Assembly: GCA_003225335.1 (NCBI GenBank)
Contig: QHZE01000460.1
Coordinates: 1-54,357 of the forward strand
Direction: 5' to 3'
Source of the DNA: Acidobacteriota bacterium
GTDB lineage: Bacteria > Acidobacteriota > UBA6911
DNA length: 54,357 nt
The notes beneath the pieces are model-generated. The model was given only the letters and a program-made list of their open reading frames with translations. It searched no databases and had not been told where the DNA came from. This document shows, one piece after another, positions 1-54,357 of this stretch (its first letter is position 1; each line of letters begins with the position of its first letter). A program made the position numbers and the translations under genes.

Positions 1-652
1 GATCTCGTTGGAGAACACACATAACATGGCCGGCGGAACGGTATACAGCCCGGAGCAGATCGATGATATCTGCGACCATGCGCACGAGGCCGGTCTCCCC
101 GTCCACCTCGACGGGGCTCGGATCTTCAATGCCGCCGTGGCGCTCGGGACGGACGTGGCGCGGCTTTGCCGTCCTTGCGATTCCGTCATGTTCTGCCTTT
201 CAAAGGGACTGGCGGCGCCCGTGGGCTCGATGCTGCTCGGATCAGCGGAATTCATAGAACGCGCTCGCAGTATACGCAAAATGCTCGGCGGGGGAATGCG
301 GCAGGCGGGAATCCTCGCGGCGGCAGGACTGATCGCCTTGGAGAAAATGCCGGGCAGGCTTTCAGAAGACCACGAGAACGCCCGGCTCCTCGCCGGGCTT
401 CTAAGCGAGATCCCGGTGCTGGACGTGGAACCGCGTAAGGTCGCCACCAACATCGTCATAGTCCGTATTTCCCGCACCGGAATGGACAGCGGCGCGCTCG
501 GGGGCCTGCTGAAAGGGCAAGGACTTCTGGTGGGCACAGTGGATCCCCAGACCATCCGTCTCCTTACGCACCTGGATGTCTCCCGCGACCAGATCCACGA
601 GGCGGCGCAAACATTCAAGCACGTTTTAGAGAATGCTGTAATGCGTCGGTAG
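1..652 (+). CDS. Low-specificity L-threonine aldolase, 5'-truncated by window edge
   Basis: ENTHN...GGxVY and HLDGARIFNAAVALG motifs, SKGLAAPVGSMLLG PLP-lysine region; the frame is open through the window start. Confidence 0.85.
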   Translation, partial: ISLENTHNMAGGTVYSPEQIDDICDHAHEAGLPVHLDGARIFNAAVALGTDVARLCRPCDSVMFCLSKGLAAPVGSMLLGSAEFIERARSIRKMLGGGMRQAGILAAAGLIALEKMPGRLSEDHENARLLAGLLSEIPVLDVEPRKVATNIVIVRISRTGMDSGALGGLLKGQGLLVGTVDPQTIRLLTHLDVSRDQIHEAAQTFKHVLENAVMRR

Positions 653-675
653 CTGTGAATAAATCGGCATCCGCG

Positions 676-752
676 TAGGGGGGACCCTATGTGGTCGCCC
701 GCCCGGCCAATCATACCGGGACTCGCGGTCGGCCACGCAGGACCGCCCCTAC
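676..752. repeat. GC-rich intergenic inverted repeat (GTAGGGGxGACC...GGxCGCCCCTAC type), family H
   Basis: gtaggggggaccctatgtggtcgcccg ... gcggtcggccacgcaggaccgcccctac; related copy at 29189-29225. Confidence 0.7.
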
Positions 753-850
753 AAGATGTGGGTTTTTTTCAACACGTCCCCCAGTCATAGGGCGTGACTG
801 TCAAACTAGGACGCGGATGAACGCCGATCACGCGGACCGAACCCGAAGTT

Positions 851-983
851 AGGATAACAAGATGGAAGGCATAGACAGGATAACAGGATGGACGGGATGG
901 ACGCAGGATCGAGAGGTGTCACCCCGTCCCCCCCATCCGGTAGATCCTGTAATCCTGTCCGAGAAAATCCTGTCATCCTGTCG
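851..983. repeat. Intergenic repeat of CAGGATAACAGGATGG type with inverted partner ATCCTGTAATCCTGTC, family F
   Basis: aggataacaagatgg..gacaggataacaggatggacgggatgg ... agatcctgtaatcctgtccgagaaaatcctgtcatcctgtc. Confidence 0.75.
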
Positions 984-995
984 ACTCGAAATCGC

Positions 996-2135
996 ATGAA
1001 CCTGGAATTTGACGAGGAACAAGGAATTCTGCGCCAGACGGTGCGGGAATTTGCCGAAGCTGAAATAGCGCCGCACAGTATGGAGTGGGATGAAGCGCAG
1101 CGCTTTCCGCTGGAAATTGTTCCCAAGCTCGCCGAGCTGGGGATCATGGGAGTGATCTTTCCGCCAGAGCTCGGCGGCAGCGGTCTCACGCATATCGACA
1201 ACGTGATCGTTGTGGAAGAATTGGCGAGAGTGGACGGGTCGATTGCCCTGTTCGTCTCGGCGCACAACTCGCTGTGCACATCCCATATTTTCATGGCCGG
1301 CAACGAGGAGCAGAGGCGCCGTTTCGTGCCCCCTCTTGCCTCGGGAGCGAAGATAGGGGCTTGGGGGCTCACCGAATCCGGCGCAGGAAGCGACGCGGGC
1401 GGCACGCAGACCACCGCGGTCAAGGATGGCAACCATTACGTCCTGAATGGATCGAAGAATTTCATCACCAACGCTTCCATAGCCGACATCTTCGTCCTCA
1501 TGGCCGTAACCACCAAGGGAGCCGGCAGCAGGGGAATATCCGCTTTCATTATCGAAAAGGGAACGCCGGGATTCTCGGCCGGAAAGAAGGAGAACAAGCT
1601 TGGCTTGCGCGCGAGCGACACCGCCAGCGTAATTCTCGAAGAGTGCAGGATTCCCAGGGAGAATCTGCTGGGCAAAGAGGGACAGGGCTTTGTCGATTCC
1701 CTTCGAGTGTTGGACGGCGGCAGAATCTCCATCGCCGCGCTCGCCGTGGGAATGGCTCAGGGCGCTTATGAAGCCTCTTTGAGATATGCCAAGGAGAGGA
1801 AACAGTTCGGCAAGCGGATAGCGGAATTTCAGGCGATCCAGTTCAAGCTGGCGGACATGGCCACGGAGATCGAGGCGGCTCGCCTCCTGACCCTGAAGGC
1901 TGCAGATCTCAAGCACAGAGCGGTCCGATCGACCAAAGAGTCCTCGATGGCGAAGCTCCTCTCCGCAGAAGTAGCCGTGCGAGTCGCAAACGAGGCCGTT
2001 CAGATTCACGGCGGCTACGGTTTCATCAAGGATTTCCCTGTGGAGAAGTACTACCGCGATGTCAAACTGTGCACGATCGGGGAAGGAACAAGCGAAATAC
2101 AGCGCATGGTGATTGCCCGGCAGATCCTCGAATAA
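996..2135 (+). CDS. Acyl-CoA dehydrogenase
   Basis: [113 protein letters not shown]. Start moved to ATG 996; the upstream extension is repeat sequence. Confidence 0.93.
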
Positions 2136-2154
2136 TTATCCCTTCGATCCCACT

Positions 2155-3135
2155 ATGCTCCGGTCCGGCCCTAAGGATCCAGCGGTTGACCCTCGAATGC
2201 TGGAAAGGATACTCTCCGGGGACTTCCGTTCGGTGGCGCGCTTGCTGACGTGGGTGGAGAACGAAATTCCGGCAGCGACGGCGTATTTGCGCGAGCTGTT
2301 CTCGTACACGGGACGCTGCTTCGTCGCAGGAGTTACCGGCCCTCCCGGTTCCGGCAAGAGCACTCTCGTAGACCGCCTGGCGGCATATTATCGTGTCAAC
2401 GGCAAACGGTTAGGCATCCTTGCCGTAGATCCCACGAGCCCGTTTTCCGGGGGCGCAATCCTTGGAGACCGGATACGCATGCAGTCCCGTAGTGTGGATC
2501 CTGGTACATTCATCCGCAGCATGGCGACACGCGGTCACCTGGGAGGTCTGGCCCGATCGACATCCGACGCTCTGTTGGTACTGGACGCAGCCGGTTTTGA
2601 TACGGTGCTCGTTGAGACGGTGGGTGTTGGCCAGGATGAAGTGGAAATTGCCCGGACAGCGCACGTGACTCTCGTCCTTCTGGTTCCCGGGATGGGCGAT
2701 GATGTCCAGGCTATGAAGGCCGGCATCATGGAGATTGGCGATATCTTTGTAATCAACAAGGCCGACCGTCCCGGGGTCGAACGTGTGGAGACCCAAGTGA
2801 AGACCCTGCTTGCACTGGCGCGCAGGTCAGACGGTTGGGAGATGCCGGTTGTACGAACGATCGCGTCCGAAGATGCGGGCACACAGGAATGTGTGCAAGC
2901 AATTGAGAAATATCGCGATTTTTTGCGAGCCTCCGAAATTCAAAAGAGCCGCTCCGTCGAAGTCGAGAGGGAACGGCTCCTGGATCTCGTCCGTTCGCGC
3001 TCAGTGCAGCGGCTGCTTGTGGATCAGCGCATGGCGGCAAAGCTGGACGAACTGGCGCAGCGGGTCGCAGACCGGCAGGTGGATCCTTATTCCGCGGCGG
3101 AAGAGCTCTTGCGAGGTTTGGAGGTCAAGCTTTAG
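2155..3135 (+). CDS. meaB: Methylmalonyl-CoA mutase-associated GTPase MeaB/ArgK
   Basis: GVTGPPGSGKSTLVDRL P-loop, LAVDPTSPFSGGAILGDRIRM, VGVGQDEVEIA, NKADRPG motifs. Confidence 0.92.
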   Translation: MLRSGPKDPAVDPRMLERILSGDFRSVARLLTWVENEIPAATAYLRELFSYTGRCFVAGVTGPPGSGKSTLVDRLAAYYRVNGKRLGILAVDPTSPFSGGAILGDRIRMQSRSVDPGTFIRSMATRGHLGGLARSTSDALLVLDAAGFDTVLVETVGVGQDEVEIARTAHVTLVLLVPGMGDDVQAMKAGIMEIGDIFVINKADRPGVERVETQVKTLLALARRSDGWEMPVVRTIASEDAGTQECVQAIEKYRDFLRASEIQKSRSVEVERERLLDLVRSRSVQRLLVDQRMAAKLDELAQRVADRQVDPYSAAEELLRGLEVKL

Positions 3136-3197
3136 CTTGCAGCCTGAAGGCTGAACTCCAAACCCGACAGATTACTCCAGATCACAGGAGTGAGGCG

Positions 3198-3608
3198 GTG
3201 TATCTCAAAATCGACCACATCGGGATCGCCGTGCGGTCCCTGGAAGCTGCCCTGAAGGTCTACTGCCAGGGATTCGGTTTGCGGACAGACCACGTCGAAG
3301 AGGTTGCGGATCAGAAAGCACGTGTGGCCACGTTGCCGGTAGGTGAAACCCGGCTGGAGCTTCTCGAAGCCATGGAAGAGGATTCACCGGTTGGCAAGTT
3401 CATCGCCAGGCGTGGAGAAGGCCTGCATCATATCTGCTTCCGGGTGGAGAATCTGGAAGAGGAATTGAAGAAATTAAAAGCGGCGGGCGTGAGGCTGATC
3501 GACGAAATGCCGCGTCCGGGCGCCAGGGACTGCCTGGTGGCCTTCATTCACCCGTCCAGTACGGGTGGAGTGCTGGTCGAGCTCTCGCAGTCGAACTCCA
3601 CAAAATGA
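3198..3608 (+). CDS. mce: Methylmalonyl-CoA epimerase (VOC superfamily)
   Basis: KIDHIGIAVRSLEAAL; GEGLHHICFRVENLEEELKKLKAAGVRLIDE; HPSSTGGVLVELSQ; GTG start. Confidence 0.9.
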   Translation: MYLKIDHIGIAVRSLEAALKVYCQGFGLRTDHVEEVADQKARVATLPVGETRLELLEAMEEDSPVGKFIARRGEGLHHICFRVENLEEELKKLKAAGVRLIDEMPRPGARDCLVAFIHPSSTGGVLVELSQSNSTK

Positions 3609-3790
3609 AAACCACCGATGAACACAGATGAACACAGAGCAACGCAGCCGCAACCCAAAAAATCTCACCACGAAGACACGAAGAAATCCTTTGCGATTCT
3701 TCGCGTCTTCGTGTCTTCGTGGTGAATAGGATGGAATTTGCAGTCGTGCAATTTGTCATTTTTCATTTGTCATTGGTCATTGTTCATTCG
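3609..3790. repeat. Composite intergenic repeat, modules A (accaccgatgaacacag) - linker - B (caccacgaagacacgaag IR) - C (tttgtcatttttcatttgtcattggtcatt)
   Basis: Direct reading; the modules recur in the same relative order at 7060-7240 and 30450-30630 (inverted). Confidence 0.8.
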
Positions 3791-3806
3791 CAAAAATAAG
3801 GGTTCT

Positions 3807-4670
3807 ATGGAACAGGTGAGAATCGGAGTCATCGGAGGCAGCGGGTTGTACGATATGGAGGGAATTGCCGACCGATCAGAGCTCTCCATGGGGACACCGT
3901 TTGGGACGCCTTCCGACGCGTTCGTTCTCGGAACCCTGGAGGGGAAGCGCGTGGCGTTTCTCGCCCGGCACGGAAGAGGCCACCGGATCCTTCCGAGCGA
4001 GTTGAACTTTCGCGCCAACATCTACGCAATGAAGATGCTGGGTGTCGAGAGAATCCTGTCGGCGAGTGCCGTAGGATCCCTCAAACAGGAACTGGCGCCG
4101 CTGGACATTGTTCTACCGGATCAGTTCCTCGATCGAACTAGCGGGCGCATTTCCACGTTCTTTGGCGAAGGTCTCGTGGCGCACGTTTCCTTCGCCGATC
4201 CTGTCTGCCCGGAACTGATGGATCGCGTCTACCGCGCCGCGGCGGCAATCGGGATCGGCGCGAAAAAGGGGGGCACGTACGTGTGCATGGAAGGCCCGGC
4301 CTTTTCGACCAAGGCGGAATCGCACCTGTACCGGAAGTGGGGGATGGATCTCATCGGCATGACAAATCTGCAAGAGGCCAAGCTGGCTCGGGAAGCGGAG
4401 ATCTGCTACCTCACGATCGCGCTCGTGACGGATTATGACTGCTGGCACGAAGCTCACGAATCGGTGACGGCCGAAATGATTATTTCAAACTTGCAGCAAA
4501 ACAGCCGGAATGCGCAGGCCATTATCCGGCAGACGGTGCGCGACCTGCCGGACGCACGGCTATGCAAATGCAGCGAGGCCCTCAAACACGCCTTGGTCAC
4601 AGACAGACGGGCCGTCCCGGCGCAGACGCGCAAGAAGCTTGAGCACATTGTGGGCAACTACCTTTCGTAA
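3807..4670 (+). CDS. mtnP: S-methyl-5'-thioadenosine phosphorylase / purine nucleoside phosphorylase family
   Basis: VRIGVIGGSGLYDMEGI; ARHGRGHRILPSELNFRANIYAMK; GGTYVCMEGPAFSTKAESHLYRKWGMDLIGMTNLQEAKLAREAEICY; VTDYDCWH. Confidence 0.93.
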   Translation: MEQVRIGVIGGSGLYDMEGIADRSELSMGTPFGTPSDAFVLGTLEGKRVAFLARHGRGHRILPSELNFRANIYAMKMLGVERILSASAVGSLKQELAPLDIVLPDQFLDRTSGRISTFFGEGLVAHVSFADPVCPELMDRVYRAAAAIGIGAKKGGTYVCMEGPAFSTKAESHLYRKWGMDLIGMTNLQEAKLAREAEICYLTIALVTDYDCWHEAHESVTAEMIISNLQQNSRNAQAIIRQTVRDLPDARLCKCSEALKHALVTDRRAVPAQTRKKLEHIVGNYLS

Positions 4671-4680
4671 GGGGCGAAGC

Positions 4681-5589
4681 ATGAGGATTCTCGTCGTAGG
4701 TTCCGTGGCTTTGGATACGGTGAGGACACCCTTCGGATTTCGGGAGGAAATCCTGGGAGGTTCGGCGACCTATTTCAGCCTCGCCGCCAGCTACTTCACC
4801 GGCGTGAGCATAGTGGCAGTCGTCGGACAGGATTTCCCTGAGGAGCATATCGATTTTTTTCACCGAAAAGGGATCGACACTTCAGGCCTTGAACGGCAAA
4901 GCGGGAGGACCTTCCGTTGGAAGGGCGAATATGGTTTCGACCTCAACGCCGCCAGAACTCTGGATACCCAGCTCAATGTCTTCGGCAGTTTTAACCCCAG
5001 AGTCCGCGAGGAGCATCGGACTTTGAAGTTTGTGTTTCTCGGCAACATCGATCCGGACCTTCAGAGGTCGGTCCTGGAACAGATGGAACGTCCAACGCTG
5101 GTTGCCTGCGACACCATGAACTACTGGATAGAGCACAAGCGGGAGTCGTTGAAAAGGACACTCTCACAGATCGATATCCTCCTTATCAACGATGCTGAAA
5201 CGCGTCAACTGGCCGAAGAGACCAGTCTGATGAAAGCGGGACGCATTGTGCTGTCGTGGGGACCCAAGACGCTCGTGATCAAGCGCGGGGAGTACGGGGT
5301 CCTCATGCTGAGCTCAAAGTCCACATTCGGGGCGCCGGCCTTTCCGCTCGAAGACGTATCCGATCCAACTGGCGCCGGGGACTCTTTTGCGGGCGGGTTT
5401 TTGGGCTATTTGGCCGCGTGCGGGGCGACAGATGACTCTTCCTTGCGGAGGGCTATTGTTTACGGTTCCGTTATGGCATCCTTTAACGTCGGCGAGTTCG
5501 GTCCCGACCGTCTCGGCTCTCTGACGTATCCGGAAATCGAAGGGCGCTATCGGGAATTCAAGAAGATCACGCACTTTGATGACATTTAG
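4681..5589 (+). CDS. PfkB-family carbohydrate/nucleoside kinase
   Basis: MRILVVGSVALDTV; GGSATYFSLAASYF; C-terminal DVSDPTGAGDSFAGGFLGYLA motif. Confidence 0.88.
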   Translation: MRILVVGSVALDTVRTPFGFREEILGGSATYFSLAASYFTGVSIVAVVGQDFPEEHIDFFHRKGIDTSGLERQSGRTFRWKGEYGFDLNAARTLDTQLNVFGSFNPRVREEHRTLKFVFLGNIDPDLQRSVLEQMERPTLVACDTMNYWIEHKRESLKRTLSQIDILLINDAETRQLAEETSLMKAGRIVLSWGPKTLVIKRGEYGVLMLSSKSTFGAPAFPLEDVSDPTGAGDSFAGGFLGYLAACGATDDSSLRRAIVYGSVMASFNVGEFGPDRLGSLTYPEIEGRYREFKKITHFDDI

Positions 5590-7058
5590 CAGAAGATTGA
5601 ACCGCGTATTAATGCGGGCATTCGCCAGGCATGCCCACCACCTCGAAAGGCCGCGAAAGCTCCACCGGCGCCAGAATGGCGCCCTGATAACACTGCTTTT
5701 CGTTCTCGCCCAGCCCGCCGCTCATTCCCAGGGCAAGAAACTCAGCACAGAGGATGACGCGAAGATCTGGGGTGAGGCCAGGGGCTGGTTCAAGAAGGGG
5801 GAGGCATTGATTGGAACACCCAAAGAAAACAGCGACGAGCAGGCTGCATTCTTTCGCAAGGCACTGGAAGGCGGCGGCGGAGTTTGAAAAGGTACTTAAA
5901 CTCGATCCGAAGTTTGAAGGAGTTCATTTCTTGCTGGCATCCGCGTACAAATCCCTGGGCGATAGCGGCGCGGCAATCGCGGCGCTCGATGCGGGCCTTC
6001 GAAACAAGCCTAAAGACCTGGAAATGCTCAGGGCCCTGGCGTATCTGCAAATGGGGACCCGCGATGAGATGTCGGCGCTGCCCACTCTGCAACGTATTCT
6101 GGAACTCGCGCCCGCCGATCCCGGCGCCTCGATGGATCTCGCGTTGCTGTATCAGAAAAGCGGCAAGCTGGACGAAGCCCTGTTACGCTATCAGGATGTG
6201 CTTCTCCTCGATACCGGAAACTTTGCTGCGCATTACAACCTTGCGCTCATATACTGGAAGCTAAAGAAGTTCGCCAGCGCTACGGAAGAGTTGGAGCTGT
6301 GCGCTCGACAGGCGCCGGAAAACATGGATGTCCTGGAACAACTGGGCGACTTCTATGCCTTCCAAAACCAGCACGCCAAAGCCGTCGAAGCCTACAACAA
6401 GGCTCTGGCGAAAGCTCCGGCGCGCGCGTCCCTCTACTCCAAATCCGGATTCAGCCTGGCAAGCTTGAACAGGGATGACGAGGCAATTGCGGCTCTTGAA
6501 AAGGCGGTTCAGATGGATAACACCAAGGCAGAATCGCTCTATCTTCTCGGAGATCTTTACGCGGACGTGAAAAAGTACGATGAATGCATCGCAGCCTATA
6601 AGCGCGCCCTGGAACTGAATCCTCGCTTGAAGGAAGTTCATTACAATCTTGGGACGGTTTACGCAGAACGGCAGCAACTGGAAGATGCCGCGGCTGAGCT
6701 CAAGGCTGCGGTACGGCTGGATCCCGAGTACGCCTCAGCCTGGTCGAATCTGGCCATTGTGAGCGAGAAACTCGGCCTCGATGACGCCGCGATAGAGGCG
6801 TACAGGAAGGTGATCGCCCTGGGCAAGGGCCAGGCCAGCAACTACTTCCGTCTCGGGATCCTGTACGCCAAGAGGAACATGGGCGACCAGGCCGTAACAA
6901 ACCTCGCAAGGGCCATCGAGCTCGATCCCGAAACGTACCGTCAGATTCTTCGGGAGGAGATCAAGAAGGTACACTCCGCCCTCGACAGCATCCGGTATAC
7001 CGAGCCTTTCGCGCGGCTGCTGACCGGCCCGCCCCCCGCGCCTCCCCCACATCCGTAA
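5579..7058 (+). pseudogene. Secreted TPR-repeat protein gene interrupted by an apparent 1-nt frameshift near 5870
   Basis: Frame 1 carries the start, hydrophobic leader and ...FFRKALEGGGGV*. Frame 3 continues ...AAAEFEKVLKLDPKFEG...TPR repeats. Removing one G from gaaggcggcggcgg gives a continuous KALEAAAEFEKVLKLDPKF. Confidence 0.7.
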
Positions 7059-7059
7059 C

Positions 7060-7240
7060 AAATGACAAATCACAAATGAACAGTGACAAATAGAAGTCAG
7101 AAGTCCGGACAACGAACTGCGATTTGTCATTTTTCATTGGTCATTTGCCAAATCTCTCTCTGCGGGATCTGCGTCTCTGCGGTGAGATTTTTGGGTTGCG
7201 GCTATGCCGCGCCAGGTGCATCTGGGTTCATCTGTGGTCT
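7060..7240. repeat. Composite intergenic repeat, modules C-B-A, at the convergent junction of TPR and PilZ genes
   Basis: aacaaatgacaaatcacaaatgaacagtgacaaatag...gatttgtcatttttcattggtcattt, then ctctgcgtctctgcggtgagatttttgggttgcggc, then gggttcatctgtggtc. Confidence 0.8.
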
Positions 7241-7255
7241 GATCTTGTGCAGTTT

Positions 7256-8572
7256 CTAACGTATCTCGAAAGAGGTGGCGGTCTCGTGGAAGACTTCACC
7301 TGTCACCGGGTCAAGCACTCTGGATTTGAGTACGTAGGTGCCTGCCGGGAGGTTCCGGGTCACTTTGAACGGGTCCAGTGGCTGCAGCTCCACATAGGAA
7401 CCAGGCGTCAGCGCCAGCGAACCGTCGGCACCCAGAGAAAAAACGGCTATTGGATTCAGGCTGGGGGCCTCCAGCCATACTTTTGCCTCAATGGTTGCCG
7501 GCGCAGCGCCCTGATTGATGATTCTGTACGAGGCCAACGAGACCGTATCGCCTGAGATGTACTTGGGACTGGCGACCTGGCAATCAACCGCCAGCGAAGG
7601 CATCCGATCATTTCGAACCAGAGGCGACTTTTCGGATGACATGGCCAGAGTGAATGACTTGACCGTCTCCCCGACGATCTCTCCGGTCACGGGATCGAGT
7701 ATGCGTGCGCTGAATTGCGCTTTCCCGCCGAGCATTCCGGGGGAAACGCGCAGCTCAACAGGCCCATACTCTTCGTCCAACCCCGGAGGGAGAACATAAA
7801 GCCCGTCGGCTCCCACGTTCCCCACAGATACGGGATTGACTCCAGGACCGGACATCCAGGTCTTCAACTCCACGCTCTGGCTCGAGTTTGACGGGTTGGA
7901 AACCCGGTAGCCGCTGACGCCAACGGTTTCGCCGGCGCCGTAGCTGTCCTTGCTCATTTGAATGTCGACGATCGCCATGCGCGCGTTTGGCTTGGACTCC
8001 GCCGCCTTGACGATCGCCTGTTCTATCCAACTTCCTTCCTCCGCTTCGGCCTCTTGCGCCGCTGCGTCCGAGGCTGTCGCACCGCCTGCGCCTGAAGCGA
8101 CACCGGAGTGGGCAGTACCCTCTCCCACCAGATAGGGAACATGCTGCGTTTGTTGCGTCTGGCTGACGGTGGTTTGGGGCGGTTCGGTGCGCGTGAATTG
8201 ACGTGATTGCCCGAAGGAAGCCTGGCTCAGGTACGCGAAGGAAAGCAGCAGCGAGGCCGCAATCCTAAGACCGATGCTCGCTTTGGCTTCCACCACGCGC
8301 AGCCCAACGTGGATGCGGTCGGTGTCGCGGCCGCGCCCAATCCACTGCACGGTGGCGTTGGCTCGGAACCTGCCGCCACTTGATACCGTAACAAGCAAAC
8401 CTTGGGTCAGTACATCCTGCTCCAGGATGACGCCCAGACCCGCCCGGCTGAAGTCGCAGCTCTCGCCGGCAATCCTGAACGGTCTGCCCTCGCGGCTGGT
8501 TCCCGTCAGCACAACCGGGAGGTGCAGCTTCGCTCTGACATTCTTTCTTGTAGTGGCTGCACTGTCGGTCAT
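7256..8572 (-). CDS. PilZ-domain protein with hydrophobic segment and two tandem copies of a ~105-aa extracytoplasmic domain
   Basis: RKNVR (RxxxR) plus DFSRAG (DxSxxG) PilZ signature; LRIAASLLLSFAYLSQASFG hydrophobic segment; repeated YxxGxTVxxxxYRxxN ... NPxxVxxxGADGxxxLxPG ... xxRxLDPVTGExxxET units. Confidence 0.75.
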   Translation of the reverse strand: MTDSAATTRKNVRAKLHLPVVLTGTSREGRPFRIAGESCDFSRAGLGVILEQDVLTQGLLVTVSSGGRFRANATVQWIGRGRDTDRIHVGLRVVEAKASIGLRIAASLLLSFAYLSQASFGQSRQFTRTEPPQTTVSQTQQTQHVPYLVGEGTAHSGVASGAGGATASDAAAQEAEAEEGSWIEQAIVKAAESKPNARMAIVDIQMSKDSYGAGETVGVSGYRVSNPSNSSQSVELKTWMSGPGVNPVSVGNVGADGLYVLPPGLDEEYGPVELRVSPGMLGGKAQFSARILDPVTGEIVGETVKSFTLAMSSEKSPLVRNDRMPSLAVDCQVASPKYISGDTVSLASYRIINQGAAPATIEAKVWLEAPSLNPIAVFSLGADGSLALTPGSYVELQPLDPFKVTRNLPAGTYVLKSRVLDPVTGEVFHETATSFEIR

Positions 8573-8615
8573 CGTGTCATCCCTCCCGTCAAGCCCTGGC
8601 GCCGTAAATGCCTCT

Positions 8616-10223
8616 TCACGGTTGCGAGCCGATCGCTATGTTCATCAGACTCTGAATTTCCGTCTGGCTCAGCGCGCGGCTGTAGACGCGCAGCTCGTCC
8701 ACAGTCCCCCTGAGGTAGTCCGAACCGTCAAGCACTCGTCCGATCTGAAGGCTGGTCGGTGCAGCTGCGGTTGGACGTATCGTGGAACTGCCCTTCTCAT
8801 CCCCGTCGACATAGAATCGGTGTGTCGCTCCGTCAAAGGTGTAAACAATGTAATGCCATGTCCTGGACGGTTGGTTTGCGGCCACGAGCCAGCCGCCAGG
8901 ATCCTGCCAGACTCCAATTCGGGAGTCCTTGAATCCCGCCTGGATCGAGATCTGCTGCGCGTCATCGGCCAGCGAGACTACAGGCTCCGTCGAGGTCGAC
9001 CGTCTGCTCGCAGTGAACCAGTAGGCTATGGTCTGAGGAGCGTTCATTGCAGGCAAACCGGAACATGGAGCCGTCACGTAGGCATTTTTTCCATTGAACC
9101 AGAGTGCATTTCCGTACTTGCCCGTCGTCCAGCTCGCATTGAATAAGGTGCCGGTATTTGAGTTTCCAGAGTAATCCGCAGCCGTGGTTCCGGCGCCTTC
9201 GTCGAAGGAATACGCGACCACAAGGTCGGCGTTGAGAGGCGTCGTAGTCTTAAATGTGAAATCGGAGCTGGTAACAAGGTTCGTGGCCGCGTCCTTCGAC
9301 GTTACCCGGTAGTGGTAAATCGTACCGGCGGCAAGACCGCTGAGAGTTTGAGTGTGCGAGGTTGTCAGGGACGGATCCAACGCCGACGTGGATCCGTAAC
9401 TCGTCGATGTCCCGTATTGAACCTGTGAATTGGCCGCCTCGTTCGTGCTCCAGCGGATAGTCGCTGCATTGCCGCTGACGCCGCTGCTCGAAACGCTGCT
9501 TATGACAGGCGCGGTCGTGTCGGCCGTGGCGCTCGTCGTAAACGTGAAGTCGCCCGAGGTCGCCGGGTTGCCGGCGGCATCCACAGACTTTACCCGGAAG
9601 TGATACGTGGCGCTCGCCGCCAGGCCGCTGAGCCCCTGGGAGTGCGCCGTCACGAGCGTCGCGTTGAGCGGGGTCGAGGACCCGTACGAGGCCGTGGCGC
9701 CGTAATCCACCTGGCTGTTGGTCTGCTCGTTCGTGGTCCAGGTGACGGTGGCAGAGCTGAAGGTCACCGAGGAACTGGAGACCGCGCTGATGACGGGCGG
9801 GGTCGTGTCACCACCCGTCACAGCCGCGGTGGCCTGGTTTGAGAACCCGCTTTGCACGCCTGAACTGTCGTAGGCGGTAACTGCGAAATAGTAAGTTCCG
9901 GCGGCCAATCCTGTAACGGTGTACGTTGTCCTGGTTCCAACGTCCACAGACGTGCCATACGCTCCGGAAGCCGTTCCGAAATGGACCTTGTATCCGGCCG
10001 CGCCTGTGGAGGCGTTCCAGGCGAGATTAACATCTCCCGCAAAAGAGATCCCCGCAAAGGCCGAAAGACCTAAAACAACCGCCAGGATGGCGAAAGGAGT
10101 GGAGAATCCAAAACGGCGGTCGCTCACGAGGCCAACACTCCCGCGCTCTGTGCCGGTCGATGGGGGCTCGCCGCGCATGTTTCCCTTGGCATTACCCCTC
10201 AAGCGGATGGGATGTCTCCTCAT
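8616..10223 (-). CDS. Secreted fibronectin type III repeat protein with C-terminal LamG-like (concanavalin A-like) domain
   Basis: Three FN3-like units (VNLAWNASTGAAGYKVHFG...; DTTPPVISAVSSSSVTFSSATVTWTTNEQTNSQVDYG...; DTTAPVISSVSSSGVSGNAATIRWSTNEAANSQVQYG...), then LVVAYSFDEGAGTTAADYSGNSNTGTL...YLRGTVDELRVYSRALSQTEI. Confidence 0.85.
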   Translation of the reverse strand: MRRHPIRLRGNAKGNMRGEPPSTGTERGSVGLVSDRRFGFSTPFAILAVVLGLSAFAGISFAGDVNLAWNASTGAAGYKVHFGTASGAYGTSVDVGTRTTYTVTGLAAGTYYFAVTAYDSSGVQSGFSNQATAAVTGGDTTPPVISAVSSSSVTFSSATVTWTTNEQTNSQVDYGATASYGSSTPLNATLVTAHSQGLSGLAASATYHFRVKSVDAAGNPATSGDFTFTTSATADTTAPVISSVSSSGVSGNAATIRWSTNEAANSQVQYGTSTSYGSTSALDPSLTTSHTQTLSGLAAGTIYHYRVTSKDAATNLVTSSDFTFKTTTPLNADLVVAYSFDEGAGTTAADYSGNSNTGTLFNASWTTGKYGNALWFNGKNAYVTAPCSGLPAMNAPQTIAYWFTASRRSTSTEPVVSLADDAQQISIQAGFKDSRIGVWQDPGGWLVAANQPSRTWHYIVYTFDGATHRFYVDGDEKGSSTIRPTAAAPTSLQIGRVLDGSDYLRGTVDELRVYSRALSQTEIQSLMNIAIGSQP

Positions 10224-10627
10224 GGGTTATCTCCCTCTCTCTAACTGGGACCCGAACACCCTGCAGGGCCACAACCGCCCGGAGCTGTTCACGCAGAAAC
10301 TACTTCCAGCTCTTGTGGGAATCCAAGTCGTCGGATGGAAACGTCCGCGGCCTTTCTGCCGGCTATGTCTTAAGCGTAGAGGCGCGCCACAAAAGTGTGA
10401 TCCCAGTCTCAGATGCTGAAGAAATCTCTTTTGGCGAACAGCCTATCGCTCGCGGGCGTTTCTGGAACGGAATTCAATCCTTCCTGGGGCGCATTCCTTA
10501 CGACTGCGGTTTGACTAACTGAGGGAGACTTACAGGTACGTTTTTAGAACAAGAGCGTTTGCAAATCAAGTGAAAACTTTGGCGCCGCCTCTAATCGCAC
10601 CCGGAAAAGACGGAAAAGACAAGGGGC

Positions 10628-10656
10628 TTGCCGGTGTGGGAGGCCGCGCGTATAAT
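10628..10656 (+). promoter_or_regulatory. Sigma70-like promoter of trxB (TTGCCG - 17 nt - TATAAT)
   Basis: ttgccg gtgtgggaggccgcgcg tataat upstream of trxB. Confidence 0.65.
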
Positions 10657-10664
10657 CAGGGTTC

Positions 10665-10713
10665 CCGCGAGCTCATCTGGCGACCTGAAGCGTTGGATCT
10701 CGCGGTTTTTTTT
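10665..10713 (+). terminator. Terminator-like hairpin plus T8 in the trxB 5' leader (candidate attenuator)
   Basis: CCGCGAG (10665-10671) pairs with CTCGCGG (10699-10705), followed by TTTTTTTT; lies between the promoter and ATG 10737. Confidence 0.5.
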
Positions 10714-10736
10714 CAGGCTTTGACCTGACATCGGAC

Positions 10737-11678
10737 ATGAACAATCCCAGAAAGGTCGTCATCATTGGCTCCGGACCGGCGGGATTTACGGCAGCCATCT
10801 ATGCCGCACGGGCAAACCTTTCCCCATTGATGTTCATAGGGTCGCAGCCCGGGGGCCAGTTGATGCTGACGACGCTGGTCGAAAACTATCCAGGTTTTGT
10901 CGAGGGCATAGACGGACCGCCACTAATGGAACTGTTCCAGAAGCAAGCGGCACGTTTCGGAACCGAACTGATTCAGGACGATGTCACTGCGGTGGACTTC
11001 CGTCGCAACCCTTTCGCGGTGACAGCCCGTGAGGTGACAGTCGAGACCCAGACCGTGATTATCGCCACGGGAGCGTCCGCCAAGCTTCTCGGGTTGGAAA
11101 ACGAGTCCAGACTCATGGGGCGCGGTGTGTCTACCTGCGCGACTTGCGATGGGTTCTTTTTCAAGGACCAGGACGTCATGGTGGTGGGAGGAGGCGATAC
11201 GGCGATCGAAGAGGCGCTCTACCTTTCCCGCCTGGGCCGCAAAGTTGACGTGGTGCACCGCCGCGGTACCCTGCGAGCGTCCAAAATCCTGCAGGAGAGG
11301 GCCTTCAAAAATCCCAAGATCAATTTCATGTGGAACACCACCGTCGAGGACATCCTGGATCCAGCTCAGGGGAAAGTCAAGTCGGCTCGTTTGAGAAACC
11401 ACAAGACAAATACGGGTTGGGAGGTCGAGGTCGACGGCATTTTCATCGCTATTGGCCATCAACCTAACACATCGCTTTTTGAAGGGCAGCTCGACCTTCA
11501 GCCGAACAAATACATCAAAGTGAAGCCGGGTACAACGCAAACTTCCGTTCCGGGGGTTTTTGCCGCCGGTGACGTTCAGGATTACACCTACCGGCAGGCC
11601 GTGACCGCTGCGGGATCGGGCTGCATGGCAGCCCTGGAGGCCGAGCGCTACCTGGAAGAACACTACGCCAGTCACTAA
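10737..11678 (+). CDS. trxB: Thioredoxin-disulfide reductase
   Basis: VVIIGSGPAGFTAAIYAARA; CATCDG redox motif; VVGGGDTAIEEALYLSRLGRKVDVVHRR; VFAAGDVQD. Confidence 0.95.
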   Translation: MNNPRKVVIIGSGPAGFTAAIYAARANLSPLMFIGSQPGGQLMLTTLVENYPGFVEGIDGPPLMELFQKQAARFGTELIQDDVTAVDFRRNPFAVTAREVTVETQTVIIATGASAKLLGLENESRLMGRGVSTCATCDGFFFKDQDVMVVGGGDTAIEEALYLSRLGRKVDVVHRRGTLRASKILQERAFKNPKINFMWNTTVEDILDPAQGKVKSARLRNHKTNTGWEVEVDGIFIAIGHQPNTSLFEGQLDLQPNKYIKVKPGTTQTSVPGVFAAGDVQDYTYRQAVTAAGSGCMAALEAERYLEEHYASH

Positions 11679-11748
11679 TTGAGGATCGAAGATGGAGGAT
11701 AGAGACATCATGTTTGATCTCTCCACGCTCCATCCTCAATCCTCTATC
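11679..11748. repeat. Intergenic palindromic repeat (GAGGATGGAGGATAGAG type) at the trxB / acyltransferase convergent junction
   Basis: ttgaggatcgaagatggaggatagaga catcatgtttga tctctccacgctccatcctcaatcctctatcg. Confidence 0.7.
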
Positions 11749-12742
11749 GTCTGTCTTTACGTTGCTTCAAAAACTCCATGAGATCTTCGGGGGAAAGCTC
11801 GTACAGATCAGGAGAATTCTCATCGGGCCGGTTCTTCCAGCGCTTATGTCCCCAAAGCCACGTCTCTGGGTACTGCCGGATAATACCTTCCAGGATCCGG
11901 TTGAACACTCTGGTGTTTAACTCTACATCCCGATTCATGTCTCCCGTGCGTATCAGGTCGAGAGGCTCCAGAAACCTGATTCTGTATTTACCGCCGATCG
12001 AAGGCGTAAGGAACCCGGGAAGCACGACTGCATGGGTTCGAAGGGCAAACAGCGCCAGGCTGGTGGACGTCGCCGCAGGAACGCCAAAAAGGTCCGCAAA
12101 AATCCCTTCCTGCGGGCTGGTGTTTTGATCCATCAGGATTCCCACCGCCTCGCCCTGCTTCAGTTTTTCCAGAATCACGCGAGTTGAATTCTTCTTGGGG
12201 ACGGTCTTGTTTCCCGAAGCCTCCCGCAGCCGGAGCACGTATCGTTCGAGGGGAGGATTGTCCAAAGGACGCGTTACGAAGCTCAGAGGGTAACCATACA
12301 AGGCGTGCGCCGCGGGGAGGAGCTCCCAGGCGCTGAAATGACCGGTCAAGTACAGCAAAGGTTTTCCCGTCCGACGGGCCAGGAGATAATTCTCCAGTCC
12401 AAATTGAGAGTCATATTCCACCAGAGAGCCTATGTTTTGAGGAGAAAGCAAGGGAAGGCGAGCTGCCTCGACAAGGTTGCGGGCGGTATTCTGAAAACTC
12501 CTCCAACCGATGCGATCGCGTTCCCGGGGCGTCAGCTCCGGGAACGCGATCGTTAAGTTTGTCCTGGCGATTCGACGATGCTTAACATCCACCCAATACG
12601 CGAGCAGCGCTGCCAGGTTCAGCATGCCGATGCTCAGGCTTCGCGGCAGCAGGCGAAACAGAGCCATTAGGAAGCGTGCTGTAAGGTAAGCGATGTAGGA
12701 TTGCAATTTGTGGCGTTCCTGAGGCGATGCTATACTTGCCAA
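11744..12742 (-). CDS. Lysophospholipid / lipid A biosynthesis acyltransferase (LpxL/HtrB-like)
   Basis: GHFSAWE (HxxxxE) motif; RTNLTIAFPELTPRERDRI; GEAVGILMDQNTSPQEGIFADLFGVPAATSTSLALFA. Start may be internal (MALFRLLPRS). Confidence 0.85.
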   Translation of the reverse strand: MASIASPQERHKLQSYIAYLTARFLMALFRLLPRSLSIGMLNLAALLAYWVDVKHRRIARTNLTIAFPELTPRERDRIGWRSFQNTARNLVEAARLPLLSPQNIGSLVEYDSQFGLENYLLARRTGKPLLYLTGHFSAWELLPAAHALYGYPLSFVTRPLDNPPLERYVLRLREASGNKTVPKKNSTRVILEKLKQGEAVGILMDQNTSPQEGIFADLFGVPAATSTSLALFALRTHAVVLPGFLTPSIGGKYRIRFLEPLDLIRTGDMNRDVELNTRVFNRILEGIIRQYPETWLWGHKRWKNRPDENSPDLYELSPEDLMEFLKQRKDRR

Positions 12743-12838
12743 GTTTCATCAGTTGCGGCGCGCTATCGGCGTCATAGCTCAGGAATTGTGCCGCCATTTC
12801 GGGATACAGTGGATACCGTAAAGAAGCTCTTTAAGGTC

Positions 12839-13498
12839 ATGAACCATGGGGCAGTCTGCCCCGCGATCTTTCGGTCGAGCCTCGTAATCTTGATTCTAAG
12901 CGCGCTCGCCATCGGGGGATATAAGGCCCGTCCCTGGACCATCGGAGCGGCCGAGAGTTACCCCGCGCGGCTGCATAGCGAAGGAGTCACTATTGCCGTT
13001 CAGCCCCTTTTTCAGGATTCGCTTGCCGCTCGCGTCTTCGACAAAAGCGACATCGTGACGCGCGGCATTATGCCCGTCGCGCTCCTGATTTTCAACGATA
13101 ACGACTTTCCCGTGCAGGTTGATGGCGCTTCGGCGGAGCTGATTCACGAAGAAGACCGGCTTCGAACTCTCGAGCCCGGCCAGGTTGTCCACGGGCTCTT
13201 CTCCAAAGACAAGAGGAATGTTTGGGTTCCGCAGCCTGTTCCGCGACTCCCGGGAGGAGGGCGCTCTGATGCCGAAGCTCTTGACGACTTTGAGCATAAA
13301 TTCTTCGACCGAAAGATCGCGGAGCCCCATAACAAGGCAGGCGGATTTCTCTACCTTCGGCTGCCCCAATCGAAGGATATACGCGGATACCTTGCGGAGT
13401 CGCGCATTTACATTCCCGAAATCTCCCGGGTGGATACGGGCGCACCGATGATCTATTTTGAGATTGACCTGCGCCCCGCGGTCGATGCAGTCCCGTGA
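12839..13498 (+). CDS. Hypothetical secreted/membrane-anchored protein
   Basis: Single N-terminal hydrophobic stretch (SSLVILILSALAIGG) and continuous ORF; no family recognised. Confidence 0.6.
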   Translation: MNHGAVCPAIFRSSLVILILSALAIGGYKARPWTIGAAESYPARLHSEGVTIAVQPLFQDSLAARVFDKSDIVTRGIMPVALLIFNDNDFPVQVDGASAELIHEEDRLRTLEPGQVVHGLFSKDKRNVWVPQPVPRLPGGGRSDAEALDDFEHKFFDRKIAEPHNKAGGFLYLRLPQSKDIRGYLAESRIYIPEISRVDTGAPMIYFEIDLRPAVDAVP

Positions 13499-13585
13499 TT
13501 CTTCGTGATTCGGTCGTGTCTTCGTGGTGGATTGGGCCCGGCCCTTCCCACGAAGAACGAAGACGCAAAGGCAGGCCCCGCATAG
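13499..13585. repeat. Intergenic module-B type repeat (ttcttcgtgattcggtcgtgtcttcgtggtgg ... ccacgaagaacgaagacgcaaagg)
   Basis: Inverted arms of the CACGAAGACACGAAG family. Confidence 0.65.
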
Positions 13586-13634
13586 AATTTGCATCAATGT
13601 TTTCTTCAAGCGGGCGATAAGAAAAGGGTAGAGC

Positions 13635-13784
13635 ATGTCGAAAGATGGCCAAGCTGAGGCGCCGGCGGCGGAGCTGATCATAGTGCCCCCCCAAGAGTCC
13701 ATTCGCTGGAGCGCCTGCGGAGAGGAGAGACTGTCCGCTGGTTTCCGCTTGAGGCCGGAAACGGAGGACATCTTTCAGGACTGA
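13635..13784 (+). CDS. Small ORF, 49 aa, hypothetical
   Basis: ATG...TGA frame MSKDGQAEAPAAELIIVPPQESIRWSACGEERLSAGFRLRPETEDIFQD between two hypothetical genes; below the ORF-track size cut-off. Confidence 0.3.
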   Translation: MSKDGQAEAPAAELIIVPPQESIRWSACGEERLSAGFRLRPETEDIFQD

Positions 13785-13860
13785 CCGGCTCTGAGAAAAG
13801 TGTTTAAGGAACCGATAGCGGCTTCTCCCCCAAGCACGTCGCCAGGAAAAACTTCCGCCG

Positions 13861-15270
13861 ATGCCATCCAATCCCAAGTCGCGCCCTTCTCGAGATTCCT
13901 TTCTCGAAACTCTCAACGCCGAGACGTTGGCGGGAACGGAAAACCTCTCTGCCTGGCTCCGCCATGTCGCTGCGCAAGAGAGAACTGAAATCGTCTTCGA
14001 GCTGGAGGCCTGGCTTCGGGGCTTGCGTGCGTTTTTTGACATTCGGCACCTTCCGCTGACGGGGGCTGAGCGCGCCAACCTGGTAAGTCGAAGTTTCTCT
14101 CCCGAAATTCGCATCGTGTACCGCACCCTCCTGCACGTCGAAAGGATAAGCAACGCCATACTCAGCGTGGGACAGCCCCAGAAGCTCGAGTTCGAGACTT
14201 TCGTGGAGGCACAGCTCCGAAAGGGAGCTCGGCCGGACCTGCAGGTCAGCAGGGTTTTGGAACAGCCTACGCCGTTGGACAGCCTGTCGCACTTCCTGGA
14301 AGCCCTAAATGATCTGAGAATGATGGTGCAGGCTCTAAAGGACGCGCCCGACCAGAGCTACCCCGTCTTTCTCGGCATCGGGCGATGCTTCCAGCGGGAC
14401 CTGCGAGATTGCCGGTACATCGACATGCTCCTTACCCAGCAGTTCAAGGTGCAATTCGATCAGGTGGATAATACTGTCGTGAGATCCCTCTTGCGAAGCA
14501 TACGCGACAAACAAGTCCGGCAAAATGTATCCCTTGCCCTCCTTCATCTGTACCGTCTGCTCCGGTATTTGAAGATCGTTTCCCAGGATCTGGTCAGGGA
14601 TCGTCCTCTGCGCCACTACCTGGTAATCTTCTCGCTTCTCCACGAAGAAATGGGCAATCTCTCTCAGTTTCTCAAAGCCGGTTTCCTCCGCCGGCAACAA
14701 GCCGGGCAGGGCCTCTGGAATGCGGTTGAGCTGATCGTGTATTCTCTTCAAATCGAGTCTCAGCGCGCGCTCGAGCGCGAGCTGGTCTTCGTTTCACAGG
14801 AGCGCCAGGCCCCTCCGATTTACACCAAGATCGAAAACAGTCACGGGCTGCTGCGCAATTGCTTCCAGAGCTCCATCGTCGCTCTGGTCCAGGCTTTAGA
14901 CAAATCCGTAGATGCGAAAACCATCTTCCCGTCGATGGTCGATCGGTTGCAGGAAGCACAGAAGCTCCTTCAGGAGCTCTGGGATCTACGCCAGGCCATT
15001 AAGGACTTATTGGACAAAGGGAAGGAATTCGATCTGAACCGCGTCATGGACCGCCTCACGAGTTTTCGAGAGTCCTCGCTACGCTACTTGATGTATCGGG
15101 ATTGGGGCGAATTTGAAAGGTTGTCGGATGCGATTATCACAGCGACGAGTGAGATCGAGTTGCGCACTCTCCTCCGCAAGTTCGTGAGCTTTCTCGAAGC
15201 CCTGGTTCAGGAGGTCTCGAATCGCAGTGTCCTGCGGGAATCGCCTGCAGAATCAATCCTTAGACAATGA
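13861..15270 (+). CDS. Large predicted all-alpha hypothetical protein (469 aa)
   Basis: Long ORF in a coding-like frame; helix-rich, charged sequence; 4-nt overlap (ATGA) with the next gene. Confidence 0.7.
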   Translation: MPSNPKSRPSRDSFLETLNAETLAGTENLSAWLRHVAAQERTEIVFELEAWLRGLRAFFDIRHLPLTGAERANLVSRSFSPEIRIVYRTLLHVERISNAILSVGQPQKLEFETFVEAQLRKGARPDLQVSRVLEQPTPLDSLSHFLEALNDLRMMVQALKDAPDQSYPVFLGIGRCFQRDLRDCRYIDMLLTQQFKVQFDQVDNTVVRSLLRSIRDKQVRQNVSLALLHLYRLLRYLKIVSQDLVRDRPLRHYLVIFSLLHEEMGNLSQFLKAGFLRRQQAGQGLWNAVELIVYSLQIESQRALERELVFVSQERQAPPIYTKIENSHGLLRNCFQSSIVALVQALDKSVDAKTIFPSMVDRLQEAQKLLQELWDLRQAIKDLLDKGKEFDLNRVMDRLTSFRESSLRYLMYRDWGEFERLSDAIITATSEIELRTLLRKFVSFLEALVQEVSNRSVLRESPAESILRQ

Positions 15271-15887
15271 GCCAGGGTCAGGTGCCTGTAAGAATTATGA
15301 GATTGAAGCGCGCGTTCCTGTGGTCTTCTCTGGGAGGCGTGGCTCTGGGCGTTGGCGTGGCCCTCATAGGAAAGATGGCTCGCAAGCCCGCCTTAAGCCC
15401 TCTCGTTTACGAGAAGATTCCTCCCGGCTGCAAGAGAATATCTCTATGGACCGAGCGATTTGAGATTGGGGTAGCGGGGAAGCCGAGTGTTGCGCACGAT
15501 GAATATCTACTGCAGGTCACGCCTTTCAAGGTGTGGAGTTTCTTGAACCTTCCGTCGCCGGACAACAAGGCTCTGCAGGAGGGCATCCCTGTATACCACG
15601 CCACAGTGATCCGGCACCTCGAACCCGTGAACGGAGAAAACGGGCCGGAAGAAGCTCACGGTCGGGAAGAAACTCAAATCCAGGATCGCTTCTATGGGAT
15701 CCTGTCCGCGAGCGGCGGGCCAGGGAAATCGCCCGGCCCAAACTTGCTCGCTCGGGGTGGGTCGCTGGAGTTGCGTAAGTGCAGCGTGGGCGGCACCAGC
15801 AATGCGGTCGAAACCGGAGAGGTGCATCGCTCTACCGGCCTGGTCCTCAATTATCGCTTTGAGTATACCTATGCCGTTACCGACTGA
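15267..15887 (+). CDS. Hypothetical protein with N-terminal membrane anchor
   Basis: RAFLWSSLGGVALGVGVALIGK TM; translationally coupled (ATGA) to 13861-15270. Confidence 0.6.
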   Translation: MSQGQVPVRIMRLKRAFLWSSLGGVALGVGVALIGKMARKPALSPLVYEKIPPGCKRISLWTERFEIGVAGKPSVAHDEYLLQVTPFKVWSFLNLPSPDNKALQEGIPVYHATVIRHLEPVNGENGPEEAHGREETQIQDRFYGILSASGGPGKSPGPNLLARGGSLELRKCSVGGTSNAVETGEVHRSTGLVLNYRFEYTYAVTD

Positions 15888-15916
15888 TCCTCCCGGCAAG
15901 TGGCAAAGCGTTCTTT

Positions 15917-15954
15917 AGAGACACGGAGAAAAACCTTGTCTCCGTGGCTAAATC
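15917..15954. repeat. Short intergenic inverted repeat, AGACACGGAGA...TCTCCGTGGCT type
   Basis: agagacacggagaaaaaccttgtctccgtggct. Confidence 0.5.
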
Positions 15955-16032
15955 GGTTGCGGTTGGGTGGGCCGGGGCGAAGCGTTTCCTATAGCGGGAC
16001 CACACGAGAGACAAAGGCGGCCTAGGATTGGC

Positions 16033-17025
16033 CTAGGATATGATGGCGCCTTTTACCAAGCGCCCCACATGGAACTCGAGCTTGCCGTCCCCCACCTCCA
16101 CATGTATCACTTCGTTGGGATCCAGCCCCTTTTCGGCAATCATGCTCGCCAGCGGGTACTCCAGATATTCGCGGACCGCACGGCGCAGCGGCCGTGCCCC
16201 GTAGCGAAGGTTCGTACCGCGCTCGATCAGGAATTTCTTGGATGGGTCGGATATGACCGTTCCGACGCCGGCCATGGCGAGGCGGGCGCGCGTGTCCAGC
16301 AAGAACTTGTCCAGTATAGCCAGCAGATGCTCTTCCTTTAGCCGGTTAAAGGTAATGATTTCGTCGATCCGGTTGATGAACTCCGGGCTGAAGAAATCCT
16401 CGACGGCCCCGATGCAGACGGTCTGGATCTTGGCATCCGCAGAATCCTGATCCAGTTCCTCGAACTTATGACTGGGCGGGCTGAATCCGATGACGGCATT
16501 CTTGGTAATGTCGTCCACCTCCTTGGCGCATACGTTGCTGGTCATCATGATAAAGCAGTTTCTGAAGGTAAGATCTACGGCCCGCCCGGTCTTCAGTTCG
16601 CCGCGCTCCAGGATCTGGAGAAGGAGGTCGTAGAAAGCGCGATCCGCCTTCTCTAACTCCTCAAAAATCACAATCGTGAGCTTTCTGTCCAGTTTTTCCT
16701 GGGTCAGAAACGGAGGCTGTTCGTGCCCCACATACCCTGGAGGCGCGCCCACGAGCTTGGCTACGTCGTGGGGATTCTTGAACTCGGTGCAGTTAACTGC
16801 CACAACTTCGTTCTCATCGCCGTGCAATACCTTGGCCAGGGAACGGCCGATCTGGCTTTTACCAGTCCCGGTGGGCCCCAGGAAGAGAAAGGTCCCGAGG
16901 GGACGCCGCGGGTCGCAGATTCCAAGATCGGCAACCATTACAGCCCGCACTACCGCGTCTATGGCACGGTCCTGGCCAATGATCTCTTTTCTCATCTGTT
17001 CGCGGAGTTCCTGAGCCTTAAGCAC
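16033..17025 (-). CDS. Single-AAA module Clp-like ATPase (AAA_2 / ClpB D2-like)
   Basis: GPTGTGKS Walker A; VIFEELEKADRAFYDLLLQIL Walker B region; FSPEFINRIDEIITFNRL; NLRYGARPLRRAVREYLEYPLA sensor 2; GTG start at 17025. Confidence 0.85.
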   Translation of the reverse strand: MLKAQELREQMRKEIIGQDRAIDAVVRAVMVADLGICDPRRPLGTFLFLGPTGTGKSQIGRSLAKVLHGDENEVVAVNCTEFKNPHDVAKLVGAPPGYVGHEQPPFLTQEKLDRKLTIVIFEELEKADRAFYDLLLQILERGELKTGRAVDLTFRNCFIMMTSNVCAKEVDDITKNAVIGFSPPSHKFEELDQDSADAKIQTVCIGAVEDFFSPEFINRIDEIITFNRLKEEHLLAILDKFLLDTRARLAMAGVGTVISDPSKKFLIERGTNLRYGARPLRRAVREYLEYPLASMIAEKGLDPNEVIHVEVGDGKLEFHVGRLVKGAIIS

Positions 17026-17323
17026 GGTGCCTCCCTTCGCGCGTTCTGGAACGCTATTATAGATTACGCAAAACAACAAAAGGTTTCCGAATCTGATGTT
17101 TGGAGCTCGGTGAAGACCGCAGCCCGAAGGCCAAACACCCCACACCTTTTGAAGCATTGCTTTGAATGTGCTCCGATCAAGTCCTGATGGAACACAGCAG
17201 GCAGGGATGCACCGAAATTACACGGTAACCCGGAAACGGAAGCTCCGTGTGCACCCGTGCCTATAGTTCATATCGGCGCGAGGCCCAAAAGCATTTCGAT
17301 GCCGTGGAGAAATATGCTAGCTT

Positions 17324-17592
17324 AGGGTCTGTAACGAAATAATCTGAGCACTTTGCTGCTGGCCCCCAGGCCCGCTGGCGAGGCGCGAGCGACGAGCAAT
17401 ACCCGGTGCGGTATGTGAGGAGCGAGCAACAAAGCCTGCGGGCCGCAGCCCGAAGCGGTGCGGCGGCGAAGGGCGCGTATCGGCGTTGTTACCGCTCCTC
17501 GACGATGTCCGACATCGACTGCGTCGCGGCGGCTCGCATCTGCCCGCCCGGCGCTCGCGACAAAGTGTTCCTATTATTTCGTTACAGACCCT
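17324..17592. mobile_element. MITE-like element, 269 bp, perfect 20-bp terminal inverted repeats
   Basis: Left AGGGTCTGTAACGAAATAAT (17324-17343), right ATTATTTCGTTACAGACCCT (17573-17592). Similarity extends to 32 bp with 3 mismatches (CTGAGCACTTTG vs AGGAACACTTTG). No plausible transposase inside. Confidence 0.7.
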
Positions 17593-17613
17593 CACCGTTC
17601 GCGCTTTGGGCCT

Positions 17614-18915
17614 ATGGAACAAAAGCCTCTCACTACGCTCCCCGGAACTCGGGATATCCTACCGGTTGAGATCCCGCGCTGGCACCTGGTTGAAGACCGC
17701 GCGCGGCAGGTGCTCGCTCTTTACGGGTTTCAGGAAATCAGGACCCCACTGCTCGAGGCGACAGAGCTCTTCGCTCGCGGCATTGGCGGCGACACGGACA
17801 TCGTGGGCAAGGAGATGTACACGTTTACCGACCAGGGAGGAACTTCGATCACCCTGCGTCCGGAAGTCACGGCGTCGGTGGTTCGGGCCTATACAGAGCA
17901 CCATATGTACCGGGGCGGCGGCATTACAAAACTTTACTATATCGGGCCGATGTTTCGTCATGAGAAGAAGCAAAAAGGGCGCTGGCGGCAGTTTTACCAG
18001 ATTGGCGCGGAGGTCCTGGGATCGGACGATCCCGCCGTCGAGGCGGAGGTGATCGAGATGATCCTCCGGCTTCTGGAACAGCTCCAGGTCGAAGCGAGAC
18101 TTCTCATAAACTCCGTTGGGGACCGTAACTGCCGGCCCGGTTTCATCGCAATACTCAAAGAGGCAATAAGTCAAGACCTGGGACGGTTCTGCGATGATTG
18201 CCGCAGGCGGGCTCAGACGAACACCCTGCGGGTTCTCGACTGCAAGGTGGAAAGCTGCCAGCCCTACATTAACCGGCTTCCGCGGATCACGGATCACCTG
18301 TGCCGGGAGTGCTCCGAGCATTTTCAGAAGTTCCAGGACCATCTCAGGGAGGCGGGCATCCGTTACGAGATCGTCCCAAGGCTCGTACGCGGTCTGGACT
18401 ATTACGTACGCACCGCCTTCGAGATGGTTAGCGGGGAACTGGGCTCTCAGAACGCTCTGGTCGGTGGAGGCAGGTACGACGGGCTTTCCGAGGTGCTGGG
18501 GGGGCCTCCGGTTCAGGGTTTCGGCTTTGCGCTGGGTCTGGATCGGCTGGTTATGATCCTTCCGGACAGTCTGGCCGAAGCTTCAGTCGACAGGCCGGAA
18601 GTGTACCTGGTGTATTTGTCCGATGAGGCCTTGAAGGCCGCCATCTCGATAGCTCGCCTGCTAAGGAGACAGGGCGTCCGCTGTCACCTGGAATTTGGGG
18701 CAGGGAGCCTCAAGAGCCAGATGCGGATGGCCAACAGAGTGGGTGCGAGGCACGTCCTGATCATCGGGCAGGATGAACTGGCCAAGGAACGATACTCTCT
18801 CAAGAGGATGGAAGACTCCAAACAATGGGAGGTCTCCCTCCCCGAATTGTCCCAATACCTGCAATCTCTGCCCGCCGCAGCCAGGAAGAATCCGTCGTCG
18901 ACCAATGACAAATGA
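17614..18915 (+). CDS. hisS: Histidyl-tRNA synthetase
   Basis: LPGTRDILPVEIPRWHLVED; GTSITLRPEVTASVVRAY; YYIGPMFRHEKKQKGRWRQFYQIGAEVLG; GGGRYDGL; FGFALGLDRL. Confidence 0.95.
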   Translation: MEQKPLTTLPGTRDILPVEIPRWHLVEDRARQVLALYGFQEIRTPLLEATELFARGIGGDTDIVGKEMYTFTDQGGTSITLRPEVTASVVRAYTEHHMYRGGGITKLYYIGPMFRHEKKQKGRWRQFYQIGAEVLGSDDPAVEAEVIEMILRLLEQLQVEARLLINSVGDRNCRPGFIAILKEAISQDLGRFCDDCRRRAQTNTLRVLDCKVESCQPYINRLPRITDHLCRECSEHFQKFQDHLREAGIRYEIVPRLVRGLDYYVRTAFEMVSGELGSQNALVGGGRYDGLSEVLGGPPVQGFGFALGLDRLVMILPDSLAEASVDRPEVYLVYLSDEALKAAISIARLLRRQGVRCHLEFGAGSLKSQMRMANRVGARHVLIIGQDELAKERYSLKRMEDSKQWEVSLPELSQYLQSLPAAARKNPSSTNDK

Positions 18916-18982
18916 CCAATGGCAAATGAAAAATGACAAATCTACAAATCCCTCACCCTTCATTTGTCATTGATCATTTGTG
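18901..18982. repeat. Intergenic module-C repeat (accaatgacaaatgaccaatggcaaatg ... catttgtcattgatcatttg), overlapping the hisS 3' end
   Basis: Inverted arms; the repeat begins 15 nt before the end of hisS and contains its TGA. Confidence 0.8.
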
Positions 18983-19020
18983 AACGCATTCCCAGGCGTC
19001 GCGGTGAAAAAAACGCTTCC

Positions 19021-20880
19021 ATGAGCAAGATCAAGGTCCTGCCCGAGACCCTTGCCAATAAGATCGCGGCAGGGGAAATCGTGGAACGGCCGGCTTCCGT
19101 GGTAAAGGAGCTGCTCGAGAATTCCGTCGATGCCGGCGCCGGCTCGGTCGCCGCGGCAGTGCAGTCCGGAGGCAAGCGCCTGCTCCAGGTGCGAGATGAC
19201 GGCGAAGGGATGACCCAGGACGATGCCATCCTCGCCTTCGAGCATCACGCCACCAGCAAACTGCAGACCGCGGAAGACCTCAATGCCATCGCAACGCTCG
19301 GGTTCCGCGGCGAGGCATTGCCGTCCATGGCTTCCATATCCCGATTGGTTCTCAGGACCCGCCATCCTTCCGATCCGGCGGCGGCGGGAACGGAAGTCGA
19401 AATTCAGGGGGGCACGCTGCGATCTGTTAAGACCGTCCCTTGGGAGAAGGGGACTGAAGTCACGGTCCGGGACCTCTTTTTCAACGTGCCTGCGCGCAGG
19501 AAGTTTCTGCGCTCCAACGATACGGAGCTTGGACACATTACCAGGCTCGTAACCCACTATGCCCTGGCCCACCCCGAGATGCGCTTCTCTCTTGAGAGCG
19601 ACGGGCGCGCGCTGTTCGATGTGGTCCCTGTGCCCACGTTGAAGGACAGGATTTACCAACTCTTTGGCGAGGGTTTCCTGGAGAATCTCGTGGAGGTCTC
19701 CGGCCGCGCGGGAAATGTTGAGGTCTATGGCTTCAGCTCGCGGCCGCATGAGCAGAAAACGAATCCGTACTCGCAGTTCTTCTACGTAAATCGCCGCATG
19801 GTGCGGGACAAGTTGATCGCAAGCGCCGTGCGCCAAGCCTACCGGAATTGCATTCCTGCCTCTGCGTATCCGGTCGTGCTTCTCTTCGTGCAGTTGCCCT
19901 TTGACGAGGTGGATGTCAACGCGCATCCGGCCAAGACCGAGATCCGCTTCAGACAGCAGGGGCTCGTCCACGATCTGATTCTGGATGCGATCCAGCGCGC
20001 GCTGGTCGGGAGTAAATCGATTCCGATTTACGAGCATCGCAGCGATGCGTGGCAGGAGGCTCCGATTCCTGGAAGCAATTTCCCGGGGAGCCCCTGGACC
20101 ACCAGGTCGGCTCCGGAATCCACACCATTTGATTTCACGCCGCCCAGTGCGGCCGCCGATCCATTCCAACGGGCTTTCAACTATCCCTTCCGAGATGAAA
20201 CTTCGGCTCCTCCTGAGTATCCGCAGGACCACCACGGTTTGCGCATACGGCCCGACATGCTGCTGGGAGCGCCCACCGAACTTGCTGCGAGTCCATTCGA
20301 TTTGTCGGGAGCCCGGATTCTCGGGCAGATCCATGACAGCTATGTCATCGCAAATGACAGCCGGGGCCTGTTGATCATCGATCAGCACGTGGCCCACGAA
20401 CGCATTCTCTACGAAAAACACGCTCAAGCTGTTCGACAGCAGTCCGTCGAGGTCCAGGGGTTGCTCGTACCCGTCGCGCTCGAGCTGCCTCCGCATCAAA
20501 CCGTCATTCTAGATCGATCTCTTCCGGAGCTCCGGAGGAGCGGTTTCCAGGTGGAACGGTTCGGGGGCAATTCGATTCTCGTCCGGTCTGTGCCCGCCGT
20601 CGCAAAGGATTACGACTGCCAGAAGGTGTTGTCGGAGATCCTTGAGGGGTTGGAGTCGGAGGACAGAACCTTGGATGTGGATCGCATCCGCGACAGGATC
20701 GCCGTCAGCATGGCCTGCAGGGGTGCAATTAAGGTCCATATGCCCCTGGCTATGGAAAAGATGCAGTGGTTGCTCGACGAACTGTGCAAGACAAAGATTC
20801 CGACGAATTGCCCGCACGGCAGGCCCATCATTCTTCGATTCAGCTTGTACGAGATCGAAAGAAACTTCGGCCGGATCTGA
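19021..20880 (+). CDS. mutL: DNA mismatch repair protein MutL
   Basis: LANKIAAGEIVERPASVVKELLENSVDAGA; DDGEGM; TLGFRGEALPSMASIS; C-terminal ACRGAIKVHMPL and CPHGRPI. Confidence 0.96.
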   Translation: MSKIKVLPETLANKIAAGEIVERPASVVKELLENSVDAGAGSVAAAVQSGGKRLLQVRDDGEGMTQDDAILAFEHHATSKLQTAEDLNAIATLGFRGEALPSMASISRLVLRTRHPSDPAAAGTEVEIQGGTLRSVKTVPWEKGTEVTVRDLFFNVPARRKFLRSNDTELGHITRLVTHYALAHPEMRFSLESDGRALFDVVPVPTLKDRIYQLFGEGFLENLVEVSGRAGNVEVYGFSSRPHEQKTNPYSQFFYVNRRMVRDKLIASAVRQAYRNCIPASAYPVVLLFVQLPFDEVDVNAHPAKTEIRFRQQGLVHDLILDAIQRALVGSKSIPIYEHRSDAWQEAPIPGSNFPGSPWTTRSAPESTPFDFTPPSAAADPFQRAFNYPFRDETSAPPEYPQDHHGLRIRPDMLLGAPTELAASPFDLSGARILGQIHDSYVIANDSRGLLIIDQHVAHERILYEKHAQAVRQQSVEVQGLLVPVALELPPHQTVILDRSLPELRRSGFQVERFGGNSILVRSVPAVAKDYDCQKVLSEILEGLESEDRTLDVDRIRDRIAVSMACRGAIKVHMPLAMEKMQWLLDELCKTKIPTNCPHGRPIILRFSLYEIERNFGRI

Positions 20881-20963
20881 TTGATTTCGGATTGCGGATT
20901 TCGGATTGTCGTAATCGAAGCCGTCTACTAATTCCAAATCCGCAATCCGCAATCCGAAATCAA
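20881..20963. repeat. Near-perfect palindromic repeat, TTGATTTCGGATTGCGGATTTCGGATTG / CAATCCGCAATCCGAAATCAA, family D
   Basis: Direct reading; between the 3' ends of mutL (+) and accA (-). Confidence 0.8.
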
Positions 20964-20964
20964 T

Positions 20965-21927
20965 TCAAGGGGCGTAGAGTTTGTTAAGCCGCACAACGGC
21001 GCCCATGCTCCGAAACTTCTGATAACGCTGCTCGCGCAATTGCGCGCCCGTCATGCCCAAGAGCGATTCCAGCGCCGGCCTCAGCTTGCCGTCCAGCATC
21101 TCCGCGGCGGCTTTGTGGTCCGTCTGTGCGCCGGCCGGGGGCTCCGGTACGATCTCATCGATGATGTGAAATTCCTGGAGGTCCGGAGCCGTCAACTTGA
21201 GGGCCTCCGCCGCCGCCTCCACATGGTCCTGGTCCTTCCATAGAATCGCGGAGCATCCCTCGGGAGTAATGACCGTGTAGACGGCGTTTTCCATCATCAG
21301 GATGTGGTTTCCGACGCCGATTCCCAGCGCTCCGCCGCTACCGCCTTCTCCAATGATACAGACAATCACAGGGACCGCGAGGCGGTTCATCTCGCGAAGG
21401 TTGTGCGCAATGGCTTCGGCCTGGCCCCTTTCTTCCGCCCCGACGCTGGGATAGGCGCCCGGCGTGTCAATGAAAGCGATGATGGGGCGCGAGAATTTCT
21501 CCGCGAGCTTCATGGCCCGCAGCGCCTTGCGATAACCTTCCGGTTGGGCGTAACCGAAATTGCGATACTGGCGCTGCTTCAGGTCGCGTCCTTTCTGATG
21601 TCCCACGACCATGACGTGATGCCCATGATAGCGCGCCATGCCGGCGACTATAGCCGGGTCGTCGCCAAAACGCCGGTCCCCGTGAATTTCTGAGAAGTCC
21701 TGAAAGAGGCGCTCCACATAGTCGAGCGTATAGGGGCGTTGCTCGTGCCGGGCCAGCAGCGTGCGCTCCCAGGCCTTGCTGCCGGGACGGATTGCTTCCC
21801 TGAGCCGCCGAAGCTCTGCCCGAAGCCGCTCGACTTCGGACCCCCGGCTGGAGGGCCGTTCCCGGGCCAGACGGTCGATGTCGGATTCGAGGGACCGTAT
21901 CTTGTCTGCTATTTCGTCGTCACTCAT
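20965..21927 (-). CDS. accA: Acetyl-CoA carboxylase carboxyltransferase subunit alpha
   Basis: RPYTLDYVERLFQDFSEIHGDRRFGDDPAIVAG; MKLAEKFSRPIIAFIDTPGAYPSVGAEERGQAEAIAHNL; EGGSGGALGIGVGN; MENAVYTVITPEGCSAILWKD. Confidence 0.95.
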   Translation of the reverse strand: MSDDEIADKIRSLESDIDRLARERPSSRGSEVERLRAELRRLREAIRPGSKAWERTLLARHEQRPYTLDYVERLFQDFSEIHGDRRFGDDPAIVAGMARYHGHHVMVVGHQKGRDLKQRQYRNFGYAQPEGYRKALRAMKLAEKFSRPIIAFIDTPGAYPSVGAEERGQAEAIAHNLREMNRLAVPVIVCIIGEGGSGGALGIGVGNHILMMENAVYTVITPEGCSAILWKDQDHVEAAAEALKLTAPDLQEFHIIDEIVPEPPAGAQTDHKAAAEMLDGKLRPALESLLGMTGAQLREQRYQKFRSMGAVVRLNKLYAP

Positions 21928-21961
21928 CCCGCGGTCTCCGATAGGGAATCTGGCCTGGATG

Positions 21962-22016
21962 TGAAACCACAGATGAACACAGATAAACACAGATCTGTGT
22001 TTATCTGTGGTTTCAT
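21962..22016. repeat. Near-perfect palindrome of the ACCACAGATGAACACAGATAAACACAGAT family (module A)
   Basis: tgaaaccacagatgaacacagataaacacagatctgtgtttatctgtggtttca. Confidence 0.85.
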
Positions 22017-22063
22017 TTTGTCCACCTTACGCAGACGAAACCTGCCGCTCGTGAATAATGTGG

Positions 22064-25000
22064 CTAGCTCATCACTTCTACAGAACCGGGCCCGCAAATG
22101 CCCTCTATCTCACGAATCAGCTCCGGGCTTGACTTGACTTTCACAAAGTCGGAGGAATGGATGGTAACACGGAAATCGTGGGGAAGGTACAACTCAACTT
22201 CGACCCCGGTCTCGCCACGGTTCTTCTCGAACAGACGATAGAGCTCCGTTGCGGCACCAGGGGCCAGGATCGGGACCGGGGCGCGGATGTGAAGCTTTCT
22301 GGCGTTTCGCGCCGAGGCCCCCTCCAGCGGCTGTATCTCGGAGGCCACAATCTTGAAGTTGTTTTCGTTTTCCACCTCGAACCGCCCGGTCACCAGGATA
22401 GGGCTGTCTGACTTCAGGAAAGGCTCTGCTTTGACATAGAGTGACGGAAAGACCACAGCCTCGACGGCCCCTGTCAAGTCTTCGAGCTTGAATGTGGCCA
22501 TCAGCTCCCCCTTTTTTGTGCGCCGGGTGCGGCACTCTGTGACGATTCCCGCCACCCGGCAATCCCCTGAGCTTCCATTGCTGAGGATCTCGGCCAGAGG
22601 CTTCTTGGCGAACTTCTCCAGCTCGCCGGCAAAGCGGTCCAACGGATGTCCGGACACGTAATAGCCCAGGGTTTCCTTCTCAAAGGCCAGTATCTGGTCG
22701 AGCGGCCATTCCGGGATATCCGGAGGGGCGGGTTCCGGTATCGTGGCAGCGCCGCCCGGCAAGTCCATGAACAGCCCCTTTTGCCCGCTCTGGCGATCTC
22801 GCTGGATCTTCTGCCCGTGTTCAATGGTGGCGTCGGCGCTCGCCGTGAGCTGAGATCTCTTCCATTGAAAGGAGTCCAGCGCGCCACACTTGATCAAACT
22901 TTCGAGAACGCGCTTGTTCAAGGCGCGCGCATCCACTTCCTCGCAAAAGTGGAAAAGGCTGCGGAACCGCCCGCGCTTACGACGGTAGTCGAGGATGGAT
23001 CGAATCGTCCCTTCGCCTACGTTCCGGATTGCCAGGAGGCCGAAACGTATCTTGTCCCCCACCGAACGGAAGTACAAGTCGCTTTCGTTCACGTCCGGAG
23101 GAAGAATGGGAATCCCCATGTTCCGGCACTCGGCGATGTACATAACGATCTTCTCCGTGTTTCCGATCTCGCTCGAGAGCAGGGAAGCCATGAACTGCAC
23201 GGGATGATGCTCTTTGAGATATGCCGTCTGATAAGCCAGGAGCGCATAAGCTGTGGAGTGCGACTTGTTGAACCCGTACTTGGCGAAGTGTTCCATAAGG
23301 TCGAAGATCTGAATCGCGACCTTCTCCGGTATCCTCTTTTGCCGCGCTCCCGTCAGGAACTTCTCCCGGTTGGATTTCATCGTGGCGCTGTCCTTCTTAC
23401 CCATCGCCTTGCGGAGGATGTCCGCCTCTCCGAGGGTGAATCCGCCCAACCGGCTGGCTATCTGCATGACCTGTTCCTGGTAGACAATGATGCCGTACGT
23501 CTCTTTCAGGATTGGCTCGAGGGACGGGTGCAGGTACTGCACTTCGATCTGGCCGTGCTTCCGCTTGATGAACTCGGGGATCATTTCCATGGGCCCGGGG
23601 CGGTACAGCGCATTGAGCGCGATGAGGTCTTCGAACCGTTCCGGACGCAGCTTGCGCAGCTCTGCCTTCATCCCGCCGCTCTCAAACTGGAATATTCCGT
23701 TAGTGCGCGCTTCGGAGAACAAGGCATAGACCTTGGGGTCGTTGAGCGGCAGCATCTGAAGGTCCAGCTCGATCCCTTTTTCTTCGTGGACGCGCTTCAC
23801 GGCCTCGTCCAACACGGTCAGCGTGGCAAGGGCCAGGAGATCCATCTTCAGCAGGCCGATAGTTTCCAGATCTTTCATGCTGTACTGCGTCGTGATTTCG
23901 TCCTTGTTCGACTTGTGCAGGGGAATAATCTCGACCAGTGGTTTCGGGGCGATGACGACGCCGGCCGCGTGCGTGGAAGCGTGACGGGACAGCCCTTCCA
24001 GCCGCTTTGCGATCTCGATGAGCCGCGCGATCTGCGGATTTTTCATCTCCTCGCGCAGCCGCGGTTCCTGTTCGATTGCCTTGTCTATTGTGATTTTCAG
24101 GTCGTTGGGGATCAGCTTCGCAATACGGTCCACGTCCCCGTACGAAATGTCCAGCGTTCTGCCGACGTCCCGTACGACGCCTTTGGCAGCCATAGTTCCG
24201 AAGGTGATGATCTGGCACACATTGTCACGGCCGTATTTCCGGCCCACGTAGTCCAGGACCTCGGCGCGCCGGTGCATGCAGAAATCCATGTCGATGTCGG
24301 GAGGCGCGATTCTTTCCGGGTTGAGAAAGCGTTCGAAGAAGAGGTCATACTGGAGAGGGTCGATATCGGTGATCCTCAGGCTGTAAGCCACCAGGCTGCC
24401 GACCACCGAGCCCCGTCCGGGCCCGACGGGAATGCGATTGTCGCGAGCATACTTGATGAGGTCCCAGACAATGAGGAAGTAGCTGGAGAACTTCGTCTTC
24501 TTGATCATTTCAATCTCGGATGCGAGCCGTTCCTCGTAAGCCGTGAGCGGATTCTTAAGCAGCCCTCCCCTTGCCATCCCCTCCAGTTGGGGGCGCCGGC
24601 CCTCAAAACCCTCACGCACAACCTTCTCGAAATACGAGTCCGCGGTGAATCCAGCCGGGACGTCAAAGGGAGGCAGATGCAGCTCCGAGGTGTCGATCTG
24701 GACATCACAACGCTCGGCGATGCGGACGGTATTCAGCATCGCCTCGGGCAGATGTCCCCAGACCTGATACATCTCTTCAAAAGACTTGAAGTAAAACTGG
24801 TCGGCGGCGTAACGCATCCGATCCGTCTCCTGGACGGTCTTGCCGGTGCCGATGCAGAGCAGCACGTCATGCGCTTCATGGTCCTCTCTGCGCAGATAAT
24901 GGGCGTCGTTCGTGCAGACCAGGGGGATGCCGCATTTCCCGGAGATTTCGAGGAGGCTGGGATTGATGCGGCGCTGCCCCGGCAGGTTGTGGTCTTGAAG

Positions 25001-25528
25001 TTCCAGGAAGAAGTTTTGCGGGCCAAAAATGTCCTGAAGCGCCCCGGCTTCCGCCAAAGCCGCATCGAACTGGTCCAGGAGCAGCCGTTCCGGTACGGCC
25101 CCCTTGAGGCAGCCCGAAAACGCAATCAGCCCCTTGCTGTGTTGCGAGAGAAGCTCTTTGTCCACGCGCGGCTTGTAGTAGAAGCCCTCAAGATAAGCGT
25201 AAGAAACGAGCCTGCTCAGGTTCTGATATCCCGCGGCATTTTCCGCCAGAAGTATGAGATGGTTGGACTGGTCGCCGCCCCCCGTTTTCTTGTGACGGCT
25301 TTCCTTGGCCACATACATCTCGCACCCGATGATGGGCTTGAGCCCCTTCGCTCGGGCCTTGGTGTAGAACTGAATTGCGCAAAAGAGGTTGCCGTGGTCG
25401 GTGATCGCCATGGCCGGCATCCCCATGGAGACGGCCGTGTCCACCAGCTGATCCACTTTGGACGCGCCGTCGAGCAGGCTGTAATCAGAATGATTGTGCA
25501 GATGAACGAATGCAGTCGGCTCGGCCAA
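22064..25528 (-). CDS. dnaE: DNA polymerase III subunit alpha
   Basis: FVHLHNHSDYSLLDGASK PHP domain; PVGPGRGSVVGSLVAYSLRITDIDPLQYDLFFERFLNPER; PDIDMDFCMHRRAEVLDYV; SHSTAYALLAYQTAYLKEHHPVQFMA. Confidence 0.97.
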   Translation of the reverse strand: MAEPTAFVHLHNHSDYSLLDGASKVDQLVDTAVSMGMPAMAITDHGNLFCAIQFYTKARAKGLKPIIGCEMYVAKESRHKKTGGGDQSNHLILLAENAAGYQNLSRLVSYAYLEGFYYKPRVDKELLSQHSKGLIAFSGCLKGAVPERLLLDQFDAALAEAGALQDIFGPQNFFLELQDHNLPGQRRINPSLLEISGKCGIPLVCTNDAHYLRREDHEAHDVLLCIGTGKTVQETDRMRYAADQFYFKSFEEMYQVWGHLPEAMLNTVRIAERCDVQIDTSELHLPPFDVPAGFTADSYFEKVVREGFEGRRPQLEGMARGGLLKNPLTAYEERLASEIEMIKKTKFSSYFLIVWDLIKYARDNRIPVGPGRGSVVGSLVAYSLRITDIDPLQYDLFFERFLNPERIAPPDIDMDFCMHRRAEVLDYVGRKYGRDNVCQIITFGTMAAKGVVRDVGRTLDISYGDVDRIAKLIPNDLKITIDKAIEQEPRLREEMKNPQIARLIEIAKRLEGLSRHASTHAAGVVIAPKPLVEIIPLHKSNKDEITTQYSMKDLETIGLLKMDLLALATLTVLDEAVKRVHEEKGIELDLQMLPLNDPKVYALFSEARTNGIFQFESGGMKAELRKLRPERFEDLIALNALYRPGPMEMIPEFIKRKHGQIEVQYLHPSLEPILKETYGIIVYQEQVMQIASRLGGFTLGEADILRKAMGKKDSATMKSNREKFLTGARQKRIPEKVAIQIFDLMEHFAKYGFNKSHSTAYALLAYQTAYLKEHHPVQFMASLLSSEIGNTEKIVMYIAECRNMGIPILPPDVNESDLYFRSVGDKIRFGLLAIRNVGEGTIRSILDYRRKRGRFRSLFHFCEEVDARALNKRVLESLIKCGALDSFQWKRSQLTASADATIEHGQKIQRDRQSGQKGLFMDLPGGAATIPEPAPPDIPEWPLDQILAFEKETLGYYVSGHPLDRFAGELEKFAKKPLAEILSNGSSGDCRVAGIVTECRTRRTKKGELMATFKLEDLTGAVEAVVFPSLYVKAEPFLKSDSPILVTGRFEVENENNFKIVASEIQPLEGASARNARKLHIRAPVPILAPGAATELYRLFEKNRGETGVEVELYLPHDFRVTIHSSDFVKVKSSPELIREIEGICGPGSVEVMS

Positions 25529-25531
25529 GAG

Positions 25532-27067
<1,536 letters not shown>

Positions 27068-27189
27068 GATTTACTCCCTGGTATTATTGATGCTCGTTTT
27101 TCGCGGCGTTTAGTTAACGTTAATAGGAAAAAATTACAATAGCGCAGCGATTTCGAATTTCAAGATTTTTGTGGTCCCGTTGGGCACAA

Positions 27190-27290
27190 AATTCTTCGCG
27201 CTTCTTTGCGCCTTCGCGTCTTTGTGGTGAAAGAGTGTACGACGCATTCACCGCGAAGACGCAAAGACGCGAAGAATCACTAAGGATCGG
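27190..27290. repeat. Module-B inverted repeat (ttcttcgcgcttctttgcgccttcgcgtctttgtggtga ... tcaccgcgaagacgcaaagacgcgaagaa)
   Basis: Direct reading; between divergent guaA and batA-like genes. Confidence 0.8.
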
Positions 27291-27311
27291 GAGCTTGACG
27301 AAGCGGAGACG

Positions 27312-28316
27312 GTGATAAGTTCCTTACACTTTTCGCATCCCTGGGTGTGGGGCCTGACAGTGCTGCCCGTAGTGGTTTTTGCGCTGGGCTGGACTAGAGC
27401 TGGGCGGAGAGCGCCCTCTCTCGTGTTTTCGGCCTTCCCCTGGATTCCGATCTCTTTCGACAGCCTATCCTTTTGTCCCAGGGTGGCGGAGATCCTGAGA
27501 TTCCTTGCGGTCCTGAGCGTGCTACCGGTCATGGCCGGCATCGGGTCGCAGACGCCCATCCAGGCCAGCAGCCGGACCCCTCCAGCGTTGCTCATCGTCC
27601 TGGACATTTCCAGCTCGATGACTGCCGAGGACTTCAAACCTGAAAATCGCCTGCAGGAGGCGAAGAAAGACCTCAAGAACTTCATTGCCAATAATCCGCA
27701 CGCCGTCGTCGGTCTCATGGTCTTTGCGGCGGTACCCCGTCTTCTCGTACCTCTGACTTCCGATCATGAGACGGTCTTGAAAGCCTTGGAGAAGGCGGCG
27801 CCGGCGGGTTACGGCGAAGACGGCACCGCTCTGGGGAGCGGGATTGCAAGTGCCGCGAACCGGCTTCGCAATGGAACCTGGTCGAGCCGGAAGATCCTTC
27901 TGATCACGGACGGAGTGAACAACAGAGGGGCGCTCACGCCGTTAGACGCTGCGCGGCTCGCGAGAGAATTGGGCATCTCAATTCATGCGGTGGGCCTCGG
28001 CACCAACGAGATGGCACGCTACTTCGTCCCATCTGCCGCCGGCAGCTTGACGGAAGTTCGCGCGCGCATCGATATTGACGACGAGGCCCTCGCAGCGTTA
28101 GCCCAAGCGACAGACGGCTCGTATCAGCGTGTAAGAAACTCGGAAGAGCTTGGCCGCGCCCTCTCCTCCATATCACTCGGGGAAGCGCGGGCGGAGAGCA
28201 CCAGCAGCGCCGGCGAAGATCTCTTTTGGGTCCGGGCATGCACCTGGACGGCCTTGCTGCTTCTCGCCGTGGAATTCGCGCTCGTCCAATTCGTAATTTC
28301 GGAACTGCCGGGTTAA
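27312..28316 (+). CDS. vWA-domain membrane protein (BatA-like)
   Basis: LLIVLDISSSMTAEDFKPENRLQEAKKDLKNFI (DxSxS MIDAS); LLITDGVNNRGALTPLDAARLARELGISIHAVGLGT; flanking TM segments. Confidence 0.85.
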   Translation: MISSLHFSHPWVWGLTVLPVVVFALGWTRAGRRAPSLVFSAFPWIPISFDSLSFCPRVAEILRFLAVLSVLPVMAGIGSQTPIQASSRTPPALLIVLDISSSMTAEDFKPENRLQEAKKDLKNFIANNPHAVVGLMVFAAVPRLLVPLTSDHETVLKALEKAAPAGYGEDGTALGSGIASAANRLRNGTWSSRKILLITDGVNNRGALTPLDAARLARELGISIHAVGLGTNEMARYFVPSAAGSLTEVRARIDIDDEALAALAQATDGSYQRVRNSEELGRALSSISLGEARAESTSSAGEDLFWVRACTWTALLLLAVEFALVQFVISELPG

Positions 28317-28332
28317 CGGTAGGTCAACGGGC

Positions 28333-29229
28333 ATGCAGTGGAGGGACGGCTTGTATATCTTGCTTCTCCCCGTCGCCGTCGTAATCGCCTGGATCGTTGC
28401 GGAGCGCGCGCGTCTGCGGCGTCTGCGGTCCTTTGGCGATCCCGAGATTCTCGGCATGCCCGGGCGTAAGCGCACGCGGATTTTGGCGCTGGCACTTCTG
28501 ACCGGGAGCTTCGTCTTGCTCGCCGCCGTTTTGCCGTTTGCGGTCCCAAAGGCTGCGCCGTCTGACGGAGAGTCCCTTGTGGAGATACTCCTGGATTCAG
28601 GGATCGCAGAGGGCGGTGATTCCCAAGCGGCCGATGCGCTGGAGCTCATCGAAGAGAAGGTCCGCGCGGTAGTCAGACTCTCTCCTCGCTCCCACTTTGC
28701 GCTTTACAAGTCGGCAGACCCCTTACAAGTCGTTGTTCCGCCGACGACGGATGCCCAGGGTCTTCTGATCCTCCTGAACCGGCTGCGCGAGGAATGGCGG
28801 GGAGAAGCCCCGGTCTCCTTTTATGACAGCGTGGATGCTCTGCGGAGGCTCACTCCGAGCAAGAACTGGCGCCGGCGCATTGTTGGGATCGCAGCGCCCT
28901 CCCGGGCAGATTCCGCGGCCAAAAGTCCACCTCCTTCTTATGATGTCCCCGAGGTCTTGATCCTGAGAGTGACCCGAACAGCCCCTGATGAGTCCCCGGC
29001 GCCGGGAATTGAGACCGCCGCAAAGGATGCGGATGTCCAGGTCGCCGGCCTGCGCGAGTTTCTACGCGCGGAGAGGACGACGCAGCGCCGGTCCAGGAGC
29101 ACGCTTCAAGGTTTCACTTACAGCCAGTATCTGGCGTCGCTGGGCTTCTTCGCTTTGCTGGGAGAAGTTCTCGTATGCCGCTACTTTCGGGCGGCCACGC
29201 AGGGCCGCCCCTACGCGCCCAGGGGCTGA
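28333..29229 (+). CDS. Membrane protein with degenerate vWA-like domain (BatB-position)
   Basis: N-terminal TMs, FGDPEILGMPGRKRTRILALALLTGSFVLLAAVLPFA, then VEILLDSGIAEGGDSQAADALELI lacking the DxSxS motif; C-terminal tail overlaps a GC-rich repeat. Confidence 0.6.
   Translation: MQWRDGLYILLLPVAVVIAWIVAERARLRRLRSFGDPEILGMPGRKRTRILALALLTGSFVLLAAVLPFAVPKAAPSDGESLVEILLDSGIAEGGDSQAADALELIEEKVRAVVRLSPRSHFALYKSADPLQVVVPPTTDAQGLLILLNRLREEWRGEAPVSFYDSVDALRRLTPSKNWRRRIVGIAAPSRADSAAKSPPPSYDVPEVLILRVTRTAPDESPAPGIETAAKDADVQVAGLREFLRAERTTQRRSRSTLQGFTYSQYLASLGFFALLGEVLVCRYFRAATQGRPYAPRG
29189..29225. repeat. GC-rich repeat of family H (GGGCGGCCACGCAGGGCCGCCCCTAC), inside the 3' end of the preceding CDS
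   Basis: gggcggccacgcagggccgcccctacgcgcccagg; compare ggccacgcaggaccgcccctac at 731-752. Confidence 0.7.
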
Positions 29230-29240
29230 AGGAGTGCAGG

Positions 29241-30452
29241 GTGAATAGACGCGCGGTGCTGCTCGCCTTGGGTTTCATTTTTCACTCGGACGACAAACTC
29301 CTCTTTTCCTGGGAAGATCAGGGTCGCGCTTTCAGCGCGCAGATTGCTCCGGGGCTGAAAATCAGAACCGAGGTGTCGTCACAGTTCCTACATGTGGGAC
29401 AGCAGTTCAGCATCCTGTACAGCCTTGTAACCCAGCGGTACCCCACCGAAATCGATATTGAACCTCAGCAATATTCCGGATTCTGGACTGAGATCGTGCC
29501 CCTGGCGGAGCAAACGCGTACGATCACGCGCTTGCTCGATGGACGTCCTACCCACGAATTCCTTCTGCGACAGATAATAGCCTCCCCATTGGAAGAGGGC
29601 GCGCTCGGACTTCCACCGCTGTCGGTGAAGATCATGATGGCCCGCAGTGCGGCCGCCGGCGCCCCACGCTGGGATGTTGTTGCGAAGTCGAATCCCGTGT
29701 CTCTTACGGTGCTTCCTTTGCCGGCGTCAGAGGCCGGAGCCACGACATCACTTTTGGTGGGGACCCTGGAAGGGCGGCTGGAAGAAAGCAAGCGATCGCA
29801 GGGAAGGGAAGTAATTCTCGACTTGCAGGGGACTGCCAACCTCGCATTCTTTCAGCCTCTTGACTGGTTCCGCGGGACCGGGGTGGCTTTCCTTGCTCCA
29901 CGCCTGGTCCAGGCAGAGTCTTTCGTCGAAACCTGGGACACGGGGGATAGACGGCGGCTCACGATGCAGCAGCACCACCGGTGGTCGATCTGGATGATTC
30001 CCCAGGAGGGGGCCGCGAGGCGTGTTGAAGATCTGCAGATTCCTGTCTTCGACCCGGGCAGAGGCACATGGACGAACGTCCGCATCCCCGGAATCGACGT
30101 CAGGGCGCCGTCCTCCACGACGCGCCCTGCGGCCCCGGCGCCCCTGCCTTCGTCCGAGCGCGGGTCCGCCGGTTTCTTGGGGCGCTACCGTCGCGCTCTT
30201 TGCGCCGGGGCGGTCCTGGCGCTCGTGTCTCTGGGGGTCTGGCTCCTTCGGAAGCGCAAGACGGAGCGTGTCCTGCATCACTGGATGGGATCGAGCCTGG
30301 AAAAACTGCAACAGCAATCGTCAAGAGCGCCGCGCTCCTTTGTCGAAACCGCGCACAAAATTCTGGAGCGATACGCCGAAGAAAACCATCTCATACCGGG
30401 TTCCGGAGACAAGAACTCGTCCACCGATGGGCTGGCGGGGACGTTCCAATAA
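29241..30452 (+). CDS. BatD-like (oxygen tolerance) membrane protein
   Basis: Beta-rich extracytoplasmic region with VSSQFLHVGQQFSILYSLVTQ, C-terminal single TM (ALCAGAVLALVSLGVWLLRKR) and cytosolic tail; follows two vWA-like genes; GTG start. Confidence 0.65.
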   Translation: MNRRAVLLALGFIFHSDDKLLFSWEDQGRAFSAQIAPGLKIRTEVSSQFLHVGQQFSILYSLVTQRYPTEIDIEPQQYSGFWTEIVPLAEQTRTITRLLDGRPTHEFLLRQIIASPLEEGALGLPPLSVKIMMARSAAAGAPRWDVVAKSNPVSLTVLPLPASEAGATTSLLVGTLEGRLEESKRSQGREVILDLQGTANLAFFQPLDWFRGTGVAFLAPRLVQAESFVETWDTGDRRRLTMQQHHRWSIWMIPQEGAARRVEDLQIPVFDPGRGTWTNVRIPGIDVRAPSSTTRPAAPAPLPSSERGSAGFLGRYRRALCAGAVLALVSLGVWLLRKRKTERVLHHWMGSSLEKLQQQSSRAPRSFVETAHKILERYAEENHLIPGSGDKNSSTDGLAGTFQ

Positions 30453-30806
30453 ATGACCAATGAGCAATGACAAATAGAGGTCAGAAGTCCGGACAACGAA
30501 CTGCGATTTGTCATCTTTCATTGGTCATTGGTCATTTGTCATTTGTCATTTTTTTCTCTGTCCTCCCGGCGACTCTGCGGTGAATCTGTTTGGTGCGGCC
30601 GAGCTGATCTGTGTTCATCTGTACTACTAACCCGAAAATCCTTTGCTGGCAGGAAAGGATTTTTCTTCGCCGAAATCTTCGCGCTCTTCGCGGCTTCGCG
30701 GTGAATCTCTTTCACCGCGAAGGCGCGAAGCACGCGAAGAAAACGCGAAGGACTTTAGTTTGGTTGCCGCTTTGCTGATCTGTGTTCATCTGTGGTTTCG
30801 TTCAAA
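30450..30806. repeat. Long composite intergenic repeat: modules C - B - A - spacer - B(inverted pair) - spacer - A
   Basis: Direct reading; the 30600-30805 part matches the reverse complement of 40684-40900 closely. Confidence 0.85.
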
Positions 30807-30816
30807 CTGAGTAAGG

Positions 30817-31665
30817 ATGGCGCCTGTGGAAATAATTTCGGCAGTGATTCTCGGAGTGGTTCAGGGATTGACTGAACTTCTTCCCATCAGCAGCTCGGCC
30901 CACCTGATCGTCGTCCATCGGCTCCTCGGCTGGGAGGCGCAAGGACTGGTCTTCGACGTTGCCCTCCATGTGGGAACGTCGGCGGCAATTCTGGCTTACT
31001 TCTGGAGAGACTGGATAGACCTGGCGCGTGAAATGCTGCTCGGAATCAGGGAGCGGCAGTTGTTGGGTAACGCTCAAAGGCGCCTGGCGTGTTTTCTGAT
31101 TGTCGGAACTTTGCCCGCGGCGGCGGCCGGCGTGGCGCTCGGGGTTTATATCGAAACCCATCTGCGTTCCCTTCTTATTCCGGTGTTCACCCTGGTTGCC
31201 TTTGGCGCCCTCATGTATTTTGCGGAACGCTGGAGCAGGCAGGACCGCTCCCTGGAGAAGCTGACCTGGGCAGATTCTCTTTGGATCGGTCTCAGCCAGG
31301 CTCTCGCTTTGATTCCCGGGGTGTCCCGAAGCGGGATAACCATCAGCACGGCGCTGGCAAGGGACATAGACCGGATCTCGGCCGCACGCTTCTCTTTTCT
31401 TCTTTCCACGCCTGTGATCGTCGGCGCCGGAATGCTCGAGGGCTGGCATCTGGTGAAGGCGGCGCGGACCCCCGCGGGATCACCTGGTCCAGAAATCCAA
31501 TGGCTGCTTATGGCAGTAGGAGCCGCAACCGCGGCGATCACGGGCTTTTTGTGCATTCGTTATTTTCTGCGCTACCTGCAAACCCACACGCTCACGCCTT
31601 TCGTCATCTATCGAATCATCTTCGCAGGAGTCACCCTGCTCGTATATCTTACTTATTCCAAGTAA
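30817..31665 (+). CDS. uppP: Undecaprenyl-diphosphatase
   Basis: VVQGLTELLPISSSAHLIVVHRLLGWE; ALIPGVSRSGITIS; multi-TM. Confidence 0.94.
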   Translation: MAPVEIISAVILGVVQGLTELLPISSSAHLIVVHRLLGWEAQGLVFDVALHVGTSAAILAYFWRDWIDLAREMLLGIRERQLLGNAQRRLACFLIVGTLPAAAAGVALGVYIETHLRSLLIPVFTLVAFGALMYFAERWSRQDRSLEKLTWADSLWIGLSQALALIPGVSRSGITISTALARDIDRISAARFSFLLSTPVIVGAGMLEGWHLVKAARTPAGSPGPEIQWLLMAVGAATAAITGFLCIRYFLRYLQTHTLTPFVIYRIIFAGVTLLVYLTYSK

Positions 31666-31874
31666 GCGCGGTTTGTTTCGGAGATCAGAAGCTGTGAAAA
31701 AAATCCATCCGCCGTAGAGGCAACCCGCCGACTGGCCAATAATGGCGCGGACTTGCGGGCGGACACCAGCCCTACGACGCTCCAATTTTTTCACAACCTC
31801 CTCAGGCTTTAGCCTGCTGACGGCGCCCTCTGCTGTTCCGCTCCCCTGATTCTCATCAGGGTATACGTCAACAT

Positions 31875-31911
31875 CCCTAGGCCATGAGTCGAACACCCTA
31901 GGGTTTTTTTT
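31875..31911 (+). terminator. Intrinsic terminator-like hairpin plus T8
   Basis: CCCTAGG (31875-31881) ... CCTAGGG (31897-31903), then TTTTTTTT; 60 nt upstream of the histidine kinase start. Confidence 0.6.
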
Positions 31912-31971
31912 CAGGAAACAAGGGAAAACCCCAGTTGCCTAAAACGCAATGGTGGCGTAGCCTATGAGAGT

Positions 31972-33660
31972 ATGAATTCTCCTCAGAAGAAGAAAGTTCC
32001 GATCTTCAATGTCGAGGTCGGTCTGGTCCGGACACGCGACGAACTGGAGAAGCTGAACGCGCATCTCGAAGATAAGGTGCGCGAACGAACAGAAGACCTC
32101 TCCTGCGAGATCGCTCAGCGCGAGCGGGCAGAAGCGGCGCTGCGCGAAGAAAGAGAGCGATACCGCGAGCTGTTTGAAAACGCCAACGACATTCTCTACA
32201 CCCTGGACCTGACGGGACGCGTGACTTCCTTAAATGCGGCAGGCGAACAGATCATCGGGCATAAACGACGTGAAGCCCTGGGCACGAGCATCGGCGAGAT
32301 CCTCGGAGAGGAATATCAGGATTTTGTTCAAGGCATGCTTGACGAAGAAACCAACGGGAAGCACGGTACCGCTTACCAACTGGAGATTGTGGCGAGAGAC
32401 GGCCGCCCCATAGAGCTTGAAGTCAGCACACGCCTTGTATTCGACAAGGAAGGACGACCTGTAGGGGCTCACGGCATCGCCCGTGATGTGAGCGAGCGCA
32501 AGAAACTGGAGCAGCAACTTCGCCAGGCTCAGAAAATGGAAGCCATCGGGAATCTGGCAGGCGGCATCGCTCACAACTTCAACAACATGTTGACCGTCAT
32601 TTTGGGATACAGCCATCTGATTCTCAGCTCCGGCGCCGCGGACAGCCGCATCCGCGCGCAGGTCGAAACAATAGCGGGAGCCGCGGAGCGCTCTGTCGCG
32701 CTGACGCGGCACCTCTTGACCTTCAGCCGGAATCAGATACTCCAGCCGAAAGTGCTGGACCTGAATGCCGTTGTCCGTCAGACAGAGAAGATGCTGCGCC
32801 CTTTAATCGGCGAAAACATGAATCTTGTGAGCAGGCCGGGCAGGGATCTGGGAAGGGTTAAAGCGGATCCGGGCCAGATCGAACAGGTCATCATGAACCT
32901 TGCGGTCAATGCGCGCGACGCTATGCCGGACGGTGGGGCCCTCATCATCGAAACCAAAAACGTCGAGTTTGACGAAGACTACATCCGATGGCACCCGGGA
33001 GCCCGGCCCGGAACCTATGCGCTCTTGAAGGTCACGGACACGGGGTGCGGCATGGATCAGCAAACAATGTCCCACATCTTCGAACCCTTCTTCACCACAA
33101 AAGAGGCCGGCAAGGGAACAGGACTGGGGCTGGCGACCGTCTACGGAATCGTCAAGCAAAGCGGTGGACATATCTGGGTGTACAGCGAGGTCGGGCAAGG
33201 AACCACGTTCAAGATCTATCTGCCGCACGCCGAGGAATCCGCTGAGCCGGTCGAGCCCAGCGAGATGAGGGTTGAGAGAAGAGACGGCGGTGAAACCATT
33301 CTGCTTGTCGAAGACGAAGCGGCTTTGCGCCGTCTCGTTCACGACATGCTCGAAAGATACGGCTACACGGTTTTGCAAGCGGAAAGTGCGGAGGCGGCGA
33401 TCATTCTTTGTGAGCAGCACGGAGGACCCATCAGCCTGTTGCTCACCGACGTCATCATGACAGGCATGAACGGCAGTCAACTGGCCGACCGCTTAAGAAC
33501 CCCGCACCCCGAAATGAAAGTTCTCTACATGTCCGGGTACACCGATGGAAGCATTCTTCGCCACGGCGTGCTGAGGCACGGGACACGCCTCATTGAGAAA
33601 CCCTTCAAGGCAGAAACGTTGAACAAGAAGCTACGCGAGACCCTGGGAGCGAAAGCGTAG
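31972..33660 (+). CDS. Cytosolic hybrid sensor histidine kinase (coiled coil-PAS-HisKA-HATPase_c-REC)
   Basis: PAS (YRELFENANDILYTLDLTGRVTSLNAAGEQIIGHKR); GNLAGGIAHNFNNMLTVILGYS H-box; VTDTGCGM; GKGTGLGLATVYGIVKQSGG; ILLVEDEAALRRLVHDML..LLLTDVIMTGMNG REC. Confidence 0.92.
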   Translation: MNSPQKKKVPIFNVEVGLVRTRDELEKLNAHLEDKVRERTEDLSCEIAQRERAEAALREERERYRELFENANDILYTLDLTGRVTSLNAAGEQIIGHKRREALGTSIGEILGEEYQDFVQGMLDEETNGKHGTAYQLEIVARDGRPIELEVSTRLVFDKEGRPVGAHGIARDVSERKKLEQQLRQAQKMEAIGNLAGGIAHNFNNMLTVILGYSHLILSSGAADSRIRAQVETIAGAAERSVALTRHLLTFSRNQILQPKVLDLNAVVRQTEKMLRPLIGENMNLVSRPGRDLGRVKADPGQIEQVIMNLAVNARDAMPDGGALIIETKNVEFDEDYIRWHPGARPGTYALLKVTDTGCGMDQQTMSHIFEPFFTTKEAGKGTGLGLATVYGIVKQSGGHIWVYSEVGQGTTFKIYLPHAEESAEPVEPSEMRVERRDGGETILLVEDEAALRRLVHDMLERYGYTVLQAESAEAAIILCEQHGGPISLLLTDVIMTGMNGSQLADRLRTPHPEMKVLYMSGYTDGSILRHGVLRHGTRLIEKPFKAETLNKKLRETLGAKA

Positions 33661-33664
33661 GTTC

Positions 33665-33801
33665 GGAGTTCAGCCTTCAGGCTGCACAGGTCAGTGCAGG
33701 CTAAAGCCTGAACTCCATGCCTGCTTCAATCAGGTTTGGTTCAGGTTCGGATCTCAGCCTTCAGGCTGCACTGGCGCCGGGCAGGCTGAAGCCTGAACTC
33801 C
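33665..33801. repeat. Two tandem imperfect hairpins of the GGAGTTCAGCCTTCAGGCTG...CAGGCTnAAGCCTGAACTCC family (family E) at a convergent junction
   Basis: Arms 33665-33684/33697-33716 and 33749-33768/33782-33801; related copy at 3120-3165. Confidence 0.8.
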
Positions 33802-33809
33802 AAACAGGA

Positions 33810-35144
33810 TCACTTCCGTCCCCGCTTCCGCTCTTTGATGCTCTCCAGGATTTCCTTGATCTGCCGCTCCGCTCCCTGACCAGTAGGATAGTAGTACTGC
33901 CGCCCTCGAAGCGATTCCGGCAGGCATTCCATGTCCGCGACCTTTTCGTCGAGATCGTGGGCGTACTGATATCCTTTGGCGTAGCCCAGTTCCTTCATCA
34001 GTCGCGTGGGCGCGTTCCGGATGTGAAGTGGAGGAGGCTCATTTATGGTTTTCTGCACGTCCTCGGCAACGGCGGAATACGCGGTGCAAAGAGAATTCGA
34101 TTTGGGCGCCACGGAAAGGTATACGGCCGCCTGCGCGAGAGCGAGTTTGCATTCGGGCAGCCCCACTATCTGAACCGCATCGGCGGCATCCAGGGCAACA
34201 CGGAGCGCCCTCAGATCGGCCACACCGATGTCCTCCGAGGCGAAACGGACCATGCGGCGCGCGATGTAGATCGGGTCTTCTCCCCCCTCCAGCATTCTTC
34301 CCAACCAGTACAGCGCGGCGTCAGGATCGCTGTTCCGCATGGACTTGTGGAGAGCGGAGATGAGGTTGTAGTGTTCTTCTCCCGCTTTGTCATAAAGCAG
34401 GATCTTCTTCTGCAGCGCGGCTTCGACGTCGGCTTCCGACAGAGCCACCGGCGATCGTCCGGAAGCGAGAGCGACGGCGATTTCGAGAGCATTGAGGGCG
34501 ATGCGCGCATCCCCGTTGGCATAGATCGCCAGCCGCCGCAGAACTTCATCAGAAACCTGAATCGGAAGCTTGCCCAATCCCCGTTCCGGATCGTTAAGCG
34601 CGCGCCGGAGAATCGCGACAATGTTCTCCGGGCTGAGCGGGTTCAGAACATACACCTTGGCTCGTGAGAGGAGAGCGCTGATCAGTTCAAAGGACGGGTT
34701 CTCCGTGGTCGCGCCTATAAGAACGACAACCCCCGATTCGACATAAGGGAGAAAGGCGTCCTGCTGAGCCTTGTTGAAGCGATGGATTTCGTCGACGAAC
34801 AGAATCGTCCTGGACTTGAGTCGCCTGTGACCGGTTTCCGCCTCGGCCATTACCGCCTTGATCTCTTTGATCCCGGAAAGGACGGCGCTGTAAGAAACGA
34901 ACCTCGATTCAGTCTCTTGAGCGATTATGCGCGCAAGAGTGGTCTTGCCAGTTCCAGGCGGTCCCCAGAGGATGATCGAACGGAGTTGATCCCGTTCGAT
35001 CATCTCTCGCAGCACCTTTCCCTCGCCTATCAGGTGCGACTGGCCTGCGACTTCGTCAAGCCTCCGGGGACGCACGCGCTCCGCCAACGGCGCATCCTCC
35101 CCAGGGGACGGCGGCTCAACATCGGGAAATAGTGAACGATTCAT
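33810..35144 (-). CDS. rarA: Replication-associated recombination protein A (RarA/MgsA AAA ATPase)
   Basis: [100 protein letters not shown]. Confidence 0.95.
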
Positions 35145-35177
35145 AAGTGCGAGGGTGTAATTGTATCACGCCCGTTT

Positions 35178-35263
35178 TGATTGCGGATTGGCGATTGCGG
35201 ATTGTCTAATGCAAGGTGTCCGTTAACTCCAAATCCGAAATCCGCAATCCCAAATCCGCAATT
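35178..35263. repeat. Family D palindromic repeat (ttgcggattggcgattgcggattg ... aaatccgaaatccgcaatcccaaatccgcaa)
   Basis: Same family as 20881-20963 and 47559-47716. Confidence 0.8.
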
Positions 35264-36059
35264 AGAGATCCCTTTGGCGGAGCGCCTCGAAGAGAAGGAT
35301 TGCCCCCGCACTCGCCACATTCAGGGATTCGACCCCGGGCGCCATCGGAATGCGAACCGCGCGGATGCCGCTCCATTCGATTCCCGGAAGTCCCTGGCTT
35401 TCGTTCCCGAGCAGAATCGCCGTGGGCCTCGTCAAATCCATTTTTGAGTAGGGTTCTCCAGTGCGAGCGTCGGCTCGGACGGGCTGGAGGCCGTGTCTCC
35501 CGCAATATTCCAGAATGTCCTTTGGCGCCAGCTCTTCCACGACCGGAATACGGAAGTAGGTCCCGGCGCTGGCGCGGATGCATTTCGGGTTTCTTGAAGA
35601 GACGGTGCTCGTCGTCGTGCAAACGAGCGCCGCCGCGGCTGCTGCTGCCGCGCGCAAGAGCGTTCCCAGATTCCCGGGATCCTGAATGGCGCACGCGCAA
35701 AGGACCACAGGATTGGGCCCCAGGCTGATGTCTGCAAGGTTGAGACGTGGAACACGCACCAGGGCGAGCGCCCCCTGGGGCGAAAGCACTTCCGAAAGAG
35801 ACTTCATCAGCTTCCGGTCGGCGCGGTAGATCTTCACGCTCTTCGATCGCAAGCGCGAAATCAGGAGCTGCTCGCGATCTCTCTTTCCGAATCCTTCTGA
35901 AATGACAACGGCATCGATTGAGTGTTCGGCGGCTTCTTCCAGGACGCGCAGTCCTTCCGCGAGCACCAGATCGCGGGGCGCCCTCCGCGACCCGGAGGCA
36001 ACAAGACGGATTCTCCGCACAAGCGGATTCTCTTTACTTGTGATTTCAGGGAAGGACAT
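35262..36059 (-). CDS. RNA methyltransferase, TrmH/SpoU family
   Basis: NPLVRRIRLVASGSRRAPRDLVLAEGLRVLEEA; IQDPGNLGTLLRAAAAAAAALV; AILLGNESQGLP; IPMAPGVESLNVASAGAILLFEALRQ. Confidence 0.9.
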   Translation of the reverse strand: MSFPEITSKENPLVRRIRLVASGSRRAPRDLVLAEGLRVLEEAAEHSIDAVVISEGFGKRDREQLLISRLRSKSVKIYRADRKLMKSLSEVLSPQGALALVRVPRLNLADISLGPNPVVLCACAIQDPGNLGTLLRAAAAAAAALVCTTTSTVSSRNPKCIRASAGTYFRIPVVEELAPKDILEYCGRHGLQPVRADARTGEPYSKMDLTRPTAILLGNESQGLPGIEWSGIRAVRIPMAPGVESLNVASAGAILLFEALRQRDL

Positions 36060-36073
36060 GGATGGGGAGGGTG

Positions 36074-36916
36074 TCAGCTCCTCTTCGCCGTGAGGGAGGC
36101 CGCACGGCCGCGCCGCAGGCTGCCCCAGACGACGCGTTCGATGGGAAAGCGTTCGTTCTGCAGCAACTCGGAAGCGAGCTTTCGAGCCAGGGAGTCCTGC
36201 TTCTTGCTGTCCGCCTTGTTTATGTAAGGGACAATGCGCATGCGCGGTTTCCAGCCCTTGCACACACCGTCGGGATGGAGAAGGAGCGAGGCCGCCAGCT
36301 CGGGCGTCAAGATCTGCCCTTGCTCCAGGGAGTACCGCTCAAAGGCTGTTTCCCAGCGAAAGAGCGTTTCCGGCCCCAGAGGCTTGTTCAAACAATCCAG
36401 ACCGATTACGGGAATGAGATACTCCCCCTCTTCCATCAACACCGGCTCCCCATCTCGAGGCATTTTCAAGGACATGCTGCGAGCGCCATCGGCCTCGTTC
36501 AGAATAAGCGGAAAGTCCGCGCGGTCGAGTTTCCGCGCAAAATCCGGAGCCACGCCCCCAAGCAGGCCAGGCGCAATGGACGGGCGGGTCGCCACCAGAA
36601 TACGGACCCAGTCGAGCCCGCTGTGCAGGCTCCGTTCCAAGAGCGTCCTGTGCAGATTCGGATCGTCGCAGGCCACCTGGACCAGCCCCTTCTCCGGGTG
36701 CGGCGGGTGTATGCGGACAGTCGTCGTATAGATCACGGGGAGAGTAGAGGAATACTCTCGGGCCAGCTTGAGAATCAGAGCGGTTTTTCCGCCGCCGCCG
36801 ACGAAATTGACGATCGCGGGTATCTGGAGGCCGAATTGCTCAGCAAACAGGCCCATGATTTCTACCGCGAAAGCGCTTTCGGGCGCTGGCCGGCATGACT
36901 CTCCGATTCCAAGCAA
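36074..36916 (-). CDS. yqeC: YqeC-like putative selenium cofactor / molybdenum hydroxylase-associated protein
   Basis: IVNFVGGGGKTALILKLAREYSSTLPVIYTTTVRIHPP; LILNEADGARSMSLKMPRDGEPVL. Start may be at 36856 (MGLFAEQF). Confidence 0.65.
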   Translation of the reverse strand: MLGIGESCRPAPESAFAVEIMGLFAEQFGLQIPAIVNFVGGGGKTALILKLAREYSSTLPVIYTTTVRIHPPHPEKGLVQVACDDPNLHRTLLERSLHSGLDWVRILVATRPSIAPGLLGGVAPDFARKLDRADFPLILNEADGARSMSLKMPRDGEPVLMEEGEYLIPVIGLDCLNKPLGPETLFRWETAFERYSLEQGQILTPELAASLLLHPDGVCKGWKPRMRIVPYINKADSKKQDSLARKLASELLQNERFPIERVVWGSLRRGRAASLTAKRS

Positions 36917-37857
36917 TTCCAGGTCCGCCGGATAATGTAAGGCGTCTTGCCCTGAGACTCAAAGTAGGTTCGGATCAAGAGCTCCGCCACGAGACCCATC
37001 AGAATGAATTGCACACCGAGGATAAACAGAAAGACCGCCAAGAGAAGAAAGGGATTGTTATGGGCCTTTGTTTGATTCATGTACTTTTCCACGAGCGTCC
37101 AGCAAGCAAAGAACAGGCCTCCGGCACAGGACAGGAGCCCCGCTCCCCCAAAAAAGTACATGGGTTTTGTGGAGTAGCTCCCCAGCAGCTTCAAGGTGAT
37201 CAGGTCCAGGATCACCTTGAAACTCCGAGACAATCCGTATTTGCTTTTCCCGCGCAGCCGCGGATGATGGCGCACCGGTATCTCCGTAACTCTCGCGCCC
37301 GCCCAGGACGCGTATATGGGAATAAACCGGTGCATTTCTCCGTAGAGACGCACGTGCTGGAGCACTTCGCGCCGATAACCCTTCAATGTGCAACCGTAGT
37401 CGTGCAGCCGCACGCCGCTGATGTGGGAAATCAGCAAGTTTGCCAGCTGTGAGGGGAGTTTGCGGTCGAGCCAGGGATCCTTCCGATCGCGCCGCCAGCA
37501 ACTGACGACGTCGAAGCCTTCATCCAGTTTCATCAAGATAGATGGAATATCGGCGGGATCGTTCTGCAAGTCCGCATCGAGCGCGATAATGATCTGTCCC
37601 TGGGCGAAATCAAATCCGGCGGCCATCGCCGCGGTCTGGCCGAAGTTCCGGCGAAATTCAATCAATTTGATTCTCGGGTTTTCTTGCGCCCGCGCCTGCA
37701 AGTAAGCGCCGCTTCCGTCCGTACTGCCGTCGTCCACAAACACGATCTCATAGTTCCTGCCGATCGAGTCCAGCGTGTGCGATAACCTGGCGAGCAGAGG
37801 CTCGAGATTGTATCTCTCGTTACAGACCGGAATGATGACAGAGATCATTTCGTTCAT
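36862..37857 (-). CDS. Family 2 glycosyltransferase, DPM1/ArnC-like with C-terminal TMs
   Basis: ISVIIPVCNERYNLEPLLARL; FVDDGSTDGSGAYL; IIALDADLQNDPADIPSILMKLDEGFDVVSCWRRDRKDPW; two C-terminal TM helices. Confidence 0.9.
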   Translation of the reverse strand: MNEMISVIIPVCNERYNLEPLLARLSHTLDSIGRNYEIVFVDDGSTDGSGAYLQARAQENPRIKLIEFRRNFGQTAAMAAGFDFAQGQIIIALDADLQNDPADIPSILMKLDEGFDVVSCWRRDRKDPWLDRKLPSQLANLLISHISGVRLHDYGCTLKGYRREVLQHVRLYGEMHRFIPIYASWAGARVTEIPVRHHPRLRGKSKYGLSRSFKVILDLITLKLLGSYSTKPMYFFGGAGLLSCAGGLFFACWTLVEKYMNQTKAHNNPFLLLAVFLFILGVQFILMGLVAELLIRTYFESQGKTPYIIRRTWNCLESESHAGQRPKALSR

Positions 37858-38834
37858 GAAAAATCGGCCTCGAAAGCGGCCATTTCCCGAGCGTCCCGCT
37901 TATCCTTGAAGAACGCATAGAGCACGCCGCCCGGAATGGCGGACAGAATCATAGTCGAAAAGTATAGAAGGCTCAGGGCCAGACACGAGGCTGGCGACAC
38001 GCCAACGGCGCTGAACAAGGCTCTGAAAGCGTAGTCGCGCAATCCCATGCCATTAAGGCTGACGGGGATCATCGAGACGAGAGTCACCACAGGCACAAAC
38101 GCCAGAAAGTACAAGATTGAAAGATCGAGCCGCAGCGCTTCGGAAATGAGCCAGGTCACCGAAATCACCAGGAATTGGTTGACTAGAGAGATTGCCAGGG
38201 AACCCAACAGAACATTCCGCTCGCGGCCGAGGATCTGAAAGGCGCTGGAGAGTCTGTCCATCTTGCCTGCGATCCGCGGCATCCTCATTCGATGAAGCAG
38301 GCTGGTAAGCAGCCGGTGCACCGAGGGGGTGAAGATGGCCCCATTAACGAGCAGGAAGGCCGCGAATGCCCCCCATACGATGAGCGAGACCGGGACCCCG
38401 GGAATGCTCACGGGGTGCGCAAGCGTGGCATAGCAGGCGATGATCATCATGGCCAGCATCCCCGCGTCGCGGTCGAGGAACGTCGCTGCGAAACTCTGCG
38501 CGTATTGCCTGGAGGGCTTGCCGGCGTAGTACATCTTGACAACATCCCCTCCCACCACCGTCGGGAACGCGAGGTTGAAGAACAGTCCGATGCAATAGAT
38601 CTTCAAGAGCTGCGCCAGGGAAGGAACGGGCATCAGCGGGCGCATCAACAGCCGCCAGCGAAAGAGGCAGACGTAGTGGCCGACACAGAGCACGGCAAAG
38701 CCCAGGAGCAGCAGATTGAAACGCGCAGTGCGCAGCGTGGCCCAGAACTCATGGAAATCGACTTTGCGGAAGAGGAGGTAGAACAGGGCCACAGTCACCA
38801 TAGTCTTTAGCAGCGCGGCGAGAACGTTCTTCAT
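37854..38834 (-). CDS. UPF0104 / LPG synthase TM-region family membrane protein (YbhN-like)
   Basis: Multi-TM; FNLAFPTVVGGDVVKMYY; MIPVSLNGMGLRDYAFRALFSAVGVS. Confidence 0.85.
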   Translation of the reverse strand: MKNVLAALLKTMVTVALFYLLFRKVDFHEFWATLRTARFNLLLLGFAVLCVGHYVCLFRWRLLMRPLMPVPSLAQLLKIYCIGLFFNLAFPTVVGGDVVKMYYAGKPSRQYAQSFAATFLDRDAGMLAMMIIACYATLAHPVSIPGVPVSLIVWGAFAAFLLVNGAIFTPSVHRLLTSLLHRMRMPRIAGKMDRLSSAFQILGRERNVLLGSLAISLVNQFLVISVTWLISEALRLDLSILYFLAFVPVVTLVSMIPVSLNGMGLRDYAFRALFSAVGVSPASCLALSLLYFSTMILSAIPGGVLYAFFKDKRDAREMAAFEADFS

Positions 38835-40558
38835 GGGTTTTCACGCCCTTCCTTCATGTTGGGTTCGAGAGCGGGCCGGTTAGAGACCAGCAGTAATTCC
38901 TGCTCTGCCCAGGACTCCTCGTCCAGGAGCAGGTGGAGCTGCGTGATAAGCCGGGGGCGGCGATCCAGAACATAAAGAATCAGGTCCCGTGTTCCGACAA
39001 AATAACTGTAATCCTGTTCTGTGAGAATACAGAAGACCGCCCTCGTCGAACGAAAGCGCTGCACCATGGACTCCGCATCAAACTCCTCAAAGATAGGACG
39101 GCGAAGATAAAAAGCCATGCTCGGCAGAGCCGCGTCATAATAACCCACCTGATCTTCCGGCTTGGATTGCGACGCTATTTGCCGGCACATTTCCTTCACA
39201 GGCCGTAAAGGCTCGATTCCTGGAATGTAAATCGAGGCCGCCAGCAAAAGCAAAAGCCAGATCGAGCACGAGAGGGTCCCGTAGCATCCAGACAGATTTC
39301 CGCGAATCAATTGCCAGGCCAGTGCGAACGAAGCAACCAGCAATACAGCCGAAGGAAGGTAGACCAGAACCGGGAAAAGATCCGGAAAAACGGAGCGCAT
39401 CAGGATTATCATGTATAGGCACAACCCAAAGACGAGGAGAAGCAGGAGGAAAAAAGCACACATCCATGGGTAGTTCGGTCTATTTAAATTAGAAGTTACT
39501 TTAATGAGTGCGCTCCGCCGCAGCGCGCCGCCCAAGAGGACGGCGAGGAGGGGATACATGGGGGCGATATAGTATTCCTGTTTGTTCTTGGAGAGTGTGA
39601 AAAAAAGAAACACGAAGGCGCACCACACCAGGGGAAATCCATACTGGAAAGCGCTTACCGGGCGGAGATTCTCCCTCTCTGACCAGAAGTAGAAAGCCGC
39701 AGCAACTGCGAGGATCGACCACGGAAAGAAGTCCGCGAAAAAAGTGGGCACGTAGTAGAACGGCCCTCGCATTGGCCCGAAACTCTGAGTGGCGAAACGT
39801 CCCAGGTTGTCCTTGAGGAAAAAGGAAGCGATGTAATCCCGGCCGTGAGACCGGTAGATGAGAGCGTACCAGGGCAGCACTGTCGCGGCCAACAGAACGA
39901 GACCCCTAAAGGGTCGCAAGCGACGCCAGGATAAAGAGAAACTTCGCGTAAGGACCAACCAGAGGGAGAAACTCGCCCCCGGCAGGACCCAGGCGACGGG
40001 GCCTTTGGTGAGGAAACCGCATCCCAGAAAAAGATACAGCGGGACCCAGCTCTTCCATGAAGGGGACGGACGACGCAGGGCGTGGACAAAGAAGTAGGCG
40101 CTGCCCGTGAGCCAGAACAGCAGCAGAATATCGATAGGAAGCTTTCGCGCCAGGATGAAGAACCGGGGCGTTGTGCCGATCATGACCGCGGCCAGGATTC
40201 CCGCAAAGGGGGAGAAAAGAGCGCGGCCGATCCCAAAGGTAAAAACAATGACCCCCAACGCGGCGAGAGCCCCCGGCAGCCGAACGGCGAATTCGGATAC
40301 CCCGAAGAGATTATACGAAGCGAGGACCAACCAATATGTGAGCGGCGGCTTCTGTGGCCGCAATTGGTGGTTGAAGCGCGGCGCAAGGTAGTCTCCTGAT
40401 TCGAGCATTTCCCGGGGCGTCTCCGCGTAGAAGGCTTCGTTGGCGTCCCAGAGAGAGGACGTCCCGAGATGGATGAAGTACGGCAGCGCTACTGCCGCCA
40501 GCACCACAAACGGCGCGCCGCGCGAAACCCGGCGAGAATTGAAGGGCCAAACCATCAT
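38831..40558 (-). CDS. GT39/ArnT-like membrane glycosyltransferase
   Basis: LWDANEAFYAETPREMLESGDYLAPRFNHQLRPQKPPLTYWLVLASYNLFGVSEFAVRLPGAL; multi-TM. Confidence 0.9.
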   Translation of the reverse strand: MMVWPFNSRRVSRGAPFVVLAAVALPYFIHLGTSSLWDANEAFYAETPREMLESGDYLAPRFNHQLRPQKPPLTYWLVLASYNLFGVSEFAVRLPGALAALGVIVFTFGIGRALFSPFAGILAAVMIGTTPRFFILARKLPIDILLLFWLTGSAYFFVHALRRPSPSWKSWVPLYLFLGCGFLTKGPVAWVLPGASFSLWLVLTRSFSLSWRRLRPFRGLVLLAATVLPWYALIYRSHGRDYIASFFLKDNLGRFATQSFGPMRGPFYYVPTFFADFFPWSILAVAAAFYFWSERENLRPVSAFQYGFPLVWCAFVFLFFTLSKNKQEYYIAPMYPLLAVLLGGALRRSALIKVTSNLNRPNYPWMCAFFLLLLLVFGLCLYMIILMRSVFPDLFPVLVYLPSAVLLVASFALAWQLIRGNLSGCYGTLSCSIWLLLLLAASIYIPGIEPLRPVKEMCRQIASQSKPEDQVGYYDAALPSMAFYLRRPIFEEFDAESMVQRFRSTRAVFCILTEQDYSYFVGTRDLILYVLDRRPRLITQLHLLLDEESWAEQELLLVSNRPALEPNMKEGRENP

Positions 40559-40683
40559 TCTATCTTAATCGTTCAGTCTCGGGCGGAACTGGTGTCTTTC
40601 CTTTCCCAAGCTGCCATTGCAGGCACCAGAATCACTTGACCTCAGATTTCACGAACAAGAATTCTCGTTCACGTGGATTGCAC

Positions 40684-40948
40684 AAAATGAAACCACCGAT
40701 GAACACAGAGCAGCCCAGCCGCAACCAAACTAAAGTCCTTCGCGTTTTCTTCGCGTGCTTCGCGCCTTTGCGGTGAAAGTCCAGCCCAGGATTCACCGCG
40801 AAGCCGCGAAGCGCGCGAGGATTTCGCGAAGAAAAATCCTTTCCTGCCAGCAAAGGGTTTTCGGGTTAGTAGTACAGAGCAGCCCAGCCGCAATAGTGGA
40901 GATCTGTGTTCATCTGTGTTCATCTGTGTTCATCTGTGGTTTCGTTTA
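40684..40948. repeat. Composite intergenic repeat (A - B pair - spacer - A), inverted copy of 30600-30805
   Basis: gcaaccaaactaaagtccttcgcgttttcttcgcgtgcttcgcgcctttgcggtga ... aaaaatcctttcctgccagcaaagggttttcgggttagtagtac matches the reverse complement of the 30.6-kb copy. Confidence 0.85.
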
Positions 40949-40956
40949 CGATTCCA

Positions 40957-43458
40957 TCAGAAGAGTGATTTCTGGATTTCTCCCAGCACTTCGTCTGCCG
41001 ATCGTGCGCGGGGACGGCCGGTCAGGTCAATTTCCTTTCTTTCCAGACGTTCGAGAATCTGGCTGGCTCTCCGCAGCACTTCACGTGGGAGACCCGCCAG
41101 CCGCGCAACCTCGATGCCGTAACTCTTATCCGCGGTTCCGGCAACGACCTTGCGGAGAAACACGATTTCATTCCCCGCCTCCCGGATCGCCATGCAGTAG
41201 TTTTTGACTCCCGGCTGGACGTCGGCCATTTTCGTAAGTTCGTGGTAGTGAGTAGCAAAGATCGTCTTGGCGCGGTGCTGCGGATTTTGCGCAAGATACT
41301 CCGCGACGGCCCAGGCGATGGACAACCCGTCAAACGTTGCTGTCCCTCGCCCCACTTCATCCAGGAGGATCAGGCTTCCATTGGTCGCAGTGTTGAGGAT
41401 GTTCGCCGTTTCTATCATCTCTACCATGAAGGTGGACTGGCCGCGTGCCAGATTGTCCGAGGCGCCCACACGAGTGTAGATGCGATCCACGAGCCCTATT
41501 CTCGCCTGCCGGGCGGGGACGAAGGAACCCATTTGAGCGAGGATCACAATGAGCGCCGTCTGGCGCAGGAAGGTCGATTTCCCCCCCATGTTCGGTCCTG
41601 TAAGAATGAGGAGCTGATCCGTGGTCGTATTCATGTAAAGATCGTTGGCAATGAACGGGCGGCTTTGGAATTCAACCACGGGATGGCGTCCTTGCTGGAC
41701 GCAGATCTCGTCGCTCTCAGCCAACTGGGGGCGGACGTAATCATTCTTTATGGCCACTTCAGCCAGCGCAGCGTAGACGTCGAGCTCCCCGAGCAGACGT
41801 GCCGTAGCCTGGATCCGCCCCGCCTGTCCGGCGATAGTCTTTCGTACCTGGTCAAAAAGGTCTTTCTCCAATTCCGCAATGCGCTCTTCGGCGCGGAGAA
41901 CCTTCTCTTCGTATTCCTGAAGCTCCTCGGTCACAAATCGCTCACAGTTCACCAGGGTCTGCTTGCGGACGTAACCCGTGGGGACCTGGGGCAGATTGGG
42001 CCTGGTTACCTCGATGAAATATCCGAAGACCTGATTGAATTTGACTTTGAGCGATTGGATCCCGGTTCGCTCGCGCTCCCGAGCTTCCAGTGAAGCGATG
42101 TAAGTCTTACCGCTTCGTCGAATGGCCCGCAACTCATCCAATTCCGCCGAAAACCCCGAACGGATGATTCCAGGATCCAAAGAGGAAGCAGGGGGCTCCT
42201 CTGCTATAGCATTCTGGATCAGTTGAACGACGTCCGGGAGATCATCGAGTTTCGATCGTATCTGCTGCAGTGTTGCGGCTCCGCATGACTCCAGCGACGA
42301 CCGGATCGCAGGCACGGCGCAAAGCGAGTCCCGCAATGCCAGCACATCGCGGGGAGATGCGGTGCCTAGCGTAACCCGGCTGACCAAGCGTTCCACATCA
42401 TGGATTTCTCCAAGTCTCCGAACCAGCCGGTCGTGCCCCACGACGTCCTTTGTGAGCACTTCTACCGCATCCAGACGCTTGTCGAGCTCGCCGGCGTTGA
42501 GGAGCGGAGTCAGCAGCCACGACTTCAGCAGCCGCCCACCCATTCCAGTCCGCGTCACGTCGAGAACAGACAGAAGAGAACCCTTGCGGTCGCCCTCCAT
42601 TGTTTCGATCAGCTCCAGGTTTTTGACGGTGGAGTTGTCGAGTTTCAGATAGTCCCGGGGTTCGAAGAACCGCAGTGCGGCGATCTTGCCCAGCTGCGAG
42701 AGCTGGGTCTCACGGATGTAATGAATGAGAGCACCGGCCGCCGATATGGCGAGGGGGTGGTCTTCGCAACCGAAACCTGCCAGCGTGGCTACACTGAAAT
42801 GCTCCAGGAGGAGCCGAAAAGCATAATCTGCATTGAATGCCCAACCGTCGAGCGGACTCGCGACCCACTCGCCCGGCCAGTCCCTGGCAAGCTTCTCCTT
42901 GAGCGGGTTGCTGCCGTCTTCGGGAAGCAGTAATTCACGGGGCCGGAACCGGCTCAGCTCGTCAAGCGACCTGTCCCACGCGTCTGCACCGGTCAATTCC
43001 GTAGTCACGAAGTCTCCGGTCGAGAGATCGATGAATGCCAGCCCGGACCCTTCGCCGGTCAAAATCAAACTTCCCAGGTAGTTGTGATCCTTGGGTTCGA
43101 GCAGCACTTCCTCCACTACAGTCCCGGGGGTGAGTATGCGAGTGACTTCTCTGTGAACCAGTTTCCTGGCAGTCTTGGGGTCTTCCACCTGCTCGCAAAT
43201 GGCAATCCTGTAGCCCTTTCTAAGAAGCCGGGCGATATACCCGTCGACGGAGTGATAGGGCACCCCGCACATCGGGACGGGGGCCCCGGCCTTGTCTTTG
43301 TTTCGAGCGGTCAGGGTGATCTCCAGTTCGCGGGAAGCCACAACAGCGTCTTCATAGAACATCTCATAGAAGTCCCCCAGGCGGAAGAAAACCATCTTTC
43401 CGGGAAACCGGCGCTTTATTTCATGGTACTGCTTCATCATGGGGGTCAGATCTTCCAC
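40957..43458 (-). CDS. mutS: DNA mismatch repair protein MutS
   Basis: TPMMKQYHEIKRRFPGKMVFFRLGDFYEMF; LTGPNMGGKSTFLRQTALIVILAQMGSFVPA; STFMVEMIETANILNTAT..LILLDEVGRGTATFDGLSIAWAV. Confidence 0.97.
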   Translation of the reverse strand: MEDLTPMMKQYHEIKRRFPGKMVFFRLGDFYEMFYEDAVVASRELEITLTARNKDKAGAPVPMCGVPYHSVDGYIARLLRKGYRIAICEQVEDPKTARKLVHREVTRILTPGTVVEEVLLEPKDHNYLGSLILTGEGSGLAFIDLSTGDFVTTELTGADAWDRSLDELSRFRPRELLLPEDGSNPLKEKLARDWPGEWVASPLDGWAFNADYAFRLLLEHFSVATLAGFGCEDHPLAISAAGALIHYIRETQLSQLGKIAALRFFEPRDYLKLDNSTVKNLELIETMEGDRKGSLLSVLDVTRTGMGGRLLKSWLLTPLLNAGELDKRLDAVEVLTKDVVGHDRLVRRLGEIHDVERLVSRVTLGTASPRDVLALRDSLCAVPAIRSSLESCGAATLQQIRSKLDDLPDVVQLIQNAIAEEPPASSLDPGIIRSGFSAELDELRAIRRSGKTYIASLEARERERTGIQSLKVKFNQVFGYFIEVTRPNLPQVPTGYVRKQTLVNCERFVTEELQEYEEKVLRAEERIAELEKDLFDQVRKTIAGQAGRIQATARLLGELDVYAALAEVAIKNDYVRPQLAESDEICVQQGRHPVVEFQSRPFIANDLYMNTTTDQLLILTGPNMGGKSTFLRQTALIVILAQMGSFVPARQARIGLVDRIYTRVGASDNLARGQSTFMVEMIETANILNTATNGSLILLDEVGRGTATFDGLSIAWAVAEYLAQNPQHRAKTIFATHYHELTKMADVQPGVKNYCMAIREAGNEIVFLRKVVAGTADKSYGIEVARLAGLPREVLRRASQILERLERKEIDLTGRPRARSADEVLGEIQKSLF

Positions 43459-43535
43459 GCGCGCGCTCTCACAGCTAACTACGTGATTTCATAAATACCG
43501 CAAACGTATTTTCCCAAATAAGTCGGGCGCCCTGA

Positions 43536-43572
43536 ACCACAGATGAACACGGATCCGTGTTCATCTGTATCC
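43536..43572. repeat. Short module-A palindrome (aaccacagatgaacacggatccgtgttcatctgta)
   Basis: Direct reading. Confidence 0.7.
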
Positions 43573-43919
43573 GAAGATACCGAGTGAGGCAACCAAGTCC
43601 ACTTGGTGGAAACAAAGTTCACAAATCGTTCAAGTTTTGTATCATGGCCGGGACGGTCATGCCACGAAGCCATCGTGGCACGGGCGTCTCGCCCGTGAAT
43701 GACTGGGTGGTGTACGGGTACTCGTTATCACTAGCTGCGCCATTGCATTCCCCGGGACGGCGGGACCACATTTTCGTGCGCTTTGGGTGTGCGCCGCACA
43801 TCTGAGACTGTGTTTTCATTTTGTCCAGTCTTTACGCGCGGCTGCACCAAAGGTATCTGAGGAAGAATTGTTGTAGGTCCCGGGACGACGTGCAAAATGA
43901 CTGGAAATATCTCAAATTC

Positions 43920-43948
43920 TTGTACTTAGTAAACGCGCAGTATATAAT
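43920..43948 (+). promoter_or_regulatory. Sigma70-like promoter of tsaB-rimI (TTGTAC - 17 nt - TATAAT)
   Basis: ttgtac ttagtaaacgcgcagta tataat, 25 nt before ATG 43974. Confidence 0.6.
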
Positions 43949-43973
43949 TCCTTGCCCCCGCTTGTCAATAATC

Positions 43974-44678
43974 ATGCCGCCGGATAAATCCATCCGAGTT
44001 CTCTCGATCGACACCTCGAGCTCGCGAGGAAGTATCGCGCTGATGCGAGCGACGGAAGTGGTGGCAGAGCTACGCGTGCTCTCTCAGGAGACGCATTCGG
44101 GGAGACTTTTGAATTCTGTCGAATTTCTCTTGTCGATGGCCGCGTGGAATATCGGGGATGTGCAACTCATTGCCGTTGGCATCGGTCCGGGATCCTTTAC
44201 CGGGATCCGGATCGGAGTATCCACGGCTCTCGGATTGGCCCAGACGCTTTCCTGCCCGATGGCCGCGGTCTCGGGATTGGAAGCTCTGGCTTATGAATCA
44301 GCATTTGTGAGGGGACGCATAGGCATTGTTATGGATGCGCAGCGAAGCCAGGTTTACTATGCAGAGTATCTCGCCGGCGCAAATGGAAAACTGCGTCTGG
44401 TTCAAAAGCCTGGGGTGTGGTTTCCACGAGATTTGGATCGGGTGCTGGGGCAAGGACGTCTGTACGTCACTGGGGACGGCGCGGAACGGTACTCGAAGGA
44501 GATCGGGATATCCGAATCCGGCCCGCGCCGTTTCATCAGGAGAGACCTGTTCCTTGCCGCCGGAATTGCCCGTCTCGCGCTGCGGCGAAAAAGAAGCTGG
44601 CGGAGGGGGGAGTTTCTGACCGCGGAACCTCTCTATATTCGACCACCGGATGCTCTCCGCAAGAGAAGGACGCGCTGA
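43974..44678 (+). CDS. tsaB: tRNA threonylcarbamoyladenosine biosynthesis protein TsaB
   Basis: VLSIDTSSSRGSIALMRATEVVAEL; GIGPGSFTGIRIGVSTALGLAQ; MDAQRSQVYYAEY. Confidence 0.9.
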   Translation: MPPDKSIRVLSIDTSSSRGSIALMRATEVVAELRVLSQETHSGRLLNSVEFLLSMAAWNIGDVQLIAVGIGPGSFTGIRIGVSTALGLAQTLSCPMAAVSGLEALAYESAFVRGRIGIVMDAQRSQVYYAEYLAGANGKLRLVQKPGVWFPRDLDRVLGQGRLYVTGDGAERYSKEIGISESGPRRFIRRDLFLAAGIARLALRRKRSWRRGEFLTAEPLYIRPPDALRKRRTR

Positions 44679-44679
44679 A

Positions 44680-45147
44680 ATGATCGCAAGTGCCCTTATT
44701 CAGCCGCTCACAGCCGCGGATATCCCGGCGCTCGAAAAGCTGGAGGCCGCCACGCGCCTCGCTTTTTGGGGAAGGGAACATTACCGGAAGTTTCTTGAAG
44801 AGTACCCGGAATACTTCGGCGCCAAAGCGGTCCTGGCTCCTGAAATCGGTTCAACGAAGCTCGTTGGTTTTATCCTGTCTCGCTCGATCTTCGACAACCT
44901 GGAAATTCTCAAGGTCGGGGTACATCCGGATCATCACAGACGGGGAATCGGGACGATTCTTATACAGTCTGCGTTTGAGGAAGGACTTCGCCGGGGCTGC
45001 AGGCGCTGCTTTCTTGAAGTCCGGAAGTCCAATCTGGGAGCCATTGAGTTCTACTACCGGCACAACTTCAGGATGGCAGGGAGCCGGATTAATTATTACA
45101 CCGATCCCGTCGAAGACGCCTGGATCATGGAGCGCTCGCTCAAGTAA
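44680..45147 (+). CDS. rimI: Ribosomal-protein-alanine N-acetyltransferase RimI-like GNAT
   Basis: LEILKVGVHPDHHRRGIGTILIQSAFEEGLRRGCRRCFLEVRKSNLGAIEFYYRHNFRMAGSRINYY; follows tsaB directly. Confidence 0.85.
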   Translation: MIASALIQPLTAADIPALEKLEAATRLAFWGREHYRKFLEEYPEYFGAKAVLAPEIGSTKLVGFILSRSIFDNLEILKVGVHPDHHRRGIGTILIQSAFEEGLRRGCRRCFLEVRKSNLGAIEFYYRHNFRMAGSRINYYTDPVEDAWIMERSLK

Positions 45148-45257
45148 TCAATGACGCGCACACGAGCGCGACCTTGTCTTTCAGCCCCACAGATCCATCG
45201 GACGGAATCCTTGCAGTTTGGAGTCGTACGCCTTCCAGCCGAGAATGTGTGACTTCC

Positions 45258-45299
45258 ATTTGAGATTTCAAATAATTTCAAATTTGAAAATTTCAAATG
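45258..45299. repeat. AT-rich palindromic repeat (ATTTGAGATTTCAAATAATTTCAAATTTGAAAATTTCAAAT)
   Basis: Direct reading; between rimI and cupin 3' ends. Confidence 0.65.
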
Positions 45300-45309
45300 T
45301 TGCCCGCAC

Positions 45310-45660
45310 CTAACGACGCTGAAAATAAGTATCCGTGTGCTCGAGCCAGTCCTGACGAATCGGACTGAAAATATCGATGTCGAGGGTGTCCTCCAAAGCC
45401 AGAGCTTTGTGAGGAACGTTGGGAGGTATTACCAGCAGCTGACCAGCCCGCAAAATCAGTTCCTCGCCGCCCACCCAGAATTTTAGAGTTCCTTCGACAA
45501 TGTAGCTGATTTGTTCGCTTATATGAGAATGCTCCGGCACCAGCGCGTCCTTCTTGAGGTAGACCTGCGAGACCATCTCATTCACGCCGGTTATGATCCT
45601 TCTCGAGATGTCGTGGGTGACTTGTTCCCATGGCATCTCCTTCCACGTGTGGATTTTCAT
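45310..45660 (-). CDS. Cupin-domain protein
   Basis: LKKDALVPEHSHISEQISYIVEGTLKFWVGGEELILRAGQLLVIPPNVPHKALALEDTLDIDIFSP. Confidence 0.85.
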   Translation of the reverse strand: MKIHTWKEMPWEQVTHDISRRIITGVNEMVSQVYLKKDALVPEHSHISEQISYIVEGTLKFWVGGEELILRAGQLLVIPPNVPHKALALEDTLDIDIFSPIRQDWLEHTDTYFQRR

Positions 45661-45768
45661 TGCTCCTCCGACAGCGTCAGACAGCAACCGGAAAGCTTCA
45701 ACGTCTCCGAACATGTTTTCTGTTCTTTGAGGATAGCAAAGGAGTCTTTCTTGGCAAAGGAGATGTTC

Positions 45769-45826
45769 GGCCACAGAGACACGGAGACACAGAGATTTCT
45801 CCGTGTCTCGGTGTCTCTCTGGCAAA
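45769..45826. repeat. Inverted repeat GCCACAGAGACACGGAGACACAGAGA...TCTCCGTGTCTCGGTGTCTCTCTGGC
   Basis: Direct reading. Confidence 0.7.
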
Positions 45827-45996
45827 GCAAAGGCAAAGCCCTGATTCCGCGCTAACGCGCGACCCGCCAAAGGACCGCTTATTGTGTCGTCATTCTATAA
45901 GTGATACTATCCAGCGGCTGTTTTCGAGGCGGTCAGGGCTGGGGCATCGTGTTGCCCTCCCGGAGAGCGGAATAAAGAAAGGAGCAAAGCCTTCGC

Positions 45997-46359
45997 ATGA
46001 AAAAGCAGGGTGAGGAGGAAAACGCGGAAAATATTGCCACTCCTGAGGCGGACGAGACCTGGCCGTCCTACACCATGGTCGAAGGGAGAATGAAGAAGAT
46101 CTATTTCGACTTCTACCAGGAGACCTACAAGCGGAGCAAAATCGACCGCAAAACCAAGGAGCTGATTGCCATCGCCGCCTCGCTCGGCTTCCGGTGCCAG
46201 GGATGCCTTAACGGTCATATCAAGAAAGCCATGAAGTTCGGGGCAACACCGGAAGAGATCAGTGAATCGATCGCTATCGCCATGGGAGTTGCCGCAGCAT
46301 CCGTCGTTGATCTGACAGATATCGCCGCCGCTCGACTAAAGATCAAGCTCTTCGAATAA
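45997..46359 (+). CDS. Carboxymuconolactone decarboxylase / AhpD-like family protein
   Basis: KTKELIAIAASLGFRCQGCLNGHIKKAMKFGATPEEISESIAIAMGVAAAS (CxxC...H). Confidence 0.88.
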   Translation: MKKQGEEENAENIATPEADETWPSYTMVEGRMKKIYFDFYQETYKRSKIDRKTKELIAIAASLGFRCQGCLNGHIKKAMKFGATPEEISESIAIAMGVAAASVVDLTDIAAARLKIKLFE

Positions 46360-46366
46360 ATTCTCA

Positions 46367-47557
46367 ATGCCGCGCCGGTCCAGGGAAGAAATCCGCGTGG
46401 TTTTGTGTCTTTTTCTGGTCCTCTTTCTTGGCGTCGCCGACAGCCAGATCGTCAGCCCTCTCCTTCCCGCAATTCGCGCCAGGGTGGCCAGATCCTCGCT
46501 TGAGATGGGCCATCTCTTCACCGGGTATTCCCTCAGCGCAGGGCTTTCCGTGCTGATCTGGGGGCCCTTGTCGGACCTGTTTGGCCGCCGGAGAGGGCTC
46601 CTGGCGGGATTGGCGCTGTTCGCGTCCGGCTCGTGCATTTCCTTCCTTTCCGCTACCTACGGCGGCATCCTGGCCGGGCGCGTGATCACGGGAATGGGGG
46701 CCAGCATGCTCAGTCTCAATACGATTTCCTATGCCGCAGACTTCTTCCCCTACGCAAACCGGGGATGGGCGATGGGTTCGATCTTTTCCTCCTATTTCGC
46801 CGCACTCATCCTGGGAGTTCCTTTGGGCTCCCTGGTTGGGGATGCGCTGGGATGGAACGCGGTATTTGGGATCAGCGGAATCTTGGCTCTGCTTCTTGCC
46901 GCTCTCTCAATTGTTTTGCTCCCTCCGCCGGCCGGCCACGCCGGGGAGGTTCGAACGCCTGTCTCTTTGATTCGTCACGCCCGCGTCTATCTGGATTTCG
47001 CCACTTCCCGCGGATCGCTGGGAGCGCTTGTCAGTTCGTGCCTCACATCAGCCGGGACCACGGGATTTCTCGCCTTCGTTGGTATCTGGTTGCACGATGT
47101 GTTTGGCAAGACAAGCAGGGAAATTAGTCTGGTTTTCTTGACTTCAGGAGCCGCGGCGCTCCTCGCTTCTCCGTTTGCCGGAACGCTCTCGGACAGATTT
47201 GGGAAGAAGCTCCAGTTCGTCTGCAGCAATGTGGTGTTCGCCCTCCTGTTACTGGTACTGCCGCGGCTCGCATGGGGAGTCGCTCTTTTTGTCGTGTTCT
47301 GCGGCATCAGTCTTTGTGCGGCCTTCAGGCAGGGTCCTATGGAAGCGCTCATCACTGAAGTAGTTCCAGCAGCAACCCGGGGATCCTTCGTTGCGCTCAG
47401 AAATTGTTTTTCCCAGCTGGGGATCGCACTGGCGGCTCTGGCATCCGGCAAGCTGTTTGACGTCAGCGGCTACGGCGCCATATGCCTTCTATGCTCCGCC
47501 CTGACATTGGCATCTGCCGCGGGAATGACGCTGCTGGTACGGCACGAGCACCTTTGA
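46367..47557 (+). CDS. MFS transporter
   Basis: Twelve-TM-like; WGPLSDLFGRRRGLLAGLALFASGS and GTLSDRFGKKLQFVCSNVVFALLLL MFS loop motifs. Confidence 0.9.
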   Translation: MPRRSREEIRVVLCLFLVLFLGVADSQIVSPLLPAIRARVARSSLEMGHLFTGYSLSAGLSVLIWGPLSDLFGRRRGLLAGLALFASGSCISFLSATYGGILAGRVITGMGASMLSLNTISYAADFFPYANRGWAMGSIFSSYFAALILGVPLGSLVGDALGWNAVFGISGILALLLAALSIVLLPPPAGHAGEVRTPVSLIRHARVYLDFATSRGSLGALVSSCLTSAGTTGFLAFVGIWLHDVFGKTSREISLVFLTSGAAALLASPFAGTLSDRFGKKLQFVCSNVVFALLLLVLPRLAWGVALFVVFCGISLCAAFRQGPMEALITEVVPAATRGSFVALRNCFSQLGIALAALASGKLFDVSGYGAICLLCSALTLASAAGMTLLVRHEHL

Positions 47558-47716
47558 ATGGCGGATCTCCGATTGCGGATTGCGGATTGCGGCTTTGGCT
47601 TTGAATTGCGGACTGCCGATTTGGAAGCACCTTTGAATGGCGGATTTTGGAAATAATGGACAGCTGAGACAATCCGCAATCCGCAATCGGCAATCCGAAA
47701 TCGAAAATCCGCAATT
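47547..47716. repeat. Family D repeat cluster with a 20-nt direct repeat (AGCACCTTTGAATGGCGGAT) overlapping the MFS stop codon
   Basis: Copies at 47547-47566 and 47626-47645; attcggattgcgg-type arms in both orientations. Confidence 0.8.
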
Positions 47717-47800
47717 AAATGCTTTGGCATGAATTTCGGAATTCGTTAGAATTATGCGCTTAAGCCTTGTATAGTCCCGCTCACCTCGAAGGAGGCCGTC

Positions 47801-48934
47801 GTGCGGCTTGCAAAGCACATCCTGCTGCTTCTATGCCTCGCTCTTCCGTCGGTCCATTGCGGCGGAGGTCGTGAGGGTCCCGACGCAATGGCGTCGATGA
47901 AGAAAAACAAAGTCGTGCGCATCGCCACCGATGCGGTCAACCTGCCGTTTGCGTTCGGGTCAGGGACCGGCGTTCAGGGGTTGGACGTGGATATAGGCGC
48001 GGAGATCGCCAAGGACCTCGGCTATGAACCGAAATGGATCAAGTCTCCATACGAGCGGCTCTTCGACCTCCTCGCGAATGGAGAAGTTGAGCTGATTATC
48101 TCGACGATCTCCATCACCCCGGACAGGAAGAAGGATTTCGCGTTTTCAGAGCCTTATTTTGAAACGGGAAATACGATCGCCCGGCGCAAGGACAACGAGG
48201 CGATCAAGGACTTGAACAGCCTCTCGGGAAAGAAGGTCGGAGTGCAATCGTCTTCGACGGGCCATAAGTTCATGGAATCCCGAGCCGGGTCCATGAAAGT
48301 AACGGTCGCGAAATTTTCCACGCTGGACGATGCGCTCGGGGCTTTGAACAGGACCGAAATCGACGCCGTGGTCGGTGACGAACACATCCTCACCTACAGC
48401 ATCTACAAGAGCTATGCGAATCTCATGACCTTGGGAGTGCGGCTTACCGAAGAACACTACGGGGTGGTGGTCCGCAAAAACGAAAAGCAGCTTCTGGCCT
48501 CGGTCAATGCCACCATTGAGCGCCTGAAGAAATCCGGCGAATTGGAAGTGCTGCGCAAGAAGTGGTTCCAAGATGTAATGGAGCGAGTAGCTAAGCAACG
48601 CGACGACTTGCAACGAAACGAGATAATAAAGAAGGGGCCGAAGACGGTCGCATTCAACTTCGTCAAGGTCTCAGGTAACTTCCCGATGGACCGTCTGGAC
48701 GGGTATCAACTGACTCTTGTGGGACCGAACGGAAAGTTTACCTCCGGCCCTATTCTCACCAATGGGTCTCGCGGCAGTTGCAAATTTTCGACCCCGGTCC
48801 CTCCAGGGGAGTATTCGCTCAACATGTCGATCTTGAAGCTGAATACGACGATAAAGATTCCCAAGATTGCCGCCAGCAGCGTAACCTTTGACATGAAAAT
48901 CGCTGCGGACAAGGTCGATATCAGCCAGCGATAG
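47801..48934 (+). CDS. Family 3 extracellular solute-binding lipoprotein with C-terminal beta-rich extension
   Basis: LLLLCLALPSVHCGGG lipobox-like; GLDVDIGAEIAKDLGYEPKWIKSPYERLFDLLANGEVELIISTISITPDRKKDFAFSEPYFETG; about 100-aa tail after the SBP domain. Confidence 0.85.
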   Translation: MRLAKHILLLLCLALPSVHCGGGREGPDAMASMKKNKVVRIATDAVNLPFAFGSGTGVQGLDVDIGAEIAKDLGYEPKWIKSPYERLFDLLANGEVELIISTISITPDRKKDFAFSEPYFETGNTIARRKDNEAIKDLNSLSGKKVGVQSSSTGHKFMESRAGSMKVTVAKFSTLDDALGALNRTEIDAVVGDEHILTYSIYKSYANLMTLGVRLTEEHYGVVVRKNEKQLLASVNATIERLKKSGELEVLRKKWFQDVMERVAKQRDDLQRNEIIKKGPKTVAFNFVKVSGNFPMDRLDGYQLTLVGPNGKFTSGPILTNGSRGSCKFSTPVPPGEYSLNMSILKLNTTIKIPKIAASSVTFDMKIAADKVDISQR

Positions 48935-48985
48935 TCTTTTCGCCCCGGGTGCGATGCTCAGGCGCTGCTTCGATCTCCGGTAACC

Positions 48986-50149
48986 ATGAAGCCATTCAGA
49001 ATTGTCCTTTTCGCAGCGCTCGTCTCGAGCGCCGCCACGTTCGCCCTCCTGCGCTGGGACCTCATTCCCGGATTTAGATGGCGAACGATACCAGGTGAAA
49101 CACGGACGTGGGCTGCCGCCAATCCGTCCGGACAACCCCCTCTTAGTCCGGATGAAGAGGTCAATGTTCGTGTTTACAACAATGTCAGTCCGGGCGTCGT
49201 GAACATCACCTCAACGGTGGTGGAATACGGTTTCTTCTTTGGCGCCATACCAAGCAAGGAGACCGGGAGCGGCTCGGTGTTGGATCTGGAGGGTCACGTT
49301 CTCACCAACTACCATGTGATCGCCGACGCCCAGAGTCTCGAGGTCGCATTGCCGGACGGAACCAAATATCGGCCGGCGGTAGTGGGCGCCGATCGGACAA
49401 ACGACCTGGCGGTCCTCAAGATCCAAACCTCCAAGGAGCACCTTCACCCTGTCCCTTTGGGCGATTCCACAACTCTCAAAGTCGGTCAAAAGGTGTTGGC
49501 GATAGGGAACCCGTTGCGCCTCCAGAATACCCTGACGGTTGGAATCATCAGCTCGCTCGGGCGAACGATTCAGACCGAGAGCGGGGAACTCGTGGACAAC
49601 ATCATTCAAACGGATGCGGCCATAAATCCCGGGAATTCGGGGGGACCCCTGCTGAACGCCGCCGGTGAAATGATCGGGATCAATACGTCGATATTCACCA
49701 TCGGCGGCGGAAACATCGGCATAGGTTTCGCCGTTCCGGCGAGCACGATCCGGCGCGTCGTGGATGACCTGATCCGCTACGGCCGGGTGCTGCGCCCCTG
49801 GCTCGGTATTTCCGGATATACGATTACGGAAGACCTGGCTTCAGCGCTGAACCTGCCGGTCAGGCGCGGCATTCTCGTTGCGCAGGTTCAGAAGGGGAGC
49901 TGCGCGGATCAGGCCGGCATCCAAGGCGCCACCGAGATGGCAGTACTCTACAACGAGCGGATTCTCATTGGCGGAGATATCGTCACTGATGTGGACGGCA
50001 AGCCTGTTTCGTCCCGCGAAGAACTGAGACTTGCGCTGGAAGGCAAGCGGCCGGGCGAGACGGCGCGAGTTACGCTCTACAGGGGCCGGAACAAGATGGA
50101 GAAGACGATGCCCCTGGTGGAGCGCCCACAACGCAGTTTTCGCTTCTAG
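48986..50149 (+). CDS. HtrA/DegP-like trypsin-type serine protease with PDZ domain
   Basis: GSGSVLDLEGHVLTNYHVI; DRTNDLAVLKI; QTDAAINPGNSGGPLLNAAGEMIGINTSIF; PDZ DIVTDVDGKPVSSREELRLALEGKRPGE. Confidence 0.92.
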   Translation: MKPFRIVLFAALVSSAATFALLRWDLIPGFRWRTIPGETRTWAAANPSGQPPLSPDEEVNVRVYNNVSPGVVNITSTVVEYGFFFGAIPSKETGSGSVLDLEGHVLTNYHVIADAQSLEVALPDGTKYRPAVVGADRTNDLAVLKIQTSKEHLHPVPLGDSTTLKVGQKVLAIGNPLRLQNTLTVGIISSLGRTIQTESGELVDNIIQTDAAINPGNSGGPLLNAAGEMIGINTSIFTIGGGNIGIGFAVPASTIRRVVDDLIRYGRVLRPWLGISGYTITEDLASALNLPVRRGILVAQVQKGSCADQAGIQGATEMAVLYNERILIGGDIVTDVDGKPVSSREELRLALEGKRPGETARVTLYRGRNKMEKTMPLVERPQRSFRF

Positions 50150-50155
50150 CTGGAA

Positions 50156-50220
50156 ATGAAACCACAGATGAACACAGATAAATACGGATCGGCGTCCGTC
50201 TGTGTTCATCTGTGGTTTCG
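50156..50220. repeat. Module-A palindrome (gaaaccacagatgaacacagataaatacgga...ccgtctgtgttcatctgtggtttc)
   Basis: Direct reading, between htrA and MBL genes. Confidence 0.8.
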
Positions 50221-50221
50221 C

Positions 50222-51247
50222 ATGCTTCGACCGGTCGGCTTCAGGCTCCTTTGTTTCGAGCTCCTTTTCTTCGGGCTCCTGACGCAACATGCGGGAAGTG
50301 GCGCCTACCAGGGCGAGGATGGCGAAGTTCGTAAACTCGCAGAGGGAGTTTACGTTCGCATCGCGGCCGCGGATCAGAGCATCGTCAGCAATGCCGGTTT
50401 TGTAGAGCTCGATAATTCGGTCCTCGTCTTTGACACGCACTTCACGCTGGAGGCCGGGCAGTCATTGCTGGCCGCGATCCAAAAGATTACAACCAAGCCG
50501 GTCCGCTATTTGGTAAACAGTCACTTTCATCCCGATCACACTCACGGCAATCAATCGTTCGCAGGGCCCGTCCACATAATTGCGACAACGAACGCGCGTC
50601 GCGACGTGGTGCAGCGCGATCTTCCCGCAATGAACCGCACACTTGGCATTGCGCAAGCACAGATCGAGAAGATGAAGAAAGACCTGATCGCGACCAAGGA
50701 CCCGGCGCAGCAAGCGGGTCTTCGCGCGCAAATCCAGCAGCACCAGAAATTCCTGGATAGAATGACAGGCCTGAAGATTCTTCCTCCGGTCCTGGGGGTG
50801 GAAGACAGTCTCGATGTAAACGACACCGTGCGGCCGGCCCGGCTGCTATACCTGGGCAAGGGTCACACCGACGGCGACCTGGTTTTATATCTGCCCAAGG
50901 AGAAGATCGCCTTTGTGGGCGACCTCTTCTTTAACTCTGCGCTTCCCAATACGCAGGATGCCTTTCTGCTCGAATGGATGCGGACGCTGGCCGAGTTGCT
51001 GAAGCTCGACGCCGAGACTTTTGTTCCCGGTCACGGGCCCGTGGGCACAAAAAGCGAGGTGAAAGACTTCCTGAAGTATCTGGAAGAGCTAAAAGAGTGG
51101 GTGGAACCGCGTGTGACGGAAGGGGCTGCCATGGAGCAGGTTTTGCGCGACGTGAAACTTCCGCCCAAGTATTCGTCCTACAGTTATCAGTATTTTTTCC
51201 CCGCCAACCTGCAAAAGATGTATTCGGAGCTTCGGGCCGCGAAGTAG
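50222..51247 (+). CDS. MBL-fold metallo-hydrolase, secreted
   Basis: VRYLVNSHFHPDHTHGNQSF (HxHxDH-like); LGKGHTDGDLVLYLPKEKIAFVGDLFF; FVPGHGPVG. Start moved downstream of the repeat. Confidence 0.88.
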   Translation: MLRPVGFRLLCFELLFFGLLTQHAGSGAYQGEDGEVRKLAEGVYVRIAAADQSIVSNAGFVELDNSVLVFDTHFTLEAGQSLLAAIQKITTKPVRYLVNSHFHPDHTHGNQSFAGPVHIIATTNARRDVVQRDLPAMNRTLGIAQAQIEKMKKDLIATKDPAQQAGLRAQIQQHQKFLDRMTGLKILPPVLGVEDSLDVNDTVRPARLLYLGKGHTDGDLVLYLPKEKIAFVGDLFFNSALPNTQDAFLLEWMRTLAELLKLDAETFVPGHGPVGTKSEVKDFLKYLEELKEWVEPRVTEGAAMEQVLRDVKLPPKYSSYSYQYFFPANLQKMYSELRAAK

Positions 51248-51274
51248 AAAGAGGAATGAAACCCTGATGAACGT

Positions 51275-53005
51275 TTACGCCTCCAGTACCTCGCGCACCT
51301 TGAAAGACAGAGCATCCGGGCTGAAAGGCTTCTGAAGGAAACACGTATCGGAATCCAGCTCGCCTTGATTGCCTATCATGTCACCGGGGTGGCCCGACAT
51401 ATAGAGAATCCTTATCGCCGGGTCGCGGTCCGACAGCCCCACAGCCAGCTTGCGGCCGCCCATCTTCGGCATGATCACGTCAGTGATCAACAGGTGGATT
51501 TTGGGCCCACGGTGGTTTCTAGCGACATTCAAAGCTTCCTCTCCATTCGATGCCTCCAGCACCTCGTAACCTCGCGCGCGGAGCGTAGAAGCGGCGATTT
51601 CTCTCACTGAAGGCTCGTCCTCAACCAGTAAGATTGTTTCGGTGCCGTCAGGAGCGCGGTCCGAAGGTACTTGCCGGGGTGACTCCGTGTCTTGCTGAAC
51701 CCGCGGCAGGTAGATCTTGAAGGTAGTCCCGGCGCCCTGTTGACTCTGGACCGAGATATGCCCGTTCATCTGACGAACGATGCCATAAACGGTAGCAAGC
51801 CCCAGCCCGGTTCCTTCCGCCTTTGTCGTAAAGAAAGGTTCGAAGATACGGGACATTGTTTCACTGCTCATCCCGAATCCGGTGTCACTAACGGAGATCA
51901 TCACGTAGCTGCCGGGAACGAGATCCTCGTGCGCGCCGCTCGCGTCAATCTCACAGTTGACGGTTTCAATGACCAGTCTGCCTCCTTTCAGCATCGCGTC
52001 ACGGGCGTTTACAACCAGGTTCATTATTACCTGTTCGACCTGTCCGGCGTCTGCCCTTACTCGCCCGAGCGCTGCGTCCAGCCTGATTACAATCTCGACG
52101 TCATCACCAATCAAACGGCGGAGCATTTCATCCATTCCGGCCATCAGGTCGTTCAAGTCCAACACCCTGGGTTGAAACACCTCTTTGCGGGCGAAGGCCA
52201 GGAGTTGTTTGGTCAGCGCGGCGGCACGCTGAGCGCCCGCGGCTATCCCTTCCAGTTCCTTGCCCGGCGCTTCGCCTTGCTCGAGCTTCATCGTCGCGAT
52301 CTCGCAGTAGCCGAGGATGGCCGTCAGCAGGTTATTGAAATCGTGTGCGACTCCGCCTGCCAGTCTCCCCACCGCTTCCATTTTCTGCGCGTGACGCAGC
52401 CGCTCCTCGCTCTGACGCAGAGCCTCGCGAGCCCGCTTGCGTTCGGTGATATCCGTGATTGCCGTGCGGCAATGGGCGGTGTTGCCCTCGGAACCCTGGA
52501 CCGGTACGCTCAGCAGCTCGACTTCCAGAGATCCGCCGGTCTTCGGCATGAGCTTGATCTCGCTGAATACCCTATCACTGCTTCGCTCGCAATCAACCAA
52601 GTGCTGGAGGAAGCGAGCCCGGTCACTTGCGGTCACATAACTTGAGAAGAGCCTTCCGGCCAGCTGCGAGCGCTCACCGCCCAGCATTTCGGCGCAGGTG
52701 AGGTTGATTTCGTGAATCCGCCCCTGTCGATCCAGGCTGACGTAGCCAACAGGCGCGAAGTCGTAGAGATCGGCATACCGGCTCCGGGATTCCTCGACCA
52801 GTTGGTGACTTTCCACCAACTCGCGGTTTTGCATCTCCAGCTCGACCTGATGGACCTCCAGCTCATGTAAGGCGCGAGTCAGTTCATTCGCAGGCTGGGA
52901 CAGCCGCGTGCCGCTTTTGTTCTCGAGCGCGCGCAACTCGTCGATCAGCTCCGTCTTCGTCATCCCTTCAAAATGCTTCTTGGGCTTATTCGCCGAACCG
53001 TTCAT
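51275..53005 (-). CDS. Hybrid sensor histidine kinase (PAS-HisKA-HATPase_c-REC)
   Basis: ADLYDFAPVGYVSLDRQGRIHEINLTCAEMLG PAS; GRLAGGVAHDFNNLLTAILGYCE H-box; GTGLGLATVYGIVRQMNG; ILLVEDEPSVREIAASTLRARGYEVLEA..LLITDVIMPKMGG. Confidence 0.93.
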   Translation of the reverse strand: MNGSANKPKKHFEGMTKTELIDELRALENKSGTRLSQPANELTRALHELEVHQVELEMQNRELVESHQLVEESRSRYADLYDFAPVGYVSLDRQGRIHEINLTCAEMLGGERSQLAGRLFSSYVTASDRARFLQHLVDCERSSDRVFSEIKLMPKTGGSLEVELLSVPVQGSEGNTAHCRTAITDITERKRAREALRQSEERLRHAQKMEAVGRLAGGVAHDFNNLLTAILGYCEIATMKLEQGEAPGKELEGIAAGAQRAAALTKQLLAFARKEVFQPRVLDLNDLMAGMDEMLRRLIGDDVEIVIRLDAALGRVRADAGQVEQVIMNLVVNARDAMLKGGRLVIETVNCEIDASGAHEDLVPGSYVMISVSDTGFGMSSETMSRIFEPFFTTKAEGTGLGLATVYGIVRQMNGHISVQSQQGAGTTFKIYLPRVQQDTESPRQVPSDRAPDGTETILLVEDEPSVREIAASTLRARGYEVLEASNGEEALNVARNHRGPKIHLLITDVIMPKMGGRKLAVGLSDRDPAIRILYMSGHPGDMIGNQGELDSDTCFLQKPFSPDALSFKVREVLEA

Positions 53006-53065
53006 TGCTTGTCGCCTCCAACGACCTGCTCGCGATCAAAAAAGACAGGCTGGTCGCTCCCAGAG

Positions 53066-54357
53066 CTAACCAGCGCACGCCTGCTCTTCAGGGGGGGTAC
53101 CTTTAGCCGCTATCTCGCGAATGTTCAGAAACACGAAGTGCGTATGCCTTCCCTCGTCGTCAACACGTTGCGCGTCCATCAGAAGCCTTTTCCGGCCTGG
53201 CTCTCCGAAGTCGTGGACGATTTCGAAGTCCCGAACCAGAGGGTTGTCCCGGGTGAGCGCCGAAAGCAGTTTCCTCAGCTTTGGGATGTTCCATTTGCCG
53301 CCGCCCAGTTCATAGATCGGGCAGCCCACGCTTTCTTCGGGTTTGAGCCGAAAGGCCTGGCGGAAGGACCGGCTGGTCGCTCGAACTCGCAGCTCCGCAT
53401 CAAGCGCAACGAGCGGCGGTGCGGCCGCCAGCATTGTGTCGATGAAGTCACGGCATTCTTGAAGCTCCTGCTGACTCGATTTGAGCGCGTCAATATCCAC
53501 GAGGGCCATCACGGCCCCATCGATCTTGTTATCAGCCGTGCGGTACGGACGGATTCGCATCGAGTACCAAAAACCTTGCCGGTCCTGGACCTCTCGCTCG
53601 ACGGTGTCCAGCGAATCCATCACATCTAAAGTTGCCCGCTCCAGGTCCGTTGCTTCGATGTTGGGCTTGATATCGGTGATCGGCCGCCCAACGTCGCTCC
53701 GGATCAGGTTAAAAACTCGTTCCGCGGAAGCGGTGAAGCGCCGGATGCGCAGATCCTGCCCGAGGACAACGATGGGGATATTCAATCCGGTAAGCAGATT
53801 GTGCAGGTCGTTGTTGAGCTGGTTCAGCTCCGCGTTCCGATTCTCCAATTCCTCGTTAACCGTGTTCAGTTCTTCGTTGGTCGATTGTAACTCTTCCTTG
53901 GCGGTCTCCAACTCCTCATTGGTGCTCTGCAGCTCCTCGTTGCTCGACAGTATCTCTTCGTTTGCCGCACGGAGTTCCTCGTTCGTGGCCTCATGTTCCT
54001 CTGTCGTCGCACGCAGGTAGGCCTGAAGCGCCTCAAGTTCCTGGCGGAGCCGGGCGATTTCCCTTTCCAGGTTCCGGCGCTTGCTCCTCGCGCCAGACCC
54101 TGGTTTGTCAGGTCCTGCCGTGTCATGCTCGACCGGCCCAGGCGGGGGTGCGGCTGATAGGGTCGCTTCTTCAAACAGAACCAGGAAGAAGCGCTCTTTG
54201 ATGAGGGGCGAACTGATGGGAATCACTTCAAGGTTGACGGTCTTGGTTTGACCGTTGTGCTTGACCTGCAGGTTCGTCCTTCTGGCGTTGGCGTCTTTCT
54301 TCTTTGCTTCGTGGACGGCAGTACGCACCTCCATCAACAGATCTTCCCGGATCATTT
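53066..54357 (-). CDS. PAS/coiled-coil C-terminal part of a CheB/CheR-type methylesterase-methyltransferase fusion, truncated by window edge
   Basis: IARLRQELEALQAYLRATTEEHEATNEELRAANEEILSSNEELQSTNEELETAKEELQSTNEELNTVNEELENRNAELNQLNNDLHNLL signature coiled coil, then PAS; the CheR/CheB catalytic domains would lie outside the window. Confidence 0.8.
   Translation of the reverse strand, partial: MIREDLLMEVRTAVHEAKKKDANARRTNLQVKHNGQTKTVNLEVIPISSPLIKERFFLVLFEEATLSAAPPPGPVEHDTAGPDKPGSGARSKRRNLEREIARLRQELEALQAYLRATTEEHEATNEELRAANEEILSSNEELQSTNEELETAKEELQSTNEELNTVNEELENRNAELNQLNNDLHNLLTGLNIPIVVLGQDLRIRRFTASAERVFNLIRSDVGRPITDIKPNIEATDLERATLDVMDSLDTVEREVQDRQGFWYSMRIRPYRTADNKIDGAVMALVDIDALKSSQQELQECRDFIDTMLAAAPPLVALDAELRVRATSRSFRQAFRLKPEESVGCPIYELGGGKWNIPKLRKLLSALTRDNPLVRDFEIVHDFGEPGRKRLLMDAQRVDDEGRHTHFVFLNIREIAAKGTPPEEQACAG

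Follow-up and report, generated by a model that had tools for sequence, protein, structure and literature searches.

The 269-bp noncoding segment that lies immediately before the histidyl-tRNA synthetase gene hisS on this acidobacterial contig (positions 17324 to 17592 of the window, i.e., of the whole stretch of 54,357 nucleotides analyzed) is bordered on both sides by inverted repeats, which raises the question of whether it is a mobile element that landed there or a part of the gene that it precedes. A first-pass annotation, made from the sequence alone, had called it MITE-like, and this interpretation was supported by dispersed copies, by shared ends, and by target-site duplications. The segment is a genuine MITE, one of dozens of copies in this genome.

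Copies and target sites of the element

The borders, AGGGTCTGTAACGAAATAAT at 17324 to 17343 (plus strand) and ATTATTTCGTTACAGACCCT at 17573 to 17592 (minus strand), form the left and right terminal inverted repeats (TIRs) and are identical at 20/20 positions; the identity extends toward the interior at 29/32 and then 35/43 positions, bearing out both the perfect 20-bp repeats and the 29/32 extension claimed earlier. At up to three mismatches, 0.01 occurrences of the 19-mer of these ends are expected by chance in the window, and the 19-mer was found exactly at the two ends. The palindrome that had been pointed out in the interior, CGATGTCCGACATCG, is indeed present and forms the hairpin at the tip of a conserved structure. 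In agreement with the first-pass annotation, the element contains no transposase ORF; nor was any credible coding ORF found that is limited to it. As a single strand, the 269 nucleotides are predicted to fold end to end (−145.6 kcal/mol; z score, −6.8), while an Rfam search of the region returned 0 matches up to an E value of 1 and, with that, no known structured RNA family.

The suggested BLASTN search yielded at least 41 copies in the window's own genome (G000, an Acidobacteriota MAG of 7.54 Mb in 795 contigs, 96.7% complete and with 3.55% contamination), with 40 of 150 candidates scored, and a relaxed end pattern matched 167 ends, versus 1 for a reversed-pattern control. MAG assemblies lose repeats, so that these copy numbers are lower bounds and an autonomous partner may be absent from the assembly. 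Three end classes were distinguished in the genome: A (GGGTCTGTNACGAAATAAT), to which the window copy belongs, B (GGGCTCGCGCAGAAATAA), and C (GGGCCCGTCAGGAAATAAGG). With boundaries set as GGG...CCC, 42 elements, spanning 127 to 277 bp, were delimited in the fetched loci. Exactly identical 3-bp flanks, TTA or TAA, were observed at 31/42 of these (shuffled mean, 16.1; maximum, 25), and the insertion-site consensus is C-TWA-G (CTWAG-like), with a C before TWA in 31 and a G after it in 34 of the 42 cases. Per 19 positions, the two ends of one copy differ by 1.38 mismatches, versus 4.50 between copies. In light of these flanks, the earlier remark that there was no clear target-site duplication does not hold: the window copy has TTA on its left (17322 to 17324) and TCA, one substitution away from TTA and thus a decayed duplicate, on its right (17592 to 17594). 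Element junctions fell within open frames of at least 600 nucleotides less often than random positions did (56% versus 82%). In summary, the elements are shorter than 500 bp, have TIRs, lack a transposase of their own, are dispersed in multiple copies, and are flanked by target-site duplications, the features by which bacterial MITEs are recognized.

Two other origins for such repeats were considered. One would be that binning or assembly placed repeats from another organism's contigs in this genome, a thought invited by the number of contigs and by the contamination estimate; however, the window contig runs continuously from the adjacent AAA+ ATPase gene through the element into hisS and is syntenic with relatives, copies are found on dozens of contigs, and 80%-identical copies occur in two close relatives (G006 and G012), so that an artefact is the least probable of all explanations weighed here. 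The other would be that the elements are palindromes of the REP/REPIN type, moved by a RAYT (Y1) transposase. Their paired inverted hairpins and their bias away from long open frames would fit such a system, but the element has long TIRs, a 3-bp target-site duplication, and IS5-like ends, and this explanation is therefore very improbable. REPINs are not known for that combination.

Several further repeats were noted. In two relatives (G011 and G013), many contigs begin inside the element, so that assemblies in this family seem to be interrupted by it. Three loci in G006 (L215, L216, and L217) contain coreless palindromes of ~57 bp (TTAGGAGCCGTTACGAAATAA...ATTTCGTTACGGCTCCTTA) flanked by TTA to the left and right; these are apparently ends without an interior. 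Within the window, intergenic inverted repeats of GGATTGCGGATT-type units were seen at 20880 to 20977 and 47569 to 47703, and short inverted repeats (CACCACGAAGACACGAAGA... and AACCACAGATGAACACAGAT...) were seen at 3665 to 3738 and 50158 to 50232; units resembling GACGCGAAGA also border MITE copies, L012 and L028 among them.

The hisS locus with and without the element

The identity of hisS (17614 to 18915, plus strand) was confirmed by Pfam (PF13393; E value, 1e-45), and the earlier placement of the right element end 21 bp before its ATG at 17614 is correct. A HisS-like match was found in all 17 relatives searched, and the nearest named HisS relatives come from Acidobacteriota MAGs. On the other side of the element, a divergent gene on the minus strand (16033 to 17022) encodes an AAA+ ATPase with a ClpB-type C terminus (PF07724 and PF10431). 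This divergent pair is syntenic in three relatives (G003, G006, and G010; AAA proteins, 71 to 74% identical), in which the gap between the two genes measures 200 to 251 bp and is element free, versus 591 bp in the window. The empty-site comparison proposed in the first-pass annotation thus places the element's absence between the same two genes, although, with relatives only about 68% identical in HisS, the empty site is not base exact. The same annotation had named two signs that would speak for a regulatory stem rather than a MITE, namely, the absence of other copies and a conserved interior at orthologous loci. Copies were plentiful; the interior did prove to be conserved, but in dispersed mobile copies and not at hisS.

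These observations also bear on the idea that the segment is a hisS-specific regulatory leader, T-box-like or an attenuator, and not a mobile element. Its position directly upstream of a tRNA synthetase gene and its strong predicted fold would agree with such a role, but the copies elsewhere, the target-site duplications, the lack of an Rfam match, and the absence of the segment from the hisS upstream region of the inspected relatives make this highly unlikely, and as an origin of the segment it is refuted by the dispersed copies. A later co-option of the element as a hisS leader is possible.

How the MITE might have come to be transcribed with hisS is suggested by the sequence that it abuts. 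Directly before the left end lies TGCTAGCTT (17315 to 17323, plus strand), the counterpart of a TGCTANNAT-type motif found 32 to 52 bp upstream of hisS in seven of the nine same-family orthologues (shuffles: mean, 0.15; maximum, 2) and absent in the remaining two. When the element and one 3-bp copy are subtracted, the end of TGCTAGCTT at 17323 comes to stand ~29 bp from the ATG. We consider TGCTAGCTT a putative extended −10 of the hisS promoter; a simple scan of the region for sigma-70 promoters and terminators gave nothing above chance. Since the element directly follows this counterpart of the orthologues' pre-hisS motif, it probably forms the leader of the hisS mRNA, having been inserted downstream of the −10 region and ahead of the start codon. 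The hisS copy would then be a natural, if putative, case of an essential gene that is probably expressed via a long folded leader.

A hairpin core beside changing ends

A BLASTN search with the element revealed relatives in 19/60 genomes, mostly through the interior, in some cases in other families and with different ends. With R1, a covariance model of the right element half, this core was found in at least 59/297 sampled Acidobacteriota genomes, covering at least 32/166 genera and about 19 families, with up to 13 candidates scored per genome, and it is accompanied by no fewer than eight end types; besides classes A to C, the ends around cores include GGAGCCTGTCCGAGTAAT, GCAGGCTGCTGAAAAACTC, GCAGGCCGTGGTGAAAGTGTG, GCAGCCTGTGGTTAAAGTCA, and GTACCTCGTTTCATAAATACGG. 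In the window, the core corresponds to the right half of the interior (17456 to 17559, plus strand; 101.6 bits, the window copy being itself a member of the R1 training set). The left half (17357 to 17453, minus strand) was recovered as a weak second match to R1 (21.9 bits; E value, 0.035), and the two halves are homologous in other copies, the left being an inverted, diverged, and by now degenerate copy of the right hairpin unit. Outside the phylum, plasmid and phage collections gave no match to the core, and a search of viral contigs by core pattern gave none either; a literature search on acidobacterial MITEs returned nothing relevant.

In a MAFFT alignment of 32 cores, 21/29 predicted pairs change on both sides, i.e., in a compensatory manner, and 96.4% of the cells are paired. 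Cells with compensatory changes number 126, versus 37 in shuffled and 9 to 22 in slid controls, and the covariation score of 0.419 (versus 0.135 shuffled and at most 0.094 slid) is flattered by the derivation of the structure from the same 32-core alignment. The outer stem contains G-T and A-C cells in equal measure (14 versus 15), giving no support for a one-strand RNA, while the inner helices are rich in G-T (40 versus 1), mainly through one conserved column.

Could the dispersed units then be a structured ncRNA or cruciform module with a selected function of its own, picked up by successive IS5-type elements whose ends serve only as a vehicle? The spread of the core over families and end types and the excess of compensatory changes would both be expected of such a module. 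However, template-switch correction between the arms of an inverted repeat can also yield compensatory changes, the outer stem favors neither strand, the inner bias comes mostly from a single column, and the core has no match in Rfam. We regard this module as an unlikely, though by no means negligible, alternative to a MITE moved in trans. What we claim for the core is therefore a conserved pattern and not a function: selection on a cruciform, selection on an RNA, or arm-to-arm correction could have produced it.

The relationship between interiors and ends was resolved further within the window's own genome. Between classes, ends differ by 28 to 40% and interiors by 18 to 25%, while within classes the ends differ less than the interiors. 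A tree of the interiors, in which several unexpected positions could stem from the alignment, requires 5 changes of the end-class label, compared with a minimum of 10 after shuffling and with the 2 that three classes need at the very least. Because there are only five such changes, end exchange appears to be occasional rather than free, with class mostly following interior lineage and few switches. Two hybrid elements, L007 and L056, carry one class B end together with one class C or A end. The element is one of a phylum-wide set with a folded core in common, in which ends have been exchanged or have diverged.

MITEs are usually classified by their conserved ends, and their interiors are mostly taken as filler. 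Over the Acidobacteriota, the reverse pattern emerges, with a covarying hairpin core that persists beside its many end types. While a mobile MITE is a known kind of element, a conserved interior with changing ends is a new aspect. It poses a testable question: is the interior structure of a MITE under selection, be it for transposition, for tolerance by the host, or for a function as RNA, or is it merely kept by hairpin correction? More speculatively, and with a probability that we put well short of even, the element might descend from an ancient two-hairpin module of the Acidobacteriota, carried by successive IS5-type end sets and selected for its structure, either as RNA or as a cruciform. 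The conserved identity of the lineage would then reside in the interior rather than in the ends, and at hisS the module would now serve as the mRNA leader.

Mobilization and comparison with known systems

The full-length IS with exactly these ends that the first-pass annotation had proposed looking for was not found in this genome. A search of its 795 contigs for PF13586 and PF13359 revealed no such transposase, none of its three PF01609 genes has the element's ends, and no autonomous partner with class A, B, or C ends was found with these three families in this genome and its relatives. Long end-to-end intervals considered as candidate IS (e.g., contig C535, 8146 to 9903) turned out to consist of separate short elements. 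Elsewhere in the phylum, however, two IS5-family elements came to light. L289 (G008) is 1.3 kb long and encodes an NF033581 transposase (291 bits); its ends, GCAGG[AC]TGCTGAAAAA, correspond to the GCAGGCTGCTGAAAAA class of ends that core-bearing elements carry in three genomes (G054, G161, and G210), and its flanks have no clear duplication. L224 (G045) has the ends GAGCGTGTT[GT]AGAAATTA with TTA on both sides. The targets are of the TWA or CTAG type, as in IS5-derived elements. PIF/Harbinger elements, too, typically duplicate 3 bp, and their transposases have been analyzed together with those of IS5 (PMC2213677, PMC12730594). On the basis of the element's ends and its CTWAG-like target, we infer IS5-type transposition, and L289 and L224 make mobilization of this type likely; such a transposase would putatively act on the class A ends as well.

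We consider it very probable that the segment is a MITE, moved in trans by an IS5-type transposase and inserted just ahead of hisS. A DDE transposase of this type would recognize the ends of the nonautonomous DNA transposon, acting in trans, and would cut at GGG...CCC, with duplication of a 3-bp TTA or TAA at a CTWAG-like target. The window copy would have inserted between the −10 region of the hisS promoter and the start codon, its right duplicate having later changed to TCA. Provided that the old promoter remains in use, transcription would start at or inside the left end of the element, and the hisS mRNA would carry a leader of about 290 nucleotides that could fold over its full length into a single long hairpin. 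hisS may tolerate this leader, or its expression may be tuned by the structure or by cleavage with a double-strand RNase, as has been reported for Correia elements.

Among described systems, the IS5 family (NF033581 and NF033580) and PIF/Harbinger share with the element G-rich ends and a 3-bp TWA or CTAG-like target, and an IS5-family element of the phylum has the same end class as sister elements; unlike members of the IS5 family, the element lacks a transposase, and no IS5 element with class A ends was found. The Chunjie MITE of Geobacter uraniireducens, as far as it is summarized in PMC10969869, measures 178 to 235 bp and is present in dozens of mostly intergenic copies; conserved TIRs, direct repeats, one copy at an operon, and partial copies are common to both, whereas in our element conservation across a phylum is seen for the interior core but not for the ends. 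The defined core and the stable predicted fold of the whole transcript recall the QMITEs of Coxiella burnetii, for which cross-phylum conservation of the core is not among the features in the descriptions available (PMC5896051, PMC10969869). Finally, in the account given in PMC10969869, a Correia element of Neisseria is inserted just downstream of the mtrCDE promoter, and RNase III cleaves at its TIRs. Although the elements are different, the hisS locus would, putatively, present the same arrangement: a MITE right after a promoter, within the mRNA and with foldable TIRs.
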